DNA of 64,000 nucleotides, taken from the NCBI RefSeq assembly GCF_000303155.1, contig NC_018719.1:806001-870000 (forward strand), read 5' to 3'. The translations under genes were made by a program, and so were the position numbers. Below, piece after piece: positions 1 to 64,000 of this stretch. Under the pieces are notes generated by a model, which saw only the letters and a program-made list of their open reading frames with translations, did not search any database and was not told the origin of the DNA. Positions within the stretch are counted from its first letter, which is position 1, and each line of letters opens with the position of its first letter. Origin of the DNA: Candidatus Nitrososphaera gargensis Ga9.2. Lineage in GTDB: Archaea; Thermoproteota; Nitrososphaeria; Nitrososphaerales; Nitrososphaeraceae.

Positions 1-402
1 AAGATTGCCGGCGACAAGATACCTGCACGGGTAGTGATGCAAAATGACAAGGCAATTGCGCTGCTCGATGCCTTCCCACTTGCCGCAGGCCACACGCTTG
101 TAATCCCAAAATCGCACTACGCCAAAGTTCAGGACATGAGCAAGGAGGATGCGCTGGCGGTGTTTGAAATCACTTGGAAGGTTGCCGGCGCGGTAGAGGC
201 AGGATCACAGGTGACCGCTTCTATAATCGCGATTCATAATGGAAGTGAAGCAGGGCAAGAGATACCCCATATGCATGTTCACATTGTCCCGAGGAAAAAA
301 GGCGACGGCGCAGGTGCCATCCACTCAATGTTCAAGAACCGGCCCAAGCCAAGCCCGCAGGAGATGGACGCGCTGCGCGACAAGATTGCAAACAACCTTT
401 GA
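1..402 (+). CDS. HIT family hydrolase (5' end outside window)
   Basis: Histidine-triad protein, a nucleotide hydrolase or transferase family acting on the alpha-phosphate of nucleotide conjugates. The frame is open from base 1 and reads IAGDKIPARVV before the first in-window start (GTG at 34), which matches the usual HIT N-terminus, so the true start lies outside the window. The catalytic HxHxH triad is visible as HMHVHIVPR near the C-terminus, and the fold's LDAFPLAAGHTLVIPK stretch lies upstream of it. The last 78 bp overlap the 3' end of the Mpo1-like gene on the other strand. Family assignment is firm; the substrate cannot be told. Confidence 0.9.
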   Translation, partial: KIAGDKIPARVVMQNDKAIALLDAFPLAAGHTLVIPKSHYAKVQDMSKEDALAVFEITWKVAGAVEAGSQVTASIIAIHNGSEAGQEIPHMHVHIVPRKKGDGAGAIHSMFKNRPKPSPQEMDALRDKIANNL

Positions 403-657
403 CAGCAGCCTGAAGAGAAGAACAGGGGTAGTTGATCCAAGATTGCTCTCTATCTTGTGGCCGGCCACAAACATGGCAATAGCTGAGAGCCACATTGCAG
501 CTCCCATAACAGGGTTAGTTTGCATCCCTGCAAAATGCCCAAATATCATTGCAAGGCCGATAATATAGAAAGGCGCGCCTATACAATGGAGCGCCTGATT
601 GGCAGGGTGCCTGTGGGTGTTTTTTACCATTTTAACAACCGAATACATGGAATGCAT
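325..657 (-). CDS. Mpo1/DUF962-like small membrane protein
   Basis: A 110-residue protein with the HxHPxNxxLHxxGxP pattern (HRHPANQALHCIGAP) followed by two hydrophobic segments and GHKIESN. This order is seen in DUF962/Mpo1-like proteins; the yeast member is an ER dioxygenase acting on 2-hydroxy fatty acids. A second possible start, MVKNTHRHP at about 630, fits the family N-terminus better than the first Met. The C-terminal part is antisense to the HIT gene, so the two genes converge and overlap. The membrane location is clear from hydrophobicity; the enzymatic role in this organism is inference from weak similarity. Confidence 0.6.
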   Translation of the reverse strand: MHSMYSVVKMVKNTHRHPANQALHCIGAPFYIIGLAMIFGHFAGMQTNPVMGAAMWLSAIAMFVAGHKIESNLGSTTPVLLFRLLSKVVCNLVAQRVHLLRAWLGPVLEH

Positions 658-666
658 TTTGCAGCA

Positions 667-1377
667 TCAACTGATAATAATGCTTTCCACTATCTTGGGG
701 ATCTCTGACAAATGCGCCACAGTGTATGTGGCATACTCGCACTTTTGCGCAGGCATCTGCAGTGCAAAAAGTGAGTTGGTGACCCTTATCGTAGTCATGC
801 CTAGTGTATTGGCCGGGCAGATGTCTGTATCGAGCCTGTCGCCCACCATTATGCATTCATGTGCAGGACGCCCCGCCTGCTTTAGTGCAAGCTCGAAAAT
901 TCGAGGATCAGGTTTTTTCAATTTCACAATAGAGGATATCGTCTGCACTTTGAAGAACCGGCCAAGCCCAGATTTCTCTAGCAATTCTTGAATGTCTTCT
1001 GACTGGTTGGCTATTAATCCCATTTCGCAGTGTTTTGAGAGCGCCTGCAGAGTGGGCTCGGCATCATCGAAAAGGCGAAACAGGTCGCGCCTGCCCTGCT
1101 TTATCTGGGACTCAAGCCTGGATGCGATAACCTTATCATAGCCCTGAGGCGACAGCATTCTGCAGACCTCTATTACCAACTCTCTGACGCTGCCATGGCC
1201 TATCTTGCGATCGCGGATAATGCTGTCACGAACGGCACGGTAATTGCGCTGGTCTATCCGTGCTCCAAAGCCGTTCAGCAGTTCAAGAAACTTTTGGTCA
1301 AAGTGGGCGATAAAGTCCCACTCGTCAACTAAGGTCTGGCCCAGATCAAAGAACACAAACGGCCTATGCATCCCCAC
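667..1377 (-). CDS. HAD superfamily hydrolase
   Basis: A 236-residue haloacid-dehalogenase-type phosphatase. Motif I is FFDLGQT near residue 9: the nucleophile Asp is present, and the second Asp of the usual DxDxT is replaced by Gly, as in a number of archaeal HAD proteins. Motif III is probably in KLKKPDP, and motif IV is VGDRLDTDI. A helical cap lies between motif I and the core. The substrate cannot be predicted. It lies just downstream of and in the same direction as a TnpB relic, with no sign of functional linkage. Confidence 0.85.
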   Translation of the reverse strand: MGMHRPFVFFDLGQTLVDEWDFIAHFDQKFLELLNGFGARIDQRNYRAVRDSIIRDRKIGHGSVRELVIEVCRMLSPQGYDKVIASRLESQIKQGRRDLFRLFDDAEPTLQALSKHCEMGLIANQSEDIQELLEKSGLGRFFKVQTISSIVKLKKPDPRIFELALKQAGRPAHECIMVGDRLDTDICPANTLGMTTIRVTNSLFALQMPAQKCEYATYTVAHLSEIPKIVESIIIS

Positions 1378-1415
1378 AGATCAGAGCATATGCCGCCGTT
1401 ATTCTGCCTTTCTGC

Positions 1416-1790
1416 CTAGACAGGAACACTGCGAACTACCTCCGAATAAGTTTGGGAGTCTAATTCCTGCTTCTGCGATTCACCTAGAATCTCTGCAGAC
1501 GTAACTTCCCGGCATCCCACTGGTAGCAACAATTGCAAGCCTTTCTGTTTGATATTTTGACTTGCATTGTAATCCCTATCGATTAGCCGCCCACATTTGG
1601 CACATCTATGGGTACGCATTGCCAGCATCTTTGGCACTTTATTTTTAGATTTGCTGCAATTAACAGAGGTACTATATGATGGCACTTCAACTACGAGCTT
1701 AGCCTTGTATTATAACATCTGTTTGAATAATTATTTGGGAAAATCACTTTCTACGAGCGTCTAATGCACCAAAACCGTTGCGTAACTTGT
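1416..1790 (-). pseudogene. tnpB: TnpB (IS200/IS605 OrfB) relic, C-terminal part
   Basis: The readable part ends in the TnpB zinc ribbon and RuvC-III motif (RTHRCAKCGRLIDRDYNA). Reading upstream in the same frame gives YKAKLVVEVPSYSTSVNCS, matching the intact copies in this window, but a TAA at 1710-1712 replaces the Gln of MLQYK. The CxxC of the first zinc knuckle has also decayed (CSKSK). Further upstream similarity survives only in shifted frames (LDAR at about 1760). The N-terminal two thirds are missing. It is a dead fragment, older than the nearby IS copy. Confidence 0.75.
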
Positions 1791-1902
1791 TGCATAGTCG
1801 CCCATCTTCAGATTAGCTCTAAAATTACACAAACACTAAACTTTTTCTTCAGGTTTCATGGAGTATTACTAATAATTTTTCCGACTTTATTATTTGTAAT
1901 AT

Positions 1903-3231
1903 CAGTACCTGGCAATTAGCCACCATCAATTATAACTGACCTGCTGTTTTTGATCTGTACCGAGTACACCGCGCCGTATTTCTGCTCCAGTCCCAGCCGC
2001 AGAAAAAGCAGCATATGAAAGTACGTAAATTCTGCATCGTATCTTCTCCCGTACCTTCCGCGCGTCGCCTTGCTGAGGTACTGCCACTTGATGTACACCC
2101 ACTCATTCTGTATAACAAGCGATGCCAGAACATAGAGGAAGCGCAGTGCTGGACTCCTGGATGACGTCCTGGCCCTGCTCTTTCCCATCGCCCTGTATGA
2201 CGATTCTATGCCAAATCTCCTCCGGTACTCGTCAAACATCCGCCCTACCGGGATATTGACAAGGCCTGCGGCATAGTACATGTACTGGACGCCGCGTTTC
2301 TTCCTGTACCTTTTCTTCCGGTATTTGGCAACGGCATACAGCCTGAATGTGCATTTCTCGCCGGTGGCAGAATCTGTCATTTCGCAGTCCGGTACGACGA
2401 AACTATCCCTTCTTTTCCGGGTCAGTCTGGATAACGTGCCGCCTTTCCTGCCTCTTGGAAAAGCGGCTATGATGTACGGGATACGCATGGAATTGAGGTA
2501 GCTCATTACAGCTGCTGTAAAGAACCCCTTGTCAAGGAACAGGCATTTTATCACGATGCTCGCCTTCTGTACCTCTGCAAGCAGGTACCTGACTACTCCA
2601 ACCAGTGCTTCCCCCTCCCGGATGTACCTGGTGGCCAAGGTGAACCTCCTTCCATGGAGCATCACGTAGGCGCTGGCGTACGTGAAAAAGTGGGTCGTGC
2701 CGCTCCTGGCCCTGCCGCGTCTGACATCCCCCTCATTCTCAGGCTCGCCGTGGTAGGGAACGTCTGTCATGTCGATGGCTATGTCGACAGCTCGATTGTG
2801 CAGGGTCTCCGCCACCCTTTTCTGCAGCAGCCTGTTGGCGGCCGACTGAATCCACGAAATGTCAATCTTGGACACGTGGTACTGGACATCCCTCCTGGAC
2901 GGGGTGCTGGCCAGAGTACAGCAGGCTTGTGTTATGGATGTCCCACCGGTACAGGCATAGACCACAGAATTTGCTATATCGACTACTGAATACCGCCTTT
3001 TTCTGAAATCGGCTGGCCTGAAGACTGGCAGCAGTACGTTTACTGCATTACCAAGTACTCTCTCATGTGTCAAAAAATGTTTGTCGGTAGGTTCTTGGGT
3101 AAATGTACCGCACTGGATTGGCAGGGTTCTCACAAACCATGCGTCTCTGGTGGCAGCTTTAGCTGTTGCCAGGGACGCCCTTCAACAATCGACTAAAAAG
3201 CTGCTCACAAACTCGTTATTGCCAAGTACTG
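1903..3231 (-). mobile_element. ISH3-like insertion sequence, copy 1
   Basis: A 1329-bp element bounded by imperfect inverted repeats (left CAGTACCTGGCAAT; right end reads CAGTACTTGGCAAT on the other strand) and flanked by a 5-bp direct repeat AATAT at 1898-1902 and 3232-3236. It carries one transposase gene. Two further copies of the same length and encoded protein lie at 23799-25127 and 59381-60709. The 5-bp duplication, size and transposase type agree with the archaeal ISH3 family. It sits between a TnpB relic and a broken recombinase gene; no interrupted gene could be reconstructed here. Confidence 0.92.
1916..3133 (-). CDS. ISH3-like DDE transposase, copy 1
   Basis: A 405-residue transposase. 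Likely catalytic acidic residues are in AIDMTDVPYHG (about residue 118), LFLDKGFF (about 201) and YRRRFGIESSYR (about 305), the order D-D-E of the IS4-like/ISH3 group with the YREK-like helix around the Glu. The N-terminal 110 residues resemble the helical DNA-binding region of this family. The frame is undamaged and the protein is identical to the copies at 23812-25029 and 59394-60611, so it is probably active. Antisense reading frames inside it recur in all three copies only because the DNA is identical. Confidence 0.92.
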   Translation of the reverse strand: MRTLPIQCGTFTQEPTDKHFLTHERVLGNAVNVLLPVFRPADFRKRRYSVVDIANSVVYACTGGTSITQACCTLASTPSRRDVQYHVSKIDISWIQSAANRLLQKRVAETLHNRAVDIAIDMTDVPYHGEPENEGDVRRGRARSGTTHFFTYASAYVMLHGRRFTLATRYIREGEALVGVVRYLLAEVQKASIVIKCLFLDKGFFTAAVMSYLNSMRIPYIIAAFPRGRKGGTLSRLTRKRRDSFVVPDCEMTDSATGEKCTFRLYAVAKYRKKRYRKKRGVQYMYYAAGLVNIPVGRMFDEYRRRFGIESSYRAMGKSRARTSSRSPALRFLYVLASLVIQNEWVYIKWQYLSKATRGRYGRRYDAEFTYFHMLLFLRLGLEQKYGAVYSVQIKNSRSVIIDGG

Positions 3232-3375
3232 AATATGATATATCTATCCCCATACTAGGCCAGTGCTTCTGTCAGTTCTAGGCGCTGTTGCAACCAAGAA
3301 GAGGAATACCTAATTGGCTCAGACAATTATCAACAAAATACAGACAAGAAAGAGCCGCTTACGCGTTAAAGGTAA

Positions 3376-4464
3376 CAGTACCAGAGATTAGACAAGGAAC
3401 ATTTCAACCAGCTGCCGTCGATACAAAAGTGGATAATATTCCTCAAATCAGGCCGGGTTCCGGCAAGCAGGATTCGCTATCTCTTAAGTGTCATACACGG
3501 AATGTCTAGCCAGCTGAAAGTGATGCCTGAAACTATTGTAAGCTATGGCGTTCCGATAGAAATGAGCAAGAGAAAGGAGATAGCCGTAGAATATTGGCAG
3601 AACTTTCTGGCATGGTTTAACACAGCATACCCGCAGATGCAAAGGACAAACACCATTAACGCATACCGAAGCTTTTTGGCAGCTCACAATATCAATTTCG
3701 CTCATGGTGAAGGTAAACGCTATGGTTTATCAACTACACTGGAAAGATTGGGCGAATACAAGGACATTATGCTGACGCCTGATCAGATAGACAAGATAAA
3801 CAAACGGCTTGAGAATGGAAATGATTGGGAGTCATGGTCTTTTATGAACATCGATTTGCACACTGGAGCCAGGGCTTTTGCAATGGCATCCATGAGCCGG
3901 GACAGAATAGCTTTTTCTCCATTGTTTAGAGTAGAACAGTTTGAATCGAAGATAAAGCGCGGTGAATGGTACCTGACAAGAGAAGGCAAGTGGTGGGTGA
4001 AATACCCAACAGAAGAATGCAAGGCTGTCGTTGAAACTGCTTATGATAGGTTGCCAAAAGACAGAAAATTCTTGTTCTTTAAAGATGCTAAAAGTGATAA
4101 GGCGAATTGTTTGCAAGCTGGCTATAAAGTTCAAAAGGATATTTTCAGCGCTTGACAGAAGCAGCTGGCTAAACGAGAAGACAAGAATATACGCACTGGG
4201 AGATGGATTATACTTTACAGAACATCCACTACACTTGTTCAGGCATACTATGGCCTATATTATTTGGCAGCTACGAATTGGTCGCTTGCTTATGTAGCAA
4301 GCTTGGGTGGATGGGAGAACACAGAGGTATTGAACAAATGTTATGGTGGAATTCCAGAGCACATCAAGGCGCAGATAGCAAAATCTGTACACGTGAAATT
4401 TGATACACTAGATCTTAGAGTAGCCAGTACCACAAACTATTCAGCGATAATTTCTTTTAAGTAG
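3376..4464 (+). pseudogene. Tyrosine recombinase (integrase-like), frameshifted
   Basis: Fragments in two frames together resemble an archaeal tyrosine recombinase. The first frame is open from 3376 (SGRVPASRIRYLL, before the ATG at 3502) to a stop at 4153 and contains the first catalytic Arg in LHTGARAFAMAS. The second frame (to 4297) has the HxxR box HLFRHTMA. The original frame resumes near 4264 with LGGWENTEVLNKCYGG, which carries the probable nucleophile Tyr. At least two frameshifts (about 4150 and 4255) separate these boxes, so no single product can be active. An IS lies 145 bp upstream. No attachment site or tRNA was recognised nearby. Confidence 0.72.
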
Positions 4465-4746
4465 GAGAATCCGAAAAGTCTCGGTTCTGCACAGGGTGCG
4501 AGTCTGTTGGGCCCATTACATTTTTCTAGAACATATGCACAAACTCTGTTTGACCCACTCAGTCATTACATGCCAAGTCAAATTTTACTTGCTACTTTGG
4601 GAAGAGGAGGAATCGCTGTTAATAGGAGAGGACGTCCCGCCTTACAGCAATCCTGATTTAACAGCACTTACAATGCCTCTGGATTGATTTTAGTAGTTGG
4701 AGATTCTGAAAGAAAAAGAAGTGGATCATACCTATAAGGTGACCTG
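4465..4746. other. Intergenic, no gene recognised
   Basis: This stretch follows the broken recombinase. One short open frame on the plus strand (4496-4687) has no recognisable motif and an atypical residue mix, so I do not call it. No tRNA, hairpin terminator or repeat was seen. Confidence 0.5.
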
Positions 4747-5619
4747 CTAGTTTGTGCCCTTCTCTATAGGATTGCCTATCATGTTGCCCCATTCGGTCCA
4801 GGAACCATCGTAGTTGCTGACAGACGGGTAGCCGAGCAAGTATTTGAGAACGAACCAGGTATGCGAAGAGCGCTCTCCAATTCTGCAGTACGATATGACG
4901 TGTTTGTCCGGTGTGACGCCCTTGGCCTCGTAAAGTGCCCTAAGGTCATTTGGATCCTTAAACGTTCCGTCTTCCTTGATCGCCTGAGCCCAAGGAATGT
5001 TTACAGCAGTCGGAATGTGACCTCCTCTTTGGGCATGCTCCGTAGGATACTCTGGCGGCGCGGTAATCTCACCACTGAACTCTTTTGGAGAGCGCACATC
5101 GACCAGGACGGTCTCTCCATCCCTTTCAATCGCGCGCCGTACATCTGGGACGTATGCCCGTATTCCTTCGTCTGCCGGCGCTGCTATGTACCTTGAGTTT
5201 TGTATCGGAGGCACGTCCTTTGTATAACGCTTCTTCTCTTTTTCCCATTTGATCCTGCCTCCATCAAGTATCCTCACTTTCTTGTGACCATAGTACTGGA
5301 ACACCCAAAATGCGAATGCCGCAAACCAGCCATTAAAGTCGCCGTACAAGATCAGCTCTGTATCGCGGGTTGCGCCTATCCTTGACATGAGGCTTTCGAA
5401 CTGCTGCTTGCTGATTATGTCACGGCGTACCGCGTCATTGATGTCTCTTTTCCACCAGACCAGATAGGCGCCCGGAATATGCCCCTGTCGATAGGCATTC
5501 TCAGGGTCATAATCCACTTCAAGGATCCTGATGTTAGGATTATTGAGGTTATCAGCAAGCCAGCCGGTATCCGCCAAGACTTCTGGATGAGCATACCCGT
5601 TGCCGTTATTACTGGACAT
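4747..5619 (-). CDS. Thiosulfate/3-mercaptopyruvate sulfurtransferase, two rhodanese domains
   Basis: A 290-residue protein with an inactive-type N-terminal rhodanese domain (about residues 15-140) and a catalytic C-terminal domain. The active-site loop is SYCRIGERSSHTW near residue 245; the Cys carries the persulfide, and CRIGER resembles the loop of the actinobacterial CysA/SseA enzymes more than the CRKGVT of vertebrate rhodanese. It would move sulfane sulfur from thiosulfate or mercaptopyruvate to a thiophilic acceptor in the cytoplasm. Its start overlaps the end of the gene upstream (5609-5887) by 11 bp, suggesting co-translation. No signal peptide. Confidence 0.92.
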   Translation of the reverse strand: MSSNNGNGYAHPEVLADTGWLADNLNNPNIRILEVDYDPENAYRQGHIPGAYLVWWKRDINDAVRRDIISKQQFESLMSRIGATRDTELILYGDFNGWFAAFAFWVFQYYGHKKVRILDGGRIKWEKEKKRYTKDVPPIQNSRYIAAPADEGIRAYVPDVRRAIERDGETVLVDVRSPKEFSGEITAPPEYPTEHAQRGGHIPTAVNIPWAQAIKEDGTFKDPNDLRALYEAKGVTPDKHVISYCRIGERSSHTWFVLKYLLGYPSVSNYDGSWTEWGNMIGNPIEKGTN

Positions 5620-5887
5620 GCGGATACTCCTCCAGGAATCTCTGGCGCAGCTCTCTATCCTTGACAGTGAGTTGACGCAAGCGAACGTATCCTTCTGATG
5701 GCCTTGTACCGTACCTTCTGTAAATGCCTCGTGCGTCTACTTGCGATACTTGATCTTCTTGTGACCTAAAGTCCATATCGAAGATAATAGACGATATCTG
5801 ATTTAGACGATTCCAAAGATGCAACTCTGGAAAGAAAAATGCAAGATTGGCATGCAAATGCGCCTGTAAAAGCACATCGTTTGGCAT
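5609..5887 (-). CDS. Small protein upstream of the sulfurtransferase, unknown function
   Basis: I do not recognise this 92-residue protein. It has an ATG start, a hydrophobic aromatic N-terminal half (LHANLAFFFPELHLW) and a charged C-terminal half rich in Arg and Glu. The main support for it being real is position: its stop overlaps the rhodanese start by 11 bp, a common operon arrangement. There is no membrane helix or metal motif. It could be a chance open frame. Confidence 0.35.
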   Translation of the reverse strand: MPNDVLLQAHLHANLAFFFPELHLWNRLNQISSIIFDMDFRSQEDQVSQVDARGIYRRYGTRPSEGYVRLRQLTVKDRELRQRFLEEYPHVQ

Positions 5888-6027
5888 TGGTGATTGTCTG
5901 ATAGGTATAGTGACTTACCCTACAGAGGCGCCCACGAATTAAAAAATTGGTGGGGGCAATCTGATCTAAACCTATGCCATCAAAACGTGGGAGAATGGAA
6001 TTGCTCGCATGACTACACCTTATCTGT

Positions 6028-6252
6028 CTAGCATAACATGATGCAGCTTCCTCCCTCTTTAGGTTGTACTTGGATTGCTATTCTTCCACCGTGGCTGTGA
6101 ACGGAATCGTCGACATATGGGCAGTTATCGCATTCCCAATTAACTGGCTCGTAGCAATAGCTACAGATTTTCGTCACAGAGAGCTTCTGGCCACACTCTC
6201 TGCAGCTTGTTTTGTTATAGCATGTTGTTGGATTACTCATCTCGCTGCCCAT
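6028..6252 (-). CDS. Small zinc-ribbon protein
   Basis: A 74-residue Cys-rich protein with CxxC pairs (CRECGQ, CSYC, CDNC) that could form one or two zinc knuckles. A second Met at residue 5 (MSNPTT) is an equally likely start. It overlaps by 20 bp the end of another small zinc-ribbon gene on the same strand, so the two probably form an operon. Small zinc-finger proteins of this kind are frequent in thaumarchaeal genomes; their functions are mostly unknown. No DNA-binding helix can be identified by eye. Confidence 0.6.
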   Translation of the reverse strand: MGSEMSNPTTCYNKTSCRECGQKLSVTKICSYCYEPVNWECDNCPYVDDSVHSHGGRIAIQVQPKEGGSCIMLC

Positions 6253-6520
6253 TTCCTATGCTGGCGGGGGAGCTACGAGTCTTTCCCTTGCTTTCCAGTG
6301 AGAAGTCTAGTATTATTCCGGTACTGGTGTTGTAATCGAATGCGTATCTCTCATTATGAAAGACGGGCATCACTTCTATTGCATTTTTGTAGCAAGACGG
6401 GCATCTTTCGATCGTCGATTCAGCACCAAGAGATGAAGCGCACCAAAAGCATTCATTGCAGATGACAAAATTCGCACGTTCGACCGTTATCCTTGATGCT
6501 ATTGTAGGCGCGTTAAGCAT
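6233..6520 (-). CDS. Small zinc-ribbon protein
   Basis: A 95-residue protein. It has CNECFWCASSL near residue 21 and CPSC near residue 40, a plausible four-Cys zinc site, followed by a region rich in aromatic and acidic residues (FHNERYAFDYN). First gene of a two-gene unit with the zinc-ribbon gene downstream, which it overlaps by 20 bp. Its own start lies about 80 bp downstream of the ComA-like gene stop on the same strand, so read-through from that gene is possible. Function unknown. Confidence 0.6.
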   Translation of the reverse strand: MLNAPTIASRITVERANFVICNECFWCASSLGAESTIERCPSCYKNAIEVMPVFHNERYAFDYNTSTGIILDFSLESKGKTRSSPASIGNGQRDE

Positions 6521-6600
6521 AGCATATTTTGAATTGCACAGGATTTATTCATCGTCAAATGCGCCTGTAAAGCGCGAAATGTGCAGTTCCTGCACAGAGC

Positions 6601-7587
6601 CTACAGCCATATCGATTGCACAGGACTGTAAACCTTCTTTCTGGCATCGTCAAGGCTGCTTCTTTCTATTATCAGCCCTTGATTCTTGAGCTCATCTATC
6701 GCGCTTTGTACAGTCCTTCGGGGAAGCCTCGACATCTCCATGATCTGAACCTGGTCTATAGGATGTCTTGTCTTTATAATGAAATAGACGAATTTTGCCC
6801 CTGGTCCTCCTTCGGGCTCTTTGCGCAGGTAAGACACACTGAAGGATGCCTTCGTAGGGAATCCCCTCCTCTGTGATTCTATTGACGATACAGCGTCGAC
6901 ATGGATCTCTGCAAGGTTCACCCTCTGGCCAAACTCTGCAATCAGGGCGGACTGTTGATGCTCAAGCGGCGCTTCAAAGATGAAAGTGTTTGGAGGGAAT
7001 TTTGCAGTAAGCGCCCCCACAAAGTTCCACTTGATTGCTCCCTTTTCATCATATATGCCAACGTTGACACCCTCGTTGGCTTCAAGCACAACCTTGTCTG
7101 AACCTAGCTTGACTGCCTCCTCCACCTTGGCAGTCACGGTATCGATGGATAACTGGTGGCGCGGGTCTTTCTTGCCCACCTTCCATTGAAATTCAAGGTT
7201 CTTGGCTAGAATAGCATCAGTGATCTTTTTCTTTTGCTCAAAAGTCAGGTCAAGACTGTTCTCTCCAATTTCTATTATATCAAACCCGATGGTGGCTGCG
7301 GCAGCTACAAACTTGTCAAACGCGTTTTCTGCTACCATGTATTCAGAAATGGTACTGCCTGTAGAGACTTTGACGCCAAGGTCTTGGTAAAATTTTATCT
7401 TTCTCTGCAATACCGGTTCCGGCAGTATAAGAGGGAGAACACCGTAGATCTTGACCGCATCGACAAAAGGGGCTAAAGCTTCAAAGTTCTCCTTGTCAAG
7501 GCCCTGTAATTTGTCAATGACATAGGTCCTCCCTTCCTTTCTCGGCTTTTTGCCATCTACCCGGTTCTTGGCGTAATCTTCAAGCAA
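6601..7587 (-). CDS. ComA-like phosphosulfolactate synthase fused to a C-terminal winged helix
   Basis: Residues 1-250 resemble ComA, the TIM-barrel enzyme adding sulfite to phosphoenolpyruvate to give (R)-2-phospho-3-sulfolactate, first step of coenzyme M synthesis in methanogens. Family-like features are VDAVKIYGVLPLI near the N-terminus, the central FDIIEIGENS, and DKVVLEANEGVNVGIYD. ComA proteins are typically about 250 residues; here about 75 extra residues form a likely winged helix (TRHPIDQVQIMEMSRLPRRTVQSAIDELKNQGLI, quoted in parts: recognition helix RRTVQSAIDELK). The gene is divergent from a sulfonate-type ABC transporter. The enzyme could make a sulfonate or have become a sensor domain. 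Assignment to the family is good; the role is open. Confidence 0.8.
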   Translation of the reverse strand: MLEDYAKNRVDGKKPRKEGRTYVIDKLQGLDKENFEALAPFVDAVKIYGVLPLILPEPVLQRKIKFYQDLGVKVSTGSTISEYMVAENAFDKFVAAAATIGFDIIEIGENSLDLTFEQKKKITDAILAKNLEFQWKVGKKDPRHQLSIDTVTAKVEEAVKLGSDKVVLEANEGVNVGIYDEKGAIKWNFVGALTAKFPPNTFIFEAPLEHQQSALIAEFGQRVNLAEIHVDAVSSIESQRRGFPTKASFSVSYLRKEPEGGPGAKFVYFIIKTRHPIDQVQIMEMSRLPRRTVQSAIDELKNQGLIIERSSLDDARKKVYSPVQSIWL

Positions 7588-7676
7588 TTCCGTACATGCA
7601 TACGCAGTTTATGCGCCTATTTTGGACTTGCTAACTATGCGGATTCTGCACTTTGGCGTCGATTTCTACTAGAAAT

Positions 7677-7702
7677 TTGCATGTATCTTGCATTTCTTGC
7701 AT
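7677..7702 (+). promoter_or_regulatory. Three phased TTGCAT repeats in the comA-like / transporter intergenic region
   Basis: TTGCAT occurs at 7677-7682, 7688-7693 and 7697-7702, spaced 11 and 9 bp, about one helical turn, 43 bp before the start of the substrate-binding protein gene. The same 157-bp divergent gap (7588-7744) also holds the inverted pair GCATA/TATGC at about 7600. Such phased repeats are typical of regulator binding sites. Which regulator binds is unknown; the winged helix fused to the divergent ComA-like protein is a candidate by position only. Confidence 0.35.
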
Positions 7703-7744
7703 CTTCAGGAGCAGTATTAGCCCTAACAGCCGGCGAAATAACGC

Positions 7745-8833
7745 ATGAACAACAAGCTAAAGTTGAGCATCGCTGCAGCTATAATAGTAGCGGTCATTGC
7801 TACATCGGTGCCGCTACTTGCGATATCTGGCGGTAGTAAGAATATTGCAAGCAATAACAACCCAGGAACTACTCTTGAATCTACACAGCAAAAGACGATA
7901 AGGATAGGATATTTTCCAAATATCAATCACGCGCAGGCAGTTATTGGCCTTGGCAACGGCGACTTTCAGAAGGCTCTTGGAAGTAACATTAAGATAAAAA
8001 CACAAATCTTTAACGCTGGCCCTTCTGCCATCGAAGCGCTGTTTGCAAACCAGATAGACGTGAGCTACATCGGTCCCAACCCAGCAATCAATGGTTACGT
8101 CCAGTCTGAGGGAAAAGCATTAAGAATCATTTCAGGTGCAGCCAGTGGTGGCGCCGTATTTGTTGTCAGAAACGATGCTGGGATTAATTCGGTGAAAGAT
8201 TTTGCCAACAAGAAATTTGCATCTCCGCAGCTTGGCAACACGCAAGATGTTGCTTTGCGCAAGTACTTGCTCGACAATGGCTACAATACAAAAGACAAAG
8301 GGGGCAACGTGGAAGTGCTGCCTGCCAAGAACGCCGATATTGTTACATTGATGATAAAGAAAGAAATTGATGGTGCGTGGGTTCCTGAGCCTTGGGGAGC
8401 TAAACTGGTCAAAGAGGCGAATGGAAGAATATTCTTGGATGAACGAACCCTGTGGCCTAATGGAGAATTTGTGACAGCACATATTATAGCCAGAACAGAC
8501 TATCTGGAAAAGAACCCTGATGTCATAGAAAAGCTGATCAAGGCGCACATTGACGAAACAAACTGGATAAACTCCCACCCTGATGAGGCACGTAAAATCT
8601 TTAATGAGCAGCTTCAGATTTTAACAGGTAAGACGATCCCAGATGACGAATTCATGGATGCCATGTCTCGATTAAAACTCATTTATGACCCTGTAAAGAC
8701 TTCACTATTTGAATCTGCCAATGCCGCTTACGAAATAGGCTTCTTCGAAGAAAAACCGGACCTCTCAGGAATCTACGATCTGAACATTCTCAACAAGATC
8801 CTGCGAGAAAGAGGGCTACCTCAGATTACGTAG
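7745..8833 (+). CDS. ABC transporter substrate-binding protein, sulfonate/taurine/nitrate type
   Basis: A 362-residue exported binding protein of the SsuA/TauA/NMT1 group. An N-terminal hydrophobic segment (residues about 6-28) acts as signal or anchor, followed by a Ser/Asn/Thr-rich linker. The mature part starts with IRIGYFPNINHAQAVIGL, the standard first strand and helix of this family, and has FANQIDVSYIGPNPAI and DGAWVPEPWGAKL further on. It delivers its ligand to the permease and ATPase encoded downstream. The ligand may be an alkanesulfonate, taurine or another small anion; the ComA-like and rhodanese genes nearby favour an organosulfur compound, which is inference. Confidence 0.88.
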   Translation: MNNKLKLSIAAAIIVAVIATSVPLLAISGGSKNIASNNNPGTTLESTQQKTIRIGYFPNINHAQAVIGLGNGDFQKALGSNIKIKTQIFNAGPSAIEALFANQIDVSYIGPNPAINGYVQSEGKALRIISGAASGGAVFVVRNDAGINSVKDFANKKFASPQLGNTQDVALRKYLLDNGYNTKDKGGNVEVLPAKNADIVTLMIKKEIDGAWVPEPWGAKLVKEANGRIFLDERTLWPNGEFVTAHIIARTDYLEKNPDVIEKLIKAHIDETNWINSHPDEARKIFNEQLQILTGKTIPDDEFMDAMSRLKLIYDPVKTSLFESANAAYEIGFFEEKPDLSGIYDLNILNKILRERGLPQIT

Positions 8834-9123
8834 CTTCCGTTCATCTTTTTATTTAGTTTCTAACTTTCCAACCCGGCTTCGTGCAAAAAGCGGCTTATTT
8901 ACATTCAATTAGGATCGCAAGTTCGAGGTTTTGTATTCAATTTCTGACTCCTTACAAAACCCTAAAGTCCGTAAATCTTATTTTGCGCTGATGATGACAA
9001 CACCAATCAGTTTTGACAGATAATTTTGGGTTCTTTCGTTAACTATGCCAGATCGGCATCGAACGCGCAAGTATTGCGTCTTTGAACTCAATTATATTCA
9101 CTGCATGTGCATGACACTGTGCG
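8834..9123. other. Intergenic region between binding protein and ATPase genes
   Basis: A 290-bp gap inside the transporter locus. It begins with a T-rich run (about 8846-8866) that could end the binding-protein transcript; the ATPase gene therefore probably has its own promoter. I looked for a tRNA, riboswitch-like fold or small gene and saw none that I could support. Confidence 0.45.
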
Positions 9124-9948
9124 ATGGCTCAAATCGAACAGATGTATGGCAAAAACGTAATTCTGGAACTGAAAGAGGTCTCCAAGACCTTTCTGCAGTC
9201 AGAGAAAAATGATAGCGGCCCTACACGACGCCATGTCGTGCTGGATAGGCTAAATTTGCGCATAAGAGAAGGCGAATTTGTCACAATAGTGGGCACTTCT
9301 GGATGCGGCAAGAGCACCCTTTTGAACATAATAGCAGGCCTGGACGCGCCTGATTCTGGCCTAATTTCCGTCAAAAGCAATAATAACAAAAACATAGGAA
9401 AAGCAGAGAGGGTTGTCATATTTCAGGAAGGCGCCCTTTTTCCCTGGCTGACGGTCACGGACAACGTCGAGTTTGGACTAAAGATCGCCAGAATCCCAAA
9501 AGAGCTCAGAAAAGAGATCGCAAGTAATTTCATAGATATGGTTCATCTGACAAGATTTGCAGATTCATACGTATACCAGCTTTCCGGCGGCATGAAGCAG
9601 AGGGTCGCCATTGCACGGGCATTGGCGCTTGACGCACAGATTCTGCTGATGGATGAGCCTTTTGCAGCGCTTGACGTGCAGACGCGGGAGATTTTACACG
9701 AGCAGCTGCTTCAGATACACAAATCGACTGGCAAAACGATCCTGTTTGTCACGCACAACATCAACGAAGCCGTCCAACTAGGAGATCGTATCATACTCCT
9801 TTCGCCGCATACCAGAAGCATAAAGAGGGAAATTGTGATAGACTATCCAAAACCCCGCGACATTGAAAGTCCAGAGATAAGCGCAATCCGTAGAGAACTT
9901 TTGAATGAGCTACAGGAGGATTTCAGATTTGCAAAAACTCATTCTTGA
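9124..9948 (+). CDS. ABC transporter ATPase, SsuB/TauB type
   Basis: A 274-residue ATP-binding subunit. Walker A is GTSGCGKSTLL (about residue 58), the Q-loop is in VVIFQEGALFPW, the signature is LSGGMKQRVAIARAL, Walker B is ILLMDEPFAALD, and the switch His is in LFVTHNINEA. Sequence character and partner genes place it in the nitrate/sulfonate/taurine importer group. Its last 20 bases overlap the likely TTG start of the permease, so the two are translated together. It couples ATP hydrolysis to import through the permease at the inner face of the membrane. Confidence 0.93.
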   Translation: MAQIEQMYGKNVILELKEVSKTFLQSEKNDSGPTRRHVVLDRLNLRIREGEFVTIVGTSGCGKSTLLNIIAGLDAPDSGLISVKSNNNKNIGKAERVVIFQEGALFPWLTVTDNVEFGLKIARIPKELRKEIASNFIDMVHLTRFADSYVYQLSGGMKQRVAIARALALDAQILLMDEPFAALDVQTREILHEQLLQIHKSTGKTILFVTHNINEAVQLGDRIILLSPHTRSIKREIVIDYPKPRDIESPEISAIRRELLNELQEDFRFAKTHS

Positions 9949-10744
9949 AGCGAGGAAACAGAAACATCGGATAGATACGACTTATATTGCCAACACTTTC
10001 CTTTTCCTGGCCGCGTTTGTAGGAATCTGGCAGCTTGTCTCAAACATCGGAATCTTCCCATCTGTACTCATGCCTACCCCTGCAAAGGTAGTAGGGACGA
10101 TCGCTCGCCTGGTAACCGACTCTTCTCTAGTAGTCGGTATCGGGGTGACTATGTGGAGGCTTATTGCAGGCTTTGCGATGGCTGTTGGAATAGGTGGCAT
10201 AGTTGGACTAGCAATGGTAAAGTTTCTGGGCTTTGGAAAAACCATGAGCTCCTTTGCAGTTGGACTACTCACATTTCCAAGTATCGCGTGGGTGCCGTTT
10301 TCAATACTCCTGATAGGATTCAACGACTTCGGGATACTCTTTGTAGTAATCATGGCGTCAGTTTTCTCTGTAATGACATCAACCTACAGCTCCATTCGCA
10401 ACGTGCCTCCTATTTACATACGGGCTGCCAAAAACATGGGAGCAAAGGGATTCACGTTGTTCAGGTACGTCATGATTCCTGCCGCAACTCCTTCGCTAAT
10501 TATGGGCATAAGGCAGGCTTGGTCGTTTGCATGGCATGCTTTGATAGGAGCGGAGATACTGATAACGACCCTTTACGGGCTCGGTCACGTCCTTCACGTA
10601 GGCAGGGAATTCAACGATATGAGCCAGATAATCGCGGTTATGATAGCCATCTTTGCCATAGGCTTGCTTGTTGATCGACTAGTGTTCATGAGGCTTGAAG
10701 AAAAAGTAAGGGCTAGGTGGGGGCTAAATCAGCACAACGAGTAG
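9929..10744 (+). CDS. ABC transporter permease, SsuC/TauC type
   Basis: About 270 residues with six hydrophobic segments and the EAA-type cytoplasmic loop (IRAAKNMGAKGFTLFRYVMIPAATP) of binding-protein-dependent permeases. Two starts are possible: ATG at 9905 or TTG at 9929. I choose TTG because a strong GGAGG at 9915-9919 lies 9 bp before it, inside the end of the ATPase gene, and because the protein then starts right at the family's usual N-terminus. It forms the membrane channel of the importer. A TnpB relic begins 17 bp after the stop. Confidence 0.88.
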   Translation: MQKLILEARKQKHRIDTTYIANTFLFLAAFVGIWQLVSNIGIFPSVLMPTPAKVVGTIARLVTDSSLVVGIGVTMWRLIAGFAMAVGIGGIVGLAMVKFLGFGKTMSSFAVGLLTFPSIAWVPFSILLIGFNDFGILFVVIMASVFSVMTSTYSSIRNVPPIYIRAAKNMGAKGFTLFRYVMIPAATPSLIMGIRQAWSFAWHALIGAEILITTLYGLGHVLHVGREFNDMSQIIAVMIAIFAIGLLVDRLVFMRLEEKVRARWGLNQHNE

Positions 10745-10760
10745 AATGTTGTATATAATA

Positions 10761-11657
10761 TTACACCCGGTCTGGCTGCATCTTATTATGCAACAAAACC
10801 GAAAGATAATTACTCCAACCACTATCAAGAATATACCTTGCAAGATGGTAGTTTTTCACCATTGTTGAGAGCATGTAATCGTTCCAAGAATATTACGTCA
10901 TATCGTTTTGAATACTCTGTGGATAGCTTGTACAGAAAGTTATTGTGCTTATTCATAATATGCTCATGTAGTATCTGCAATCTAATCTTCGCCTTCTTCC
11001 AGTTGTTAGAGCCTTTCAGTCTTCGAGATAGCACTCGTCCAGCTCGCCTCAATGGCCTTAAGTCATTGTTCAGAAATAATGGATTATCGATTGAGTTATT
11101 GTCAGAGTCATGACAGAACTTAGTAATGCCAACATCAATACCGACTGTGATTCTTGAAGGTTTACAAATTGAAATATTGGTTTTGCTGATTGGCAAGTGA
11201 CAATTGCATACCACTTACTATTATGTCTCTTGACTGTCACCTGTTTGATATTGAATGGTTGCCTATGCAATCTTATTTTGATATGTCCTATCTTTCACAA
11301 CCACAGTCTGTTATTTTCTATCTTGAATCACGACTGGTTGTATGTAAACGAATTGTATCCTTCATCAGTCAGATAATGCAATCTCCCAACCCTATGCCCA
11401 TTCTGTTTCAAGGCTTTTAGAACCTTGTTTGCCGAGTATGTCTTGTGTACAACCATTTGTAACATCTTACTATGGTAATTACGTAGAAATCGTTCCTCTC
11501 CCTTCAGCTCTGTCAATGCAAACTGCATGTCTTCTAATGAGAGATTCTTGTCAAGAAAGTAATTGTAAACCCACCTGCAACCATCAAGCGCTTCTACAAG
11601 CTGTTTCTCCTGAAATACGGTAGGATAAAGGCGAAACTTGTAGTTACGTAACAGCAA
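10761..11657 (-). pseudogene. tnpB: TnpB (IS200/IS605 OrfB) relic, 3' truncated
   Basis: Starts with the family N-terminus (NYKFRLYPT, DGCRWVYNYFLDKN) at 11657 and breaks into three frames. The RuvC-I motif GIDVGIT is readable at about 11130 and the RuvC-II region as VIFLERL at about 10880. A third frame continues DSGWSNYLSVLL, aligning to LDASWSTFKNML of intact copies, until a stop at 10761. The zinc ribbon and RuvC-III motif are absent. At least two frameshifts plus the truncation make it inactive. The break point lies just after the permease gene. Confidence 0.8.
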
Positions 11658-11729
11658 TCAAACATGCATTAGAAACTAATATATGCGACGACTCCTCGAT
11701 CGTGCAAAGATAGTAGACTTTTTGCCACC

Positions 11730-11747
11730 AACACTTTAAATAGTGTT
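11730..11747 (+). promoter_or_regulatory. TATA element inside a perfect inverted repeat
   Basis: AACACT (11730-11735) and AGTGTT (11742-11747) form a perfect 6-bp inverted repeat around TTAAAT, itself part of a TATA-like TTTAAATA. The ATG of the reductase gene is at 11775, 27 bp after the repeat, the distance expected for a leaderless archaeal transcript. The repeat overlapping the TATA box could be an operator for a dimeric repressor. Confidence 0.5.
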
Positions 11748-11774
11748 TTTTGCCTTCACGCCTTGTCTAACTGA

Positions 11775-13223
11775 ATGAAAAGAGACTATGACATTATTGT
11801 AGCAGGCGGCGGTCTTGCCGGCCTTATTGTGGCAACGTCGGCGGCATACTATTCTCACCAGTCGTTAAAGATTCTGGTCATCGATAGAAACGCGATTCCT
11901 CAACAAGGCAAAAAGACGGTTTCTGGCTGGGTATGCGGCGATGCGGTGGGCAAAAACACTGTTGACTATATGACAGAGAGGATCAAGATAAGCTGGGGCT
12001 ACCCGGAGATCGAGCACCCAGTCAAGGGCGTGATCGCGTATTCGCCTGATCATGAGACAGGCATTTCGTTTGATGGCGAGGGCTATATCCTAAACCGGCG
12101 GCTTTTGCCTCAGAGGCAGCTAAAGGATGCCACAAAGGCCGGCGTCGAGATAAAGGAGCGGGTAGCGCTTCGCTCGCTGATAGTAGAAGGCAACACTGTA
12201 ATTGGAGTGGAGGGCGACGACCTTGATAACAAGACGGTATTCAAAAAGACCGCAAAATTGGTAATTGATTGCACTGGCGTAACCTCTGTATTGCGAACAA
12301 ACCTCCCGATCAAGTCATTCATCCAGCGCAGGATCAACCGCGACGACCTTGAAGCCACCGGTCGCTACATCTATAACTTCGACCTTGCATATGACGACAA
12401 GACCTTTTTCGACCCTGACTATTGCATAATCCATCTGGATCAAAAGCTCGCGCCAGGTGGCTATGGCTGGGTCTTTCCAAAGGGCAAGAGCAAGGTTAAC
12501 ATCGGACTTGGAGTGCAGCAAAAGGCGTTTGATATGCGCAATAAGGCCATGGGAGTCCACCCTGATCTCAAGACGCTCATAGACGAATATGTTGAAGCGA
12601 ATCCAGTGATCAAAAACCCACGCCTAGCAGACGGCGCTAGCGACGATGGCAACGCTTGGGGAACATGGCAGGTGTCAGTAAGGCGGCAAAATGACTGCCT
12701 TGTTGCGAACGGCTATATGCTGGTGGGCGACTCTGCATGGATGCCCAAGCCTCTCGATGCAGGCGGCATTGGGCCGGCGATAATCGCCGCCACAATAGCT
12801 GGCAAGGATGCTGTCGAAGCGCTGCAGGCTGGCGACACTTCCGAAAAGGGTCTGTGGAAGTATAACAAGCACTTCATCAATGACTATGGCTACAAGACTG
12901 CCGGGCTTGAAGTGTTCCGCAGAATGTTGCAGGGGTTGACAAATGAGCAGATCAACTATGGCATGAAGCACTTTTTGAGCAAGATGGACATTGACAAGAT
13001 AACAAAGGGCGAGCATCCAGAGTTCAGCACCGTTGACAAGCTCGGCATGATGATAAGAGGCGCAATGAATAAGAAACTTGCAGAGGACCTGAGGTACTGC
13101 GCTAACATGAACAAAGTGCTGGTAGATCACTATTACAACTATCCTGAAGCGCCAGAAGGCTTCCCAGAATGGCACAAGACTCTGACAAAACATCTTGAAG
13201 AAGCATTTGCAAAATACAAGTAA
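11775..13223 (+). CDS. Geranylgeranyl reductase family FAD-dependent oxidoreductase
   Basis: A 482-residue flavoprotein. The N-terminal Rossmann motif is IIVAGGGLAGLIVA, with the acidic end of the second strand in ILVIDRNAI; a second FAD contact is MLVGDSAWMPKPLDAGGIGPA near residue 320. APGGYGWVFPKG is the diagnostic PxxYxWxFP-type motif of geranylgeranyl reductases and ChlP. It reduces double bonds of isoprenoid chains, here probably archaeal membrane lipids or quinones, at the membrane surface. It stands alone behind its own promoter. The exact isoprenoid substrate is not certain. Confidence 0.88.
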   Translation: MKRDYDIIVAGGGLAGLIVATSAAYYSHQSLKILVIDRNAIPQQGKKTVSGWVCGDAVGKNTVDYMTERIKISWGYPEIEHPVKGVIAYSPDHETGISFDGEGYILNRRLLPQRQLKDATKAGVEIKERVALRSLIVEGNTVIGVEGDDLDNKTVFKKTAKLVIDCTGVTSVLRTNLPIKSFIQRRINRDDLEATGRYIYNFDLAYDDKTFFDPDYCIIHLDQKLAPGGYGWVFPKGKSKVNIGLGVQQKAFDMRNKAMGVHPDLKTLIDEYVEANPVIKNPRLADGASDDGNAWGTWQVSVRRQNDCLVANGYMLVGDSAWMPKPLDAGGIGPAIIAATIAGKDAVEALQAGDTSEKGLWKYNKHFINDYGYKTAGLEVFRRMLQGLTNEQINYGMKHFLSKMDIDKITKGEHPEFSTVDKLGMMIRGAMNKKLAEDLRYCANMNKVLVDHYYNYPEAPEGFPEWHKTLTKHLEEAFAKYK

Positions 13224-13303
13224 CCCTGCAGTCTGGTTGCCACAGAACAATAGAACAGAATAAATCCTGTCTGATACGTACACACTTTTTAGTAGTAATA
13301 ATT

Positions 13304-13657
13304 ATGACTGACAGTCCCAGCTCACCTTACGCAAGATTCCCAGTGCTGGAGACGATCGACATAAGGGAGGCGTCAGACATCAGACATGCGGTAGACAGGC
13401 TGATCGAATCCTATATCACACAGGTGCCAGAAGGCAAATTCAGCTACCGTATCCTCTTGCCAAGAGATCCGAAATCAACTGCGAAGGCAAAGCGGATAGG
13501 GCTTGCTTTTCAGGGCGAGTTCGTGCTTGGATTGCGGAAGCGCAACATCGTGCCAAGGGTGCGTGAGGTGCGCTACGTTCATGACGAAAGCCATTATGGT
13601 TGGCTGCTGGCAAACCCTGAAGTATACGAGCGGTTTGAAAGGAGAACAACAAGCTAA
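13304..13657 (+). CDS. Uncharacterised 117-residue protein
   Basis: I do not recognise a family. The protein is soluble, rich in Arg and Glu, with a mixed alpha/beta look (FSYRILLPRD, KRIGLAFQGEFVLGLRKRNI). A TATA-like stretch (TTTTTAGTAGTAATAAT) lies just before the ATG. It follows the geranylgeranyl reductase by 80 bp and converges with the 120-residue gene of the translin operon, overlapping its stop by 4 bp. Good coding character and a clean position support it as a real gene. Confidence 0.55.
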   Translation: MTDSPSSPYARFPVLETIDIREASDIRHAVDRLIESYITQVPEGKFSYRILLPRDPKSTAKAKRIGLAFQGEFVLGLRKRNIVPRVREVRYVHDESHYGWLLANPEVYERFERRTTS

Positions 13658-14016
13658 AAGTATCTGGCCAGTATCTCATCCAGCTCTTTATGGAACTTGA
13701 TGTACAACTGCCTATTCTCACCGTCTTCAAGACTGGCCTTGCCCACCTTTTCGATGTCGCTCATCACCTTGTCAAATTCTGCCAACCCCTGACTTGCCTT
13801 TGATAGCCGGTTTGCAAGAAAGAATATCGATGAGAGCATGTAATTCACCTTGTCGCTTTCAAGCTCAACTTTCTTCGAATCTGGAAAAGCAGCATCAAGG
13901 CATTCCCTCAACTGCCTTGCTGAATGCTCCAAGCACTCTGCGCTGTCGTTGCAGGCCGCCGCTCTTTTGCCCCATTCTGCAATGCAGCCAGCTACCGCTT
14001 TTGAAAATTCGGTCAC
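13654..14016 (-). CDS. Uncharacterised helical protein downstream of translin
   Basis: A 120-residue, probably all-helical protein (KAVAGCIAEWGKRAAAC, LANRLSKASQGLAEFDKVM). No family recognised. It starts 37 bp after the translin gene on the same strand and very likely shares its transcript. Two Cys lie near residues 22 and 28 and a third near 39; they do not form a zinc pattern. Because eukaryotic translin works with a second helical subunit, a role as a partner is conceivable, but only the position supports it. Confidence 0.6.
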   Translation of the reverse strand: MTEFSKAVAGCIAEWGKRAAACNDSAECLEHSARQLRECLDAAFPDSKKVELESDKVNYMLSSIFFLANRLSKASQGLAEFDKVMSDIEKVGKASLEDGENRQLYIKFHKELDEILARYF

Positions 14017-14053
14017 ACTATTGCCGGATCAGACATCTAAAGATAAATGAGTT

Positions 14054-14668
14054 TCAGCTGCGCCTATCCAGACCGTCGATTGCATCAATGAGTGCCTTTC
14101 GCCTATTCTCCTCAGTGACGACTGCTCTGATGTCTTCAATGAGGATCCTTGCCACGTCCAGCTTTTTGCGCAAGCCTGACACGATGTTGTCATAGACTGC
14201 AAAGGGATAGATCGCGTTATAGATCTCTTCCATTGTTGCAAACAATTTCTCGGCGTCCTTTTCGTTGCCAGATCGCATCCTGTCATACACAAGGCGCTTT
14301 ATCTCACCGACACAGTCAAGAAGGCCGGTAAGGTAGGATGGCCCTGTGACGTCTAGGTCCTGCATACTAGGGATAGGTGTGTTCTCCATCACTGCCCTGA
14401 GCGCGTATGCTTCGACAAGCTCTTGTTCTGCCACCGAAATATAGCGGTAGAGGTCTTCCTTTGCATATTTACGAAACTCTTCAAGCATCGTCTTTGCTTC
14501 TTCCATCTTGCTCTTTGCGTCATCTATTTGGCCGTGGTGCAATGCCACTATTGACTTGCTGCATGACATCACCACATCACGTGTACCCTTGATCAGTTTT
14601 TCACGCCTCTCCTGCACGTCCTTGAGGCTTTTGTCTATTACTTCAAGCGATCTTTGTATGTCTGACAT
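14054..14668 (-). CDS. Translin family protein
   Basis: A 204-residue all-helical protein of the translin/TRAX family, which forms octameric RNA-binding or RNA-cutting shells. Support comes from the N-terminal RDVVMSCSKSIVALHHG, the acidic helix SVAEQELVEAYALR where TRAX-type catalytic Glu residues lie, and the C-terminal KLDVARILIEDIRAVVTEENRR, a close match in character to translin's last helix. Archaeal members are known to bind RNA, and some cleave it. First gene of an operon with the helical gene at 13654-14016. A TnpB element inserted 26 bp upstream of its start. Confidence 0.82.
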   Translation of the reverse strand: MSDIQRSLEVIDKSLKDVQERREKLIKGTRDVVMSCSKSIVALHHGQIDDAKSKMEEAKTMLEEFRKYAKEDLYRYISVAEQELVEAYALRAVMENTPIPSMQDLDVTGPSYLTGLLDCVGEIKRLVYDRMRSGNEKDAEKLFATMEEIYNAIYPFAVYDNIVSGLRKKLDVARILIEDIRAVVTEENRRKALIDAIDGLDRRS

Positions 14669-14690
14669 ATGGTTATGGAGTTGGCAGTTT

Positions 14691-15869
14691 TCAGTGAACT
14701 ACTATCGGACTTGTCCGATAGCCTCTTCTTGTTCCTGCTTCAGCGACCGCTGTTGTACGATCTCTACAGGCGTGTAACTTCCCGGCGTTCCACCGGTAGT
14801 AGCGGAGCAGTAGTAATAGCAACAACAACGACAACATCATCAGCGATTCCCGCCCTCGCTTAAGGATGTTGATTGCAGCGTTGTAGTCCCTGTCAAGTAC
14901 TGCTCTGCATTTTGGACATGAATGCGTTCTTACAGCCAATGACTTTGGTACGGTATGCCCACACCTTGAGCAGTCAACCGAGGAATATGCAGGCTCTACT
15001 TCAACAACGCGGTTGGCCTTGTACTGCAGCATATTTTTAAAAGTAGACCAGCTTGCGTCCAAGATTTTGCGTGCAAGCCGGTGGTTCTTGGTCATGTTCA
15101 TTACCCGCAATTTCTCCAAGAATATGAGATCATAGCGGCTGCTGTAGTACATTGTTGATGTCTTGTGCAGGAAATCGTGGCGCTTATTATGGATGCGTTC
15201 GTACAATCTGGCAAGCATGTGTCTTGCTTTCTCCCGGTTGCTGCTGCCTGTCTGCCTTCTAGATACCCTCCTGTGAGCTTTTCTCAATGGCCTGAGCATC
15301 TTTGTGAGAAGCTGCGGATTGTCTTCAACGTGGTTGTCGGAGTCATGGCAGAACTTGGTAATTCCAACATCTATACCCACAGGCTTTCTATACTTGATTA
15401 AGGTTGAGTACATCCTGCGCAGTAGCTGGCATGCCGCAACTGCGTACCATTTTGAATTCTTCCTGCATATTGTAACCTGCTTGACGTTTACCGGCTTTCT
15501 ATGGAGTACAATTCTTATGCTGCCTATCTTGGAGAGCGACAGCCTGTTGTTGTTCTCAAGTCTAAAGCCGGACTGGCTGTAGGTAAATGAGTTGAAATCA
15601 TCATGTTTCCGGTATGACCGCCTGCCTTTGGCAGCCTTTCTAGCTGCTGCAACCTGCTTTGCTACCATCTGAAGCATCTTGGAATGGTAGTATTTGCGAA
15701 GCCATGGATGCTGCTCTTTTAATTCGGTCAAGGCATAGTTCATATCATATTCTGACATTGGCGGGATTGAAAGAAAGTAGTTGTATATCCACCTGCAGCC
15801 GTCAAGGGTTTGATCTAACACGAGCTCTTGCTCTTTCGTTGGATATAGGCGGAACTTGTAGTTGAGCAT
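14691..15869 (-). CDS. tnpB: TnpB RNA-guided nuclease family protein, copy A (intact)
   Basis: A 392-residue TnpB with all expected parts: N-terminal MLNYKFRLYPTKEQE, RuvC-I Asp in GIDVGIT, RuvC-II Glu in LIFLEKL, zinc ribbon CSRCG...CPKC, and RuvC-III Asp in LDRDYNAA. TnpB proteins are RNA-guided DNA nucleases, ancestors of Cas12, that use an omega RNA overlapping the 3' end of tnpB and the element right end. The C-terminal tail after the zinc ribbon is low complexity (long Leu run) and the frame runs through the right-end hairpin; its stop lies just outside. A 326-bp core is identical to copy B at 37592-37917. Confidence 0.88.
   Translation of the reverse strand: MLNYKFRLYPTKEQELVLDQTLDGCRWIYNYFLSIPPMSEYDMNYALTELKEQHPWLRKYYHSKMLQMVAKQVAAARKAAKGRRSYRKHDDFNSFTYSQSGFRLENNNRLSLSKIGSIRIVLHRKPVNVKQVTICRKNSKWYAVAACQLLRRMYSTLIKYRKPVGIDVGITKFCHDSDNHVEDNPQLLTKMLRPLRKAHRRVSRRQTGSSNREKARHMLARLYERIHNKRHDFLHKTSTMYYSSRYDLIFLEKLRVMNMTKNHRLARKILDASWSTFKNMLQYKANRVVEVEPAYSSVDCSRCGHTVPKSLAVRTHSCPKCRAVLDRDYNAAINILKRGRESLMMLSLLLLLLLLRYYRWNAGKLHACRDRTTAVAEAGTRRGYRTSPIVVH
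14702..14721 (-). repeat. Right-end palindrome, probable 3' part of the omega RNA
   Basis: A perfect stem with arms CTATCGGAC and GTCCGATAG and a 2-nt loop, located at the 3' end of tnpB copy A. The same hairpin occurs at 38352-38371 in copy B. In IS200/IS605 elements this region is recognised by the transposase and forms the scaffold of the guide RNA, with the guide taken from DNA just outside the right end. Confidence 0.65.
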
Positions 15870-15932
15870 ATGATTGATGATGGTACATATCTGTTTCGTA
15901 AGTGCTACTTAAAAAATATGATGGCGATTCAT

Positions 15933-15954
15933 CCACTGGACTTGTGTCCGGTGG
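15933..15954 (-). repeat. Left-end hairpin of TnpB element copy A
   Basis: Imperfect stem CCACTGGAC/GTCCGGTGG (one G-T mismatch). On the element strand it is followed by GTGGATGAATCGCC, a motif also present twice at the left side of copy B (about 37106 and 37172), which identifies it as a conserved left-end element. Confidence 0.6.
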
Positions 15955-16033
15955 TCTTCTCACCATGTTACTATAAATAAAAATACTTGCTCCTGACAAG
16001 CTTTAAAGATATGAAATGTTTAACGCTAGCTGA

Positions 16034-16573
16034 TTGGGAAACCTTCGTCGCAGCAGAGGTTACAGCTATGAACATACGCTTGTACAGAGGCTGAACAATG
16101 GGGTTTGGCACGCCCGGCGCCTTGGAGGCTCAAGCACTGGTCTGCCCGACATTGTCGCAGTCAACAATACCAGCGGCATACTATTGATCATTGAAGCCAA
16201 GTCAGGGACAAGCGACATACTTTATGTGCCGCAGGATCAGATAGAGCGCTGCCTGATCGTCCGCAACATGTTTAGCATCTACCCAAAGAGGCACATCATA
16301 CTTGCATTCAAGTTCATGAGCAAAAAGAGGTTCCGGCGAAAAAATAAAACTGTTTATGAAAGCCGCAAGCTGCTAGAGTACTATAAGGTTGCAGACATTG
16401 TCGCGGACATGAAGGTTCTCCCGATAATAAAGTGCACATACGACGGCAGGATGTATGCGATACACAAGGACAAGACCGTGGCTCTGGGCTTGCCTGACTA
16501 TTCTATGCCGTTTCAAAAAAGTGTGCAACAGGTCGCCAAAGTGGCAGCAGCCACGGCAGAAGGAACAACATAG
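16034..16573 (+). CDS. hjc: Holliday junction resolvase Hjc-like
   Basis: A 179-residue nuclease. Residues 8-50 show the archaeal Hjc pattern: RGYSYEHTLVQRL (catalytic Glu), WHARRLGGSSTGLPDIVAV (catalytic Asp), then LLIIEAKSG, the ExK metal-binding pair. LYVPQDQIERC after it is also typical. Hjc cuts four-way junctions in recombination and fork repair as a dimer. The start is TTG at 16034; no better ATG exists upstream. The C-terminal 60 residues exceed the roughly 130-residue core of most Hjc proteins and are of unknown use. Confidence 0.85.
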   Translation: MGNLRRSRGYSYEHTLVQRLNNGVWHARRLGGSSTGLPDIVAVNNTSGILLIIEAKSGTSDILYVPQDQIERCLIVRNMFSIYPKRHIILAFKFMSKKRFRRKNKTVYESRKLLEYYKVADIVADMKVLPIIKCTYDGRMYAIHKDKTVALGLPDYSMPFQKSVQQVAKVAAATAEGTT

Positions 16574-16604
16574 AAAAACCTCCACTCACATTTTATCTGT
16601 AAGG

Positions 16605-17024
16605 ATGAGAAAGGCGGTATCGCTAGAGTTCTCGGAACTGCATGAAAAGGTCATAATAGAGCTTGACGATTCGCAGTCGCCAAAAACTGTCAGGGCCATA
16701 ATTAACAATCTGCCCATAAAGGTGACGGTAAATAGGTGGGGCGACGAGCTTTATACAGACGAGACACCTGTTAAAGCAGGAGAGGAGAATGCCAAATCAG
16801 TGGTGAGCTTGCTGGATGTCGCGTACTGGCCTGAAGGAAGTGCACTATGCTTTTTCTATGGTCTAACACCTATAAGCAAGCAGGGCAAGATACTACCCTA
16901 CTCGCCTGTCAACATAATTGGCAGGATAATGTCCAAGCCAACAGCAAACATACAGGAATTTTTAAAATCCGTTGAAAAAACGCATGTTAGCAATAAAGTA
17001 CCGGTGACACTAAGCCAGCTCTAG
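16605..17024 (+). CDS. Cyclophilin-like fold protein (PF04126-type)
   Basis: A 139-residue protein whose middle section (TVRAIINNLPIKVTVNRWGDELYT, read in parts; then LLDVAYWPEGSALCFFYGLTP and NIIGRI) matches the archaeal and bacterial cyclophilin-like family PF04126, small beta-barrel proteins without shown isomerase activity. I start it at ATG 16605, not further upstream, because the preceding 50 codons are a frame-shifted read of the Hjc gene. It lies 31 bp behind hjc and may be co-transcribed. Role unknown. Confidence 0.75.
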   Translation: MRKAVSLEFSELHEKVIIELDDSQSPKTVRAIINNLPIKVTVNRWGDELYTDETPVKAGEENAKSVVSLLDVAYWPEGSALCFFYGLTPISKQGKILPYSPVNIIGRIMSKPTANIQEFLKSVEKTHVSNKVPVTLSQL

Positions 17025-17066
17025 CTCCACAAGACATTATTACTTGTTTGCTGGATTGCAGGGCAA

Positions 17067-18038
17067 TTGCAGCTATTGGTGGCTATATTGCTCGCAACAG
17101 CATTACTTCCGATACATGCCTTTGCTACTGAAGAAGATGGCGCATTGAAAATCGTGTTTATCGACGTGGGACAGGGTGATTCTACTCTAATCATACTTCC
17201 AAATGGAAAAACTCTGCTGATTGACGGAGGTGAACGTGATCAAGACAAAACAGTGCTGTCTGCACTGCAAGAACACAATGTCAGCAAGATAGATGTCATG
17301 GTGGCCACGCACCCGCACGCAGATCACATCGGTGGTCTGATTGGCGTCATTGACGCAATGGATGTTGGCCAAATAATAGATTCAGGTCAGGTTCACACCA
17401 CACAGACCTTTCTAGACTTTGTAGAGACGATCGAGTCAAACCAGATACCGTTGGTTTCTGTCCATGAAGGAGATTCGATAGAGCTTGATCCTAACATCGA
17501 TATTCGAGTCCTCAATCCACCAGCAACGCTGCCAGACAGAGCTTATAATGAAGAAGAGTTTAACAACAATTCCGTGGTAATCAAGCTTACATACGGCGAA
17601 TTTACAGCGATATTCCCCGGTGACATTGAGCTAGAGACAGAATCAAGATTATCAAGTAAAGATATTGATGTCGACATATTGGTGGCTTCCCACCATGGAA
17701 GCAGGGGATCAAACACAGCGCAATACCTCGAAGCCGCGTCTCCTGAAGTTATCGTCATTTACGCGGGTGCTGACAACGATTACGGGCACCCGCACGACGA
17801 GTCGCTTGACAGAATAAATGCGGCAGGCGTGCAACACATATTCCGGACTGACATTGATGGAACAATAGTTCTCACGACCAACGGCAGCAGCGACTATACT
17901 CTGGAAACTGTGGAAAGCGGCAAGATAGTTGTCGTGCCGGAGTTTGAATATGCGCTTTTGATTACAAGCATCTCCTTAATTTCATTGATTGTGTTGATAA
18001 ATAGTGGAAGGATATGGAAGTCGTCAAGGCCAGTCTAG
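17067..18038 (+). CDS. Exported ComEC-type metallo-beta-lactamase hydrolase with VPEF C-terminal anchor
   Basis: A 323-residue protein starting with TTG. Residues 1-19 form a signal peptide ending HAFA. The core starts with VFIDVGQGDSTLI and has the metal motif THPHADHIGG (HxHxDH), GDIELETE, and SHHGSRGSN, exactly as in the detached hydrolase domain of ComEC/Rec2. The protein is therefore outside the membrane, probably acting on nucleic acids or nucleotides. It ends with VVVPEFEYALLITSISLISLI, one membrane helix and a basic tail, resembling PEFG-CTERM sorting signals of Thaumarchaeota. Its end overlaps the DUF3006 gene by 25 bp. Confidence 0.85.
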   Translation: MQLLVAILLATALLPIHAFATEEDGALKIVFIDVGQGDSTLIILPNGKTLLIDGGERDQDKTVLSALQEHNVSKIDVMVATHPHADHIGGLIGVIDAMDVGQIIDSGQVHTTQTFLDFVETIESNQIPLVSVHEGDSIELDPNIDIRVLNPPATLPDRAYNEEEFNNNSVVIKLTYGEFTAIFPGDIELETESRLSSKDIDVDILVASHHGSRGSNTAQYLEAASPEVIVIYAGADNDYGHPHDESLDRINAAGVQHIFRTDIDGTIVLTTNGSSDYTLETVESGKIVVVPEFEYALLITSISLISLIVLINSGRIWKSSRPV

Positions 18039-18259
18039 ACAGGTTCGAAGGCAACTATGCCGTCGTTTATTCCGATGATGGCAAAAAATTTGATGTGCCA
18101 AAAGATATGATAGGCGCAAAAGCAGGATCGAGGATTCGGCTGTACATAGAAGGCAGCAAAATCTTCAGAGTCGAGGTTGATAGCAAGGCAACTGATGAGG
18201 CACTTGACAAAGTCCGCAAGAAATATGGGCGCTTGAAAAGAGGGGATCACCTACTTTGA
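18014..18259 (+). CDS. DUF3006-like small protein
   Basis: An 81-residue protein beginning EVVKASLDRFEGNYAVVYSDDG and continuing with DVPKDMIGAKAGSRIRLYI, the pattern of DUF3006 (an OB-like small protein, starting with a DRFEG motif). In many bacteria DUF3006 genes sit directly after ComEC-type hydrolase genes, and here the two overlap by 25 bp, which supports both calls. There is no signal peptide, so it is cytoplasmic unlike its partner. Function unknown. Its stop overlaps the convergent hexapeptide-repeat gene by 9 bp. Confidence 0.75.
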   Translation: MEVVKASLDRFEGNYAVVYSDDGKKFDVPKDMIGAKAGSRIRLYIEGSKIFRVEVDSKATDEALDKVRKKYGRLKRGDHLL

Positions 18260-19141
18260 GACGATTGTACCGGCTTGTATCGCAGAGTTTGAAGGGATGT
18301 AACGACCAGGCAGTACTATCACGCCTGCTCCAATCATGCAATTTGTACCAATTACCGCGCCAAAGTGGTGCAGACCAGTGTCTATCAGCTGATCGCCAAC
18401 CTTGTATTTCACGTTCTTGCTGTTCAATAGAACGTTAGTAGTCCCTACATATCCTCCCATCCAAGTGCCTTCTCCTATTATGCTGTCAAGAATGACATTG
18501 TGATGTGCTATCTTATTTTTGCCTGCCAGATATGACCTTCCTATTTCGCAGTTAAAGCCTATGCTTGATTCGCTGCCAACCATGCAGTTTCTAAGGAGGC
18601 TTCCGGTTCCCACCTTGCTGTTCTTTCCTATGTAGATCGGCCCCTTTATCTTGCAAAAGTCGTCGATAAAAGTGCCATCTTCTATTATGCATGGGCCGCT
18701 GATTATGGAAGACCTGCAGATGGTAGCGTTTGGTGATATCAATGTCGTCTTGACCTCTGACTCGAGTACCTTATTCATTATCCTCAAAAGGTCCCATGGG
18801 TACATCATCTGGTCGGCAACCAAATCGCCCATGCTGGACTCTACAATTATGGAGTTGAGCGGCAATTCGAGAAGATCGCCTGTGGCAGAGATAAACGCCT
18901 TATCTTTGTATTCGTCAACCCGCATTGAAGGGTAGCTAGCGGATATGACGTTGGCTACATGAGTATAGCCCTCCGGGAACAAAACGCCGTCGATGCTTTT
19001 GCGTGATGCAAGCTTGGCAATGTTATAAAGCACAAGCGGTTTGCCCATGACACTGAATGAGCAGGCATCTTGCGTTGTCATCTTACTCAGATGATGCGGC
19101 GCTTCCTTGAATACAATGATCAAGTCAAAAGAACCACACAT
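18251..19141 (-). CDS. Sugar nucleotidyltransferase-like protein with left-handed beta-helix
   Basis: A 296-residue protein. Residues 1-120 resemble a nucleotidyltransferase domain without the usual GxGTRLxPLT loop: it begins CGSFDLIIVFKEAPHHL, so the nucleotide-binding signature is missing. Residues 135-290 are hexapeptide repeats (SIISGPCIIEDGTFIDDF, KGPIYIGKNSKVGTGSLL, AVIGTNCMIGAGVIVLPG read in turn), forming a left-handed beta-helix like the C-terminus of GlmU. It may act as an acyltransferase or as a regulatory partner of a sugar nucleotide enzyme. Activity is uncertain because of the degenerate N-terminal domain. Confidence 0.7.
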   Translation of the reverse strand: MCGSFDLIIVFKEAPHHLSKMTTQDACSFSVMGKPLVLYNIAKLASRKSIDGVLFPEGYTHVANVISASYPSMRVDEYKDKAFISATGDLLELPLNSIIVESSMGDLVADQMMYPWDLLRIMNKVLESEVKTTLISPNATICRSSIISGPCIIEDGTFIDDFCKIKGPIYIGKNSKVGTGSLLRNCMVGSESSIGFNCEIGRSYLAGKNKIAHHNVILDSIIGEGTWMGGYVGTTNVLLNSKNVKYKVGDQLIDTGLHHFGAVIGTNCMIGAGVIVLPGRYIPSNSAIQAGTIVSK

Positions 19142-19368
19142 TTGCCACGTTAAATAAAATGCATAACGATTCTACTAGAAAACAAGGCAGTTGCAGCTTG
19201 CACTGATTTCAAGCAGTGACAATTCGTCATTTTATATGCATAATCATGAGATAATAGGCAATTCATATGCTGAATGTTAAGAAATTGTCATTGTTTTGTC
19301 CAGAACTATTTAGAATATTGTTCTAGATAATTATTAAGATAGATTACACTATATGATCTTTAAGAAGA

Positions 19369-20622
19369 ATGTACTATATTGCATTTTTCCTAATTACATT
19401 AATACTGCTTGCTCCTTCCTTTACTACGTATGTTTCGCAGAATGCTGCTGTAATCGTTTCTTTTGCAGATGGCAAGTATAACCCCGCCATAGTTGTTACG
19501 GCTGGAGGTAGAATATTTGAAGAATTCAAAAACATGGGAATGCTTTATGCAATTGTTTCACAGCGTGCTTTAACCAGTCTAGAACAGAACCCTGCGATAG
19601 AGTTTGTAGAGAGTGATGGGCGGTTTGAGATTGCCGAAGAAGCAAGCACATCTGAATATGCTGAATCGTGGGCTCTGAAGGACATCAGCGCAGAGCCGGC
19701 GCATTTGTCAAACTATACTGGCAGGGGTGTCAAGATAGCAGTCCTTGACACTGGCATAGACTACAACCACCCAGAGCTTGCTCCAAACTACAAGGGGGGA
19801 TATGATTTTATCAACAACGACAATGACCCAATGGATGACAATGGGCATGGCACGCATGTTGCAGGCATACTTGCTGCTGCAAGGGACGGCAGGGGGATTG
19901 TTGGAGTCGCGCCAGACGCCGAGATCTATGCAATAAAGGTGTCAGATGAAAGAGGCAAGGGCTCATTCAGCGGCCTTGTCAAAGGGATCGGCTGGTCAAT
20001 AGAAAACGGCATAGACATTGTTACAATGAGCATCACTGGCAATAGTGGCAGCAAGGCTCTGGCAAAAGCAGTAGAATCTGCTTACAACGAGTATGGGCTA
20101 GTGCTTGTCGCGGCTGTTGGCAATGGAAATGGAAACGTATTATACCCTGCAGCCTATGAGCAGGTGATTGGTGTCGGTTCGGTAACAGAGGACAACGAGC
20201 TGTCATCGTTCTCGATGACTGGAAGCGAAGTGGAGCTTGTCGCCCCCGGCTCCAGAATCAAGTCTGCCGCCATTGGTGGAGGGTATCGGCTATCGAGCGG
20301 CACATCTATGGCCACGCCGTTTGTCACCGGTGCCATAGCTCTGCTATTTGGAAGCGATGAAAAGGCATGGGGCAATACAGGTATGGTGGATGGCGATGGC
20401 GCATGGACAAACGACGAGATAAGAAACGTACTGAGGTATACTGCAAAAGATCTGGGTGACAAGGGCAAGGACGACTTGTTTGGGTATGGCCTGCTCAACC
20501 TTGATTTCCTACGTGGTCAGCCAAGCATCATCACTCCTTCAGTACCAGAGACCGAAGACAAGCCCATTGTGCTGAAACTTGCATGGTTCACATTCAAGGT
20601 AAGTTTGCAACCCGCAACTTAG
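19369..20622 (+). CDS. Exported subtilisin-like serine protease (S8)
   Basis: A 417-residue subtilase. Residues 1-22 are a signal peptide; residues 25-85 fit an inhibitor-type propeptide (AVIVSFADGKYNPAIV). The catalytic triad is complete: Asp in IAVLDTGIDYNHPEL, His in DDNGHGTHVAGILAA, Ser in SSGTSMATPFVTGA; the oxyanion Asn is in AAVGNGNG. After the catalytic domain a short Pro/Glu-rich tail ends in LKLAWFTFKVSLQPAT without a helix long enough to anchor it firmly. It is expected to be secreted and to self-process. A 227-bp gap to the divergent gene upstream holds its promoter; no operator seen. Confidence 0.9.
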   Translation: MYYIAFFLITLILLAPSFTTYVSQNAAVIVSFADGKYNPAIVVTAGGRIFEEFKNMGMLYAIVSQRALTSLEQNPAIEFVESDGRFEIAEEASTSEYAESWALKDISAEPAHLSNYTGRGVKIAVLDTGIDYNHPELAPNYKGGYDFINNDNDPMDDNGHGTHVAGILAAARDGRGIVGVAPDAEIYAIKVSDERGKGSFSGLVKGIGWSIENGIDIVTMSITGNSGSKALAKAVESAYNEYGLVLVAAVGNGNGNVLYPAAYEQVIGVGSVTEDNELSSFSMTGSEVELVAPGSRIKSAAIGGGYRLSSGTSMATPFVTGAIALLFGSDEKAWGNTGMVDGDGAWTNDEIRNVLRYTAKDLGDKGKDDLFGYGLLNLDFLRGQPSIITPSVPETEDKPIVLKLAWFTFKVSLQPAT

Positions 20623-20739
20623 GCAACAAGAATCTCCCAGAGCATCTTTTACTGCTATAAAACCAAGTTAGCATTAGGGTCAGACAGAGTGCCTACAATT
20701 ACAAAAGATCGTTATATAGGATGACAGACACTTTGTATC

Positions 20740-21129
20740 GTGGGGTTAAGGCAGCAGGACAAGGTCCAGACTATAATGCTGATAGAAGACGAGGAAGACA
20801 TCCTGCTGGTTTATCGGGACTTTCTTGAAAGGAGGGGATATAGAATCGAGGTTAGCGCGCCCACTGCTAACGAGATACTGCGTGACTATGAAGCATATCA
20901 GCCAGACCTCGTCCTTCTGGACTATAGGCTGCCTGGGTACATGAATGGGCTTCAAGCTGCTGAAAAAATTCTGCAAAAAGACCCAATGGCAAGAATACTG
21001 ATAGTCACGGCCTATGAAGACGCAAAAAAAGAGCTTGCAGAAAACAAGTTTTTTAATGGCAAAAAGATCTCAATCTTGATAAAACCAGTCCAACTGGGGC
21101 AACTTGCCCGGTTAATAGCAAGGCTATAG
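20740..21129 (+). CDS. Stand-alone response regulator receiver protein
   Basis: A receiver (REC) domain with no output domain. IMLIEDEEDILLVYRDFLE holds the acidic pocket, LVLLDYRLPG the phosphoacceptor Asp, VTAY the switch Thr/Tyr, and LIKPV the conserved Lys. Start is GTG at 20740; ATG at 20776 would trim 12 residues before the domain. No histidine kinase lies in the window. A second stand-alone receiver is at 27435-27845. It probably relays a signal by protein contact. Confidence 0.85.
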   Translation: MGLRQQDKVQTIMLIEDEEDILLVYRDFLERRGYRIEVSAPTANEILRDYEAYQPDLVLLDYRLPGYMNGLQAAEKILQKDPMARILIVTAYEDAKKELAENKFFNGKKISILIKPVQLGQLARLIARL

Positions 21130-21329
21130 CTGAAACCTTGCTTGGATAAATTGCCAAATTCATGCAGTACACAAATGCCAGAATGGTCAGGAATATATTG
21201 ATAAATTTATAGTAGTTTTGCTAATAGATACAATTCCAAGCCGTCATGGCGTTATATCAAAAATATTTCCAGATCAGCATTATTTATTAGGTTGAATTAC
21301 GATAGTAATGTTACCTCATTCTAGAAAAA

Positions 21330-22232
21330 ATGCAAACGGCAATATTGTGTAGTATATGTAAATCCGATCAGACGGTCACAGATCCCGAGTCCGGCGAAAT
21401 CATTTGCAGGAATTGCGGACTAGTGCTGTCAGACAAAGCACAAGAAAGCCGCCCTGAATGGCGAGCTTTTACAGGCGAAGAAGCAAACGACAGGAGCAGA
21501 ACAGGGATACCAAGCTCTTTGGCCCGCCACGACATGGGTCTGTCTACGGTAATCGGTAGAACAGACAAGGACGCCAGCGGACGCGCAATTGATGTTGCGA
21601 TGCGCTCGACGATGGGCAGGCTTAGGGCCTGGGACTTTCGTACACAGGCTCATTCGCCTACCGACAGGAACCTCCGTCAGGCATTCTCTGAGCTTGACAG
21701 GCTCAAGGACAAGCTTGGCGTTTCAGACGCGGTGATCGAAAAAACTGCATACATTTACAGAAAGGCTCAAGAGCGCGGCCTTGTCCGGGGAAGAACAATA
21801 TCGGCCATGGTTGGCGCAGCACTTTACATAGCGTGCAGGGAAACCGGCGCGTCTAGGACGTTGAAAGATATTGCAGAAATTGGCAACATCAAGCGCAAGG
21901 ATCTTGCGAGAATATACAGGCTCGTTGTGATGGAGCTCGATCTCAAGATCCCAATGATCGACCCGATGAAATGCATTGTCAGGGTGGCAAACAGAGCTAA
22001 CCTGAGCGAGCGAACAAAGCGCGTTGCCATGAACATAATGAAGGGTGTCACCAAGAGCGGTATATCTGCTGGCAAGGACCCGATGGGGCTTGCGGCATCG
22101 GTGCTGTATCTTGCATGCCTTAACACCGGCGAAAGCAGGACTCAGACAGACATTGCGGAAGCAGCCGGCGTCACCGAAGTGACCGTCAGAAACAGATACA
22201 AGAATCTAAAAAGTCAGCTTGATTTGAATTAG
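21330..22232 (+). CDS. tfb: Transcription initiation factor B (TFB, TFIIB-like)
   Basis: A 300-residue TFB, the factor that bridges TBP-DNA and RNA polymerase. The N-terminal zinc ribbon is CSICKSDQTVTDPESG...CRNCG; the B-reader region follows (PEWRAF, then DRSRTGIPSSLARHDMGLSTVIG read in parts). Two cyclin repeats cover about 105-195 and 200-298, the first with AALYIACRETGASRTLKDIAE and the second with ASVLYLACLNTGESRTQTDIAE. Length and motifs are complete. Thaumarchaea commonly have several TFB genes, so it may be one of a set. Confidence 0.95.
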   Translation: MQTAILCSICKSDQTVTDPESGEIICRNCGLVLSDKAQESRPEWRAFTGEEANDRSRTGIPSSLARHDMGLSTVIGRTDKDASGRAIDVAMRSTMGRLRAWDFRTQAHSPTDRNLRQAFSELDRLKDKLGVSDAVIEKTAYIYRKAQERGLVRGRTISAMVGAALYIACRETGASRTLKDIAEIGNIKRKDLARIYRLVVMELDLKIPMIDPMKCIVRVANRANLSERTKRVAMNIMKGVTKSGISAGKDPMGLAASVLYLACLNTGESRTQTDIAEAAGVTEVTVRNRYKNLKSQLDLN

Positions 22233-22236
22233 GGAC

Positions 22237-22257
22237 AGTTAACAGCGAATGTTAACT
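22237..22257 (+). terminator. Hairpin just after tfb
   Basis: AGTTAAC (22237-22243) and GTTAACT (22251-22257) form a perfect 7-bp stem with a 7-nt loop, starting 5 bp after the tfb stop. It is AT-rich and has no T tract behind it, so it could be a terminator, a processing signal or a protein-binding site. Confidence 0.35.
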
Positions 22258-22471
22258 ATCAAGGAAGCACGAATTGAGGCGCTAGATCGGTGTGCCTTTA
22301 CCCATTTTAATTCGATTTGAGATTTAAAGTTTTGAAAAAGCACCTTTTTACTATTGTTGAACTACTACTATTATCGGCTTTGTTTAATAACAACCCAATT
22401 TGACTAAGGCTTCGACAACTGTGAATGACATCAAAGCCTAGTCTGTAACAATTCTTCTGGCAATTTTGCTT

Positions 22472-23014
22472 TCAGTTAGAAGTAAAGTCCATACTGCGGG
22501 TGCTTTCTAAAATAATTGCATGACCAAAAGTCTTTCCGTTATCCTCACTAGCTCTAAAAAAGACCTCCCTTGTGCCAGTCGTATTATCCCACCATGTTAC
22601 ATAGACATTTTCATCCAATGCAACTACCTGTGCATTCTCTGAACGCCCTGTATTGTTGCTTAGATTTAATGGCTGCTCAAATGTCCTCCCATTATCAGTG
22701 CTTCTTGCAAAGAATATCTCCCAATTTTCTGTCTTGTTATCCCACCATACGACATAGACATTGTTCCCAGATGCAGCGATTGGAGCCAAAAGTAACGGAA
22801 GACAGCATGTTATTGTCATATTAGCATCATCTTCTATTGTGATAGCACTTGAATTCGTTATCTTGCCATCGTTGAGAAAGGTCGAATTGCCCTGTGGAAG
22901 CAAAGAAGAACTATTAGTAGTGCCATCAGCAGGGACAAAACCTGCAACCATAGGCATCAACGCAAGAAATGAAAGTACAGTTTCCAAAATCCTTATTATG
23001 TTATTAGGTCGCAC
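22472..23014 (-). CDS. Exported BNR/sialidase-like repeat protein, short
   Basis: A 180-residue protein with a signal peptide (residues 1-25) and an Asn/Ser-rich linker, then two repeats each carrying VxWWDN and an Asp-box: NVYVVWWDNKTENWEIFFARSTDNGRTF (in parts) and NVYVTWWDNTTGTREVFFRASEDNGKTF. These are beta-propeller blades of the sialidase superfamily. A full propeller needs six or so blades and related thaumarchaeal proteins are longer, so this protein is either truncated or needs to assemble. I could not find further blades in other frames downstream. No sialidase catalytic set is visible. Confidence 0.65.
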   Translation of the reverse strand: MRPNNIIRILETVLSFLALMPMVAGFVPADGTTNSSSLLPQGNSTFLNDGKITNSSAITIEDDANMTITCCLPLLLAPIAASGNNVYVVWWDNKTENWEIFFARSTDNGRTFEQPLNLSNNTGRSENAQVVALDENVYVTWWDNTTGTREVFFRASEDNGKTFGHAIILESTRSMDFTSN

Positions 23015-23798
23015 TGTTCGTGTATTAAGTAACCAAATGTTATATGCATTTGTGCTTTTGTTCTTACTCTTACTGTCGCGTAGTCATACGATAAGTATAT
23101 GGCTCTAATCAGTGATAGCACGATGTATCTATACTAGTATTATACAATGCCTTTCAGGCGTCGCCTGTTCATAGTTTTCGCTGGACTTTATCATATTGCT
23201 GTTCTCTTTTTTGACAGCTTACGATTCTTAAAATAGTCAAGTACGTATGTTGCCAGAGCTCCGCCGAATCCTGCTCCTACTAGACTTATGATAGCGCCAT
23301 ACGCACTCCAGAACTCCTTGATCTGCTCCTGAAAAGTTAATGGTTCAACCACAGATATTGTTAGATTCACTTCTTGTACAATATTTCCCTCTGCGGGTAT
23401 TGAAAAATTGAAATTAGCAAGTTCGAGGAATTTAGACGGAAAGATCGAGCCTGTCGATATGTTTGTTATTACAGGCACAACATACTGACCAATCTGCGCA
23501 TTTTCAGAAACTTTAATCTTAAATGGTGCCGGGCCATTAATTCTACTGCTATTATTTGATGAATCTTCATCATAGTGTATTTCTATGTTAGGATAGTTGT
23601 TGATGGGCAGATAATCGACGACCTTCGGAATAAATCCTGAAGCAGACTCCAATTGAACGCCAATGTTCTTCTGTTCTCCTTGTCGCAATACCACCGGATT
23701 TGGTAGGGTAGATAAACTAAATTTTTCCGGGGGGATATCAATCCAGCTCGTAAGGTCTATGATCATGTTTGAATAGTTGTAAACCACTATGGCATAAT

Positions 23799-25127
23799 CA
23801 GTACCTGGCAATTAGCCACCATCAATTATAACTGACCTGCTGTTTTTGATCTGTACCGAGTACACCGCGCCGTATTTCTGCTCCAGTCCCAGCCGCAGAA
23901 AAAGCAGCATATGAAAGTACGTAAATTCTGCATCGTATCTTCTCCCGTACCTTCCGCGCGTCGCCTTGCTGAGGTACTGCCACTTGATGTACACCCACTC
24001 ATTCTGTATAACAAGCGATGCCAGAACATAGAGGAAGCGCAGTGCTGGACTCCTGGATGACGTCCTGGCCCTGCTCTTTCCCATCGCCCTGTATGACGAT
24101 TCTATGCCAAATCTCCTCCGGTACTCGTCAAACATCCGCCCTACCGGGATATTGACAAGGCCTGCGGCATAGTACATGTACTGGACGCCGCGTTTCTTCC
24201 TGTACCTTTTCTTCCGGTATTTGGCAACGGCATACAGCCTGAATGTGCATTTCTCGCCGGTGGCAGAATCTGTCATTTCGCAGTCCGGTACGACGAAACT
24301 ATCCCTTCTTTTCCGGGTCAGTCTGGATAACGTGCCGCCTTTCCTGCCTCTTGGAAAAGCGGCTATGATGTACGGGATACGCATGGAATTGAGGTAGCTC
24401 ATTACAGCTGCTGTAAAGAACCCCTTGTCAAGGAACAGGCATTTTATCACGATGCTCGCCTTCTGTACCTCTGCAAGCAGGTACCTGACTACTCCAACCA
24501 GTGCTTCCCCCTCCCGGATGTACCTGGTGGCCAAGGTGAACCTCCTTCCATGGAGCATCACGTAGGCGCTGGCGTACGTGAAAAAGTGGGTCGTGCCGCT
24601 CCTGGCCCTGCCGCGTCTGACATCCCCCTCATTCTCAGGCTCGCCGTGGTAGGGAACGTCTGTCATGTCGATGGCTATGTCGACAGCTCGATTGTGCAGG
24701 GTCTCCGCCACCCTTTTCTGCAGCAGCCTGTTGGCGGCCGACTGAATCCACGAAATGTCAATCTTGGACACGTGGTACTGGACATCCCTCCTGGACGGGG
24801 TGCTGGCCAGAGTACAGCAGGCTTGTGTTATGGATGTCCCACCGGTACAGGCATAGACCACAGAATTTGCTATATCGACTACTGAATACCGCCTTTTTCT
24901 GAAATCGGCTGGCCTGAAGACTGGCAGCAGTACGTTTACTGCATTACCAAGTACTCTCTCATGTGTCAAAAAATGTTTGTCGGTAGGTTCTTGGGTAAAT
25001 GTACCGCACTGGATTGGCAGGGTTCTCACAAACCATGCGTCTCTGGTGGCAGCTTTAGCTGTTGCCAGGGACGCCCTTCAACAATCGACTAAAAAGCTGC
25101 TCACAAACTCGTTATTGCCAAGTACTG
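23799..25127 (-). mobile_element. ISH3-like insertion sequence, copy 2
   Basis: Same 1329-bp element as at 1903-3231, with the same ends, flanked by the 5-bp direct repeat ATAAT at 23794-23798 and 25128-25132. It interrupts an exported protein gene transcribed in the same direction as the transposase. Confidence 0.94.
23812..25029 (-). CDS. ISH3-like DDE transposase, copy 2
   Basis: Predicted protein identical over 405 residues to the copies at 1916-3133 and 59394-60611, with the same D-D-E residues and no damage. Identity in all reading frames of the element indicates transposition too recent for mutations to gather. Confidence 0.92.
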   Translation of the reverse strand: MRTLPIQCGTFTQEPTDKHFLTHERVLGNAVNVLLPVFRPADFRKRRYSVVDIANSVVYACTGGTSITQACCTLASTPSRRDVQYHVSKIDISWIQSAANRLLQKRVAETLHNRAVDIAIDMTDVPYHGEPENEGDVRRGRARSGTTHFFTYASAYVMLHGRRFTLATRYIREGEALVGVVRYLLAEVQKASIVIKCLFLDKGFFTAAVMSYLNSMRIPYIIAAFPRGRKGGTLSRLTRKRRDSFVVPDCEMTDSATGEKCTFRLYAVAKYRKKRYRKKRGVQYMYYAAGLVNIPVGRMFDEYRRRFGIESSYRAMGKSRARTSSRSPALRFLYVLASLVIQNEWVYIKWQYLSKATRGRYGRRYDAEFTYFHMLLFLRLGLEQKYGAVYSVQIKNSRSVIIDGG

Positions 25128-25995
25128 ATAATACATTATCTTGAATCCATCGGGAAAACCTATATCATCCAAATCAAGTGATAGCATCGCATACGGTACA
25201 TCAGTGACAAGAGATGATGTGTGGTTCCTTCCTATATCTAAGACTCTAAGATGACCAAGCGAAGAGTATTCTACAAATACCTTATTCCAATTTTCAGTTT
25301 CATTATGCCACTGGATTTCCATTTGGTAATCTACCCCTTCCTTCCCAGTTTGCAAATTTGAATCGACATCAATTAGCATTCCATAGACTGCGGCATCGAT
25401 TCCATTTAGAGAGGAACTATTTCCGACGTTGGCACCTAACCAAAGCGTTGCATTTAAGTTCATTCCGTTACTCAAGTAAGTGATCCTCTGTATATCAGTA
25501 GAATTGTCTAAAGCATCACCATATTCATCTCTTGTCTGCACAAGTTTAACTCCGTTTACATTAACACCATCACGGATATCATCGCCAATTTCCTGTCGAG
25601 GGAAAGGTGGTGAAAATCCAAGTACTTCGTACCGAATTGGGTGCTCGTGCCAATATGATATTGTTATTAGTGTCACTGACAGCGACAACAAGGCGTATCT
25701 GCCCAGTTGCTTAAACCAGTACATTTTCTAGTATTCTCACACGCAATAGGTAATAACATTTTATTGGAGATACATAGTTCCATCAAAACTCTACAAGTTC
25801 GAATGTCCGAAAAGCGGGCTTCTATGATAGTCAGGATGATGCCTTTTTCATTCTGGCCAGACGGAGGATTTTGTCAGCAGTGGTACAACTACCGACTTTG
25901 AATTAGATCCGCCACTTATTTTTGAAATTAGCTTGTTATAATTTTGGTAGCTAGTGGAAACACAAATGCCTAAATAACAATTTTTACTTTGTATC

Positions 25996-27438
25996 TTGTT
26001 AACAGTGGCAGAGCGGTTAAAGACAGCCGATGCTGGAGCCATCAAGAGAAATGCCTTACGACTGTCGCTTGTCGCCATCACGTCTGTCTTTGTGTTCGAG
26101 TTTACCGCTGGCATTTTCACTAACAGCCTTGCTCTAATAACAGACAGCACCCACGCCTTGCTTGACGCGGTGGTGACTGCAATCCTGATAATCGCCACCA
26201 CACTTGCACTCAAGCCAAGAGACATCGACCATACTTATGGCCATGGCAAGATCGAAACCATAGGCGGGTTTATAGGCGGCACCGCACTATTTGTGGTCGC
26301 GATATTTTTCATCTATGAGGCCACCGTCAGGATATCTCTTGCGGGACCAGTCCCATTGGTCAACCCAGGCATGATAGGCTTTGCTGCAGTAATTTACACT
26401 CTGGCAGTAGACGGCTTTAGGATAATAGTGCTTGGGAGGGCAATGAAAAAGACTGCCGCCGGCACGACTGCCTTGAATGCCGATTTTTACCATGCATTTG
26501 CCGACCTTGCTTCAACCAGCGTCGCATTTGCAGGACTGTGGCTCGTCACTGCCGGCTTTGGGCATGGCGATTCTGTCGCAGCAATGATACTTGGAAGCTT
26601 TCTTGCATATCTTAGCAGCAGGTTTGCGTATCAGAATGCGATGGAGCTCACAGACGTAATATCGCCCAAGCTGGTTGCAAAGGTAAGGCAGGCTGCAAAC
26701 GACACCGAAGGCGTGCTGGGGAGTGACGACATCAAGATGCGCCGCGTAGGAAAGGAGATTTTTGTCGAAGCCACCATCACGCTACCGGCTGAAATAAGTT
26801 TTGAAAACGCACACGATATCAGCGCACATGTGGAAAGCAATATCGCCAAGAGCCTGGCAGGCTCGGGTCTTAATGTCAGGCCAAGGAACATCACCGTGCA
26901 TTTCGAGCCGACGACAGGCAACAACGCCGACCTGCCGCCTGAATCTATGATCGAAAAGGCGGCGAGCGGGGTAAGCGGGGTAAAGGGCGTGCACAACATC
27001 CTCGTGTCAAAGATCGGCAAAACCGATTCTATGGATGTCTCGCTCCACATACAGGTCAATCGTTCTGCGACGCTCACCGAGGCCCACTCGATAGCCAACG
27101 CGGTCGAAGACTCGATAAGGGGCCGGCTGAAGGGGGCAGAGACTATTACCGTGCACTTGGAGCCTCTGATGCCAGAGATAGGCGGCATCGAGCCCGTAGC
27201 AGATGTCAAAATGCAGGACTCGATAAGGGAAATAATCCTTGGCGCGAGCGACGTCAAAAAGGTCGATAGGGTCGCAACCTACAGGGCCGCCGGAAACGTC
27301 CTGAAAATAGACGTGGCCTGCGCTTTCAATAGCGATATGACAATAGAGCAGATCCATGAGCGTGTTTCAGATATCGAGAAGCAGATACGAGCAAAGTATC
27401 CCGGGTCGATAGTGACGATACACGCCGAGCCCAACTAG
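25996..27438 (+). CDS. Cation diffusion facilitator transporter with three C-terminal dimerisation-type domains
   Basis: Residues 1-210 form the six-helix CDF membrane domain. Metal-site residues are in ITDSTHALLD on helix 2 (D50, H53, D57 pattern) and NADFYHAFAD on helix 5, with DHTYGHGKIE in the first loop. These export Zn, Fe, Mn or related ions against protons. Unlike the usual 300-residue form, three tandem alpha/beta domains follow (about 220-300, 310-385, 400-478), each ending in an ITVHFEP, ITVHLEP or VTIHAEP strand. The start is TTG 25996 or GTG 26005. The gene converges on a receiver gene, overlapping its stop by 4 bp. Confidence 0.9.
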   Translation: MLTVAERLKTADAGAIKRNALRLSLVAITSVFVFEFTAGIFTNSLALITDSTHALLDAVVTAILIIATTLALKPRDIDHTYGHGKIETIGGFIGGTALFVVAIFFIYEATVRISLAGPVPLVNPGMIGFAAVIYTLAVDGFRIIVLGRAMKKTAAGTTALNADFYHAFADLASTSVAFAGLWLVTAGFGHGDSVAAMILGSFLAYLSSRFAYQNAMELTDVISPKLVAKVRQAANDTEGVLGSDDIKMRRVGKEIFVEATITLPAEISFENAHDISAHVESNIAKSLAGSGLNVRPRNITVHFEPTTGNNADLPPESMIEKAASGVSGVKGVHNILVSKIGKTDSMDVSLHIQVNRSATLTEAHSIANAVEDSIRGRLKGAETITVHLEPLMPEIGGIEPVADVKMQDSIREIILGASDVKKVDRVATYRAAGNVLKIDVACAFNSDMTIEQIHERVSDIEKQIRAKYPGSIVTIHAEPN

Positions 27439-27845
27439 ACGGCGGCCAGAATTGCATTCAATTTTTCTATCAGTTCAGGAATCCTTATCGGCTTTTTGAT
27501 AAAGTCCTTCACCTTTATTGAGGGCATGACCTTGGAAAATTCATCCTCGTTTATTTCAAAGGCGGTGATAAACGCGATTGGTATCGATGGGTGCTTTTCT
27601 CTTATTCTCCGGTACAGCTCAAAGCCGTTCATCCCGGGCATCCTAATGTCAGTCAGTATGAGATCGTAATAATCTGGAGCATGACTTGCAAAAGCCTGCA
27701 GAGCTGCCTCGCCGCTATTGAATGTCTCTGCCGCGAAATTCCCCTTTGTCTCAAGACCTGATTTTAGAATCGCAAGAATGTCTTTTTCATCATCAACAAT
27801 CATAATACGCGGCGGCGAATTCTGGTGCCGCCCACCACTTGTCAT
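27435..27845 (-). CDS. Stand-alone response regulator receiver protein
   Basis: A 136-residue REC-only protein: RIMIVDDEKDIL (acidic pocket), LILTDIRMPGMNG (phosphoacceptor Asp), FITAF (switch Thr), FIKKPI (Lys). Ten N-terminal residues precede the domain. No kinase or output gene is adjacent; its end overlaps the CDF transporter's stop on the other strand by 4 bp. It is clearly a different lineage from the receiver at 20740-21129. Confidence 0.88.
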   Translation of the reverse strand: MTSGGRHQNSPPRIMIVDDEKDILAILKSGLETKGNFAAETFNSGEAALQAFASHAPDYYDLILTDIRMPGMNGFELYRRIREKHPSIPIAFITAFEINEDEFSKVMPSIKVKDFIKKPIRIPELIEKLNAILAAV

Positions 27846-28061
27846 TCTATGATAAAATATGTCATGAACTATTTAACAGGATCGTAAGATCGTTCCACCC
27901 TGCATCCTGCGACATGTATGTGTGAGCACGATCAGCTTGTTGTTTTTGTGCTAACATCTTTCTACCTACATCGGATATTTTGCACATAGCATATCAGGTC
28001 CTGCCTCACAAGGCATTGGGAAAGTTTATTCGCCCATGTACAAGTACTAAAGCAAGTATAT

Positions 28062-28937
28062 TTGCCAGCGGCAATTGCAGTTACACCGAAACTCGTCCGG
28101 CAGTTGATGCCTCCCCGGTCGATTCTATCGAGAAAAGGCGACAACGGGATAGTGCTTGTAGCCGGCGGAAGCAGGTTCTATCACGGCGCGCCAGTGCTTG
28201 CGTCGATGGCTGCTCTGCGTTCTGGAGCCGATCTGGTCTATACGGCAGTCCCGCGCTCGATAATCACCGCTGTCAGATCGTTTTCCCCTGCAATAATCGC
28301 ACTTCCACTCCCAGATGACAAGCTCACCGTGGGCTCGGCAAACAGGCTTGTTGCCATGCTGCCAAAACGCACAGATGCAGCCGCCATAGGCATGGGGATG
28401 AGCATAGAGCCAGAAGCAATAGTCGCGCTTATCAAAAAACTGAAAGAAGCTGGGACAAAGATCCTGCTTGACGCTTCGGCACTAATCCCTATGGTGCTGG
28501 GCGAGATTTCAAACACAGGCAGCATTGTTACGCCGCATGCAGGCGAGTACAGGCGGCTTTTTGGCTGCGACTCTGGAACGACCAAGGATGAAATGACTTC
28601 AAATGTGCGCAGGCAGGCAAAAGAGTACGGCGTCACAGTAGCATTGAAGGGTTGGCTCAACGTCATTTCAGACGGCGACAAAGTTGCGACAATAAGGAGG
28701 TCGACGCCGGCAATGACTGTGGGCGGGACGGGCGACGTGCTGTCTGGCTTGGCGGCGGGGCTACTTGCCAAGGGCATGAAACCGTTTGACGCGGCGATTG
28801 CAGCAGTGTATCTCAACGGCGTCGCAGGCAGCATTGCCTTCAAGCGGTCGGGTCTGCACATCGTCGCTACCGACCTTCTTGACAGCCTACCGGCAGCAAT
28901 GAAGCCGTTCGATAGGATCAAGCAAGAAAGACCGTAG
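28062..28937 (+). CDS. nnrD: ADP-dependent NAD(P)H-hydrate dehydratase
   Basis: A 291-residue ribokinase-fold enzyme that repairs hydrated NADH and NADPH using ADP. Diagnostic stretches are KGDNGIVLVAGGSRFYHGAPVLAS (in parts) near the N-terminus, IVTPHAGEYRRLFG in the centre and TVGGTGDVLSGLAAGLLA with the catalytic Asp of GTGDVLSG near residue 228. The partner epimerase (NnrE), fused in many organisms, is absent here, so the protein corresponds to the dehydratase domain alone. TTG start at 28062. A T-run soon after the stop (28942-28947) may end transcription. Confidence 0.9.
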   Translation: MPAAIAVTPKLVRQLMPPRSILSRKGDNGIVLVAGGSRFYHGAPVLASMAALRSGADLVYTAVPRSIITAVRSFSPAIIALPLPDDKLTVGSANRLVAMLPKRTDAAAIGMGMSIEPEAIVALIKKLKEAGTKILLDASALIPMVLGEISNTGSIVTPHAGEYRRLFGCDSGTTKDEMTSNVRRQAKEYGVTVALKGWLNVISDGDKVATIRRSTPAMTVGGTGDVLSGLAAGLLAKGMKPFDAAIAAVYLNGVAGSIAFKRSGLHIVATDLLDSLPAAMKPFDRIKQERP

Positions 28938-29048
28938 GGATTTTTTCCGTATTCTTGTACACAGTCAGTAAAATCATCACCGGCGCTTCAAACGGATTGA
29001 CGTAACCAATTTTAATGGCACGCCCTCCCTTGGACTGTGTGTATATGT

Positions 29049-29396
29049 ATGAGTGAGTCAGCGTCAGAACAGTTTATCACGTTTGAAGAGTTTTCAAAGG
29101 TGCACCTGAAGATAGGCAAGGTGATCCATGCGGAGAGCATGCAGGGGATGAAGAAGGTCTTCAAGGCGACGATCGACCTTGGAAGCGAGCAGAGGGAGCT
29201 TGCGGTCGGGGGCGCACTGCACTACAAGCCGGAGGAGTTTGTCGGCAGGATGGTCGTGGTATGCACAAACCTTGAGCCAAAAAAGATAGGCAGCATCATC
29301 TCAAGGGGCATGCTCCTGGCGGCTGATGGGCCGGAAGGCAAGCCAGTCTTTTTGACAATAACAGAGGATGCACCGCTGGGCGCGACAATACACTGA
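29049..29396 (+). CDS. tRNA-binding domain protein (CsaA/MetG C-terminal type)
   Basis: About 115 residues forming an OB-fold tRNA-binding domain: FSKVHLKIGKVIHAES at the start, ELAVGGALHYKPEEFVGRMVVVCTNLEPKKI (in parts) in the middle, and SRGMLLAADGPEG, the hallmark of this family. Such free domains act as tRNA-binding subunits or chaperones. I start at ATG 29049; the GTG at 29037 would add four residues (MCIC) without support. Stand-alone gene. Confidence 0.88.
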   Translation: MSESASEQFITFEEFSKVHLKIGKVIHAESMQGMKKVFKATIDLGSEQRELAVGGALHYKPEEFVGRMVVVCTNLEPKKIGSIISRGMLLAADGPEGKPVFLTITEDAPLGATIH

Positions 29397-29610
29397 CTGG
29401 TGTGTGTTTCCAGTGGAGCATATCGAGATACATATGTGCACGCGTTTTAGTCCAGAAAAAATTATTCCATCCTTAGCTTATCGCAAAGCTATGGCTAGTT
29501 AACATTAGATGACAGTGGTCATTTGTATTATCAAAGATTTAGTTCTAGGTTGAATTTGTGTAACCTAAAGCACAAAAGTATCTATGTTCCAAGAATGATT
29601 GAATATTGAA

Positions 29611-29787
29611 ATGGTAATATGGTCGCCCATTCCATCTGCTCCAGAATTGCGGTGCCGCATCTGTGGGATAAAGAAGGAAAAATTCGATGTCCAAAAAGAT
29701 GAGCTGACCTTTGATGGTTTTAGCAATGTAAAAGGGACATGGTATTGCGATAACGGGCACCTCAATAGCGAAGGCATTGACCAGTAG
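29611..29787 (+). CDS. Small zinc-ribbon protein
   Basis: A 58-residue protein with LRCRICGIKK and a C-terminal WYCDNGHLN, giving C-x2-C and C-x2-GH, a plausible zinc site. The likely start is ATG 29611 (MVIWSP). It has no recognised family and stands apart from its neighbours. Its short length means chance cannot be excluded, but the paired metal ligands favour a real gene. Confidence 0.5.
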   Translation: MVIWSPIPSAPELRCRICGIKKEKFDVQKDELTFDGFSNVKGTWYCDNGHLNSEGIDQ

Positions 29788-29889
29788 CCAAAGGCTTAAA
29801 AGCAATCATCAATTGTGTGCAATAAGGCTCGCAGGACTTGCAGATAGGGAAGAAATAGTATTTGTGTTGCGCAGCAGGAGAGATCCAAG

Positions 29890-30399
29890 ATGATCTCGGG
29901 CGAAAAGCTGTTGATCTATCTTGGAGTCGTGCTCATGCTGCATGGTACTTACATTATTCTTTATGATGCCACTGCTCAATCATTAAACCCGTTAACAACC
30001 ATGGGATGTTTTTTCTCGGCAACAGGGCTGATAATAGCATACGTGGGACTCAAGGGACGAGATAAGGTAGCAGAAAAACTAGGGTTTGCTATGCCTGAAC
30101 TTGTCGAGAAACATCCTCTAGCCTATCATGCCGCCTTGGCTGAAAGCAACGTACAGAATCAGAAAAATTCCAGCGGAAACAAGGCTATTGGGTTCATACT
30201 CATTTCCGTAGGAACGTTTATGGTTACACTTACAGGTCTGTTCCCTCTTTCCCTGAATCTGTTATCCAGCTGTTGCGGCTGGCCCGATCCTAGCGCCATC
30301 TTCAGCTTTTTGTTATTACTTTTGGTATCCCCGCTGTCCACGTTTGGGATTATTTGTCTGTCATTTGGAATAACCTTCCGCCGCATTGCACACCGCTAA
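29890..30399 (+). CDS. Four-helix membrane protein, unknown function
   Basis: A 169-residue protein with about four hydrophobic segments (LLIYLGVVLMLHGTYIIL; TMGCFFSATGLIIAYVGL; AIGFILISVGTFMVTLTGL; FSFLLLLLVSPLSTFGIIC) and a charged loop between the second and third. No family recognised. The last segments contain a Cys-Cys pair (SSCCGW) in the connecting loop. It starts 100 bp after the zinc-ribbon gene. Confidence 0.6.
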   Translation: MISGEKLLIYLGVVLMLHGTYIILYDATAQSLNPLTTMGCFFSATGLIIAYVGLKGRDKVAEKLGFAMPELVEKHPLAYHAALAESNVQNQKNSSGNKAIGFILISVGTFMVTLTGLFPLSLNLLSSCCGWPDPSAIFSFLLLLLVSPLSTFGIICLSFGITFRRIAHR

Positions 30400-30598
30400 T
30401 TAGAGAATGATAATATTGCTTAGCCAAAGGCTCAATGGAATAGTATTTTATTGCATTTGTGGTATGTGCTGGAATGAATAACGTACTGGCACTGGCTTTT
30501 GGCAAAAAAGATTTGGGAGGGAAAACCATGCTTCTCTGTGTATTTTTTCCTCCCGTTGTTGTCAGATTGCCGAATCTGGGGTCTTGGCTGGACGGAAG

Positions 30599-31354
30599 TC
30601 AAGACGATAAGGTCTGGTTTGATTCTCCTCTCATTTCCGATCTGGTCGTTTCTCCGGCAGTAGTAGTCCGTTGCCGAGCGGCCATGCCGTCAAGGATTGA
30701 CTTTGCCTCGCTGGTAAGGGTATCGATGTCAGATACTCCTACAGCATGTACGAACATCATTTTTGGCGACTCCATTGTGACATGGTTGTGCACCGCGACT
30801 ACATTCCAAGTAGAGTTTGATAGAATTCTCATTAACGATGGAATCTGATCTTCCGGCCCGCCGATTTCTGCAAATCCGTAAACTATACCTTGGCCTGCTG
30901 CACTAGTTGTTGCATTGCCCTCCTGCCGCTGACTTGTTCCAGTTGTTGTTGTCGTAGTCTGGTTGCTTGTGGCACCATCTTCGGTGCTATTGCCAGTGCC
31001 GCTGGTGTTTGTACCCGAAACTGGTGTGAACTCGAATATCGGGTTAATTACGAGCAGATTGCTAATGTTTGCTCCTGTTGCATTGTCGGTTACTTCCAAT
31101 CCTCTCATTGGGACTGCAACGTCACATACGTCAGTGGGGTTTGGAAGTACCACTCCACCCAGCTGGGATGCTATGTTTTCACAGTCAATCATTCCTCCGC
31201 TAGCGTTTCCAGTTGACGCTGTAGGTGTGTTGTTGGCCCTTTCTGATGTTGTTGTCTGTGCCGCAATTGGACTAAATGTTCCAAAGGTCGCCAGTACTGC
31301 TAAGGCTATTGCTGCGGGTACCAATAACCATACTGATTTCTTTAGAATGTTCAT
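30599..31354 (-). CDS. Exported DUF1259-like protein
   Basis: A 251-residue protein with a signal peptide (residues 1-32, ending PIAAQ). Residues 45-105 and 155-225 together resemble DUF1259: VYGFAEIGGPEDQIPSLMRIL, NVVAVHNHVTMESPKMMFVHAVG and LTSEAKSILDGM follow the family's order, with two conserved His in the HNH part. Between them is a Thr/Ser/Asn/Gly-rich low-complexity insert (about 115-150). Expected outside the cell; function unknown. The antisense frame 30963-31403 mirrors its codon use and is not a gene. Confidence 0.75.
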   Translation of the reverse strand: MNILKKSVWLLVPAAIALAVLATFGTFSPIAAQTTTSERANNTPTASTGNASGGMIDCENIASQLGGVVLPNPTDVCDVAVPMRGLEVTDNATGANISNLLVINPIFEFTPVSGTNTSGTGNSTEDGATSNQTTTTTTGTSQRQEGNATTSAAGQGIVYGFAEIGGPEDQIPSLMRILSNSTWNVVAVHNHVTMESPKMMFVHAVGVSDIDTLTSEAKSILDGMAARQRTTTAGETTRSEMRGESNQTLSS

Positions 31355-31556
31355 CGAGCACTACGATTATGCAATGTTCTTAATCATTATGAGACCATAT
31401 TAGAGCTGTAACGTATTGATCGAAAATATGATAAATTATCTCAAAGGTACTCTTGCACATTTTTTGAATAACCATGCTTATGATACATTATTATTACCAG
31501 TTTGAAAAATAATGAAAAGCTGCATCTAGACTGGTGGCAGTGACTTTATTCATGTA

Positions 31557-32065
31557 TTAGCAGAACGGGCTTTTTCTCGTGTTGTCTAGCACACGTCTTG
31601 AAGTGCTTCCCAGAATGCGCACCGGTGAAACTATCTTGCTGCTGCCCATCACTATCAAATCATATCTGTTCTCTTCAGACGCCTTGATTATTTCCTCAGC
31701 GGGCTTGCCTGCCCTGATTTCATAAGATACCACCATCATCTTATAGTCTTCTCCTTTTTCCAGTATGTCCCTGCAAGCCTGAACCCTCTATTCAAGCATT
31801 TGTTTCACGCCTTCTTCTATCGTATCCCTTATCCTGTTTTTTGCCTCCTCCCGCGTTGTCGCCGTGGTGTCATCACTACCGCCCTTGCCTAAGAATGCCA
31901 ATGCAAAACTTGGAAGTACTAGCTCTGTTTCAATAACGTTCATGAGCGTCAATTGAGCCCCTAATGCTTTTGCAATATATACGGCATGTCCCAATGCCCT
32001 ATCTGAAGTCTCGAGCCATCATGGGGCACCAATATCTCGCGGTATCCCACTACCGACTTTGACAC
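31557..32065 (-). pseudogene. Universal stress protein (UspA) with frameshift and stop
   Basis: The pieces line up to a full UspA. The N-terminus reads YREILVPHDGS from a GTG at 32065. A one-base shift near 32015 moves into ETSDRALGHAVYIAKALGAQLTLMNVIE. A TAG at 31788-31790 interrupts QMLE*RVQACRDIL in the same frame, and the C-terminus carries the ATP-binding motif VMGSSKIVSPVRILGSTSRRVL. Two independent lesions make loss of function likely. The ATP-binding GxxGxxxx(S) part is close to normal, so decay is not old. Confidence 0.8.
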
Positions 32066-32260
32066 TTCTTGCGTCTGCGTTCTCTCTGTGTCTCAGCTTA
32101 ACCGATATAGAATTTAATGCTGGCTGCGAGTTATTTCAGAATAACAATCTGTCAAAATACTTTAGATTATTCATGGATAGCTATCTGAAAGCATCTTTGC
32201 CTTTCTAGCTTCATAATCAAATTATATGCATATTAGCAAAGCATGCGTTTGCAAGCTTGA

Positions 32261-32675
32261 CAACTGACGAGCACCGATGAATTTCTTCAGACAATTTCCC
32301 TGAAAGTAATGGAAGAGAATATTGGGTTTGGCAGAGCTAGAATAGATAAAGAAGTTATGAAAAGGCTTGGTGTCGTTGAAGGTGATATTAATTCGATTAA
32401 GAGCAAAGCGGGTGATATACGCAAGATGCCTTCCTCTCTCGCGCGGGTGATGAACATCTCAAGTCAAAACTGTGATCCGAATGGATAGCATGATCAGAAA
32501 CAATCTGGGTGTTATCATAGGAGATACAATTCTGGTAAGCAAAGCTACAGGCAGACTGGCAGAAAGTGCTATAATTAGACCTGTAGAAGCAATATCGCCG
32601 ATTGATGAGCGGTATATAGCTGATGCTTTAGAAGGAATACCTATCACAGAAGGCGATAATGTTCTAGTTCCATAA
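32261..32675 (+). pseudogene. Cdc48/VAT N-terminal domain fragment, frameshifted
   Basis: First part: SLKVMEENIGFGRARIDKEVMKRLGVVEGDINSI, shown here in parts, matches the double-psi barrel start of Cdc48 (ARIDKEVMKRLG, VVEGD). A frame change near 32460 leads to VIRMDSMIRNNLGVIIGDTILV, the second half of the same barrel, ending GIPITEGDNVLVP and a TAA. No AAA ATPase domain follows. Either it is a broken piece of a duplicated cdc48 gene or a small N-domain protein that has lost its frame. The codon-level match to the N-domain pattern is by eye only. Confidence 0.65.
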
Positions 32676-32722
32676 TACAATCAAAGACTGAGAGATACTC
32701 TGATGACAATACGGCAGCAATA

Positions 32723-33100
32723 GTGACAGCCCAAACTGAATTCAGTCTCATAGAGAAGGAAGCACAAATCTATTTGCAGACAAGTGAATTCCTGCAAAAG
32801 GAGAGTGGGGATACTATTGTCCTAGGTTCCAAATTCTCGCTTTACTGCGATGACATCATGGAATCTGACGAATTTCAAAACAAGCTATCACGAAAGGCGG
32901 GAGATAAGCAAAAAACAGATCACGATAGATTATCAGAAGTTTTACAAAGTATAATGAAATATCAAAGGAGATTGCAAAGAAAGCAGAAGCAGGTGTTAGA
33001 GCTGCCGATTAAGGAAAAAGAAATGCATCCTGATGCAGTTATAAAAATACTCAAGGATGCAAAGTTTGAGATATTACGGAAATGCGCAGGGATTGAATAA
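32723..33100 (+). CDS. Uncharacterised helical protein
   Basis: A 125-residue, charged, probably coiled-coil protein (KYQRRLQRKQKQVLELPIKEKE). GTG start at 32723. It follows the Cdc48 N-domain fragment by 47 bp on the same strand. No family recognised. It lies in a stretch with several broken genes, so it could itself be a remnant; the frame is however open without lesion. Confidence 0.45.
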   Translation: MTAQTEFSLIEKEAQIYLQTSEFLQKESGDTIVLGSKFSLYCDDIMESDEFQNKLSRKAGDKQKTDHDRLSEVLQSIMKYQRRLQRKQKQVLELPIKEKEMHPDAVIKILKDAKFEILRKCAGIE

Positions 33101-33116
33101 AAGCTCAGTGCTAATA

Positions 33117-33596
33117 TTATTGCGCGCGGCCGGTATTCGCGTAGGCCACCGGTTCGCTCAGATATGTTCTTCTAAAGTACCTTACAATAGTCATTGTACC
33201 AAGGGCAACCATCATGGTTCCTACTATTACGGTAGCAAATAGATAGTCTACCATTCCAGAAACATTGGACAGCAGTGTTGCTAAAGAACTAGTGCCATCA
33301 TTGGTGGCAGTATTTGCTATGCTGTTGAGCAAAAGCCTGAAGGATTGATGGCTGTAATATACATAGAAAGCGCCTATAATGATCATTATAAAACCAACAA
33401 TGCCCGAACCCCTTCTTATTGTCAAAGCAAAAGCGGTGAAAATGAGAACCAGTGATAATATGCCGCCAATCAACGCGTTTCTATAATCTTCACCATGTGA
33501 CAGGTATGGCAGTCCGATTACAAAAAAGATGGCTGCAAGGATTGCAAGTATAAATGCAAATCTTGTTGTCGGTTGTTTCTTGGCAAGCATCATCAA
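33117..33596 (-). CDS. Four-helix membrane protein, unknown function
   Basis: A 159-residue protein with four hydrophobic segments (FAFILAILAAIFFVIGLPYL; ALIGGILSLVLIFTAFAL; GIVGFIMIIIGAFYVYY; YLFATVIVGTMMVALGTMTIV) and a polar loop of about 30 residues before the last. No motif identifies a family. It lies 52 bp upstream of the PAC2 gene's stop region on the same strand but is separated from that gene's start, so it is not in its operon. Confidence 0.6.
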   Translation of the reverse strand: MMMLAKKQPTTRFAFILAILAAIFFVIGLPYLSHGEDYRNALIGGILSLVLIFTAFALTIRRGSGIVGFIMIIIGAFYVYYSHQSFRLLLNSIANTATNDGTSSLATLLSNVSGMVDYLFATVIVGTMMVALGTMTIVRYFRRTYLSEPVAYANTGRAQ

Positions 33597-33647
33597 GTAT
33601 GTGGCTGGCTTGACTATTATAGTCTGCTTGATGGCGGTGGATGGTAT

Positions 33648-34370
33648 CTAGCCTATGCCAGGCCCGAATTTCGACGACCCTTTCGTTTTCTGGATCTCTT
33701 CAAGAATCGACTCGTACTGCCTGTCAAGCGGCTTGGTGTCTATCGGTATGTCCTCCAGCTTCGAAAAAGCCGAGATTATGGTCTTTGCGGCAAGCGGCTG
33801 GGGAACGGTCGTCTCCGCTATCTCACCAAACAGCCCGATCGCGTCGATGCCCCTTTCTGCTGCAAGCCCGAGGATCAGGCCATTGAACCAAGTTATGCTC
33901 GTTATCTCGTTTCCGACAAAATCGATGCCTGCCTTTGCAAGAACCCTCTTTAGCTCCGGCCTGTTCACCACCCCACAGACCCGGGGCGCGCCTGTTACCT
34001 GCTCGCGCAGGTAGCCGCCGGCGCCGTAGAGCCTTGTTACCTTGCCTCCTATCGACTGGACATAGTCAAGGAGCATGTTGCAGAGCCTGTGGAGCTCGGC
34101 AGGGTCCTGCGGCTGCGACTCGCCGGTGAATATCAGCAGCTTGTGACGCTTGTCATAGAATATCTTGTAAGCGTCGCTTGCGCTTTTCACCACGCCGTCA
34201 GTATATGAAACCCACGGCTTGTCGCTTGATGTTATCTCTGCTACCTGCTCTGCCTTTAGGTGCTGTGACAGGAACGACGAGACCAGCCCGCCGACCCTGC
34301 CCATGTCCGGGAGCGAGGCAAACACCATGAACTCGTCTGCCTTGATGTCCTTTAGCTTATCAAGCTTCAT
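33648..34370 (-). CDS. PAC2 family proteasome-assembly chaperone-like protein
   Basis: A 240-residue PAC2 protein. Family features are the N-terminal FMVFASLPDMGRVGGLVSSFLSQHL (in parts), the central LLIFTGESQPQD, and GAGGYLREQ with ITWFNGLILGLAAERGI in the second half. PbaB-type PAC2 proteins help assemble archaeal proteasomes; not all members do. It overlaps the beta-hydroxyacid dehydrogenase gene upstream by 4 bp (ATGA), so the pair is one operon without obvious shared pathway. Confidence 0.85.
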   Translation of the reverse strand: MKLDKLKDIKADEFMVFASLPDMGRVGGLVSSFLSQHLKAEQVAEITSSDKPWVSYTDGVVKSASDAYKIFYDKRHKLLIFTGESQPQDPAELHRLCNMLLDYVQSIGGKVTRLYGAGGYLREQVTGAPRVCGVVNRPELKRVLAKAGIDFVGNEITSITWFNGLILGLAAERGIDAIGLFGEIAETTVPQPLAAKTIISAFSKLEDIPIDTKPLDRQYESILEEIQKTKGSSKFGPGIG

Positions 34371-35245
34371 TTCTCCATCCCGTTTATCTTTGCCAGAAAC
34401 GCGCAGATAGAAGTGTAGTCCTGCTCGGAAAAGCCGCTGTTGTTTGCCGCCCTAAAGATCTGCTGCGCAAGCGCAGTCTGGGGGAGCGTGATGCCGGCGG
34501 CCTGCGCGGTGCCGGTGGCAAGCTCCAAGTCCTTTAGCATATTCTTGAGGTGGAATGAAGGGGTAAAGTCGTTCTTTACCATCTTGGGTCCCTTCTTTTC
34601 AGAAAGGCCAGTCTTGAAGTAGGTCGAGTTCAGTATCTGGACAAATATCGCCGGGTCAATGCCGGAACCCTTGGCAAGTGTTATCCCCTCTGACACAGCG
34701 CTTGCAATCAGCGCGATGTTCAGGTTGAGCGCCAGCTTGATAGCGTTAGCAGACCCGTCCCTTTCGCCAATGTAAAAGGTCTTGCCCAACTTTTCAATAA
34801 CCGTCTTGGCTTTTTCAAACGCCTGTCTGCGGCCTGCTACCATCGGCACGAGATCGCCTGCCTCCGCGGCCGCCGGCCCTCCCATAACAGGCATGCCAAG
34901 CATCTCTATCCCTGCCCTGCGCAGCTCTCTGGCACAGTGCTCAGACTGCATGGGCGAGATCGTGCTTGCGTCTGCTACTATCAGATCGCGGTTGGTCGAT
35001 TCAATCACGCCGCCCTTGCCAAGGAGAACGTCTTTGACAGCATCAAAGTCGGTAACGACGGTTATGACAAGATCGCAATTGTCCGCAAGCTCTTTTGGGC
35101 TGGACGCTATACTGGCGCTTTTTGAAAAGCGCCTTGCCTTTTCGCTTGAGCGGTTGTACACCGACATCAAGTGACCTGTGCTGGCCAGACGGGTCGCAAT
35201 ACCAGAACCCATCAGCCCGAGACCCACCACTCCTACTTTCATCAT
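34367..35245 (-). CDS. Beta-hydroxyacid dehydrogenase family protein (NAD(P)-dependent)
   Basis: About 292 residues. The N-terminal Rossmann motif is KVGVVGLGLMGSGIA, the basic NR of VYNRSS suggests NADPH preference, the substrate loop is PVMGGPAAAEAGDL (a variant of the DAPVSGG motif) and the catalytic Lys is in AIKLALNL. Members include 3-hydroxyisobutyrate, tartronate semialdehyde and glyoxylate reductases; the substrate cannot be chosen here. I start at MMKVGVVG (35245) because the preceding eight residues precede the first strand without match. First gene of an operon with PAC2. Confidence 0.88.
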   Translation of the reverse strand: MMKVGVVGLGLMGSGIATRLASTGHLMSVYNRSSEKARRFSKSASIASSPKELADNCDLVITVVTDFDAVKDVLLGKGGVIESTNRDLIVADASTISPMQSEHCARELRRAGIEMLGMPVMGGPAAAEAGDLVPMVAGRRQAFEKAKTVIEKLGKTFYIGERDGSANAIKLALNLNIALIASAVSEGITLAKGSGIDPAIFVQILNSTYFKTGLSEKKGPKMVKNDFTPSFHLKNMLKDLELATGTAQAAGITLPQTALAQQIFRAANNSGFSEQDYTSICAFLAKINGMEK

Positions 35246-35350
35246 AGGTGCTCCCAATGCAGGCGACAATAAAAAACTATACTTTGGAAGGCACCCCCTC
35301 CCCTGCCGGTGCTCCCTGCTTTATTAGGCATGCCACTGACATGCGTCAAC

Positions 35351-36292
35351 ATGTCAGATCTTTGGTACAGCGGAGCGGCTACGCTTGAAGAAAAAAAGAG
35401 CAAGTCTATTATCCACCCATTTACGGTGAAGAGCTACAACGGCCTTGCAATAAACCCGTACCAGGGCTGCGGCCACCGCTGCGCCTACTGCTACGCCACG
35501 TATGAATGGTCGCCCGAGTTTTACGACAAGATCTACGCCAAGAGCAACGCCTCAGAGGTGCTTGATAGGCAGCTTGCAGAGTGGAAGTCAGACACAATAG
35601 AGCCGGTAATGGTGGCCTCTGCAACCGACGCATACCAGCCGGCAGAGCTCCGCTACGGGCTTACAAGAAGGTGCGTGAAGGTACTCCAGAAATACAACGT
35701 GCCCTACATTGTATTTACAAAGTCTGTGATAATCGAGCGCGACTTGGAGCTCCACCGGCAGTACAGGGACAACTGCTTTATCATTTGGTCGATCACCACC
35801 TGCAATGAAAAGATAAGGCGGGTGGTCGAGCCCGGGACTCCACCTGCAAGCAAGATGTTTCAGGTCATGAAAAAGTTCACCGATGCCGGGGTATGCTGCG
35901 GGGTCTACGTTGACCCCATAATCCCGCTTGTCACGGACAGCGACGAGGATCTTGAGGCAGTGGTCAGGAGCTGCAAAGAGGCCGGCCTGCGCTACGTCTT
36001 TGGTGCGCTGATGCGCCTTAGGACGGATATCTGGGAGCGCATGAAGCTCGTCCTGCGGCTGCTTGAAATCCCTGATGGTATCGAAAAGTACAAGCAGATA
36101 TACAATTTTGAAGAGCCGCTTGATGCCAACTATGTCGCGGCCAACAGGCGGTATGCGGAAAAGATCATTGGCAGCCTAGAGGATAGAATCAAGAGCTACG
36201 GGATGGAGTGTGGATTTCCAGATTATATGGGCCCGCGCAGGATAGACAGGTCGCACCTTGGCCAGACCACGCTGCACAGCTACCTAGTGTAA
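35351..36292 (+). CDS. Radical SAM protein, SPL-like
   Basis: About 313 residues. The iron-sulfur motif is CGHRCAYCYA (C-x3-C-x2-C), preceded by the typical INPYQGC. TDAYQPAE and the LTRRCVKVL helix and then VFTKS follow the SPL/Rv2578c-like radical SAM proteins, which include spore photoproduct lyase relatives. YVDPIIPLVTD is the central strand. Function in non-sporulating archaea is not established; DNA repair is one proposal. Start ATG 35351 (MSDLWYSG) is favoured over 35309, since the 35309 start begins with an unrelated hydrophobic run. Confidence 0.85.
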   Translation: MSDLWYSGAATLEEKKSKSIIHPFTVKSYNGLAINPYQGCGHRCAYCYATYEWSPEFYDKIYAKSNASEVLDRQLAEWKSDTIEPVMVASATDAYQPAELRYGLTRRCVKVLQKYNVPYIVFTKSVIIERDLELHRQYRDNCFIIWSITTCNEKIRRVVEPGTPPASKMFQVMKKFTDAGVCCGVYVDPIIPLVTDSDEDLEAVVRSCKEAGLRYVFGALMRLRTDIWERMKLVLRLLEIPDGIEKYKQIYNFEEPLDANYVAANRRYAEKIIGSLEDRIKSYGMECGFPDYMGPRRIDRSHLGQTTLHSYLV

Positions 36293-36327
36293 ACTAGAAA
36301 AATGCCCGTACGTATATCTGCATCTGT

Positions 36328-36465
36328 TCATCTGCGCCTGTAGGCTGCGAAAAATATCGCTTCGCAGTCGCAGTGCCCGTCTATCCTTACCTGCCTCCCG
36401 CACCTTGGGCAAATTGTAAGCGGTGCAGGAGATTCTTCCGCCTCCAAAAAGATGGCAGCAGACAT
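36328..36465 (-). CDS. 45-residue zinc-finger protein
   Basis: A small gene: ATG at 36465, TGA at 36328. The protein begins MSAAIFLEAEESPA and carries ICPRCGRQVRI followed by GHCDCEAIFF, giving C-x2-C and C-x-C metal ligands, and ends in AAYRRR. It is on the minus strand downstream of nothing obvious and convergent with the radical SAM gene. The four evenly placed Cys within a clean short frame argue for a real protein; similar micro zinc-fingers are common in this lineage. Confidence 0.6.
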   Translation of the reverse strand: MSAAIFLEAEESPAPLTICPRCGRQVRIDGHCDCEAIFFAAYRRR

Positions 36466-36640
36466 ATGTCATAATTAATGGCGGTACATATTAATAAGAA
36501 TTTAGCACATTTCAGAAATACTATGGTAATTTTAGTTACATTTTCATTTTTCAAAGAGCTTGTTATGAATATCGACATTGATATTGTAATTTTTGCAAGC
36601 ATTAGAACCATTAATACCATACCACTACTGATATCAGGCT

Positions 36641-37087
36641 GTGAGATATAGCAACCCGACCCCGACTGTAGATATCATACTTCAACAGGGTTCCAAGGTT
36701 TTGATGATAAGACGCAAGAAGGACCCATTCAAGGGACAGCTAGCCCTGCCCGGCGGCTTTGTCAACGAAGGCGAGACTGCCGAGGACGCCATGAAGCGGG
36801 AGGCTATGGAGGAGACGTCGCTTGAAGTTGAGCCGATCGACATCCTTGGAGTCTATTCAGACCCAAGACGCGATCCCCGCAAGCACATAATGAGCGTGGT
36901 CTTTGTCGGGATAATCATAGGTGGCTCTGGCAAGGCAGGCGACGACGCCGAGGGCATCGAATGGGTCGAGCTTGCAGACATTGAAAGGCAGCAGTTCGCG
37001 TTTGACCACATCACGATACTGCGCGACTACAAAAAGTGGAAGGCGTCTGGCGGGACCTTCTGGTCGACCAAGAGAAGAAATGAGTGA
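36641..37087 (+). CDS. Nudix hydrolase
   Basis: A 148-residue Nudix protein. The Nudix box GGFVNEGETAEDAMKREAMEETSLE matches Gx5Ex7REUxEExGU except for Ser in place of the last Gly-type position; it is preceded by GQLALP. KHIMSVVFVGII and the C-terminal FDHITILRDYKKW resemble ADP-ribose or nucleotide-sugar pyrophosphatases. GTG start at 36641. The stop codon TGA (37085-37087) is the first triplet of the TGAACTACTATCGG end of the adjoining TnpB element, so that insertion may have replaced the original stop. Confidence 0.88.
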   Translation: MRYSNPTPTVDIILQQGSKVLMIRRKKDPFKGQLALPGGFVNEGETAEDAMKREAMEETSLEVEPIDILGVYSDPRRDPRKHIMSVVFVGIIIGGSGKAGDDAEGIEWVELADIERQQFAFDHITILRDYKKWKASGGTFWSTKRRNE

Positions 37088-38379
37088 ACTACTATCGGAC
37101 AAGTCCGGTGGATGAATCGCCGTTATATCTTTAAAGAAACGTGGCGAGAAGTCCACCGGTCATAGATAGTCCGTGGATGAATCGCTGTAACATATTTTAG
37201 GTGGTACCGGTGAAATAGAAGCATACATACATACATGCTCAACTACAAGTTCCGCCTATATCCAACGAAAGAACAGGAGCTTGTACTGGAGCAGACTCTC
37301 GATGGCTGCAGGTGGGTGTACAACTACTTCTTCGACAAGAATATGTCAAAAGAGGATATGCAGTTTACTCTAGTTGAGTTGAAAGAGCAGCACCCTTGGC
37401 TTCGCAAATACTACCATTCCAAGATGCTTCAGATGGTAACACATCAGGTTGCAGCAGCTAGAAAGGCTTCCAAAGACAAGCTTCTTTCGTACAGAAAGAA
37501 TGAAGACTTCAACGCATTTACATACAACCAGTCTGGCTTTAAAATTGAAGAAGATGGAAAGCTCTACCTGTCAAAGATAGGCAGCATAAGGATTGTACTC
37601 CATAGAAAGCCGGTAAACGTCAAGCAGGTTACAATATGCAGGAAGAATTCAAAATGGTACGCAGTTGCGGCATGCCAGCTACTGCGCAGGATGTACTCAA
37701 CCTTAATCAAGTATAGAAAGCCTGTGGGTATAGATGTTGGAATTACCAAGTTCTGCCATGACTCCGACAACCACGTTGAAGACAATCCGCAGCTTCTCAC
37801 AAAGATGCTCAGGCCATTGAGAAAAGCTCACAGGAGGGTATCTAGAAGGCAGACAGGCAGCAGCAACCGGGAGAAAGCAAGACACATGCTTGCCAGATTG
37901 TACGAACGCATCCATAACAAGCGCCGTGACTTTCTACACAAGCTATCAGCGTACTATGCCAGCCGCTACGACCTGATATTCCTGGAAGGCCTGAAAGTAG
38001 CCAACCTCACAAGGAACCACCGGCTTGCACGCAAAATCCTGGACGCAAGCTGGTCTGCTTTTAAAAATATGCTGCAGTACAAGGCCAACCGCGTTGTTGA
38101 AGTAGAGCCAGCATATTCCTCGGTTGACTGCTCAAGGTGCGGCCATCCAGTACCAAAGTCACTTGTAGTACGTACGCATGTTTGTACAAAATGCAGAGCT
38201 GTGCTTGACAGAGAATACAACGCTACAATCAACATCCTCCAACGAGGGTTAGAATCGCTGATCATGTTGCTGTTACTACTACCGGTGGAACGCCGGGAAG
38301 TTACGCCTGTAGAGATTCAACATGAGTCTGTGAAGCAGGAAGAAGAAGAGGCTATCGGACAAGTCCGATAGTAGTTCAT
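37085..38379 (+). mobile_element. IS200/IS605-type TnpB-only element, copy B, with a compound left end
   Basis: Right end: palindrome at 38352-38371 followed by TAGTTCA, as in copy A. Left side: two left-end-like segments in tandem. The inner one (about 37141-37200, GGCGAGAAGTCCACCGG... then GTGGATGAATCGCT) matches copy A's left end. The outer one (37085-37125) starts TGAACTACTATCGGAC, an inverted match to the right-end terminus, and runs into GGTGGATGAATCGCC. The element therefore has inverted termini not normal for this group. No tnpA is present. Confidence 0.7.
37235..38371 (+). CDS. tnpB: TnpB family protein, copy B, RuvC-III Asp replaced by Glu
   Basis: A 378-residue TnpB with RuvC-I Asp in GIDVGIT, RuvC-II Glu in LIFLEGL and a zinc ribbon CSRCG...CTKC. 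The RuvC-III motif is LDREYNAT where copy A and the relic at 1416 have LDRDYNA: the Asp just before YNA, expected to hold the catalytic metal, is Glu (codon GAA at about 38213). Cleavage may be weakened or lost while RNA-guided binding stays possible. 326 bp (37592-37917) are identical to copy A (15187-15512), yet both flanks differ, showing recent gene conversion. The stop lies in the right-end hairpin. Confidence 0.87.
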   Translation: MLNYKFRLYPTKEQELVLEQTLDGCRWVYNYFFDKNMSKEDMQFTLVELKEQHPWLRKYYHSKMLQMVTHQVAAARKASKDKLLSYRKNEDFNAFTYNQSGFKIEEDGKLYLSKIGSIRIVLHRKPVNVKQVTICRKNSKWYAVAACQLLRRMYSTLIKYRKPVGIDVGITKFCHDSDNHVEDNPQLLTKMLRPLRKAHRRVSRRQTGSSNREKARHMLARLYERIHNKRRDFLHKLSAYYASRYDLIFLEGLKVANLTRNHRLARKILDASWSAFKNMLQYKANRVVEVEPAYSSVDCSRCGHPVPKSLVVRTHVCTKCRAVLDREYNATINILQRGLESLIMLLLLLPVERREVTPVEIQHESVKQEEEEAIGQVR

Positions 38380-38395
38380 AACCCTAGCTGTTGCA

Positions 38396-38779
38396 ATGGA
38401 AGGTAGTAATTTGCGCGCCGAGAAGGACATTAGGCTCAGGATAGACCTGCTGGAAGGCCAGTCAAGCTCTATCGCCAAGATGCTGGCCAAGGCCATCCGC
38501 GACCACAACGAAGCCGCATTCAAGGAATACTCCGAGCGCCTTGCAGCCAACCGCAGCAGGGTCGAAGAGCTACTGTGGGTCTTGGGAGAAAAGGCCGGCC
38601 AGAGCGTGCTCGACCTTCAGGTTGCCGCTGCTAGTAATAACAGCAGCCTGTCTGTCAAGGAGGTCATTGAAAAACTCAAGGCTGGCGAGCTAAAGATGGA
38701 TGATCTGTCGCCAGACGCACAGGCTATGGTCCGGAAAGGAGCGCTAGAGATGAAAAATAACAACGCCCACAAGGATTGA
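38396..38779 (+). CDS. Uncharacterised helical protein
   Basis: A 127-residue soluble, mostly helical protein (EKDIRLRIDLLEGQSSSIAKML, RLAANRSRVEELLWVLGEKA). No family recognised. A Ser/Asn-rich hinge (ASNNSSLS) precedes a C-terminal VKEVIEKLKAGELKMDDLSPDAQ segment. It begins 18 bp after the TnpB element and ends 97 bp before sufB, which has its own TATA box, so it is probably not part of the suf transcript. The element may have displaced its original promoter. Confidence 0.55.
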   Translation: MEGSNLRAEKDIRLRIDLLEGQSSSIAKMLAKAIRDHNEAAFKEYSERLAANRSRVEELLWVLGEKAGQSVLDLQVAAASNNSSLSVKEVIEKLKAGELKMDDLSPDAQAMVRKGALEMKNNNAHKD

Positions 38780-38837
38780 CTTTGCAGATTTCCGGGGTTA
38801 GCTTGTACAAATTCTCTGAGGCGTGCTCGCAAAATGC

Positions 38838-38853
38838 AAAATATATATAAAAC
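38838..38853 (+). promoter_or_regulatory. TATA box for the suf operon
   Basis: An AT-only stretch AAATATATATAAAAC at 38838-38852 lies 24-38 bp before the sufB ATG, the right distance for an archaeal TATA box on a leaderless or short-leader transcript. No clear operator repeat is seen around it. Confidence 0.6.
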
Positions 38854-38875
38854 ATAACAGCGTTATACCAAGCGT

Positions 38876-40279
38876 ATGACTGCAAAAGAAGACCTGAACA
38901 TGGATTATAGCAAGTATGACTTTAAGGATTCTACAGAGCTATACATATACCTCAGCAAGAAGGGGCTCTCTAGGGGCACGGTCGAAGAGATCAGCAGGCT
39001 GAAAGGCGAGCCGGACTGGATGAGGGATTTCAGGCTGAGATCGTACGAGGTCTTCATGAGCAAGCCTATGCCAAACTGGGGAGGCGACCTGAGCAAGATC
39101 GACTTTCAAAACATCTACTACTATGCCAAGGCTTCAGAGAAGAGCAGCAAGAGCTGGGAGGACGTCCCAGAGTCGGTGAGGAACACCTTTGAAAAGCTCG
39201 GCATACCAGAAGCAGAGCGTAAGTTCCTTGCAGGCGTTGGCGCTCAATACGAGTCAGAAGTCGTCTATCACAATTTGAGAGAAGACCTGCAAAAGCAGGG
39301 CGTAATTTTCGTCGACACCGACACGGCGGTCAAGGAGTATCCCGAGATCGTCAAAAAGCACTTTGGCAAGGTGATCCCGCCGGAGGACAACAAGTTTGCA
39401 GCGCTCAACAGCGCAGTGTGGTCTGGTGGCTCGTTCATTTACGTCCCACCAAACGTCAAGGTCGAGCTGCCGCTGCAGGCTTACTTTAGAATAAATGCGG
39501 AGAACATTGGCCAGTTTGAAAGGACGCTTATCATCGCAGACGAAGGCGCCGAAGTACACTATATCGAAGGCTGCACCGCGCCAGTCTATACAACAGAGTC
39601 ACTCCACTCTGCAGTCGTTGAACTGATCGCCAAGAAGGGCGCCAAGATCAGGTACACGACAATCCAGAACTGGAGCAAGGACGTCTACAACCTTGTCACA
39701 AAGAGGGCTTATGCTTATGAAAACGCTCGAGTCGAGTGGATCGACGGTAACCTCGGAAGCAAGCTGACAATGAAGTATCCGGGCGTCTACATGCTTGGCA
39801 AGGGCGCGCACGCCGAAGTCGTGTCAGTCGCATTTGCGGGCAAGGACCAGCACCAAGACGCAGGAGCAAAGGCAGTGCACCTTGCGCCAAACACCACTTC
39901 AAGGATCACGAGCAAGTCCGTGAGCAAGGACTCTGGCAGGACGACGTATAGGGGCCTACTGCATGTGGCAAAAGGCGCGACGGCTGTCAAGTCAAACGTC
40001 AGGTGCGATGCTCTGCTGCTGGACGAGCACTCTAGGACAGACACGTACCCATACATCGAGGTCAATGAGGACGACGCGACAATCACCCATGAAGCGACGG
40101 TGGGCAAGATAGGAGAAGACCAGATATTCTACCTGATGACCAGAGGATACTCAGAGTCTGATGCGCTGTCAATGATAGTGGGCGGGTTCATGGAGCCGTT
40201 CACAAAAGAGCTTCCGATGGAGTATGCAGTCGAGCTCAACAGGCTGGTCAAGCTCGAAATGGAAGGCTCGGTCGGTTAA
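38876..40279 (+). CDS. sufB: Fe-S cluster scaffold protein SufB
   Basis: A 467-residue SufB, scaffold subunit of the SufBCD complex where iron-sulfur clusters are built. Recognisable parts are the N-terminal [44 protein letters not shown] (in parts), [10 protein letters not shown] with a conserved Cys, and the C-terminal [20 protein letters not shown]. It is the first gene of the operon, followed by sufD after 33 bp. The ATPase SufC, which binds both SufB and SufD, is not in the window and must be elsewhere. Confidence 0.96.
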
Positions 40280-40312
40280 GCCAGCCCTCGCAACTTTTCC
40301 AGTGATCCAATA

Positions 40313-41737
40313 ATGATGACCACTACTGCCCTATCCTCAATCAGCAACGGGTACATCGATTCGCTAGCGGACAAAGATCCCGGCTGGCTGGCAGCCATGC
40401 GAAGGCAGGCGTTCTCGCAGTACGAGTCGCTGCCGGCCGAGGTGTCGCCGCTCTATTCAAAGTATTCGGACGTCAATAAGATCAAGCCTGCAAGCGTGCA
40501 CTTTGCTGCACAAACGAGGCAGCAATCTGCGCTTGGTAAGGACCTCACAGACAGGCTGAAGGAGCTAGAGCAGGAGACGGGCGTGCTCCAGGTGGGACAG
40601 AAGATACACAGAGTGTTTGTCCGCGACAGCGTCGCCAAGCAGGACGTTATAGTGTCAGGCATAAAAGAAGCCCTGTCAAAGCATGGCGACCTGATCAAAT
40701 CGCGCATGGAAGCAAACCCGCTCAACTATCTGGAGGACAAGTTCTTGGCACTTGAAGCGTCAGCCTTCCAGTCAGGCATATTCATTTACATCCCAAGAAA
40801 CGTGGTTCTTGAAGATCCGATAAGAGTTATCACTTCGCTTGCAGACGACGGCACTTCTCTTGTATCAAGGAACATTGTAGTCGCAGACACTGGCTCTAAG
40901 GCAACCGTGGTGCAGGAACTCTATGCACCCGGCTCGTCGGGCAGGCAGGACGTCCAGCAGGGATATTTCGAGTTGGTAGAAACGCATGTGAGCCCAAACG
41001 CGCATCTTGAAATGGTTACCCTGCAGGCGATGGGTGCCGATACCGTCAACGTGTCAAACAGAAAGGCGTTTGTTGAAAGGGACGGCAAGATGTCCTGGTA
41101 CATTGGCATGTTCGGATCGCTCCTGTCACGCTACAAGACAGATAGCGTGATGAAGGGCCCTGGCGCATCCGCAGAAGATGTCGAGATCATTTTCGGGGTG
41201 GGCAACCAGTCGTTTGACGTGATGTCAAACCTCATACACCATGGGCAGCACTCGCGAGGAAGGGTGCTTGTCAAGTCGGTGCTCAAGGACACTTCAAAGT
41301 CGCTCTTCAAGGGTATGATCAAGATAGGCAAGGAAGGCAAGGGCACCGAGTCGTACTTGGCAGGTCATGCAATTCTGCTTGATAGGGGCGCAAAATCCGA
41401 CTCGATACCAGGCCTTGAAATTGAAACTAACGAGGTCAAGGCGACGCACTCAGCATCAGTCGCCCAGATAGACGAGAACCAGATTTACTACCTAATGACG
41501 AGGGGCCTGAGCAGGGAAGGCGCCAAGCGCGAGATCGTGTCGGGCTTTCTCGAGCCGCTGTCGCGCAAGATGGGTCCGACCATTAGGGCGTGGGTCAACT
41601 ACCTTATCGAGAACAAGTGGCAGGGCAGGCAGCTGATGCTCAGGACCGACGAGGCTATGGAGCAGATTCTGGAAGTTGAAAAGTCGCGCTACCGCGAAAC
41701 GCAGGATATTTTCGAAAAGCACTACAAGTACAGGTAG
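40313..41737 (+). CDS. sufD: Fe-S cluster assembly protein SufD
   Basis: A 474-residue SufD, partner of SufB. FQSGIFIYIPRNVVLEDPI, KATVVQELYAPG and the C-terminal RGLSREGAKREIVSGFLEPL correspond to the SufB/D beta-helix and C-terminal domain. It lacks the SufB-type GCTAP cysteine, as SufD should. ATG at 40313 or the second Met; SufB stop is 33 bp upstream. Its stop lies 8 bp before the Rieske gene, so the genes are tightly coupled. Confidence 0.95.
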   Translation: MMTTTALSSISNGYIDSLADKDPGWLAAMRRQAFSQYESLPAEVSPLYSKYSDVNKIKPASVHFAAQTRQQSALGKDLTDRLKELEQETGVLQVGQKIHRVFVRDSVAKQDVIVSGIKEALSKHGDLIKSRMEANPLNYLEDKFLALEASAFQSGIFIYIPRNVVLEDPIRVITSLADDGTSLVSRNIVVADTGSKATVVQELYAPGSSGRQDVQQGYFELVETHVSPNAHLEMVTLQAMGADTVNVSNRKAFVERDGKMSWYIGMFGSLLSRYKTDSVMKGPGASAEDVEIIFGVGNQSFDVMSNLIHHGQHSRGRVLVKSVLKDTSKSLFKGMIKIGKEGKGTESYLAGHAILLDRGAKSDSIPGLEIETNEVKATHSASVAQIDENQIYYLMTRGLSREGAKREIVSGFLEPLSRKMGPTIRAWVNYLIENKWQGRQLMLRTDEAMEQILEVEKSRYRETQDIFEKHYKYR

Positions 41738-41745
41738 CATAGGCC

Positions 41746-42075
41746 ATGCCAGAAGAAGGAGAAAAATGGATCAAGGTATGTGATGACAAGGCGCTCAAGA
41801 ACGGCGACATGCTTGACTTTGATCACGGCGACAAAAAGATCCTACTGGCAAGGGCCGGTGGCAAGGTGTTTGCCACCGACAGGATATGCACGCACGCCTA
41901 TGCAGACCTGTCGATGGGCGTCATGAACGAGGAAGAAAAAACTGTTACCTGCCCGTTACACCTGTCTGCGTTCAAACTGGACAGCGGCGTCCCACAGAAC
42001 CTGCCTGCAGAAGAGCCGCTTAAAACTTACAAGGTTAAAATACAGGATAACGCAATTTACATTCAGTTAGGATAG
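41746..42075 (+). CDS. Rieske-type [2Fe-2S] ferredoxin
   Basis: A 109-residue soluble Rieske protein. The cluster ligands are in ICTHAYADLSMG (C-x-H) and CPLHLSAF (C-x2-H), the two boxes of Rieske and Rieske-type ferredoxins. There is no membrane helix. It sits between sufD and sufS with 8 and 9 bp gaps, so it is co-expressed with cluster assembly; an electron-donating role for sulfane reduction is possible but not shown. The Rieske fold is secure, the role is inference. Confidence 0.9.
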   Translation: MPEEGEKWIKVCDDKALKNGDMLDFDHGDKKILLARAGGKVFATDRICTHAYADLSMGVMNEEEKTVTCPLHLSAFKLDSGVPQNLPAEEPLKTYKVKIQDNAIYIQLG

Positions 42076-42084
42076 CCATAGATT

Positions 42085-43329
42085 ATGCAAAAGAGTGCTC
42101 TTAACATCGAGAAAATAAGAGCGGATTTCCCGATCCTCAACCGCAAGGTGAGCGGAGGCAAGCCCCTTGTCTACCTTGACAATGCCGCGACCACTCAAAA
42201 GCCCCTTACAGTCATTGACGCTATCCACGACTACTACATGAACTACAACTCTAACATCCACCGCGCAGTGCACCAGCTTGCAGAAGAGGCCACGCTTGCT
42301 TTTGAAAAGACGAGGGAAAAGGTAGCGAAATTCATCAACGCCAAGTCGACGGAGGAGATCATTTTCACCCGCAACGCTACCGAGGCGCTCAACCTTGTCG
42401 CCTACTCATGGGGCCGGGCAAACGTGAAAAAGGACGACAAGATCGTCATCACGGAAATAGAGCACCACAGCAACATCGTGCCTTGGCAGATCCTGACTTC
42501 AGAAAAAGGAGCCAAGTTAGAGTACATTGGGGTCGACGACAACGGCTACCTAAAGATGCACGAATACAAGAGCCACCTTGACAGCAACAAGGTCAAGCTG
42601 GTGTCGGTGACGCACATGTCAAACGTGCTTGGCACGATCGTACCGGTAAAAGATATTATCAAGATGTCTCATGAAAAAGGGATACCTGTCCTTATCGACG
42701 GGGCGCAGTCAGTCCCGCATATGACAGTGGATGTCCAAAAGATGGACTGCGACTTTATGGCATTTTCTGCTCACAAGATGCTGGGCCCGACAGGGGTAGG
42801 TGTACTTTATGTCAAGAAGGAGATCCTTGAGAAGATGCCTCCATTCATGGGCGGAGGCGACATGATAAAGGAAGTCCACAAGTACGAGACGAGGTACAAC
42901 GACCTCCCGTACAAGTTCGAGGGCGGAACACCAAACATCGCTGACGTAATTGGCTTTGCGGCCGCGATCGACTACCTGAACAACCTAGGAATGGACAGGG
43001 TCAGGGAGCACGAAATCGAGCTTACCAAATACGCGATTGACAGGATCTCTGGGGTAAAAGGCGTGACGCTCTATGGGCCCCGCAACACAAACGATAGAGG
43101 CGGCGTGGTATCGTTCAACATTGGCGACATTCACCCGCACGACCTTGCGACGATAATGAACGACCATGGAGTCGCAATCAGGTCCGGTCACCACTGCGCG
43201 CAGGTGCTCATGGAGAGGCTGGACGTATCAGCGACTTCTAGGGCAAGTTTTTATATCTACAATACAAAAGAAGAGATCGACACTTTCATTGGCGCGCTCG
43301 ATGAAGCAAGGAGGCTATTCAAGATTTGA
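42085..43329 (+). CDS. sufS: Cysteine desulfurase SufS
   Basis: A 414-residue PLP enzyme that takes sulfur from cysteine. The PLP Lys is in FSAHKMLGPTGVGVLY, the PLP-contact His in EIEHHSNIVPW, and the persulfide Cys in RSGHHCAQVLMERL. Group II (SufS-like) features include FIGGGDMI-type loop MGGGDMI. The stop overlaps the TTG start of sufU, so sulfur can be passed from SufS to SufU directly. Fifth-position context: sufB, sufD, Rieske, sufS, sufU. Confidence 0.95.
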   Translation: MQKSALNIEKIRADFPILNRKVSGGKPLVYLDNAATTQKPLTVIDAIHDYYMNYNSNIHRAVHQLAEEATLAFEKTREKVAKFINAKSTEEIIFTRNATEALNLVAYSWGRANVKKDDKIVITEIEHHSNIVPWQILTSEKGAKLEYIGVDDNGYLKMHEYKSHLDSNKVKLVSVTHMSNVLGTIVPVKDIIKMSHEKGIPVLIDGAQSVPHMTVDVQKMDCDFMAFSAHKMLGPTGVGVLYVKKEILEKMPPFMGGGDMIKEVHKYETRYNDLPYKFEGGTPNIADVIGFAAAIDYLNNLGMDRVREHEIELTKYAIDRISGVKGVTLYGPRNTNDRGGVVSFNIGDIHPHDLATIMNDHGVAIRSGHHCAQVLMERLDVSATSRASFYIYNTKEEIDTFIGALDEARRLFKI

Positions 43330-43754
43330 GTGACGACATTTACCGTGAAATAATCCTTGACCACTACCGCAACCCGAGGAACAAGGGCAAGCTGCCAGAC
43401 GCCGATGTGAGCATACATGACAGCAACCCGCTATGCGGCGACGAGATCGACATACACCTCAAGGTGGACGGGGACAGGATCAAAGATATCAGGTTCGAGG
43501 GCAGGGGCTGCGCCATCAGCCAGGCAAGCGCCTCAATGCTTACAGAGATGGTGCAAGGCAAGCCATTGACGTCCGTCAAGGACCTGAGCAAGGACGACAT
43601 TCTGGAAAATATTGGCCTCATGAACTTGGGGCCGGCCAGAATCAAGTGCGCTCTCTTATCGCTCAAGGTGCTAAAGCTTGGCATGGTAAAGTACTACGCG
43701 GACAGGGACCCTGCTTCTGCCAAAAAGCTGCAGGAAGACTCAAAGGGTCTGTAA
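43326..43754 (+). CDS. sufU: Fe-S scaffold/sulfur-transfer protein SufU (IscU-like)
   Basis: A 142-residue SufU. The three conserved Cys are in NPLCGDEIDI, GRGCAISQASASM and ARIKCALLSLKVL, with Asp in CGD. In SufU a zinc site held by these ligands accepts the persulfide from SufS. The start is TTG at 43326, overlapping the sufS stop by 4 bp. IscU and SufU cannot be fully separated by eye; the linkage to sufS and the GRGCAIS motif favour SufU. Confidence 0.9.
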   Translation: MSDDIYREIILDHYRNPRNKGKLPDADVSIHDSNPLCGDEIDIHLKVDGDRIKDIRFEGRGCAISQASASMLTEMVQGKPLTSVKDLSKDDILENIGLMNLGPARIKCALLSLKVLKLGMVKYYADRDPASAKKLQEDSKGL

Positions 43755-44084
43755 ATGCCCAAGGTAAGCAGCCACGATATCCGCAAGATAATATTTGACA
43801 ATTTCAATGACGCCGATACCAGATTCTCAAACGACGAAATACTTGGGTATCTGAACCAGATTGACAAGTACAAGCAACTGGATGATGTGCTTGACTTTGA
43901 GGACGTGCTCTTGGAAATGGAAAAGTCCGGCATGCTAAGGCCGATAGCCCAGAACTTTAATACGCGATACTACCGGCTGTGGAACACGCTTGAGCTGGCC
44001 ACCTGCAAGGCGTGCAGCTCCTCTACGTATTTTGCGCCAAACGAGGAAGGAAAGGCCTGCCCCCAGTGCGGCGCCAACATGTAG
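43755..44084 (+). CDS. Zinc-ribbon protein at the end of the suf operon
   Basis: A 109-residue protein starting directly after the sufU stop, so it belongs to the operon. Residues 1-75 look like a winged-helix-type domain (FSNDEILGYLNQIDKYKQLDDVLDFEDVLLEMEKSGMLRPI, read in parts) and the C-terminal part is a zinc ribbon (CKACSSSTYF...CPQCGAN). No named family recognised. The layout suggests a DNA- or RNA-binding regulator, perhaps sensing cluster status through the Cys residues; that is inference. Confidence 0.65.
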   Translation: MPKVSSHDIRKIIFDNFNDADTRFSNDEILGYLNQIDKYKQLDDVLDFEDVLLEMEKSGMLRPIAQNFNTRYYRLWNTLELATCKACSSSTYFAPNEEGKACPQCGANM

Positions 44085-44231
44085 TACTAGCGGGCTTTGT
44101 GTAAAAAGTAATAACTCATAAAAACAAAGTCATGCAATCAAACAGCTATCCAAGCATGGATTGTTGATTTTTTAAACAAAGCCGTACTAGGGAAAACAAT
44201 TAAACACCATCAGGCACGCTCTTTTCATTAC

Positions 44232-44966
44232 TTGTCTGCTGCCGCCACTGCTGCTACAAGGCCTCCTTGGATGATAAGGGCGCGCTCGATGCACTTTGTC
44301 GCGCTCATAGCCGCGTTTGTAGCGTTCAGCACGCTGGTTGCCTCTGGCGTGACTCTTGGAGCCGACGATGCGGCAAGCCGCTACTTTAAGTCGATTCATG
44401 GCAACGCCGGCCTCGACGCGGTAATGATAGTGATCACGTCGATGGGTGACGTCACCACGCTCTTTATCTTTGGGATCATAATCACGATAATCAGGCGCAC
44501 TAGGAAGGCCGGCATGGTCTTCCTGATAGCGCTCATTGTCATTGTCGTCCTTGTGATGTATATCAAACCGCTGGTAGGAAGGGAGATCCCGCCATACACA
44601 TTCGAGCCGGCGCTAGAGTTGCCTTCTAACTTCAGCCTGGAAAATGACAGCCTCGCACCGTTTGCAGCTGGCTTTTCGTACCCATCAGGGCATGCTGCGC
44701 GCGCAACCGCACTTGCCTTTATCGTGGGCTATGCGATCTATAACAAGTCAAGAAAAGCAGGCTATGCCATATGGGCATTTCCAATCATTATTGGCATCAC
44801 CCGCCTTTACGTCATGCAGCACTACCCTACTGACATCATTGGAGGGTTCCTGTTTGGAGGTATGGTGTCGGTGGTGCTTGCAAGCGCGATGAAGCTTGAG
44901 CAGCCGTTCTTCATGTCTAGGATAAAGGGCAAAGAAGACCAGCCTCCACAGGGCGAACCGCAATAA
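44232..44966 (+). CDS. PAP2 family membrane phosphatase
   Basis: A 244-residue membrane protein with about six helices. The phosphatase motifs are KPLVGREIPP (KxxxRP-like), FSYPSGHAARA (PSGH) and TRLYVMQHYPTDIIGG (SRxxxxxHxxxD), with both catalytic His present. It dephosphorylates a lipid phosphate such as phosphatidate or polyprenyl diphosphate at the outer face. The N-terminal start is not certain (the region before MIRARSMHF at about 44271 is Ala/Thr/Pro-rich). Stand-alone gene. Confidence 0.88.
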   Translation: MSAAATAATRPPWMIRARSMHFVALIAAFVAFSTLVASGVTLGADDAASRYFKSIHGNAGLDAVMIVITSMGDVTTLFIFGIIITIIRRTRKAGMVFLIALIVIVVLVMYIKPLVGREIPPYTFEPALELPSNFSLENDSLAPFAAGFSYPSGHAARATALAFIVGYAIYNKSRKAGYAIWAFPIIIGITRLYVMQHYPTDIIGGFLFGGMVSVVLASAMKLEQPFFMSRIKGKEDQPPQGEPQ

Positions 44967-45045
44967 TGTAATTGCCATATGCGCGCGTAGACGTTTTTAA
45001 TACACAATATTCATGCGATTCAGCTTCCATGTTTTGCATCTTTAA

Positions 45046-46406
45046 TTGAAGAAGACTGGAAAGGCAAGACCTCTACTGCCAGTCATCATTCTCATCATTA
45101 TTATCAATGCCATTTTGCTCCTGACATTGCTTGGCAGCAATCCCGCGTACGCAAAGATACTTCCTTCGAATCACCCTGATATCGAGGTCTCTGCCAGAAT
45201 GGTTCCTGAGGAGATAGAGCTTGAAGAAGATGGAAGTGTTGACACGGAATGGGACTAAATCACAGAGAAAACATTTGCAGATATAGCAAGAGATCTAGGA
45301 AAGATCGGTGTGGCATACGATCTGGTGGCAATACCGACAATCCATGACTTTTTCGAGCGGCACAAATCAGAGATGGCAGACAAATATGTCGATACACTGT
45401 TTGTTATATACCGGCCCCATAATAATGAGATATTCTTCTCAATCTGGTACAGCTTGCCCCTATACAAAACAATGAATGCCACTGTCATGCCAGATAGATA
45501 CACACTAACATCATTGGATGAAATATCTTTCAAGATTCCGATCCTAAAACAATTCCCTGAATTGAATGATGAAAACTACCAGCCTTGGATCGACTTTAAC
45601 ATTCTGCAATACAATTTTTGTTGCCGGCCGCGTCTGTAAGGGTTGCATACCTGTCTGATAGGATGCAGCAACTGTATCTCGAAAAGATCCTAAAGATGAT
45701 GCAACTCTCGATCTGCCAAAGAACCCATTATACTTGGGGACATAACGGCAGTAATGTTTGAAGAAATGGTCAGAATTTTACAGCGGCAAGATACTTGAAT
45801 ATGATGCTGGAGCAACGCGACTTGTGCAGCTGAGATTATTCGGCAGCAACCTCAAGCCAAACGAGCCGATCCCCTACTTCAAGCCCGTTAACCCGACTGT
45901 CAAGATCTACTTTACAGTGCATATACTTTTGAAAAGGATGTAAACGCATGGCTTGAATACCTGTCTGGTGGAATGCAGATTTTGCTCTACCCGGTAAATG
46001 TGGCTTCACAAAATATGCCGATGGGACAGAAGATCCGACGAAAACCCTGGCCCGCGTGGATTACGAGTATATTCTCAGTAAGGATTGATCTTCCTGGGAT
46101 ATACAAGATCCTGATCAGGCGCCTGAGGAGGACGTGGCTACAGCGTGGATAAGTGCACATGCTGAATTCAACGCCAGCAGCAACAACATTCAGACAGATT
46201 CCGAACCTACCGCTGAGCAGCTGCAAGAAACTTGGCATTTCAGAGGATCAATGCTATGACGCCGTGACGATACTTAAGGAGGAAGAAGACAACAAACCAA
46301 AAAAGTGGTATCGCAGGATTCAACAACCGACCAATTTGTAGTAGTAGGAATAGGGACTGCCATAGCGGCCGGCATAGTGCTTGCAATGTTGAAAAAACAC
46401 AGATAG
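45046..46406 (+). pseudogene. Decayed exported, membrane-anchored protein
   Basis: Pieces in several frames suggest one gene of about 450 codons. It starts with a signal peptide (PLLPVIILIIIINAILLLTLL, quoted in part) at 45046; a TAA at 45256-45258 interrupts the frame, which then continues ITEKTFADIARDLGKIGVAYDL to 45639. More pieces follow in other frames (EYDAGATRLVQLRLFGSNLKPNEP; CGFTKYADGTEDPTKTLARVDYEYIL; AEFNASSNNIQTDSEP, each shortened). The end at 46406 is a hydrophobic anchor VVVGIGTAIAAGIVLAML with a basic tail. Many lesions mean old decay. Family not recognised. Confidence 0.65.
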
Positions 46407-46465
46407 ATATAGAGGAGCATTTCAGTGGAAATCTTTAATTCTGGTTGGTAGGTAATACCATTTGG

Positions 46466-46816
46466 ATGGAAGAAGCGTCAGCCGCCTTGCTGATGAGCAT
46501 CGCCGGAACAGAATGGATCATAATAATACTGCTGGGCCTGGTCCTGCTCTTTGGCACCAAAAAGCTTCCCCAGTTCTCTCGCAGCATGGGCAAGGCCATG
46601 GGCGAATTTGAAAAGGCAAGGATCATGTTCAAGCGAGAGATGGAAGAAGCAGCGGACCCTCTTAGGAGCGTCAGCAGGATACCCAAGATAACTGGCCCCG
46701 TCGCAACCGAAAGGGAAAAGCTTGAAACAATAGCCAATTCTCTTGGTATAGGGGGGTACGCCGGCATGACCGACGAGCAGCTCCGCACGCTCATATCAAA
46801 AAGGATAGCAAGCTAG
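46466..46816 (+). CDS. tatA: Twin-arginine translocase subunit TatA
   Basis: A 116-residue TatA/E-type protein. The short N-terminal membrane helix WIIIILLGLVLLFGTKKLPQFSRSMGKAMGEFEKA (in parts) has the family's FGxxKLP hinge and amphipathic helix. It forms the pore for export of folded, twin-arginine proteins. The C-terminal 60 residues are charged and longer than in bacterial TatA, and end in a helix like a small winged-helix-type fold (DEQLRTLISKRIA). Start ATG 46466 is favoured over TTG 46445. tatC is not in the window. Confidence 0.88.
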   Translation: MEEASAALLMSIAGTEWIIIILLGLVLLFGTKKLPQFSRSMGKAMGEFEKARIMFKREMEEAADPLRSVSRIPKITGPVATEREKLETIANSLGIGGYAGMTDEQLRTLISKRIAS

Positions 46817-46876
46817 CTGACTTGTTGCCATTGCCCTTCTCCCTCTATAAAAGGCAAAACCTGCTCATGACGCAGG

Positions 46877-46886
46877 GATATATACT
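46877..46886 (+). promoter_or_regulatory. TATA-like box upstream of gdhA
   Basis: GATATATACT at 46877-46886 lies about 52-62 bp before the gdh ATG. A second AT-rich site (ACTTATAAC at 46907-46915) is closer (24-32 bp). Either could be the TATA box; the nearer fits a leaderless transcript and the farther a short leader. Confidence 0.4.
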
Positions 46887-46938
46887 TGCTGCAGTTTGCA
46901 CACAAAACTTATAACATTAACTTTTCCAGAACAATGGC

Positions 46939-48213
46939 ATGCTAGATACGGCTAAAAGCTCTGCGGGCTCTATAAACCCGTTTGAGGTTGCTCTAAAGCA
47001 GCTTGATGAAGCTGCAAAGCTGATAAAACTAGACAAGGGTTTGCATCAGGTTTTAGCAAACCCAAAGCGCGTTCTTACGGTTTCGTTGCCAGTCAAGATG
47101 GACAATGGCGAGATCCGCGTCTTCACTGGATTTCGCTCGCAGCATAATGATGCCCGCGGCCCATACAAGGGAGGCATACGCTACCACCCGCAGGTCACAG
47201 TCGATGAGGTCAAGGCTCTGTCGATGTGGATGACTTGGAAGTGTGCGGTGGCAGACATCCCCTACGGCGGAGGCAAAGGTGGCATAATCTGCAACCCCAA
47301 AGAGATGTCGACTAGCGAGCTGGAGCGCTTGACAAGACGCTACGCTTATGCAATCGCCGACATCATTGGTCCGCATACTGACATCCCTGCGCCGGACGTC
47401 TACACAGGCGGCAAGGAGATGGCTTGGATAATGGACACCTACTCTGCCCTCAAGGGTAACTATGTGCAGCCCGAAGTCATTACTGGCAAGCCGATCGCAA
47501 TAGGAGGCTCGCTTGGCAGAAACGAAGCGACAGGGCGCGGCCTTGCGTTTACAGTAAGGGAAGCGGCAAAAAAACTAAAGATAAACATGAAGTCTGCCAC
47601 TGTTGCAGTACAGGGCTTTGGCAACGCCGGCCAGTTTGCGTCGCAACTGGTGGAAGAGCAAGGTGCCACAGTCATAGCGGCGTCCGACTCGAAAGGCGGC
47701 GTCTACAACAAGGCTGGGATGAAGGTTGAAGCGCTGCGCAAGCACAAGGAAAAGACCGGCTCGGTGGTAGGGTTCCCCGGCGCCAAGTCAATAAGCAACG
47801 AAGAGTTGCTCGAAACTGACTGCACTATATTAATACCTGCTGCACTTGAAAACCAGATAACCGCAAAGAACGCCGGCAAGATAAAGGCAAAACTTGTCGC
47901 AGAAGCGGCCAATGGCCCCACGACCCCAGAAGCAGACGACATACTCTACAAGAACAAGGTTCTGACGATCCCTGATATCCTTGCAAACGGAGGCGGCGTA
48001 ACTGTATCGTATTTTGAGTGGCTGCAAAACCTGCGCAGAGAGTACTGGTCGGAGGCCGAGGTCAACGAAAGGCTCGACCGGAACATCACCAAGTCGTTCC
48101 TCGATACCTACACGACATCGGAAAAGTATGGCGTCAACATGCGCAAGGCAAGCACCGTCCTTGCGGTGAACAGAGTAGTCGAAGCAATCCAGCTAAGAGG
48201 ACTATGGCCATAA
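46939..48213 (+). CDS. gdhA: Glutamate dehydrogenase
   Basis: A 424-residue Glu/Leu/Phe/Val dehydrogenase. The substrate-binding Lys and region are in GPYKGGIRYHPQV and MTWKCAVADIPYGGGKGGI; the catalytic Asp is in DIPAPDVYTG. The NAD(P)-binding Rossmann motif is VQGFGNAGQFASQL. It converts 2-oxoglutarate and ammonia to glutamate and back, and is likely the main ammonia assimilation route of an ammonia oxidiser. The acidic start of the nucleotide-binding fold (AASDSKG) slightly favours NADP use. Strong, stand-alone gene with a terminator behind it. Confidence 0.95.
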   Translation: MLDTAKSSAGSINPFEVALKQLDEAAKLIKLDKGLHQVLANPKRVLTVSLPVKMDNGEIRVFTGFRSQHNDARGPYKGGIRYHPQVTVDEVKALSMWMTWKCAVADIPYGGGKGGIICNPKEMSTSELERLTRRYAYAIADIIGPHTDIPAPDVYTGGKEMAWIMDTYSALKGNYVQPEVITGKPIAIGGSLGRNEATGRGLAFTVREAAKKLKINMKSATVAVQGFGNAGQFASQLVEEQGATVIAASDSKGGVYNKAGMKVEALRKHKEKTGSVVGFPGAKSISNEELLETDCTILIPAALENQITAKNAGKIKAKLVAEAANGPTTPEADDILYKNKVLTIPDILANGGGVTVSYFEWLQNLRREYWSEAEVNERLDRNITKSFLDTYTTSEKYGVNMRKASTVLAVNRVVEAIQLRGLWP

Positions 48214-48246
48214 GCAGGCCATCTTCTTTTTTCTTGTTTTTCTTCT
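48204..48246 (+). terminator. Terminator after gdhA
   Basis: ATGGCC (48204-48209) and GGCCAT (48217-48222) pair as a 6-bp stem with a 7-nt loop that includes the gdhA stop codon, followed by a T-rich tract from 48223 to about 48246. Both the hairpin and T-tract would favour transcription end in archaea. Confidence 0.6.
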
Positions 48247-48310
48247 CTTCTAAAAAGCATCCGCTACCTATATAATGAAAATTGAGAGAAAAGAGGAAAA
48301 AGGTTTTTGT

Positions 48311-48664
48311 TTACTCTGTGCTGAACGAGTGTCCGCACGAGCAGCTCTTGGTCACATTGGGATTGTTGATCTTGAAGCCAGAACCCATCAGGCTCTCGAT
48401 GTAGTCGATGTTTGCGCCCTTCAGGTACCTCTGGCTGTAGCTGTCAAGCAACAGCTTGACGCCATTCTGCTCGATGACCTTGTCGTCCTCATCCGGCTTT
48501 TCCTCAAACCCCATGCCGTAGGACAGTCCTGCGCATCCTCCGCCTGAAACATATACTCTCAGGTAGAGGCCAGAGTTGCCCTCCTGCTTCATGAACTCGG
48601 CGACCTTCTCGGCAGCCTTGGGGGTTATCGTTATCGTTTGTTGCTGAACGCTTTCCATTAGCAT
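48311..48664 (-). CDS. A-type Fe-S carrier protein (IscA/ErpA-like)
   Basis: A 117-residue A-type carrier. The three conserved Cys are in YVSGGGCAGLSYG and CSCGHSF at the C-terminus. It delivers [2Fe-2S] or [4Fe-4S] clusters from SufBCD to apo-proteins. Met1 or Met3 could be the start. It is on the strand opposite to gdhA, about 4 kb from the suf operon and separately transcribed, 38 bp after the FKBP gene on the same strand, so the two might share a transcript. Confidence 0.92.
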   Translation of the reverse strand: MLMESVQQQTITITPKAAEKVAEFMKQEGNSGLYLRVYVSGGGCAGLSYGMGFEEKPDEDDKVIEQNGVKLLLDSYSQRYLKGANIDYIESLMGSGFKINNPNVTKSCSCGHSFSTE

Positions 48665-48702
48665 ATTTTTGCTCCTTTTAACATAATAAACTTTTGCCCC
48701 TT

Positions 48703-49458
48703 TTACTTCTTGGCTTCAGGGGTAGTAGTAGCCTCTGCCTTCGGCTGCTCCTTCTTTTGCTCGGCAGGAGCAGGCGCAGAGTAGTAGCTCTCTATGAACT
48801 TGATGTTCTTGACAGAGGGCACGAACTTGAAGATGTCATTTGCAATCGCGCGCTTGATCACCTGCAAGCCTTCTGCCAAAAATGCCTCCTCTGGAAGCTC
48901 GATGTCCAAGTTGGGCGCGGACAGGTTGATCTTGACTTTGCTGTCTTCAAGGCCCGTTCTCCTTCTTACGAGCGCACTCACCTTTTCACTGTCGCTTTCC
49001 AGCTTTTTCATGATGTTGACATCATACAACAGAGTCTTGCCGGCGAACCTGTGGTTAAAGTCGACCTGTATCCTACCGGAGCCGACGTAGCGAACAATTC
49101 CTGTCCTGTCGTCGACCTCGATGACGTCTCCGACGCCTACTTCGTCAGCCTTGTCGCCCAGCTTGCGCTGCGGGATCATCCTCACCTTGTTAGGATCGCG
49201 CTCACCAAAGCCCTTGTCTGGCGTGACTTCGACGCTGAGCTTATCGCCCACGTTTGCCTTTGCAAGCGCTTCATCAAGCCCCTTCAGGACCCAGCTTTCT
49301 CCGACAGAGACCAGCCGCGGCTCGTACTTGCGCGTCGGGTCGTAAAGCTCTGCTGTCTTTTTCGCGTCTTCTTCACGCGTAGTCTCGAAAACTTCGTTAG
49401 TATCTTTAACTCTAGCAGTATAATCTACCAATACGAGAGAACCCTTTTCCAAAGGCAT
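48703..49458 (-). CDS. FKBP-type peptidyl-prolyl cis-trans isomerase (SlyD-like)
   Basis: A 251-residue archaeal long-type FKBP. The start KGSLVLVDYTARVKDTNEVFETT and the loop RLVSVGESWVLKGLDEAL match the FKBP core; FNHRFAGKTLLYDVNI closes it, and the insert between them is the flap/IF chaperone domain (about 85-130). The C-terminal 90 residues form an extra domain ending in a Pro/Ala/Glu-rich tail. It speeds prolyl isomerisation and assists folding in the cytoplasm. Confidence 0.92.
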   Translation of the reverse strand: MPLEKGSLVLVDYTARVKDTNEVFETTREEDAKKTAELYDPTRKYEPRLVSVGESWVLKGLDEALAKANVGDKLSVEVTPDKGFGERDPNKVRMIPQRKLGDKADEVGVGDVIEVDDRTGIVRYVGSGRIQVDFNHRFAGKTLLYDVNIMKKLESDSEKVSALVRRRTGLEDSKVKINLSAPNLDIELPEEAFLAEGLQVIKRAIANDIFKFVPSVKNIKFIESYYSAPAPAEQKKEQPKAEATTTPEAKK

Positions 49459-49520
49459 AGAAATCGGCTTCTGTTTTACCTTATATTAATCTTCAAAAAA
49501 TGATGAGGAGAGGCTTGCTT

Positions 49521-50666
49521 TCAGCCAAGCGCCTTTAGCTTGTCCATCGCCACCGACGTAGCTTCTGGATTTGTCTTGACTCCAAGCATGTTCATCGCAG
49601 ACGCTATCGACGATATCGTCCTCATGACGTGATAGCGACCGACCTCGCCCATTGAGCCCACCCTGAACACCTTGCCCTTCAGGTCGCCAAAGCCGCCGGC
49701 GATCAGCACCTTGAACTCGCTTGACAGTAGCCCGCGGAACTTTTTATCGTCCATTCCCGGCAGGTAGTTGACCGCGATGATCATGTTGCTCCTTGCGTCA
49801 GGCTTTGCAAACGGAGTCAGCCCAAGCGCGCTCAAGCCAGCGTAGAACGCATCAGCGCATATCCTGTGGCGCCTTATCCTGTTCTCCATACCTTCTTCAA
49901 GCACCATATCAAGCGCCTCTCTGAACGCATAGTACAGAGGCAGGGCAGGAGTGAAAGGAGTTTCAAAGTGCTCCTCGTAGTACTTGAAGTAGCGCTTCAA
50001 ATTGAGGTACTGCGTTGGAGGCGGGTTCTCCTGCATGTACTTTTTCGCCCGCTTGCTCACAGACACTGGTGACACGCCCGGCGGCGCCGCAAGGGCCTTT
50101 TGCGACGCAGTGACGCAAATGTCGACATTCCACTTGTCGACTGGCAGCTCGTCGCCGCCAAGTATCGAAACGGCATCGGCAATGAAATATGCGCCCTTCC
50201 TTGACGCAAGCTGTCCCAGCTTGTCCATATACCTGATGGTGGTGCCGGTGGATGTTTCGTTGTATACTGCATAAAGCGCCTTGATGTCCTTGTTCTTGTC
50301 AAACGCCTCCTCAAACTTGTCGTACGGCGGGTTCTCGCCCGGCGGCGCGTTTATCCTGATAGCCTGGCCGCCCCAGCTGTCGATCAGGTCAGCAAGCCTC
50401 GTGCTGAACTCGCCGTTCACCGGAATCACGGCCTTGTCGCCTTTCTTGATCAGGTTAACAACGGACGCCTCGACAGCACCGGTGCCAGAAGTGGTAAGCA
50501 GCACAATGTCGTTTGAAGTTTGGAAGACTTTTTGCGTCTTTTCAACTATTGACTTGTATAACGTCCTGAAATCATCGCTCCTGTGGTTTATCACAGGCGC
50601 AAGCATTGCGTTCATGACCCTGTTGGGCACATTCGTTGGACCGGGGAGCATTACGAGGTATTCCAT
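49521..50666 (-). CDS. Class V aminotransferase (serine-glyoxylate/alanine-glyoxylate type)
   Basis: About 381 residues. The start LVMLPGPTNVPNRVMNAM is the family's substrate-binding GPT loop. The PLP Lys is in CVTASQKALAAPPGVS, the PLP-binding part TTSGTGAVEASVVNL, and VYNETSTGTT contributes phosphate contacts. It would use serine or alanine to aminate glyoxylate or pyruvate. I start at MEYLVMLPGP (50666) since the preceding 11 residues have no match and precede the family's usual N-terminus. Confidence 0.92.
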   Translation of the reverse strand: MEYLVMLPGPTNVPNRVMNAMLAPVINHRSDDFRTLYKSIVEKTQKVFQTSNDIVLLTTSGTGAVEASVVNLIKKGDKAVIPVNGEFSTRLADLIDSWGGQAIRINAPPGENPPYDKFEEAFDKNKDIKALYAVYNETSTGTTIRYMDKLGQLASRKGAYFIADAVSILGGDELPVDKWNVDICVTASQKALAAPPGVSPVSVSKRAKKYMQENPPPTQYLNLKRYFKYYEEHFETPFTPALPLYYAFREALDMVLEEGMENRIRRHRICADAFYAGLSALGLTPFAKPDARSNMIIAVNYLPGMDDKKFRGLLSSEFKVLIAGGFGDLKGKVFRVGSMGEVGRYHVMRTISSIASAMNMLGVKTNPEATSVAMDKLKALG

Positions 50667-50966
50667 GATAATCTCGAGAGAAGCGGGCGACCCCGCCATA
50701 TTTAAATTAATTTACAATAGAAATGCCCATAGGCCTTCTTTAAAAAAGAGCTTTTGTTTGAGTTTCTAAATAAGTAATATGGTATGATGTTTCTAAACAA
50801 CAAATAGCCAACGCCTTCAACTTTAGGAGATCAAAAGAAGAAGACTTGTTTCAAAATTCCCTTCATAGGTGCAATTCTACTTTATAGATCTCGGCCAGTG
50901 AAAGATCTGAAGCATCGCGTAAATAGTCAATTATCGATAATGCTGCACTTCGATGTGGCCTAAAAT

Positions 50967-51824
50967 ATGGGAATGAAAATAGAAAAAAAGAATGTTGTCC
51001 TTCTGATAACTACTACCTTATTGCTATTGCCTCTACTGCTATTCTTACCTTTATCGCCTATTGAGGTTCTTGCTGCAGTAGTAATAAACGGGACGCCTAG
51101 AGGCGAAACGATAAACGGGACACCTGAACCTGACACCATCAAAGGATTCGGGGGTGATGACATTATCTATGGGTACGATGGCAATGACATGATTTCAGCA
51201 GGAGCAGGAAATGACAGAGTTTATGGCGGTAATGGCAACGATAGGATATATGGATACAAAGGAAACGATGTTCTAAGCGGGGATAAGGGTAACGATTTCA
51301 TTAAGGATTCCTACGGTGACAACAAGGCATATGCTGGTCCCGGTGACGACAGGATCGAGTTCGTTCACGTAGACAAGTTCGGCGGCTGTTCAGGTGAATC
51401 AGCATACGGCGGAAGTGGTAACGACTACGTAAGAATTGCATTAGGAGGGGGAGATTGTAATATGGACGTGCATCTCGGAATTGGTGACGATATCGTAATT
51501 TGTGAACTTGGTAATTGCTACACAAGAGGCGGCCTTGGCAACGATAAGATCTATCTGAATGATGGTACAGAGACTGCAAGTACGGCTGCATTAGGCGGAG
51601 ATGGAAACGACTACCTGTATGGCAATGGCATACATAGTCTCTATGGCGAGGAAGGTGACGATACCCTAGAATATGGGCCAATGCGAGGAGGCCCCGGAGC
51701 AGACCACTTCATATGCAATGTTGAAGGCTCGGAAGTATTTGACTACAATCCAGACGAAGGAGATACATTTGAAGGCAAATACTGCGTAGATATAGATGGT
51801 AATCCGCTTGTAAGACCATCATAG
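50967..51824 (+). CDS. Exported RTX-repeat (calcium-binding) protein
   Basis: A 285-residue protein with a signal peptide (residues 1-36, with a long hydrophobic Leu-rich run). Residues 40-270 contain at least eight GGxGxDx-type nonapeptides: FGGDDIIYGYDGNDMISAGAGNDRVYGGNGNDRIYG (in parts), YGGSGNDYV, LGIGDDIV, RGGLGNDKI, LGGDGNDYL, EEGDDTLEYG and RGGPGADHF. Such repeats coil into calcium-binding beta-rolls outside the cell. Typical RTX toxins carry a longer body and a secretion signal at the C-terminus; neither is seen. Likely role is adhesion or surface structure, which is inference. Confidence 0.85.
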   Translation: MGMKIEKKNVVLLITTTLLLLPLLLFLPLSPIEVLAAVVINGTPRGETINGTPEPDTIKGFGGDDIIYGYDGNDMISAGAGNDRVYGGNGNDRIYGYKGNDVLSGDKGNDFIKDSYGDNKAYAGPGDDRIEFVHVDKFGGCSGESAYGGSGNDYVRIALGGGDCNMDVHLGIGDDIVICELGNCYTRGGLGNDKIYLNDGTETASTAALGGDGNDYLYGNGIHSLYGEEGDDTLEYGPMRGGPGADHFICNVEGSEVFDYNPDEGDTFEGKYCVDIDGNPLVRPS

Positions 51825-52027
51825 TATCCGGCACTGTTTCAAAACTCATTTTTATCATAGAAGACGCAGAAGCGAAAACTGTGCCACATTTACCGATAAG
51901 AAAGGCTAACCTTGTAAAGTGCATATGTGGCTATGTATGACGCAAACGGGATGCGGTATGGAGGGATAGATATATGCCCCTTGGCTGATGTAGATGCCAC
52001 TTTAGACAAGGCTAATGCCCGCATAAC

Positions 52028-52039
52028 GTTTTATAAAAC
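52028..52039 (+). promoter_or_regulatory. Palindromic TATA element before the Xaa-Pro peptidase gene
   Basis: GTTTTATAAAAC is a perfect 12-bp palindrome placed 26-37 bp before ATG 52066, the expected distance for a leaderless transcript. It favours ATG 52066 over the in-frame GTG at 52051, which would be only 11 bp behind the TATA box. Confidence 0.5.
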
Positions 52040-52065
52040 TGGCAAATGCAGTGTTATTATTACCA

Positions 52066-53145
52066 ATGATGAAAGCACGCCGTTCCGCCATCCTGCAGCA
52101 TGCAAGGCAGGCCGCCGGCTGCAGCGTTGTTGCAGCATTTGAGCCGGAGAACGTGTTCTACCTTACGGGCTTTTGGGGCGAGGCCATCGCAGTGTGCACA
52201 GAAAACGGCACAAAGCTGATCGCGCCCCGGCTAGAATACTGGAGGGCGGAAAAGACATCGATTGATTGCGAAGTCATCCTGACCGAAAGAGGAGGCGAGC
52301 TCATTTCCACCTTTGTATCGCAGATAAAGAACAGCAGGGCGTGCACCGATTGCAGTGACTACTCCACAGTCGAGTCGGTCCGCAAGCAGGGCGGCGACAT
52401 CATCGTTGTCAACACCGAGCCGTTCTTCCAGACGCGCAGGATAAAGGACGAATCAGAAATTAGGATAATCGCAAAGGCGTCAAGGATTCTGGACAAGCTA
52501 TACGGGATCTGCGAGGACGAAATCAAGGTCGGGCTATCAGAGCGCGACCTGCAGGCAAAACTGATCTACGAAGCGATGAAGATGGGCGCAAACCCGCCAT
52601 CGTACAAGTCGACTCTCAACCCTCTAATCATCGCAGGCGGGCCGAACGGAGCACTGCCCCACGCAGAAGTTACGGACAGGAAGTTCAGAAAAGGGGATAT
52701 GATAGTGGTCGACCTCACGCTCAGGCACGCCGGCTACATCGCCGACGCCACTAGGACATTTGCGCTTGGCTCTGCATCGACAGAAATGAAGAAGGTGTAT
52801 GCCGTCGTGCAAGAGTCGCAAAAGGCCGGCCTTGATGCCGCAAAAGCCGGGGCAACGTGCGGCCAGGTCGACGCGGCATGCAGAGACCTGATAGCAGAGC
52901 GCGGCTATGAAAAACTGTTCATACATTCCACCGGACATGGAATCGGCCTTGACGTGCATGAGCCACCATGGCTTCGCATGAAGAACGGCGAAGTGCTCCA
53001 GCCCAACATGGCGGTGACGGTCGAGCCGGGGATATACCTGGAAAACAAGTTTGGAGTGCGGATAGAGGACAGCATCATTATTGTCAATAATGGCAAGCCG
53101 CAGGTGCTCAACAGGTTCACAAAGGACTTGGTTGTAGTAGGATAA
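52066..53145 (+). CDS. Xaa-Pro peptidase (M24 family)
   Basis: About 359 residues. The C-terminal pita-bread domain holds all five metal ligands: Asp in VDLTLRHAGY, Asp in IADATRTFALG, His in HSTGHGIGLDVHE, Glu in VEPGIYL and Glu in GVRIEDSI. The N-terminal 120 residues are the creatinase-like domain (VFYLTGFWGEAIAV). It removes N-terminal residues before Pro or acts as a prolidase in peptide turnover. The start is chosen from the promoter position; MMKARRSAILQ follows it. Confidence 0.9.
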   Translation: MMKARRSAILQHARQAAGCSVVAAFEPENVFYLTGFWGEAIAVCTENGTKLIAPRLEYWRAEKTSIDCEVILTERGGELISTFVSQIKNSRACTDCSDYSTVESVRKQGGDIIVVNTEPFFQTRRIKDESEIRIIAKASRILDKLYGICEDEIKVGLSERDLQAKLIYEAMKMGANPPSYKSTLNPLIIAGGPNGALPHAEVTDRKFRKGDMIVVDLTLRHAGYIADATRTFALGSASTEMKKVYAVVQESQKAGLDAAKAGATCGQVDAACRDLIAERGYEKLFIHSTGHGIGLDVHEPPWLRMKNGEVLQPNMAVTVEPGIYLENKFGVRIEDSIIIVNNGKPQVLNRFTKDLVVVG

Positions 53146-53189
53146 CATAGCATAAAAGTAAAGAGCGGGCCAGCTTATCAGACAGTAAA

Positions 53190-54245
53190 ATGAGGATCAT
53201 TGCCATGCTTGCCGTCTTGGCGATCCTTGGTTTTACTCCTACTGCTTTTGCGCAGCTGTCTGAACAAGAGCTTGATTTTTACCCTGCATTTCCAACAGAT
53301 AAAAACGAAGTCACGGCGATCATTTCACTAACAACCGGGACGCCATGTGAAAAGGTGGAATCACAGGGCCATGAACTTGATGGCAACAACCTATCGATAA
53401 ATGTGCGAATAGTCCCGCCACCACCTGATACTTCGTGCGCGCAGGTGGTAACGCAGCACGTGCTAGAGCAGGACATCGGCCGGCTTGAAGCAGGGACATA
53501 TGCTGTACAACTTTATGTTGACGGTACGCCGAGAGCAAGTGCAACGCTCCATGTGAGCGCCGATGATGTTGCAATCCTTTCAACCGGCAAATACACTGAT
53601 GATCAGGGAGATATCAATCTCGTAGGTGAGGTGCAAAATGTTGCCGATCATCCAGTCAAGCTTGTGCAGATTGGCGTCTTGTTTTTTGAAGAAGACGACG
53701 GAGCATTGGTAAAAGAACAGAAAAAAATCTACACCATGATGGCACTCATTATGCCAAACAGGACATCCGGCTTTAGCCTCGGTCTTGGCAGCGATTTGCA
53801 GGACAATGCATACTCTGTTAACATAACGTCTTTCTCTGTAGAAGACAAGCCTGTAGAAAGAGGGTTGATGCTTGTAGTAGAGCCGGCTCTTGGCAGCGAT
53901 GGCTATGGCGTGGTCGGGGGCCACGTGCTCAATAGGGCGGATCACGATGCTACGCAGGTCAAGGTCGTGTGCGCTATTTACGACGATGATGGAAATGTGG
54001 TCGATTCGATATTTGGCTACACCAATCCCGACACGATACCGCCAAGGCAGACTGCGCCGTTTAGCATCCTAACCCATAGCAAGATATCGCAAGGGTTTAC
54101 GACAAGCTGCAACGCCGAGTCCATCGAGCTGGCGATAGAAGAGGTGCAAGTCGTGCCCGAGTTTTCAGCCATTGACGCAGTTGTTGTTGCCGGAGCGTCA
54201 CTTGCGGCCGTCCTTGCCGTTAACAGACTGCGCAACAAGCTCTAG
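53190..54245 (+). CDS. Exported protein with VPEF C-terminal anchor
   Basis: A 351-residue protein with a signal peptide (residues 1-21, ending AFAQ), two Ig-like beta domains (about 35-125 and 130-310; the second has FEEDDGALVKEQKKIY and NRTSGFSLGLGS) and VVPEFSAIDAVVVAGASLAAVLAVNRLRNKL at the end, given in parts: motif VPEF, one helix, basic tail. This tail matches the PEFG-CTERM type signal of thaumarchaeal surface proteins recognised by a dedicated sortase-like enzyme. Its domains resemble the FxLYD/CARDB kind. The 3' end overlaps CoaBC (convergent) by 48 bp. Function unknown. Confidence 0.75.
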   Translation: MRIIAMLAVLAILGFTPTAFAQLSEQELDFYPAFPTDKNEVTAIISLTTGTPCEKVESQGHELDGNNLSINVRIVPPPPDTSCAQVVTQHVLEQDIGRLEAGTYAVQLYVDGTPRASATLHVSADDVAILSTGKYTDDQGDINLVGEVQNVADHPVKLVQIGVLFFEEDDGALVKEQKKIYTMMALIMPNRTSGFSLGLGSDLQDNAYSVNITSFSVEDKPVERGLMLVVEPALGSDGYGVVGGHVLNRADHDATQVKVVCAIYDDDGNVVDSIFGYTNPDTIPPRQTAPFSILTHSKISQGFTTSCNAESIELAIEEVQVVPEFSAIDAVVVAGASLAAVLAVNRLRNKL

Positions 54246-55469
54246 CAGCTTCCTTGCTATTGCTTGCTTGCTCTCAAGCCTCAGGTGGACGACCCTCTTC
54301 TTCTTGTCGACAATAAACACTTGGTTCTTGTCTGAACCAGCTTCAGAGCCCTTCCTGCCAAGATCGTTTGCAACCACGATATCGGCGTCCGATTCATGCA
54401 GCTTTTTGTACGCCTTTTCGACCAGCACAGAATCAGGAACGTCATAGTCTGCCTTGAACGCGACAAGGAACGTGCCCTTGCTTCTTTTTTTCACTTCATC
54501 GATTATTTTCCTTGTGGCGACAAGCGACAGTTCCATCCTGCCCGCCCTGGTGTCGAGCTTTTTCTCTGACTTTCTGGCAGGCGTAAAGTCGGCAACAGCG
54601 GCGGCCATTATCGCAATGTCGTACTTCTTGGATGACAGCTCTGAAATTACAGCTCTGTACATCTCTTCGCTTGTGTTCACGCGCACTGCTTTTTCGTCTG
54701 CCGGCTCGCTTCCGTGCCCGTAGACAAGCGTGACGTCTGCGCCCATGCGCTCTGCCTCATGCGCTATCGCAATTCCCATCTTGCCTGAACTCGTGTTGGT
54801 CACGATTCTTATGGGGTCGATGTGCTCAACCGTGCTTCCGGCTGTCACGAGCACACGCTTGCCGGCCAGCGGCCTGCCGCCGGACAAGATTGCAACAGCG
54901 GCATCGAGAACCTGCCGAGGCTCGGCCACCTTTGCCTTACCCTCCTCCATCGTGGGCTCGACAAACGTGATGTGCCCTCTCAACCTGTCAATGTTTTGCC
55001 GTATGAACTTGTTCTCATACATTGCCTCGTGCATTGCAGGCGCGATGATTATCGGGATCTTGCTGCCAAGCGCGACGCTGAGCACAGACGTGACAGGCGT
55101 GTCATCGATGCCGGCTACCATCTTGCCAAGTGTGTTTGCCGTGCATGGGTAGACGATGATCAGGTCTGACATGCCATAGTCTGCAAGCATGACATGCTCC
55201 AAGTTCCCTGTCAGCTTTGTGACTACGTCGTTGCCGGTGGCCCATTTCATCATCTCTAGATGAAGGAGCGTCGACGCCGTCGACTCGGTCATGACTGCGT
55301 GCACGTCTGCGCCATGGCGCATCAAGAGCCGCGCAAGGTCGATCGCGCGGTAGGCAGCCACGCTGCCGGTAATGCAGAGTACTATTTTCTTACCGCCAAG
55401 CTCGTTTCCGTCGCTTCCAACGATGTCCTTTGACGGATGGCTTCCTCGTTTTACCCTCATCATCTTCAC
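54198..55469 (-). CDS. coaBC: Bifunctional phosphopantothenoylcysteine decarboxylase/phosphopantothenate-cysteine ligase
   Basis: A 423-residue CoaBC. The N-terminal flavin domain (CoaC) begins KKIVLCITGSVAAYRAIDLARLL, has HxxN-like HLEMMKW and the catalytic His/Met region APAMHEAMYEN. The C-terminal ligase (CoaB) has KRVLVTAGSTVEHIDPIRIVTNTSSGKMG (in parts) and the FKADYDV and VANDLGRKGSE loops. Together they turn 4'-phosphopantothenate into 4'-phosphopantetheine. Its start overlaps panB's stop (ATGA), in a four-gene CoA operon. The 24 N-terminal residues before KKIVL are charged and have no match. Confidence 0.95.
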   Translation of the reverse strand: MKMMRVKRGSHPSKDIVGSDGNELGGKKIVLCITGSVAAYRAIDLARLLMRHGADVHAVMTESTASTLLHLEMMKWATGNDVVTKLTGNLEHVMLADYGMSDLIIVYPCTANTLGKMVAGIDDTPVTSVLSVALGSKIPIIIAPAMHEAMYENKFIRQNIDRLRGHITFVEPTMEEGKAKVAEPRQVLDAAVAILSGGRPLAGKRVLVTAGSTVEHIDPIRIVTNTSSGKMGIAIAHEAERMGADVTLVYGHGSEPADEKAVRVNTSEEMYRAVISELSSKKYDIAIMAAAVADFTPARKSEKKLDTRAGRMELSLVATRKIIDEVKKRSKGTFLVAFKADYDVPDSVLVEKAYKKLHESDADIVVANDLGRKGSEAGSDKNQVFIVDKKKRVVHLRLESKQAIARKLLELVAQSVNGKDGRK

Positions 55470-56296
55470 TTCTTTCTCGCCTTCCTAAATCTGTCAAGCT
55501 CTTCAGGGCTCATGTGGAAAGTGTTCGACCCTTCTGGGAACTTGCCTTCTTTGACCTCGCGGGTATAGCTTGCAACAGCATCAAATATCGACTTGCTCAA
55601 TTCGGAGTACCTCTTCACAAACTTCGGCTTGATGTCTTCATAGATGCCAAGCATATCATGGAGCACCAGCACCTGCCCGTCGCATCCTACGCCAGAGCCT
55701 ATGCCTATGGTTGGCACTGTCACGCTCTTTGTTATTTCATCTGCAACTTCGCTTGCGACCATCTCTAGCACAATGCTAAAGACGCCTGCCTTCTCAAGCG
55801 CCTTGGCGTCTTGCACCAACTTCATCGCAGATACCTTTGTCCTGCCCTGGAGCCTGTAACCTTCCCAGAGCGACGACGTCTGCGGCTTTAATCCGATGTG
55901 GCCCATCACCGGTATGCCTGCGTCCACTATTGCCTTTATCGTGCCAATGATCTCAGAGCCGCCTTCCAGCTTTACTGCGTCGCAGCCTGCCTTGATCAGC
56001 TGCACCGCGTTTTCAACTGCTACACTCGCGCTTGGCTGGTATGATCCAAATGGCATGTCGCCCACTATCATGGCGCGCTTGGCTCCCCTTGCCACGGCGC
56101 CGCAAAACATCGTCATTTCGGGCATGCCGACTGGCACCGTATTTGGATATCCAAGCACTACCATGCCGGCGCTGTCGCCAACGAGCAACACGTCCACGCC
56201 CGCCCTGTCGCATATCAGTGAAGTGGAATAGTCGTACGCTGTCAGGACTGAGATCTTTTCCATCCCTTTCATTGCAACGATGTCGTTTACGCTCAC
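55466..56296 (-). CDS. panB: 3-methyl-2-oxobutanoate hydroxymethyltransferase
   Basis: A 276-residue PanB that makes ketopantoate from 2-oxoisovalerate and methylene-tetrahydropterin. Key stretches are KISVLTAYDYSTSLICDRAGVDVLLVGDSAGMVVLGYPNT (in parts: AYDY, VGDS), AVKLEGG, GHIGLKPQ and IGIGSGVGCDGQVLVLHDMLG. The metal ligand Asp residues (VGDS) and catalytic Glu (LEGG region) are present. It lies 19 bp after the phosphopantothenate synthetase gene. Ketopantoate reductase is not in the window. Confidence 0.95.
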   Translation of the reverse strand: MSVNDIVAMKGMEKISVLTAYDYSTSLICDRAGVDVLLVGDSAGMVVLGYPNTVPVGMPEMTMFCGAVARGAKRAMIVGDMPFGSYQPSASVAVENAVQLIKAGCDAVKLEGGSEIIGTIKAIVDAGIPVMGHIGLKPQTSSLWEGYRLQGRTKVSAMKLVQDAKALEKAGVFSIVLEMVASEVADEITKSVTVPTIGIGSGVGCDGQVLVLHDMLGIYEDIKPKFVKRYSELSKSIFDAVASYTREVKEGKFPEGSNTFHMSPEELDRFRKARKK

Positions 56297-56315
56297 CTTT
56301 TTCTTGGCCTGTATC

Positions 56316-57065
56316 TCATATCACTCCCCTGATGATCTTCAAAGATTCTCGCAGGTTCTTTTTGTTGTCAAAGCCGTCCACGATTCTCTTGAGCGATTTG
56401 CTGCCATTGAGCTGGTGCGCCGCTTCTGCCAACGCCGGCATGGCCCTTACAATATTGTCGACGATCGTAATGTGAGCGGCCTTAGCCGTTCTAGAAAGAG
56501 GGTTGAGGTCAATTGTAATCACTTTTTTGCCCATCTTGACAAGGGCCTCGGTCCTGTCGCCGTCTTCAAGAGGTACAAACACCGTGTCTGCACTGTAGAT
56601 GCCGTCTGGGTCGACGCGCCGGCGCTCGCTCTGAAGCTCTGGGATCGTTGCCGACGCTCTTGAGCCGACACCAAGAACATTCTCTGCACCGTGCGTTTCA
56701 AGCTCGGCCTTGATCGCCCGCTCGCGCTCTTCTGTCCTGTAAAAGAGATTGATCTCGATTGCGGCGCCAGTAGCCTTTGCAAGCTCAACTATTGCTCCCG
56801 GGCAGAGCGCAGCAGCGTTGCCGTTCACAGAGATGACTGGGTGCCTTGAGAGCAGGAGCATGGCTGCGGCCGCCTTGATCGCCCGCTGCGCAGTTTTAGT
56901 GGTGCACTCGCCGATGAGGTAGTCATATGCCTCGCCTCTTCCGTGGGCGATGAGCCCCTCTGCCACGACCAGGCCGCGCCTGTAGCCATCGACCAGTGCC
57001 TCGCGGGTGTGGAGAGACTTGGCGCGAGGGTGGTTTGGCGGTATCGAAATGCGGTTTACGTGCAA
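56316..57065 (-). CDS. Phosphopantothenate synthetase (4-phosphopantoate-beta-alanine ligase)
   Basis: A 249-residue archaeal phosphopantothenate synthetase, which joins 4-phosphopantoate with beta-alanine using ATP and replaces the bacterial PanC route. Family stretches are IPPNHPRAKSLHTREALVDGYRRGLVV (in parts), GRGEAYDYLIGE, HPVISVNGNAAALCPGAIVELA and FVPLEDGDRTEAL. It sits 3 bp after pantoate kinase, whose product is its substrate. Confidence 0.94.
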   Translation of the reverse strand: MHVNRISIPPNHPRAKSLHTREALVDGYRRGLVVAEGLIAHGRGEAYDYLIGECTTKTAQRAIKAAAAMLLLSRHPVISVNGNAAALCPGAIVELAKATGAAIEINLFYRTEERERAIKAELETHGAENVLGVGSRASATIPELQSERRRVDPDGIYSADTVFVPLEDGDRTEALVKMGKKVITIDLNPLSRTAKAAHITIVDNIVRAMPALAEAAHQLNGSKSLKRIVDGFDNKKNLRESLKIIRGVI

Positions 57066-57068
57066 TTC

Positions 57069-58013
57069 CTACAGCACTCTGGCCCCGTTGCTGTCGACAT
57101 TGCAGACAAGAAGCGTGCCTCCAAAGCCCTTGAGAGCGTCCCTTGCCTGCTTTGACCTTGTCTGCGGCACAAGTGTAAACACCGTCTGGCCAAACAGCGC
57201 AACGCTCGATTCTATGCCCAATGCTTTGAGGGCGGCAATAGGTTCCTTACACTTGCCTTCCGTCAGGCCAAGCGTTTCTGCAAACTCGTGGGACATCCTT
57301 AGAAACTCGTCCACACTTCTTGATTTTGATAATTTACTCAGCATGACGCCGCCAAGGCCGTTTATCTCGTCCATCATGTTTGTGAGAAACGACTTCGTGG
57401 AAATAGGAGCGAGGCAAAGCACGACCGCCTTGTAATAATTCTCTAGATCGATCTTAACGACTGACCCGACGCCCGGCGCCCCTGCGCCGGTGCGCATTTC
57501 AAAGCCGCCGGCAAACTCGGCAATCACCGTGCCAAGACCGGTCTTGCAGGCAATCTCTGCGTGGTGCGCTATCTGTGCCGCTTGGGTCCTACTGAGACTT
57601 GCGTCAAGCGCTTCATTGAGCGCATATGAAAGGCTGAGAGCCGCTGCCCCGCTTGAGCCGAGACCAAAGCCAACAGGGATTCCAATGTCATGCTCAACAT
57701 TCACAAAATATGGTCTGTCAGCAAGTTTGAGGTATTCTTCGACTACCCACTTTGACACATCGACATTGCTGGAGCGAACGCCATTGATTGAGATCTGGTA
57801 ATCGGTTGTGGCGCTTTCGTAGACGTACGCCGTCGTGGAGATGCCTCTGTCTATGGAAAAGCCGGCGCCCTTTGATCCCTTGTGGAGAAAGTGAGAATAA
57901 CTGCCGTAGGGTATCTCGAAAAAGCCAGTTATGTGGCCGGGGCTGAATGCCTTGGCCACAGCTACGGGCGCTGCAACCAGCGCTGATGCCATACGATTGT
58001 TTATAAGTCGCAT
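57069..58013 (-). CDS. Pantoate kinase (GHMP family)
   Basis: A 314-residue GHMP kinase specific to archaeal CoA synthesis. The ATP loop is PVGFGLGSSGAAALSLSYALN; the N-terminus AKAFSPGHITGFFEI is the usual first motif with Gly-His; the C-terminus has the third motif-like LVCNVDSNGARVL. It phosphorylates pantoate at C4. First gene of the CoA operon, starting 50 bp from the divergent PhoU gene. The two genes share a short AT-rich promoter region. Confidence 0.93.
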   Translation of the reverse strand: MRLINNRMASALVAAPVAVAKAFSPGHITGFFEIPYGSYSHFLHKGSKGAGFSIDRGISTTAYVYESATTDYQISINGVRSSNVDVSKWVVEEYLKLADRPYFVNVEHDIGIPVGFGLGSSGAAALSLSYALNEALDASLSRTQAAQIAHHAEIACKTGLGTVIAEFAGGFEMRTGAGAPGVGSVVKIDLENYYKAVVLCLAPISTKSFLTNMMDEINGLGGVMLSKLSKSRSVDEFLRMSHEFAETLGLTEGKCKEPIAALKALGIESSVALFGQTVFTLVPQTRSKQARDALKGFGGTLLVCNVDSNGARVL

Positions 58014-58063
58014 AAAATATAAAAATAATGTTTAATTAGTTTAAATGGGTATAAACATACAAT
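58014..58063. promoter_or_regulatory. Divergent promoter between CoA operon and PhoU gene
   Basis: A 50-bp gap that is about 85% A+T, with TTTAAATGGGTATAAAC for the plus-strand gene and TTATTTTTATATTTTA reading toward the minus-strand operon. With so little space the TATA boxes must overlap each other's start regions, so the two transcripts may compete or be co-controlled, possibly by the AbrB-type protein itself. Confidence 0.55.
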
Positions 58064-59068
58064 ATGCCAAGGTACGCAAGGCGCCTGCAAAAGATCGGAA
58101 GCAGCATCCTCATATCGCTGCCAAGCCAGTGGGTCAAGAGCAACAACCTGAAGAAGGGCAGCATAGTGCCGGTCGATATCAACCGCGACAACTCGATCTC
58201 GATATTTCCTTCAGAGGACATGGCAGACGAGGCAAAGGAGGTGACAATTCCGTATTCGCCGGCGTCGATGGATACGCTCGTCAGCCAGGTATACGGCGCG
58301 TACCTGCTCGGGTACGATATGATTCGCATCAAGGCAAACTCGCAGATTTCGTTTGAAGACACTGACAGAGTCAAAAAGGCCATGCGCAAGCTCGTCGGGC
58401 TTGAAATAGTGGATGAAGATGGCTTCCACATTTCCGCCCAGTTCCTGCTCGATGCAAACACGTTAGACGCAGAAAAGATACTGCGGCGTATGAGCGCCAT
58501 AGTCGCCGGCATGTACCGCGACCTGCTTGAAGCCATAAGGTCAAAGGAGAACAGCATCCGCAGGGTGATAAGCGGCAGGGACGACGAAGTAGACAGGCAG
58601 TACTTTTTGCTGGTCAGGCTCATCCGCAGTGCCATGATGGATCAAAAGCTGGCAGGCAAGCTCAACCTTAGCAACATTGACATCTTGGACTACAGGATTG
58701 CCGCCAACCTTCTGGAGAGCGCTGGCGACTATATTGTCGACCTTGCAGACACGATACAGGACTTTTCCAAGATCAGGATCGTGGATGAAATTGCCGAAGC
58801 CGGCGCGCTCGTGGAAAGGATGCAGGAAAAGTCAGTCGCCGCGTTTGTGAGCAAGAACAGGGCAGAGTCAAACGTGGTCGTTAAGACGTATGATAAGTTC
58901 AACGAGATCTTAAACTCGATCAAGAACAGCACAGAATCGAAAAACCCGGAATCTGCAATCGCAGTACTCAACCTGACTTATTCGATGGACAAGATCGCAC
59001 GCTGCTGGGTCGATGTCGCGGACCTAGTCAAGCCTGTGCACTTGACAGCGCCACTCAAAAACGCATAA
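58064..59068 (+). CDS. PhoU domain protein with N-terminal AbrB domain
   Basis: A 334-residue regulator. Residues 1-50 form an AbrB/MazE swapped-hairpin DNA-binding domain (RRLQKIGSSILISLPSQWVKSNNLKKGSIV, in parts). Residues 110-320 are two helical PhoU-type bundles with acidic E/DxxxD metal patterns (RDDEVDRQYFLLVRLIRSA). PhoU-AbrB proteins in archaea are linked to phosphate-uptake control. No pst transporter is close by. The gene is divergent from the CoA operon with only 50 bp between. Confidence 0.85.
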   Translation: MPRYARRLQKIGSSILISLPSQWVKSNNLKKGSIVPVDINRDNSISIFPSEDMADEAKEVTIPYSPASMDTLVSQVYGAYLLGYDMIRIKANSQISFEDTDRVKKAMRKLVGLEIVDEDGFHISAQFLLDANTLDAEKILRRMSAIVAGMYRDLLEAIRSKENSIRRVISGRDDEVDRQYFLLVRLIRSAMMDQKLAGKLNLSNIDILDYRIAANLLESAGDYIVDLADTIQDFSKIRIVDEIAEAGALVERMQEKSVAAFVSKNRAESNVVVKTYDKFNEILNSIKNSTESKNPESAIAVLNLTYSMDKIARCWVDVADLVKPVHLTAPLKNA

Positions 59069-59380
59069 TTACAAAAAGCGACCATCTCACCCCATATGGT
59101 CCGCGATCACGGTATAGAAAACGTCCTGGTACTGCAGGGAGGTGGCTCGCTTGGAGCATTTAGCTGCGGGGTATTCAAGGCATTTGCAGAAAGGAACATC
59201 AACATAGAAATCCTCGCCGGCACATCAATTGGAGGGATAAACGCTGCAATAATCGCTGGCAGCAAGGACAGACACCCTGAAGTTGCATTGGAGCAGTTCT
59301 GGCTAGAGCTCGCTGAAACTTCAGTCGATCTGACGCCGCGCTGGGAGCCGCCGATCGATAATGAATCGGGAAGCTATTAT

Positions 59381-60709
59381 CAGTACCTGGCAATTAGCCA
59401 CCATCAATTATAACTGACCTGCTGTTTTTGATCTGTACCGAGTACACCGCGCCGTATTTCTGCTCCAGTCCCAGCCGCAGAAAAAGCAGCATATGAAAGT
59501 ACGTAAATTCTGCATCGTATCTTCTCCCGTACCTTCCGCGCGTCGCCTTGCTGAGGTACTGCCACTTGATGTACACCCACTCATTCTGTATAACAAGCGA
59601 TGCCAGAACATAGAGGAAGCGCAGTGCTGGACTCCTGGATGACGTCCTGGCCCTGCTCTTTCCCATCGCCCTGTATGACGATTCTATGCCAAATCTCCTC
59701 CGGTACTCGTCAAACATCCGCCCTACCGGGATATTGACAAGGCCTGCGGCATAGTACATGTACTGGACGCCGCGTTTCTTCCTGTACCTTTTCTTCCGGT
59801 ATTTGGCAACGGCATACAGCCTGAATGTGCATTTCTCGCCGGTGGCAGAATCTGTCATTTCGCAGTCCGGTACGACGAAACTATCCCTTCTTTTCCGGGT
59901 CAGTCTGGATAACGTGCCGCCTTTCCTGCCTCTTGGAAAAGCGGCTATGATGTACGGGATACGCATGGAATTGAGGTAGCTCATTACAGCTGCTGTAAAG
60001 AACCCCTTGTCAAGGAACAGGCATTTTATCACGATGCTCGCCTTCTGTACCTCTGCAAGCAGGTACCTGACTACTCCAACCAGTGCTTCCCCCTCCCGGA
60101 TGTACCTGGTGGCCAAGGTGAACCTCCTTCCATGGAGCATCACGTAGGCGCTGGCGTACGTGAAAAAGTGGGTCGTGCCGCTCCTGGCCCTGCCGCGTCT
60201 GACATCCCCCTCATTCTCAGGCTCGCCGTGGTAGGGAACGTCTGTCATGTCGATGGCTATGTCGACAGCTCGATTGTGCAGGGTCTCCGCCACCCTTTTC
60301 TGCAGCAGCCTGTTGGCGGCCGACTGAATCCACGAAATGTCAATCTTGGACACGTGGTACTGGACATCCCTCCTGGACGGGGTGCTGGCCAGAGTACAGC
60401 AGGCTTGTGTTATGGATGTCCCACCGGTACAGGCATAGACCACAGAATTTGCTATATCGACTACTGAATACCGCCTTTTTCTGAAATCGGCTGGCCTGAA
60501 GACTGGCAGCAGTACGTTTACTGCATTACCAAGTACTCTCTCATGTGTCAAAAAATGTTTGTCGGTAGGTTCTTGGGTAAATGTACCGCACTGGATTGGC
60601 AGGGTTCTCACAAACCATGCGTCTCTGGTGGCAGCTTTAGCTGTTGCCAGGGACGCCCTTCAACAATCGACTAAAAAGCTGCTCACAAACTCGTTATTGC
60701 CAAGTACTG
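59381..60709 (-). mobile_element. ISH3-like insertion sequence, copy 3
   Basis: Third copy of the 1329-bp element, flanked by ATTAT at 59376-59380 and 60710-60714. It lies antisense inside the patatin gene. An open frame starting in the IS (60559) runs into the patatin 3' part. Confidence 0.94.
59394..60611 (-). CDS. ISH3-like DDE transposase, copy 3
   Basis: Identical in protein to the copies at 1916-3133 and 23812-25029, full length with D-D-E residues in place. Together the three copies are the same length and carry the same termini, consistent with recent activity. Confidence 0.92.
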   Translation of the reverse strand: MRTLPIQCGTFTQEPTDKHFLTHERVLGNAVNVLLPVFRPADFRKRRYSVVDIANSVVYACTGGTSITQACCTLASTPSRRDVQYHVSKIDISWIQSAANRLLQKRVAETLHNRAVDIAIDMTDVPYHGEPENEGDVRRGRARSGTTHFFTYASAYVMLHGRRFTLATRYIREGEALVGVVRYLLAEVQKASIVIKCLFLDKGFFTAAVMSYLNSMRIPYIIAAFPRGRKGGTLSRLTRKRRDSFVVPDCEMTDSATGEKCTFRLYAVAKYRKKRYRKKRGVQYMYYAAGLVNIPVGRMFDEYRRRFGIESSYRAMGKSRARTSSRSPALRFLYVLASLVIQNEWVYIKWQYLSKATRGRYGRRYDAEFTYFHMLLFLRLGLEQKYGAVYSVQIKNSRSVIIDGG

Positions 60710-61586
60710 ATTATAGTCAATATTACCAGCGGGCAAGCGTATCGCTCAGGCATGCGCTATCATTCTACAGCTCGGCAGTGTATGGCAACAATATCATGTT
60801 TCTGCCGCGCTGGTTGCCCGGATATGCCGCTACCGATCCGCAGTATTTTCGGCCAGACCGGTGGACCTACATTTACGATCATTCGCCGCTGGTGTCAACG
60901 CTTGAAAAGTACATCGATTACTCCAAGCTCAGGCCGGGAGGCAACCCAAATGCGCGGCTGATAATAACCGCAGTAAACGTCCTGACTGCGGAGCCGCTTA
61001 CCTTTGACAGCACGCGCCAACCGATAACGATCAAGCACCTGCTTGGCACATCTGGCTACCCGCTGTACGGCTTTCCTTGGGTTGAGGTGGAAAAGGGGCT
61101 ATATGCATGGGACGGGAGCCTGCTTAGCAACACTCCTCTGAGAGAAGCCATAGATGCGGCGCCGACTGTCGACAAACGCGTCTTTATCGTCGAAAACTAT
61201 CCAAAGAAGATTGAAAGGCTGCCGCAGAACCTGCCAGAAGTGTACCACCGGGCGCGTGACATTATGTTCAGCGACAAGACTGCGCACAACATAAAGATGT
61301 CAAAGGCTATAACGCGGTACCTGCAATTCATCGAGGAGCTGTATGAAATAGTGGAAAGCAACCTCGAAGTCTGCAAAATAGACAAGCAAATACTGGAAAA
61401 CATACGCCACAAATACCAGAAAATAATCAAAGAGCATGGGGCAGAAATCAAGAAAATAGCCTATATCACAAGGGAAGAGCGGTTCCCCTACCTTTACGAA
61501 AACACCGATTTTTCGCCCGCCGGAATAAAGAACCTGATAAAAGAGGGCGAGTCAAAGACAAGACAGGTACTGCAGAAAATAGGGAT

Positions 61587-62567
61587 CTAGATCAAACCTT
61601 TGCGATCTATTTCCACTTCAAATGATTCATAGCCTGCTGCCCTCGCACGGGCCGCTATTCTCGCGCTATCTTGCTTGGTGGCTGCAAGCGCTATCACTGC
61701 CCCGCCACCGCCGGCGCCTGTTATCTTTGCCCCAAGCGCGCCGGCCTTGCCGCATATGTCTATCAGGTCGTCAACCTTATAGTGCGAAACCCCGATCTGG
61801 CGCAGGATGGCCTGGTTTTCATTCATAAGAGTGCCCAGCTTGTCGCGCCTGCCAGACACCATCGCGCTCTGCGCCTGTGTGCAAATGTCGGCGGCTTGCT
61901 TTGCAAGGTTCTGGAAGAGCGATTCGTTTCTCTCCTTGAATCTCATGACGCCCGCCACAAGGTCGCCGGTGGAATGCCTGACCCCTGTGCTTGCAACCAC
62001 GAGCGCAAGCCCGCCTTTTGACCTTATCTCTTTGAAGCCTTTTGCCTTGCTGCTGTAGTGTATCAGCCCGCCAAACGTGCTGATGTAGCAGTCCGCACCG
62101 GAGGAGTTTTTGTGGATCAGGCGTTCGGACTCGATCGCCATTTCGCATATCTTGTGCCTGCTTGGCTTTTTCTGAAAGAGCGAGTTCACTGCAGCCACAG
62201 TGGCAACACATGCCGCCGCAGACGACCCAAGCCCAATGCCTGGCGGCACATCGGAAGAAATGGCTACCTTTATTCCTGTCCTTTTGCCCCTTGCCACAAG
62301 GACCTGCGTGATTGCGCTATGAAGCGGGTCCAAGGCCGACCTTGCCTCCGTGCCGCCTTCAATTGCCTTGAAGCCAGAGCTACTGTATTCGCCGGCCAGC
62401 CCTATGTCAGACCTGATGACTATTTTATCTTCTTTGTCTATTGTGCGGGCGTCAACTGTTATGCGCCTGTTTATCGATGCCAGAATGGCCGGGTTGCCAT
62501 AGACTACAAAGTGCTCTCCAAACAGGATTACCTTGGCCGGTGCAGACGCCCTCCCGCCCTTTGTCAT
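61587..62567 (-). CDS. mvk: Mevalonate kinase
   Basis: A 326-residue GHMP kinase. Motif 1 is APAKVILFGEHFVVYGNPAI, motif 2 is VPPGIGLGSSAAACVATVAAVN (in parts) and motif 3 is KITGAGGGGAVIALA; NSSGADCYISTFGG carries the catalytic Asp. It phosphorylates mevalonate on the way to isopentenyl diphosphate for archaeal lipids. It overlaps MEMO by 4 bp and the patatin stop by 4 bp. The uS2-MEMO-mvk order recurs in many archaea and supports the call over other GHMP kinases. Confidence 0.94.
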   Translation of the reverse strand: MTKGGRASAPAKVILFGEHFVVYGNPAILASINRRITVDARTIDKEDKIVIRSDIGLAGEYSSSGFKAIEGGTEARSALDPLHSAITQVLVARGKRTGIKVAISSDVPPGIGLGSSAAACVATVAAVNSLFQKKPSRHKICEMAIESERLIHKNSSGADCYISTFGGLIHYSSKAKGFKEIRSKGGLALVVASTGVRHSTGDLVAGVMRFKERNESLFQNLAKQAADICTQAQSAMVSGRRDKLGTLMNENQAILRQIGVSHYKVDDLIDICGKAGALGAKITGAGGGGAVIALAATKQDSARIAARARAAGYESFEVEIDRKGLI

Positions 62568-63412
62568 ATGAACACTATCGAAGAATACCCCACTACCGCG
62601 CTGGTGTCCCCGGTGATGTCTCCGCTTGTAGCATACTTTAACAGCTCGCCTCTGGTGGCTCCAAGGTTCTTTGCCGCGACCATCATTGTTGCGATCGCCC
62701 CGTAGCCGCAGGCAGAAACATCCAGCCTCTCAAGGACTGCATAAAACTTGTTAACGTCAAGGGCAAGGATGGCCTTTATCAGCTCGGCGTCCTTCCTGTG
62801 TGCCTCATTGTTTGGCTCATAGTGCGTAAAGTCGGACGACGCGATGAGCAGCGTGGAATCGGCGACCCTTTTCTCGACAATGGTTTCAGATATCGCGTTT
62901 CCCAAGTCATAGGCAGTCTCGCTCCGCTGAGAGACAAGCACTATTGGCACGATCCGAAAATCCTGCTTGATGTACTGCAGGAACGGCAGCTGGACTTCAA
63001 GGCAGTGGTCGCGGCTGTGGGCAAAGTTGTCAAAATCAAGCGTGGACGACCTTGCCGCGATCCCTTCTGCCAGCTCTGAGTTTACCTTGACCTCGCCCAG
63101 CGGTGTTTCCCATTCGCCCTCCTTCATGGCAGCGACCCATGACCCGATCCCATAGTGGTTTGGGCCCACCATTATGACATCTTGAAAGTTGATTGATGAA
63201 ACTTCGTAAAAGCCATTTGCGGCGACTGCGCCAGAGTAAACATAGCCGGCGTGGGGAGACACAATGCCGTAGATCCTGCGTTTGTTGGCGGAAGGCGGGG
63301 CCCTGCCGGGTCCAAAGCGCTGGTTGCGAAAAGATTCGTCGACAAGCCCCCTCAGCTCTCGGGGGTTGTCGGGATAAAACATGCCGGCGACTGCTGGCGC
63401 CCTTTTTGTCAA
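62564..63412 (-). CDS. MEMO1 family protein
   Basis: A 282-residue MEMO protein, structurally like class III extradiol dioxygenases. Expected ligand His residues are in VSPHAGYVYSG, VGPNHYGIG and DHCLEVQLPFLQYI, with ASSDFTHYEP later. The archaeal role is unknown, though it is nearly always next to mevalonate kinase, which suggests a link to isoprenoid metabolism; human MEMO binds copper. Overlaps uS2 and mvk by 4 bp each, so the three are one transcript. Confidence 0.92.
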   Translation of the reverse strand: MTKRAPAVAGMFYPDNPRELRGLVDESFRNQRFGPGRAPPSANKRRIYGIVSPHAGYVYSGAVAANGFYEVSSINFQDVIMVGPNHYGIGSWVAAMKEGEWETPLGEVKVNSELAEGIAARSSTLDFDNFAHSRDHCLEVQLPFLQYIKQDFRIVPIVLVSQRSETAYDLGNAISETIVEKRVADSTLLIASSDFTHYEPNNEAHRKDAELIKAILALDVNKFYAVLERLDVSACGYGAIATMMVAAKNLGATRGELLKYATSGDITGDTSAVVGYSSIVFI

Positions 63413-64000
63413 GATACTTCCTCGACTAACTTTGTCTCAAAGTCGTCGATTGAAGCCTTTTCCAGCATTTCGCTGTCGGACTTGATCGCTCCCTGCTTCT
63501 TGAGGACTTCTCTTGCAAGGAGCCAGTACACAGTGGCCAGAGCCTTGCGTCCTCTGTTGTTTGCGGGTATCACCAAGTCGACCTTTGAAGTGACGTTGTC
63601 GCTGTTGGCAATCGCAATGACTGGCACTCCTGCCCTTGTGGCTTCAAGGACTGCCTGCTGGTCAGCCTGCGGGTCGGTCACTACCACTATTTCCGGCTCC
63701 ATGTAGTTGGGAAGCGACGGGTTGGTGAACGTGCCGGGCATAAACCGGCCCAGAATCTGGGTTGCGCCTGTCAGCTCGCAGAACTTTTCCACCGGGGTCT
63801 TGCCGTATTCGCGGGCAGAAGTCACGGCAACCTTGGAGATGTTTGCCCTGCCGATGAACTTGGCGGCAACGTCGACCCTTGCCAGAGTCTTGCTGATGTC
63901 AAGGATGTATAGGCCCTCGGGGTTGGCCTTGACAATGAACGGTGCCATGAACTTTGTCTTGACCGGGGTGCCCACGCGGATTCCTGTGGAAAGTATCATC
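63409..64000 (-). CDS. rpsB: 30S ribosomal protein uS2 (5' end outside window)
   Basis: 196 residues visible. Archaeal uS2 hallmarks are GIRVGTPVKTKFMAPFI near the start, LYILDISKTLARVDVAAKF, and NPSLPNYMEPEIVVVTDPQADQQAVLEA (in parts) with VIAIANSDNVTSKVDLVIPANNRGRKALATVYWLLAREVL. The ATG at 63999 sits at the window edge and the family normally begins with about 10-20 more residues (a leucine-rich LxxGIHxGT lead), so I treat the gene as cut. It leads the uS2-MEMO-mvk transcript. Confidence 0.93.
   Translation of the reverse strand, partial: MILSTGIRVGTPVKTKFMAPFIVKANPEGLYILDISKTLARVDVAAKFIGRANISKVAVTSAREYGKTPVEKFCELTGATQILGRFMPGTFTNPSLPNYMEPEIVVVTDPQADQQAVLEATRAGVPVIAIANSDNVTSKVDLVIPANNRGRKALATVYWLLAREVLKKQGAIKSDSEMLEKASIDDFETKLVEEVS

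Follow-up and report, generated by a model that had tools for sequence, protein, structure and literature searches.

It is proposed that the gene at positions 6601-7587 of the minus strand in the window, by which we mean the whole 64,000-nucleotide stretch of DNA analysed here, encodes a one-component autoregulator of sulfur acquisition, an assignment that we regard as highly probable and in which a ComA-type barrel would be the sensor and a C-terminal winged helix would act on a dyad in the promoter. The predicted protein has 328 residues, starts at a TTG codon and is copy 1 of the 2 tailed ComA proteins in the genome (one contig of 2,833,868 bases), which holds no other ComA. Residues 13-243 (6859-7551, minus strand) form a ComA-type TIM barrel that matches Pfam ComA (PF02679) with an E value of 5.8e-66 and 222.8 bits, against a gathering cut-off of 25.2; its model matches Methanocaldococcus jannaschii ComA (1qwg), with about 30% identity over residues 19-243. 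The winged-helix domain occupies residues 258-322 (6622-6816, minus strand), as placed by the structure model, profiles and fold matches, and residues 274-316 match the MarR_2 (E 8.2e-5) and TrmB (E 0.0024) profiles. The nearest solved structures, 1qwg and Bacillus subtilis 1u83, both stop short of the tail; among database relatives, the nearest one found comes from a Nitrososphaera MAG, at 95%. The original prediction, made from the letters and their open reading frames, had described a ComA-like barrel followed by about 75 extra C-terminal residues resembling a winged helix and foreign to standard ComA. Pfam, AlphaFold and the fold matches agree with that architecture, the extension measures some 70-85 residues, and the methanogen enzyme 1qwg ends before it; since methanogen ComA lacks the tail, the concern that all archaeal ComA proteins might share it does not apply.

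The structure prediction proposed as a check on the tail returned the expected fold. In the AlphaFold model of the full-length protein (with 28 relatives) the tail consists of helices 262-274, 279-286 and 290-302 followed by strands 306-310 and 318-322, which is the helix-helix-helix-strand-strand order of the winged-helix superfamily with its recognition helix and wing, and the tail modelled alone gives an identical order of elements at a mean pLDDT of 91.3. Residues 290-302 (6682-6720, minus strand), assigned from the secondary structure of the model, form the predicted recognition helix; R291, T292 and Q294 in this helix, together with D314 and R316, are among the 13 positions that are invariant across genera. 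The top PDB fold matches of the tail model are MarR/SlyA-family regulators, a profile built from 28 tails matches SlyA (4mnu) at 6e-6, and MarR_2 is matched by 28/28 tails. The model confidence, the MarR/SlyA folds, the SlyA profile match and the uniform MarR_2 matches lead us to conclude that the tail, as modelled, is a real winged helix, and its retention across genera means that it is no chance occurrence. The fusion falls outside the MarR family proper, narrowly missing the MarR_2 gathering threshold (26.7 bits versus 27), and the flanking MarR dimerisation helices are absent from the model, where the barrel is found instead.

In a class sample of 400 genomes, 72 carry ComA above the family cut-off; the loci taken comprise 67 of tailed length (at least 318 aa) and 14 shorter untailed relatives. 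Part of the genomes in these collections are fragmentary MAGs, and relatedness keeps genomes from counting as independent observations. Many Thermoplasmata MAGs proved to hold tailed copies in a collection-wide scan, and one further lineage (L112) came from a wider sampling of Thermoproteota, giving a family of tailed ComA that spans Nitrososphaeria, Thermoplasmata and one other Thermoproteota lineage. In a tree built from the barrel only, all tailed proteins form one clade (support 0.955), with M. jannaschii ComA, YitD and the untailed forms outside it; this topology fits a single fusion event and an old, monophyletic archaeal family, as far as can be judged from sequence. The tailed ComA of the distant lineage (L112:1279-2253) has canonical pocket motifs; the gene on one side is peroxiredoxin-like, and that on the other encodes a membrane protein resembling YeeE/YedE by eye (no Pfam match).

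The pocket comparison used the residues common to M. jannaschii ComA and B. subtilis YitD, in M. jannaschii numbering. In the group from ammonia oxidisers (60 sequences) about ten of these common positions, G45-W46-G47, G75, S105, G107, E133, R170, S172 and N227, have together been replaced or lost: E133 has become K in 56, R170 N in 55 and N227 E in 53 sequences, and S172 is deleted in 57. Most ammonia-oxidiser copies retain D20, K43, E79, E103, K137, E168, E205, Q212, N224 and R240, and the tailed copies of Thermoplasmata and of basal, non-ammonia-oxidising Nitrososphaeria keep nearly all residues common to ComA and YitD. Most of the replaced and kept positions lie in the model at or just after the barrel strands, and TIM barrels bind their ligands on the face at the strand ends. 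The pocket of the window copy is thus rewritten and probably non-catalytic, a reading that derives from residue conservation and not from ComA catalytic residues taken from a cited paper. The original prediction had left the choice between an enzyme whose product controls expression and a dead enzyme used as a sensor of PEP, sulfite or a sulfonate; the replaced ComA/YitD residues favour the sensor over the enzyme for the window copy. In the g4 paralogs L078 (2752-3744) and L079 (10166-11155), which have transporter genes alongside, the barrel is strongly degenerate and the winged helix intact, so that these copies show a predicted DNA-binding part more strongly conserved than the barrel.

The fusion gene is divergent from a putative sulfur-compound transporter. 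On the plus strand, 7745-8833 encodes an SsuA-like substrate-binding protein (TIGR01728, 219.4 bits, cut-off 163.5), and domain profiles identify 9124-9948 as an ABC transporter ATPase of the Ssu/Tau/Nrt type and 9905-10744 as an SsuC-like permease. The genome's second fusion copy lies in one operon with the same three SsuABC-type transporter genes. An SsuA-like gene occurs within five genes of 40/67 tailed loci versus 0/14 untailed loci, and ABC genes are directly adjacent in 39/67 versus 0/14; such neighbours are missing at 24/67 tailed copies. In four genomes, including that of the window (G000, G131, G135, G137), both SsuA-like genes adjoin a fusion gene. The SsuA-like family also covers transporters of other anions, so sulfonate is not proven as the transported compound. 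Downstream of the fusion on the same strand is a two-domain rhodanese-type sulfurtransferase (4747-5619, minus strand), a gene found near the fusion in 5/67 sampled loci. Beyond the ammonia oxidisers the neighbours include ATP sulfurylase (L169, L202, L203), APS kinase (L202), PAPS reductase (L203, L204) and a PF03601 membrane protein (L087).

Alignment of the upstream regions revealed a dyad directly 5' of the start codon in both paralog groups, with the 21-bp consensus ATATGC-N9-GCATAT. The window carries an imperfect copy, ATAGGCGCATAAACTGCGTAT on the minus strand, at 7600-7620 (-33 to -13 from the start codon), two mismatches from the consensus and inside 7588-7744, the stretch for which the original prediction had suggested a DNA-binding test. 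This predicted operator is the top PWM match in the 64 kb, scoring 17.7 against a maximum of 13.5 in 20 shuffles, the PWM being trained without the window site but with its close ortholog L041. All nine exact copies of ATATGC-N9-GCATAT in 1.01 Mb of loci lie at fusion-gene promoters or between transporter genes. An exact search of 18 Nitrososphaera genomes (about 32 Mb) with the unrefined N7-N9 dyad gave 13 matches versus 1 for a reversed-pattern control. The refined 21-mer, allowing at most one mismatch, was found there in 15 places: 14 precede a fusion gene, the transporter operon of G120 has 1, and 0 lie elsewhere. Because the refined pattern was derived from these very sites, its sensitivity holds by construction, and what it shows is specificity only. 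At the dyad-bearing loci the fusion is the recurrent helix-turn-helix (HTH) gene; the fusion copy of G120 has no clear dyad site. Within the window's own genome a one-mismatch search gave 9 sites versus 4 in the control, the sole exact site being at the paralog promoter (G000 2051963-2051983), and no regulon is claimed for this genome.

The confinement of the dyad to fusion loci in about 32 Mb rules out a general promoter element. In the window it overlaps the expected archaeal TATA box and start site, a position that suggests repression. Given this overlap and the weak folding of the dyad (-4 to -6 kcal/mol), an RNA hairpin is not preferred over a DNA site. TTGCAT/ATGCAA repeats at 7675-7703, 5' of the SsuA-like gene, are partly kept in orthologs and are possible secondary half-sites. 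The 15-bp perfect palindrome ATTTCTACTAGAAAT (7662-7676), considered as an operator, was dropped, being lost even in a 95% identical ortholog. The candidate AGGTATA-N6-TATACCT at Nitrosocosmicus paralog A is non-specific, with no excess over control. No shared operator was found upstream of the tailed genes of Thermoplasmata. Near some fusion genes, the intergenic region of a divergent pair encoding a Cys-rich DUF326 protein and an unknown protein of 213-251 aa (L077:3722-5024, L089:8-1331, L091:4682-5965) contains the same dyad, and this pair is possibly a further target.

A link to sulfur assimilation comes from three genomes of a related family, f7, with canonical-pocket copies of the fusion; there the gap between the fusion and SsuA genes holds a different dyad, ATAACGnCGTTAT. 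This sequence occurs at 13 sites genome-wide in the three genomes versus 2 for the control; three belong to the fusion gene, and 9/10 of the others lie directly upstream of sulfur genes, namely nitrite/sulfite reductase (5, of which 2 just after a TusA gene), PAPS reductase (2) and DsrE (2). The pattern ties the predicted fusion-promoter dyad to sulfite-producing and sulfite-consuming genes. The tenth site (G170:C13:3084, locus L270) is between genes for a DUF92 membrane protein and a 167-aa unannotated protein, both of which may be unrecognised sulfur genes.

We propose that the C-terminal winged helix would bind the short dyad that overlaps the core promoter of the fusion gene itself and would, in other lineages, also occupy promoters of sulfur-assimilation genes, with the ComA-derived barrel acting as a putative effector-binding domain that reports sulfur status. 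The window copy would most likely repress its own gene from 7600-7620, as the promoter overlap suggests, and control the divergent SsuABC-type transporter (7745-10744). The ligand would be a sulfite-, PEP- or sulfonate-type anion. Sulfite and PEP are the natural substrates of ComA (PMC3087415), and for canonical-pocket copies they would be apt signals for sulfate assimilation; the remodelled pocket of the ammonia oxidisers and their shift to SsuABC-type transporters suggest a different sulfur compound as the signal. A broader reading, which we put forward tentatively and hold to be somewhat short of an even chance, is that the tailed proteins are an undescribed family of archaeal sulfur-assimilation regulators in which the barrel would read sulfite and PEP, and hence sulfur and carbon status, and the winged helix would switch sulfate reduction and sulfonate uptake, the ammonia-oxidiser barrel being a non-catalytic sensor of a different, probably organic, sulfur compound.

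The strongest rival to a purely sensory barrel is a trigger enzyme, in which addition of sulfite to PEP, or a related reaction, would still take place in the barrel and DNA binding would respond to turnover or to the product, in the manner of bifunctional enzyme-regulators. Such an enzyme is possible for the canonical-pocket copies: those of Thermoplasmata and the non-ammonia-oxidising Nitrososphaeria retain the ComA/YitD residues, and their neighbours and targets make or consume sulfite; even in most ammonia-oxidiser copies the ten residues from D20 to R240 listed above are kept. Against it stand the joint replacement or loss of the other pocket residues in the ammonia oxidisers, the curated arch_ComA equivalog model TIGR03849, whose cut-off of 280 bits no sampled tailed protein reaches (best 254), and a search for the ComB phosphatase, which was not found in 61/61 family genomes although control genomes gave matches. 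We therefore consider a trigger enzyme unlikely for the family, while giving it appreciable weight. A further rival is a true ComA of coenzyme M biosynthesis whose tail is incidental: similarity to ComA is significant, but the window copy scores 164.3 bits against the 280 required, ComB is missing, pocket residues are replaced and the context is one of sulfur uptake, so that coenzyme M synthesis by the fusion was rejected and can be given hardly any probability.

Two further alternatives concern the winged helix and the dyads. Were the protein a metabolic enzyme acting on sulfonate or sulfite supplied by the transporter, with the winged helix serving only as a protein-interaction or oligomerisation module, the placement of fusion genes within transporter operons would be natural, and winged helices are able to mediate protein contacts. 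The dyads are near-exclusive to the fusion promoter and constrained in position, though, the f7 sulfur regulon has the fusion-promoter dyad in common, and the recognition helix and wing are MarR-like, with R291, T292, D314 and R316 invariant; this makes a mere interaction module improbable. A slightly better, still poor, chance attaches to an unlinked sulfur regulator that would use the dyads and count the fusion among its targets, for promoter sharing alone does not identify the binding protein. Confinement of the Nitrososphaera dyad to fusion-gene loci fits a locally encoded factor instead, and the dyad sequence changes between clades together with the fusion. The preferred reading thus remains the autoregulator with a ComA-derived sensor.

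Compared with known systems, the fusion shares with ComA (PF02679, TIGR03849, 1qwg) a TIM barrel about 30% identical in sequence and several polar residues at the strand ends; unlike ComA it carries a winged helix, and in the window copy it falls below the equivalog cut-off, has a replaced pocket and comes from a genome with no ComB. B. subtilis YitD (1u83) is likewise a ComA homologue outside methanogens, but without the winged-helix tail; plant HSA32 is another such homologue, and we know of no link of YitD or HSA32 to transcription. With the MarR/SlyA regulators the fusion has in common the winged-helix fold, the wing motif and a divergent promoter with a dyad, here a predicted operator; a MarR protein is a small homodimer whose winged helix is flanked by dimerisation helices, whereas that of the fusion is appended to a TIM barrel. 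The closest parallels in design are RbkR (riboflavin kinase plus HTH) and the ThiN-domain repressors, in which an HTH is joined to a metabolic enzyme domain, as in the fusion, and which control genes of the enzyme domain's own metabolism. Comparative genomics alone indicates the same for the fusion, through a common operator at its own promoter and at pathway genes. It differs from them in enzyme family, in serving sulfur rather than vitamin metabolism, in its C-terminal HTH and in a pocket rewritten in one clade. RbkR is listed as bifunctional, both enzyme and gene regulator, and its M. jannaschii homologue lacks the HTH (PMC8305020); ThiN repressors and enzymes are the subject of Hwang et al. 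2017, as cited there. Enzyme-derived regulators are an established kind in archaea, to which the fusion family appears to add a different enzyme fold and pathway. No described ComA-HTH fusion or Nitrososphaera phosphosulfolactate protein was found in the literature searched, subscription journals being outside its scope.

The assignment matters for annotation, as similarity to ComA can earn tailed proteins the name 'phosphosulfolactate synthase' and suggest that ammonia oxidisers and Thermoplasmata metabolise coenzyme M, while the evidence points to gene regulation. Among the abundant archaea of soils, the fusion would instead be a candidate for the control of sulfur assimilation, with named predicted operators. 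The tailed family would illustrate how an enzyme barrel can be turned into a sensor, the canonical pocket being kept by some members and rewritten in others.

Several minor observations concern the surroundings of these genes. Transposase-like and TnpB-like ORFs flank the sulfur locus in the window (1916-3133, 10825-11657, 14691-15869), some of them apparently broken as judged by eye. Just past the fusion stop codon, at 6577-6597, lies the inverted repeat TGTGCAG-TTC-CTGCACA, which ranks fifth when the window is scanned for operators; it could be a site for the following zinc-ribbon-like gene (6233-6520) or a hairpin at the transcript end. Among the non-ammonia-oxidising Nitrososphaeria, untailed ComA-like genes (L036, L040, L044, L047, L052, L061, L080) repeatedly adjoin a gene of the MmgE/PrpD family, and DUF488 and NnrS-like genes are sometimes nearby; the recurrent MmgE/PrpD pairing suggests a second, uncharacterised ComA-like system.

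What the first reader, a model, noticed from the sequence alone, without database searches (positions are those of the whole stretch)
38203..38225. RuvC-III Asp to Glu change in TnpB copy B
Copy B reads LDREYNAT, whereas copy A and the relic at 1416 read LDRDYNA. The Asp before YNA is expected to be a catalytic metal ligand of the RuvC site. Glu there may slow or abolish cutting while leaving RNA-guided binding, comparable with nuclease-dead TnpB-like repressors described in bacteria. The rest of copy B is intact, so it is not simply a pseudogene.
Basis: partly seen in the sequence, partly recalled or inferred. Interest (0 to 1): 0.55.

Follow-up and report, generated by a model that had tools for sequence, protein, structure and literature searches.

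The report
TnpB copy with one changed catalytic residue
One of about ten closely related copies of a transposon-borne RNA-guided DNA-cutting enzyme in an archaeal genome carries a slightly different acid at one of its three metal-holding positions, which most likely weakens its cutting; it looks like a single private mutation in a mobile element rather than a new gene regulator.

Summary
Copy B (window 37235-38371, 378 aa, open frame) has GAA/Glu327 where ISDra2 TnpB has catalytic Asp361. The other two catalytic acids (Asp167, Glu251) and the four zinc cysteines are intact. Copy A and the relic have Asp there, though the relic reads IDRDYNA.

The Glu is private and rare: 1 of 21 Asp-or-Glu motif places in this genome, 1 of 162 in 398 Thermoproteota genomes. 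Four viral TnpB-like ORFs with Glu were found; three of the four lack the RuvC-I Asp, against 0 of 99 Asp-bearing ones. So Glu here tends to go with lost nuclease sites; that is not proof for B.

The 'nuclease-dead repressor' reading is not supported. B keeps transposon ends and a right-end hairpin. It is a lineage-specific insertion, absent from the same place in nine genomes of the genus. Its guide matches well only its own flank.

Most likely B is an ordinary tnpB-only IS200/IS605-type element with a recent, probably crippling point mutation; its right end also carries a private change. Cleavage was not testable here; Glu might retain activity.

The parts
37235..38371 (+). tnpB copy B, 378 aa, open frame; its stop codon lies at the end of the right-end hairpin
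   Evidence: Pfam OrfB_IS605, Cas12f1-like_TNB and HTH_OrfB_IS605; NCBIfam guided_TnpB 225 bits against cut-off 100; AlphaFold2 mean pLDDT 89.3; best two Foldseek matches in the PDB are ISDra2 TnpB, 8h1j and 8exa
38213..38215 (+). GAA, Glu327, at the RuvC-III catalytic position (ISDra2 D361); second residue of the C-terminal helix 326-348 in the model
37733..37735 (+). GAT, Asp167, RuvC-I catalytic position (intact)
37985..37987 (+). GAA, Glu251, RuvC-II catalytic position (intact)
37135..38379 (+). inferred extent of the element: left end (starts AGAAACGTGGCGAGAAG) to right end (...GTAGTTCAT)
   Evidence: comparison of left and right ends of sister copies by eye, coordinates
37130..37134 (+). 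TTTAA just left of the element, inferred TAM/target site (TTTAT and CTTAT in two sisters with the same kind of left end)
   Evidence: inferred from three copies only
38279..38316 (+). nucleotide block conserved among the close copies, also in copy A where the reading frame is shifted; taken as omega-RNA scaffold (inference)
38352..38371 (+). right-end hairpin CTATCGGACAAGTCCGATAG
   Evidence: 14 sequences, 8 pairs, 112 of 112 cells paired, 27 cells changed on both sides, covariation 0.692 against at most 0.176 with slid partners; two of the five measures do not exceed the shuffles
38371..38379 (+). right-end terminus GTAGTTCAT; the other 14 right ends printed read GTAGTTCAC
   Evidence: 14 of 15 C, B alone T
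38380..38397 (+). predicted guide (flank after the right end), AACCCTAGCTGTTGCAAT
   Evidence: position by analogy with ISDra2; genome search
37085..37106 (-). fragment resembling an inverted right end, followed by part of another left end, left of the element: probably debris of another insertion
   Evidence: by eye
14691..15869 (-). tnpB copy A (Asp at RuvC-III; C-terminal tail frame-shifted relative to the family)

Best explanation
Copy B is an ordinary tnpB-only (IS1341-like; label recalled) member of an IS200/IS605-type element family with about ten close copies in this genome. It inserted next to a TTTAA site between a Nudix gene and a small conserved gene. Its TnpB would use an omega-RNA made from its own 3' end and right end, guided by the flanking 16-20 nt, to recognise the TAM-flanked empty site. 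A recent single-base change (GAC or GAT to GAA) replaced the RuvC-III Asp with Glu. The longer side chain most likely misplaces a metal ion and strongly lowers DNA cutting, while RNA and DNA binding stay intact. The right end also carries a private change, and the two Y1 transposase genes found in the genome are broken, so B is probably a stranded element beginning to lose function and not a domesticated regulator. Shown: the substitution, its rarity, the intact remaining site, the element anatomy and the lineage-specific insertion. Inferred: the effect on cutting, omega-RNA expression and loss of function by drift.
For: Position equals ISDra2 D361. Private to B: 1 of 21 Asp-or-Glu motif places in the genome and 1 of 162 in 398 Thermoproteota genomes (sums checked); 0 Glu places against 125 Asp places in the 31 genomes of the family of G425. 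Broken sister copies with stops still keep Asp. Viral TnpB-like ORFs: 3 of 4 with Glu lack the RuvC-I Asp, 0 of 99 with Asp do. Transposon ends and a covarying right-end hairpin. Right end TTCAT in B, TTCAC in 14 of 15. Nine other genomes of the genus (of 17 others searched; 8 gave no match) have Nudix and the next gene adjacent with no tnpB. Both Y1 TnpA genes found are broken. Pairwise dN/dS of B with nine sisters 0.12-0.25, near the 0.10-0.16 of seven chosen sister pairs, so the body evolved under constraint and the change is late. Analogy: in piggyBac (a DDD transposase), D447E lowered excision from 1.40e-2 to 4.44e-5 in one assay and from 3.15e-3 to 2.40e-4 in the other (PMC2533014, passages with table).
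Against: No cleavage data. In RNase H-like enzymes the third catalytic residue lies in a helix, can be D, E or H in enzymes with RNase H-like helix orientation, and helix residues are described as seeming less critical; for resolvase-like orientation D is typical (PMC3985635, passages). In piggyBac, D450E was moderately tolerated, and the table as held gives D268E an odd value above the control in one assay. One viral TnpB (L107) has the same D-E-E combination. B's frame is open and pairwise dN/dS shows no clear relaxation. A relative in another genome also seems to have TTCAT at its end, by a loose search (L045).
Confidence: 0.62

Rival explanations
1. Glu327 still holds the metal and B cuts DNA at a useful rate; the change is a near-neutral active-site variant, like the third Glu of DDE transposases and integrases (comparison recalled).
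For: Frame and other catalytic residues intact; third position can be D, E or H in parts of the superfamily (PMC3985635, passages); one viral TnpB (L107) with D-E-E; dN/dS of B near that of its sisters.
Against: Glu is absent from 161 other archaeal motif places although one base change would make it; in viral ORFs it goes with loss of the RuvC-I Asp; broken transposase genes and a changed right end.
Confidence: 0.2
2. B is a TldR-like RNA-guided repressor: nuclease lost, guided binding kept, used by the host or element to silence a target.
For: Only a catalytic ligand is changed in an open, confidently modelled TnpB; nuclease-dead TnpB-like proteins and Cas12m2 with an HDD site do silence by binding (PMC13418256 passages; PMC10442227 passages). 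One weak second match of TAM plus guide (2 of 18 mismatched) lies between two divergent ORFs at G000:C1:137780.
Against: Transposon ends retained; insertion absent from nine genomes of the genus; no relative sharing the change in 398 genomes; RuvC-I and RuvC-II intact. The 18-nt guide matches the genome at 0-2 mismatches only at its own flank; three places have 3 mismatches where the reversed control gives two. For TAM plus guide the reversed control gives four places at up to 3 mismatches, more than the two seen away from B, and about 0.22 places at up to 2 mismatches are expected by chance.
Confidence: 0.08
3. The GAA codon is a sequencing or assembly error, or a polymorphism of the sequenced culture.
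For: Single genome; one base; no reads available; sister copies that could be confused in assembly exist.
Against: A second private change lies four codons on (Thr331, Ala or Ser in the sisters) and a further one at the right end, so B differs from its sisters in several places; the assembly is a single contig.
Confidence: 0.06

Closest known systems
ISDra2 TnpB (Deinococcus radiodurans), IS200/IS605 family RNA-guided endonuclease
   Same: Same fold (E 2.4e-38 by sequence; Foldseek TM 0.72 normalised by the query, 28% identity), zinc ribbon, RuvC-I Asp and RuvC-II Glu, putative omega-RNA region at the 3' end
   Different: Glu in place of D361; no tnpA seen in the element
TldR, TnpB-like nuclease-dead repressors (Wiegand 2024, cited in PMC13418256; the original paper was not held)
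   Same: A TnpB-like protein with a changed RuvC catalytic residue
   Different: B keeps transposon ends and two of three catalytic residues, has no associated non-transposon gene that stays with it, no conserved locus and no convincing separate target
Cas12m2, HDD-type RuvC, silences by binding without cutting (PMC10442227, passages)
   Same: TnpB/Cas12 fold with a non-canonical RuvC triad
   Different: Cas12m2 has His-Asp-Asp and is a CRISPR effector; B differs from D-E-D only at RuvC-III and remains all-acidic (D-E-E)
Viral TnpB-like ORF L107 (IMG/VR contig 3300044455_000113)
   Same: D-E-E combination at the three catalytic positions
   Different: No close relative found in viral contigs, 26% identical to B in alignment A3

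Membership tests
TnpB of IS200/IS605-type elements | OrfB_IS605 and TNB zinc-ribbon domains with four cysteines | tested here: met
   CxxC...CxxC in B
TnpB of IS200/IS605-type elements | RuvC D-E-D catalytic triad | tested here: not met
   D167, E251, E327: third Asp replaced by Glu. The claim is therefore 'TnpB family protein with a variant site', not 'proven active TnpB nuclease'
TnpB of IS200/IS605-type elements | Left and right ends with subterminal hairpin and 3' omega-RNA region | tested here: met
   ends and hairpin; the omega-RNA itself is inferred from conservation, Rfam has no match at E up to 0.1
TnpB of IS200/IS605-type elements | RNA-guided, TAM-dependent DNA cleavage | not testable with these tools
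   needs a biochemical assay
TldR (nuclease-dead TnpB-like repressor) | Loss of nuclease catalytic residues | tested here: inconclusive
   one of three residues changed, to another acid
TldR (nuclease-dead TnpB-like repressor) | Genetic association with a non-transposon gene (described for many TldRs, PMC13418256 passages) | tested here: not met
   neighbours are a Nudix gene and a small conserved gene, adjacent to each other without tnpB in nine genomes of the genus
TldR (nuclease-dead TnpB-like repressor) | Guide matching a separate target, typically a promoter (typical target recalled) | tested here: inconclusive
   no match at 0-2 mismatches for the 18-nt guide away from its own flank; one TAM+guide place with 2 mismatches, near chance; a shorter seed could be missed
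TldR (nuclease-dead TnpB-like repressor) | Clade of related proteins sharing the inactivation | tested here: not met
   no other Glu among 162 places in 398 Thermoproteota genomes; the nearest relatives in the family that could be read have Asp

The most novel reading that the evidence does not exclude
B is a natural partial- or no-cut TnpB that shares its omega-RNA scaffold with about nine closely related sisters (79-86% identical). It could load their guide RNAs, or they its, and act in trans as a brake on the family's cutting: an early, single-mutation step from nuclease to RNA-guided binder caught before any other decay of the protein.
Probability: 0.05. Interest if true: 0.6.

Novelty: new member of a known kind. 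Interest (0 to 1): 0.2.

Why it matters
If Glu at this position removes cutting but not binding, a single base change is enough to turn a TnpB into a guided binder, which bears on how TldR and Cas12m-like proteins first arise. B and its sisters (79-86% identical over the matched parts, copy A sharing a 100% identical stretch) would be a clean natural pair to test that. As it stands it is one private substitution in one genome.

Tried and rejected
TldR-like regulator: rejected as the leading reading (no conserved locus, ends retained, no convincing target).

Pseudogene by frame damage: rejected; the frame is open, the model is confident (mean pLDDT 89.3) and pairwise dN/dS is near that of the sisters (seven of the 36 sister pairs were printed). 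Branch-specific selection was inconclusive: at columns invariant in the other copies B has 8 amino-acid changes and 1 synonymous change, but five of the eight lie in one block (alignment columns 48-56) that may have come in by recombination. B and A are 100% identical over four successive 75-nt bins and 62-98% in the others before the shifted tail, so the copies are mosaics and branch counts are not clean.

A clade of Glu-bearing TnpBs: searched for and not found in the 398 Thermoproteota genomes or the 31 of the family of G425; L107 has no close relative in viral contigs. Bacterial genomes were not sampled with an in-frame pattern, so nothing is claimed for them.

Rfam: no match at E up to 0.1. 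Literature searches (listings seen) showed no paper on this genome's TnpBs or on a natural Asp-to-Glu change at RuvC-III; the library lacks many papers, including the original TldR paper and the TnpB/Cas12 diversity paper.

A mistake: searches used a pattern one base short (out of frame). Repeated in frame for viral contigs. One search read only 80 of the 120 Asp loci held (71 proteins kept, 67 Asp and 4 Glu); one search repeated it with all 120 and its numbers are used here. An earlier count said 15 of 16 right ends carry C; the count is 14 of 15.

Full report
What is there. Copy B is a 378-residue TnpB at 37235-38371 on the + strand. The Glu codon is GAA at 38213-38215, residue 327. The motif LDREYNAT is at 38204-38227. 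HMMER aligns this Glu to D361 of ISDra2 TnpB, one of the three residues (D191, E278, D361) that form its catalytic centre (PMC10097598, passages). B's other two catalytic residues are Asp167 and Glu251. Pfam and NCBIfam place B in the TnpB family. An AlphaFold2 model from a 39-row alignment has mean pLDDT 89.3, with residue 327 in the first turn of the C-terminal helix 326-348. Its best two Foldseek matches in the PDB are ISDra2 TnpB structures, the third is ISFba1 TnpB.

How unusual. The window lies in a single-contig genome of 2,833,868 bp. From memory that size fits Candidatus Nitrososphaera gargensis; this was not confirmed (one search failed). The genome holds nine further copies 79-86% identical to B, two of them matching only from residue 28 or 29 on, plus more distant and broken ones. 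A motif pattern (C-x2-C-x4-DR-[codon GAN]-x-NA), which can see only Asp or Glu at the test codon, finds 21 places in this genome: 20 Asp and 1 Glu, B. It misses copies with another neighbouring residue, such as L005 and L007 (LDRDYNS), which also have Asp. Broken copies with in-frame stops still carry Asp. In 398 Thermoproteota genomes the same pattern gives 162 places in 47 genomes (tallies, summed), and the Glu-only pattern gives one, B. In the 31 genomes of the family of G425, Glu gives 0 and Asp 125. Of 26 loci of the own family read with a loose motif, the ones showing a TnpB motif have Asp; several showed none.

What Glu goes with elsewhere. Of 133 places read (8 Glu, 125 Asp), 103 lie in open frames of 200 aa or more: 4 Glu and 99 Asp; 4 Glu and 26 Asp places in shorter frames were dropped. 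The dropped Glu places are short ORFs of 54 and 121 aa, each seen twice, without TnpB features by eye. RuvC-I Asp is present in 99 of 99 Asp-bearing and 1 of 4 Glu-bearing proteins (L107; L100, L105 and L106 have His, Asn and His); Fisher p is 2.3e-5. RuvC-II reads Glu in 88 of the 99; the other 11 (10 Gly, 1 Ser) may have a relocated Glu or be misaligned. So Glu at RuvC-III mostly occurs where the nuclease site is already damaged, on four cases. L107 shares B's D-E-E combination and has no close relative in that collection.

Element anatomy. The right end of the copies carries an 8-bp hairpin with compensatory changes: 14 sequences, 112 of 112 cells paired, 27 cells changed on both sides, covariation 0.692 against at most 0.176 with slid partners. 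Three of five measures exceed all 500 shuffles; the number of pairs with a double change (241 of 500 shuffles reach it) and of further pair types (358 of 500) do not. The upstream block CTACCGGTGGAACGCCGGGAAGT... is kept at the nucleotide level even in copy A, whose frame is shifted there, which fits an omega-RNA. Of 15 right ends printed in 16 loci scanned, 14 read GTAGTTCAC; B alone reads GTAGTTCAT. In 11 relatives from other genomes of the family, a loose search found GTAGTTCAC in 4, GTTCAC or TTCAC in 3, TTCAT in 1 and nothing in 3. The left end of B starts after TTTAA, where two sisters with the same kind of left end have TTTAT and CTTAT (by eye). Left of that lies what looks like debris of another element (37085-37106 and following).

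Locus history. The gene after B has a match in 9 of the 17 other genomes of the genus searched; in all nine the stretch directly upstream is the Nudix gene with no tnpB between (the Nudix frame came out of the script in 5 and was recognised from the DNA in 4). Two read TTAAAACCC and one ATAAAACCC at the junction, matching B's flanks TTTAA | AACCC; the others vary. So B is a lineage-specific insertion and not a kept locus. The 18-nt guide matches this genome at up to 2 mismatches only at its own flank; three places have 3 mismatches where the reversed control gives two. TAM plus guide has one 2-mismatch place, between divergent ORFs at 137780, and one 3-mismatch place, against four control places; about 0.22 places at up to 2 mismatches are expected by chance. 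Both Y1 transposase genes found with PF01797 are broken in the same way, so the family may be unable to move by itself here.

Selection. Pairwise dN/dS of B against nine sisters is 0.12-0.25, and 0.10-0.16 for the seven sister pairs printed. B's sequence is a mosaic: four successive 75-nt bins are identical to copy A and the others are 62-98%, leaving out the shifted tail. The catalytic change therefore sits in a protein that was under constraint until recently.

Mechanism and verdict. A Glu at a two-metal RuvC site keeps the charge but moves the carboxylate. In piggyBac the authors conclude that Asp itself is required at D268, D346 and D447 (D447E 4.44e-5 against 1.40e-2, and 2.40e-4 against 3.15e-3 in a second assay), while D450E was moderately tolerated; the table as held also has a D268E value above the control in the second assay (PMC2533014, passages). 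A superfamily survey says the third residue lies in a helix, can be D, E or H in enzymes with RNase H-like helix orientation, is typically D in those with the resolvase-like orientation, and that helix residues seem less critical (PMC3985635, passages); I did not determine which orientation B has. I therefore put most weight on strongly reduced cutting by a private recent mutation, a fifth on useful residual cutting, and little on a regulator. Cas12m2 (HDD, PMC10442227, passages) and TldR (PMC13418256, passages) show that RuvC-defective relatives can silence by binding, so B may work like one in a test tube; on the features tested here it is not a member of the TldR group.

Noticed in passing
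G000:C1:693245-693603 and 2146720-2147080 (L228-L231): The two Y1 transposase genes found in the genome with PF01797 share the same in-frame TGA and a later frame break, so no intact IS200-type TnpA was found although several tnpB frames are open.
   Followed up: partly
L005 and L007 (G000:C1:65283-66428 and 59553-60680): Two tnpB copies with the same protein body carry different left ends and right-end hairpins, as if end modules were exchanged by recombination.
   Followed up: partly
window 14691-15869 (copy A): The C-terminal tail is frame-shifted relative to the family while the nucleotides of the putative omega-RNA region stay conserved.
   Followed up: partly
window 1916-3133, 23812-25029, 59394-60611 (minus strand): Three ORFs of the same length (405 aa, all GTG start); the first has a DDE_Tnp_1 match just below the Pfam cut-off: probably another multicopy IS.
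   Followed up: partly
L100:1224, L105:8213, L106:2725: Viral TnpB-like ORFs with DRE at RuvC-III and RuvC-I Asp replaced by His or Asn: candidate nuclease-dead phage proteins.
   Followed up: partly
G000:C1:137780-137797 (L248): A TTTAA-flanked place matching B's guide with two mismatches, between two divergent ORFs; close to chance expectation.
   Followed up: partly
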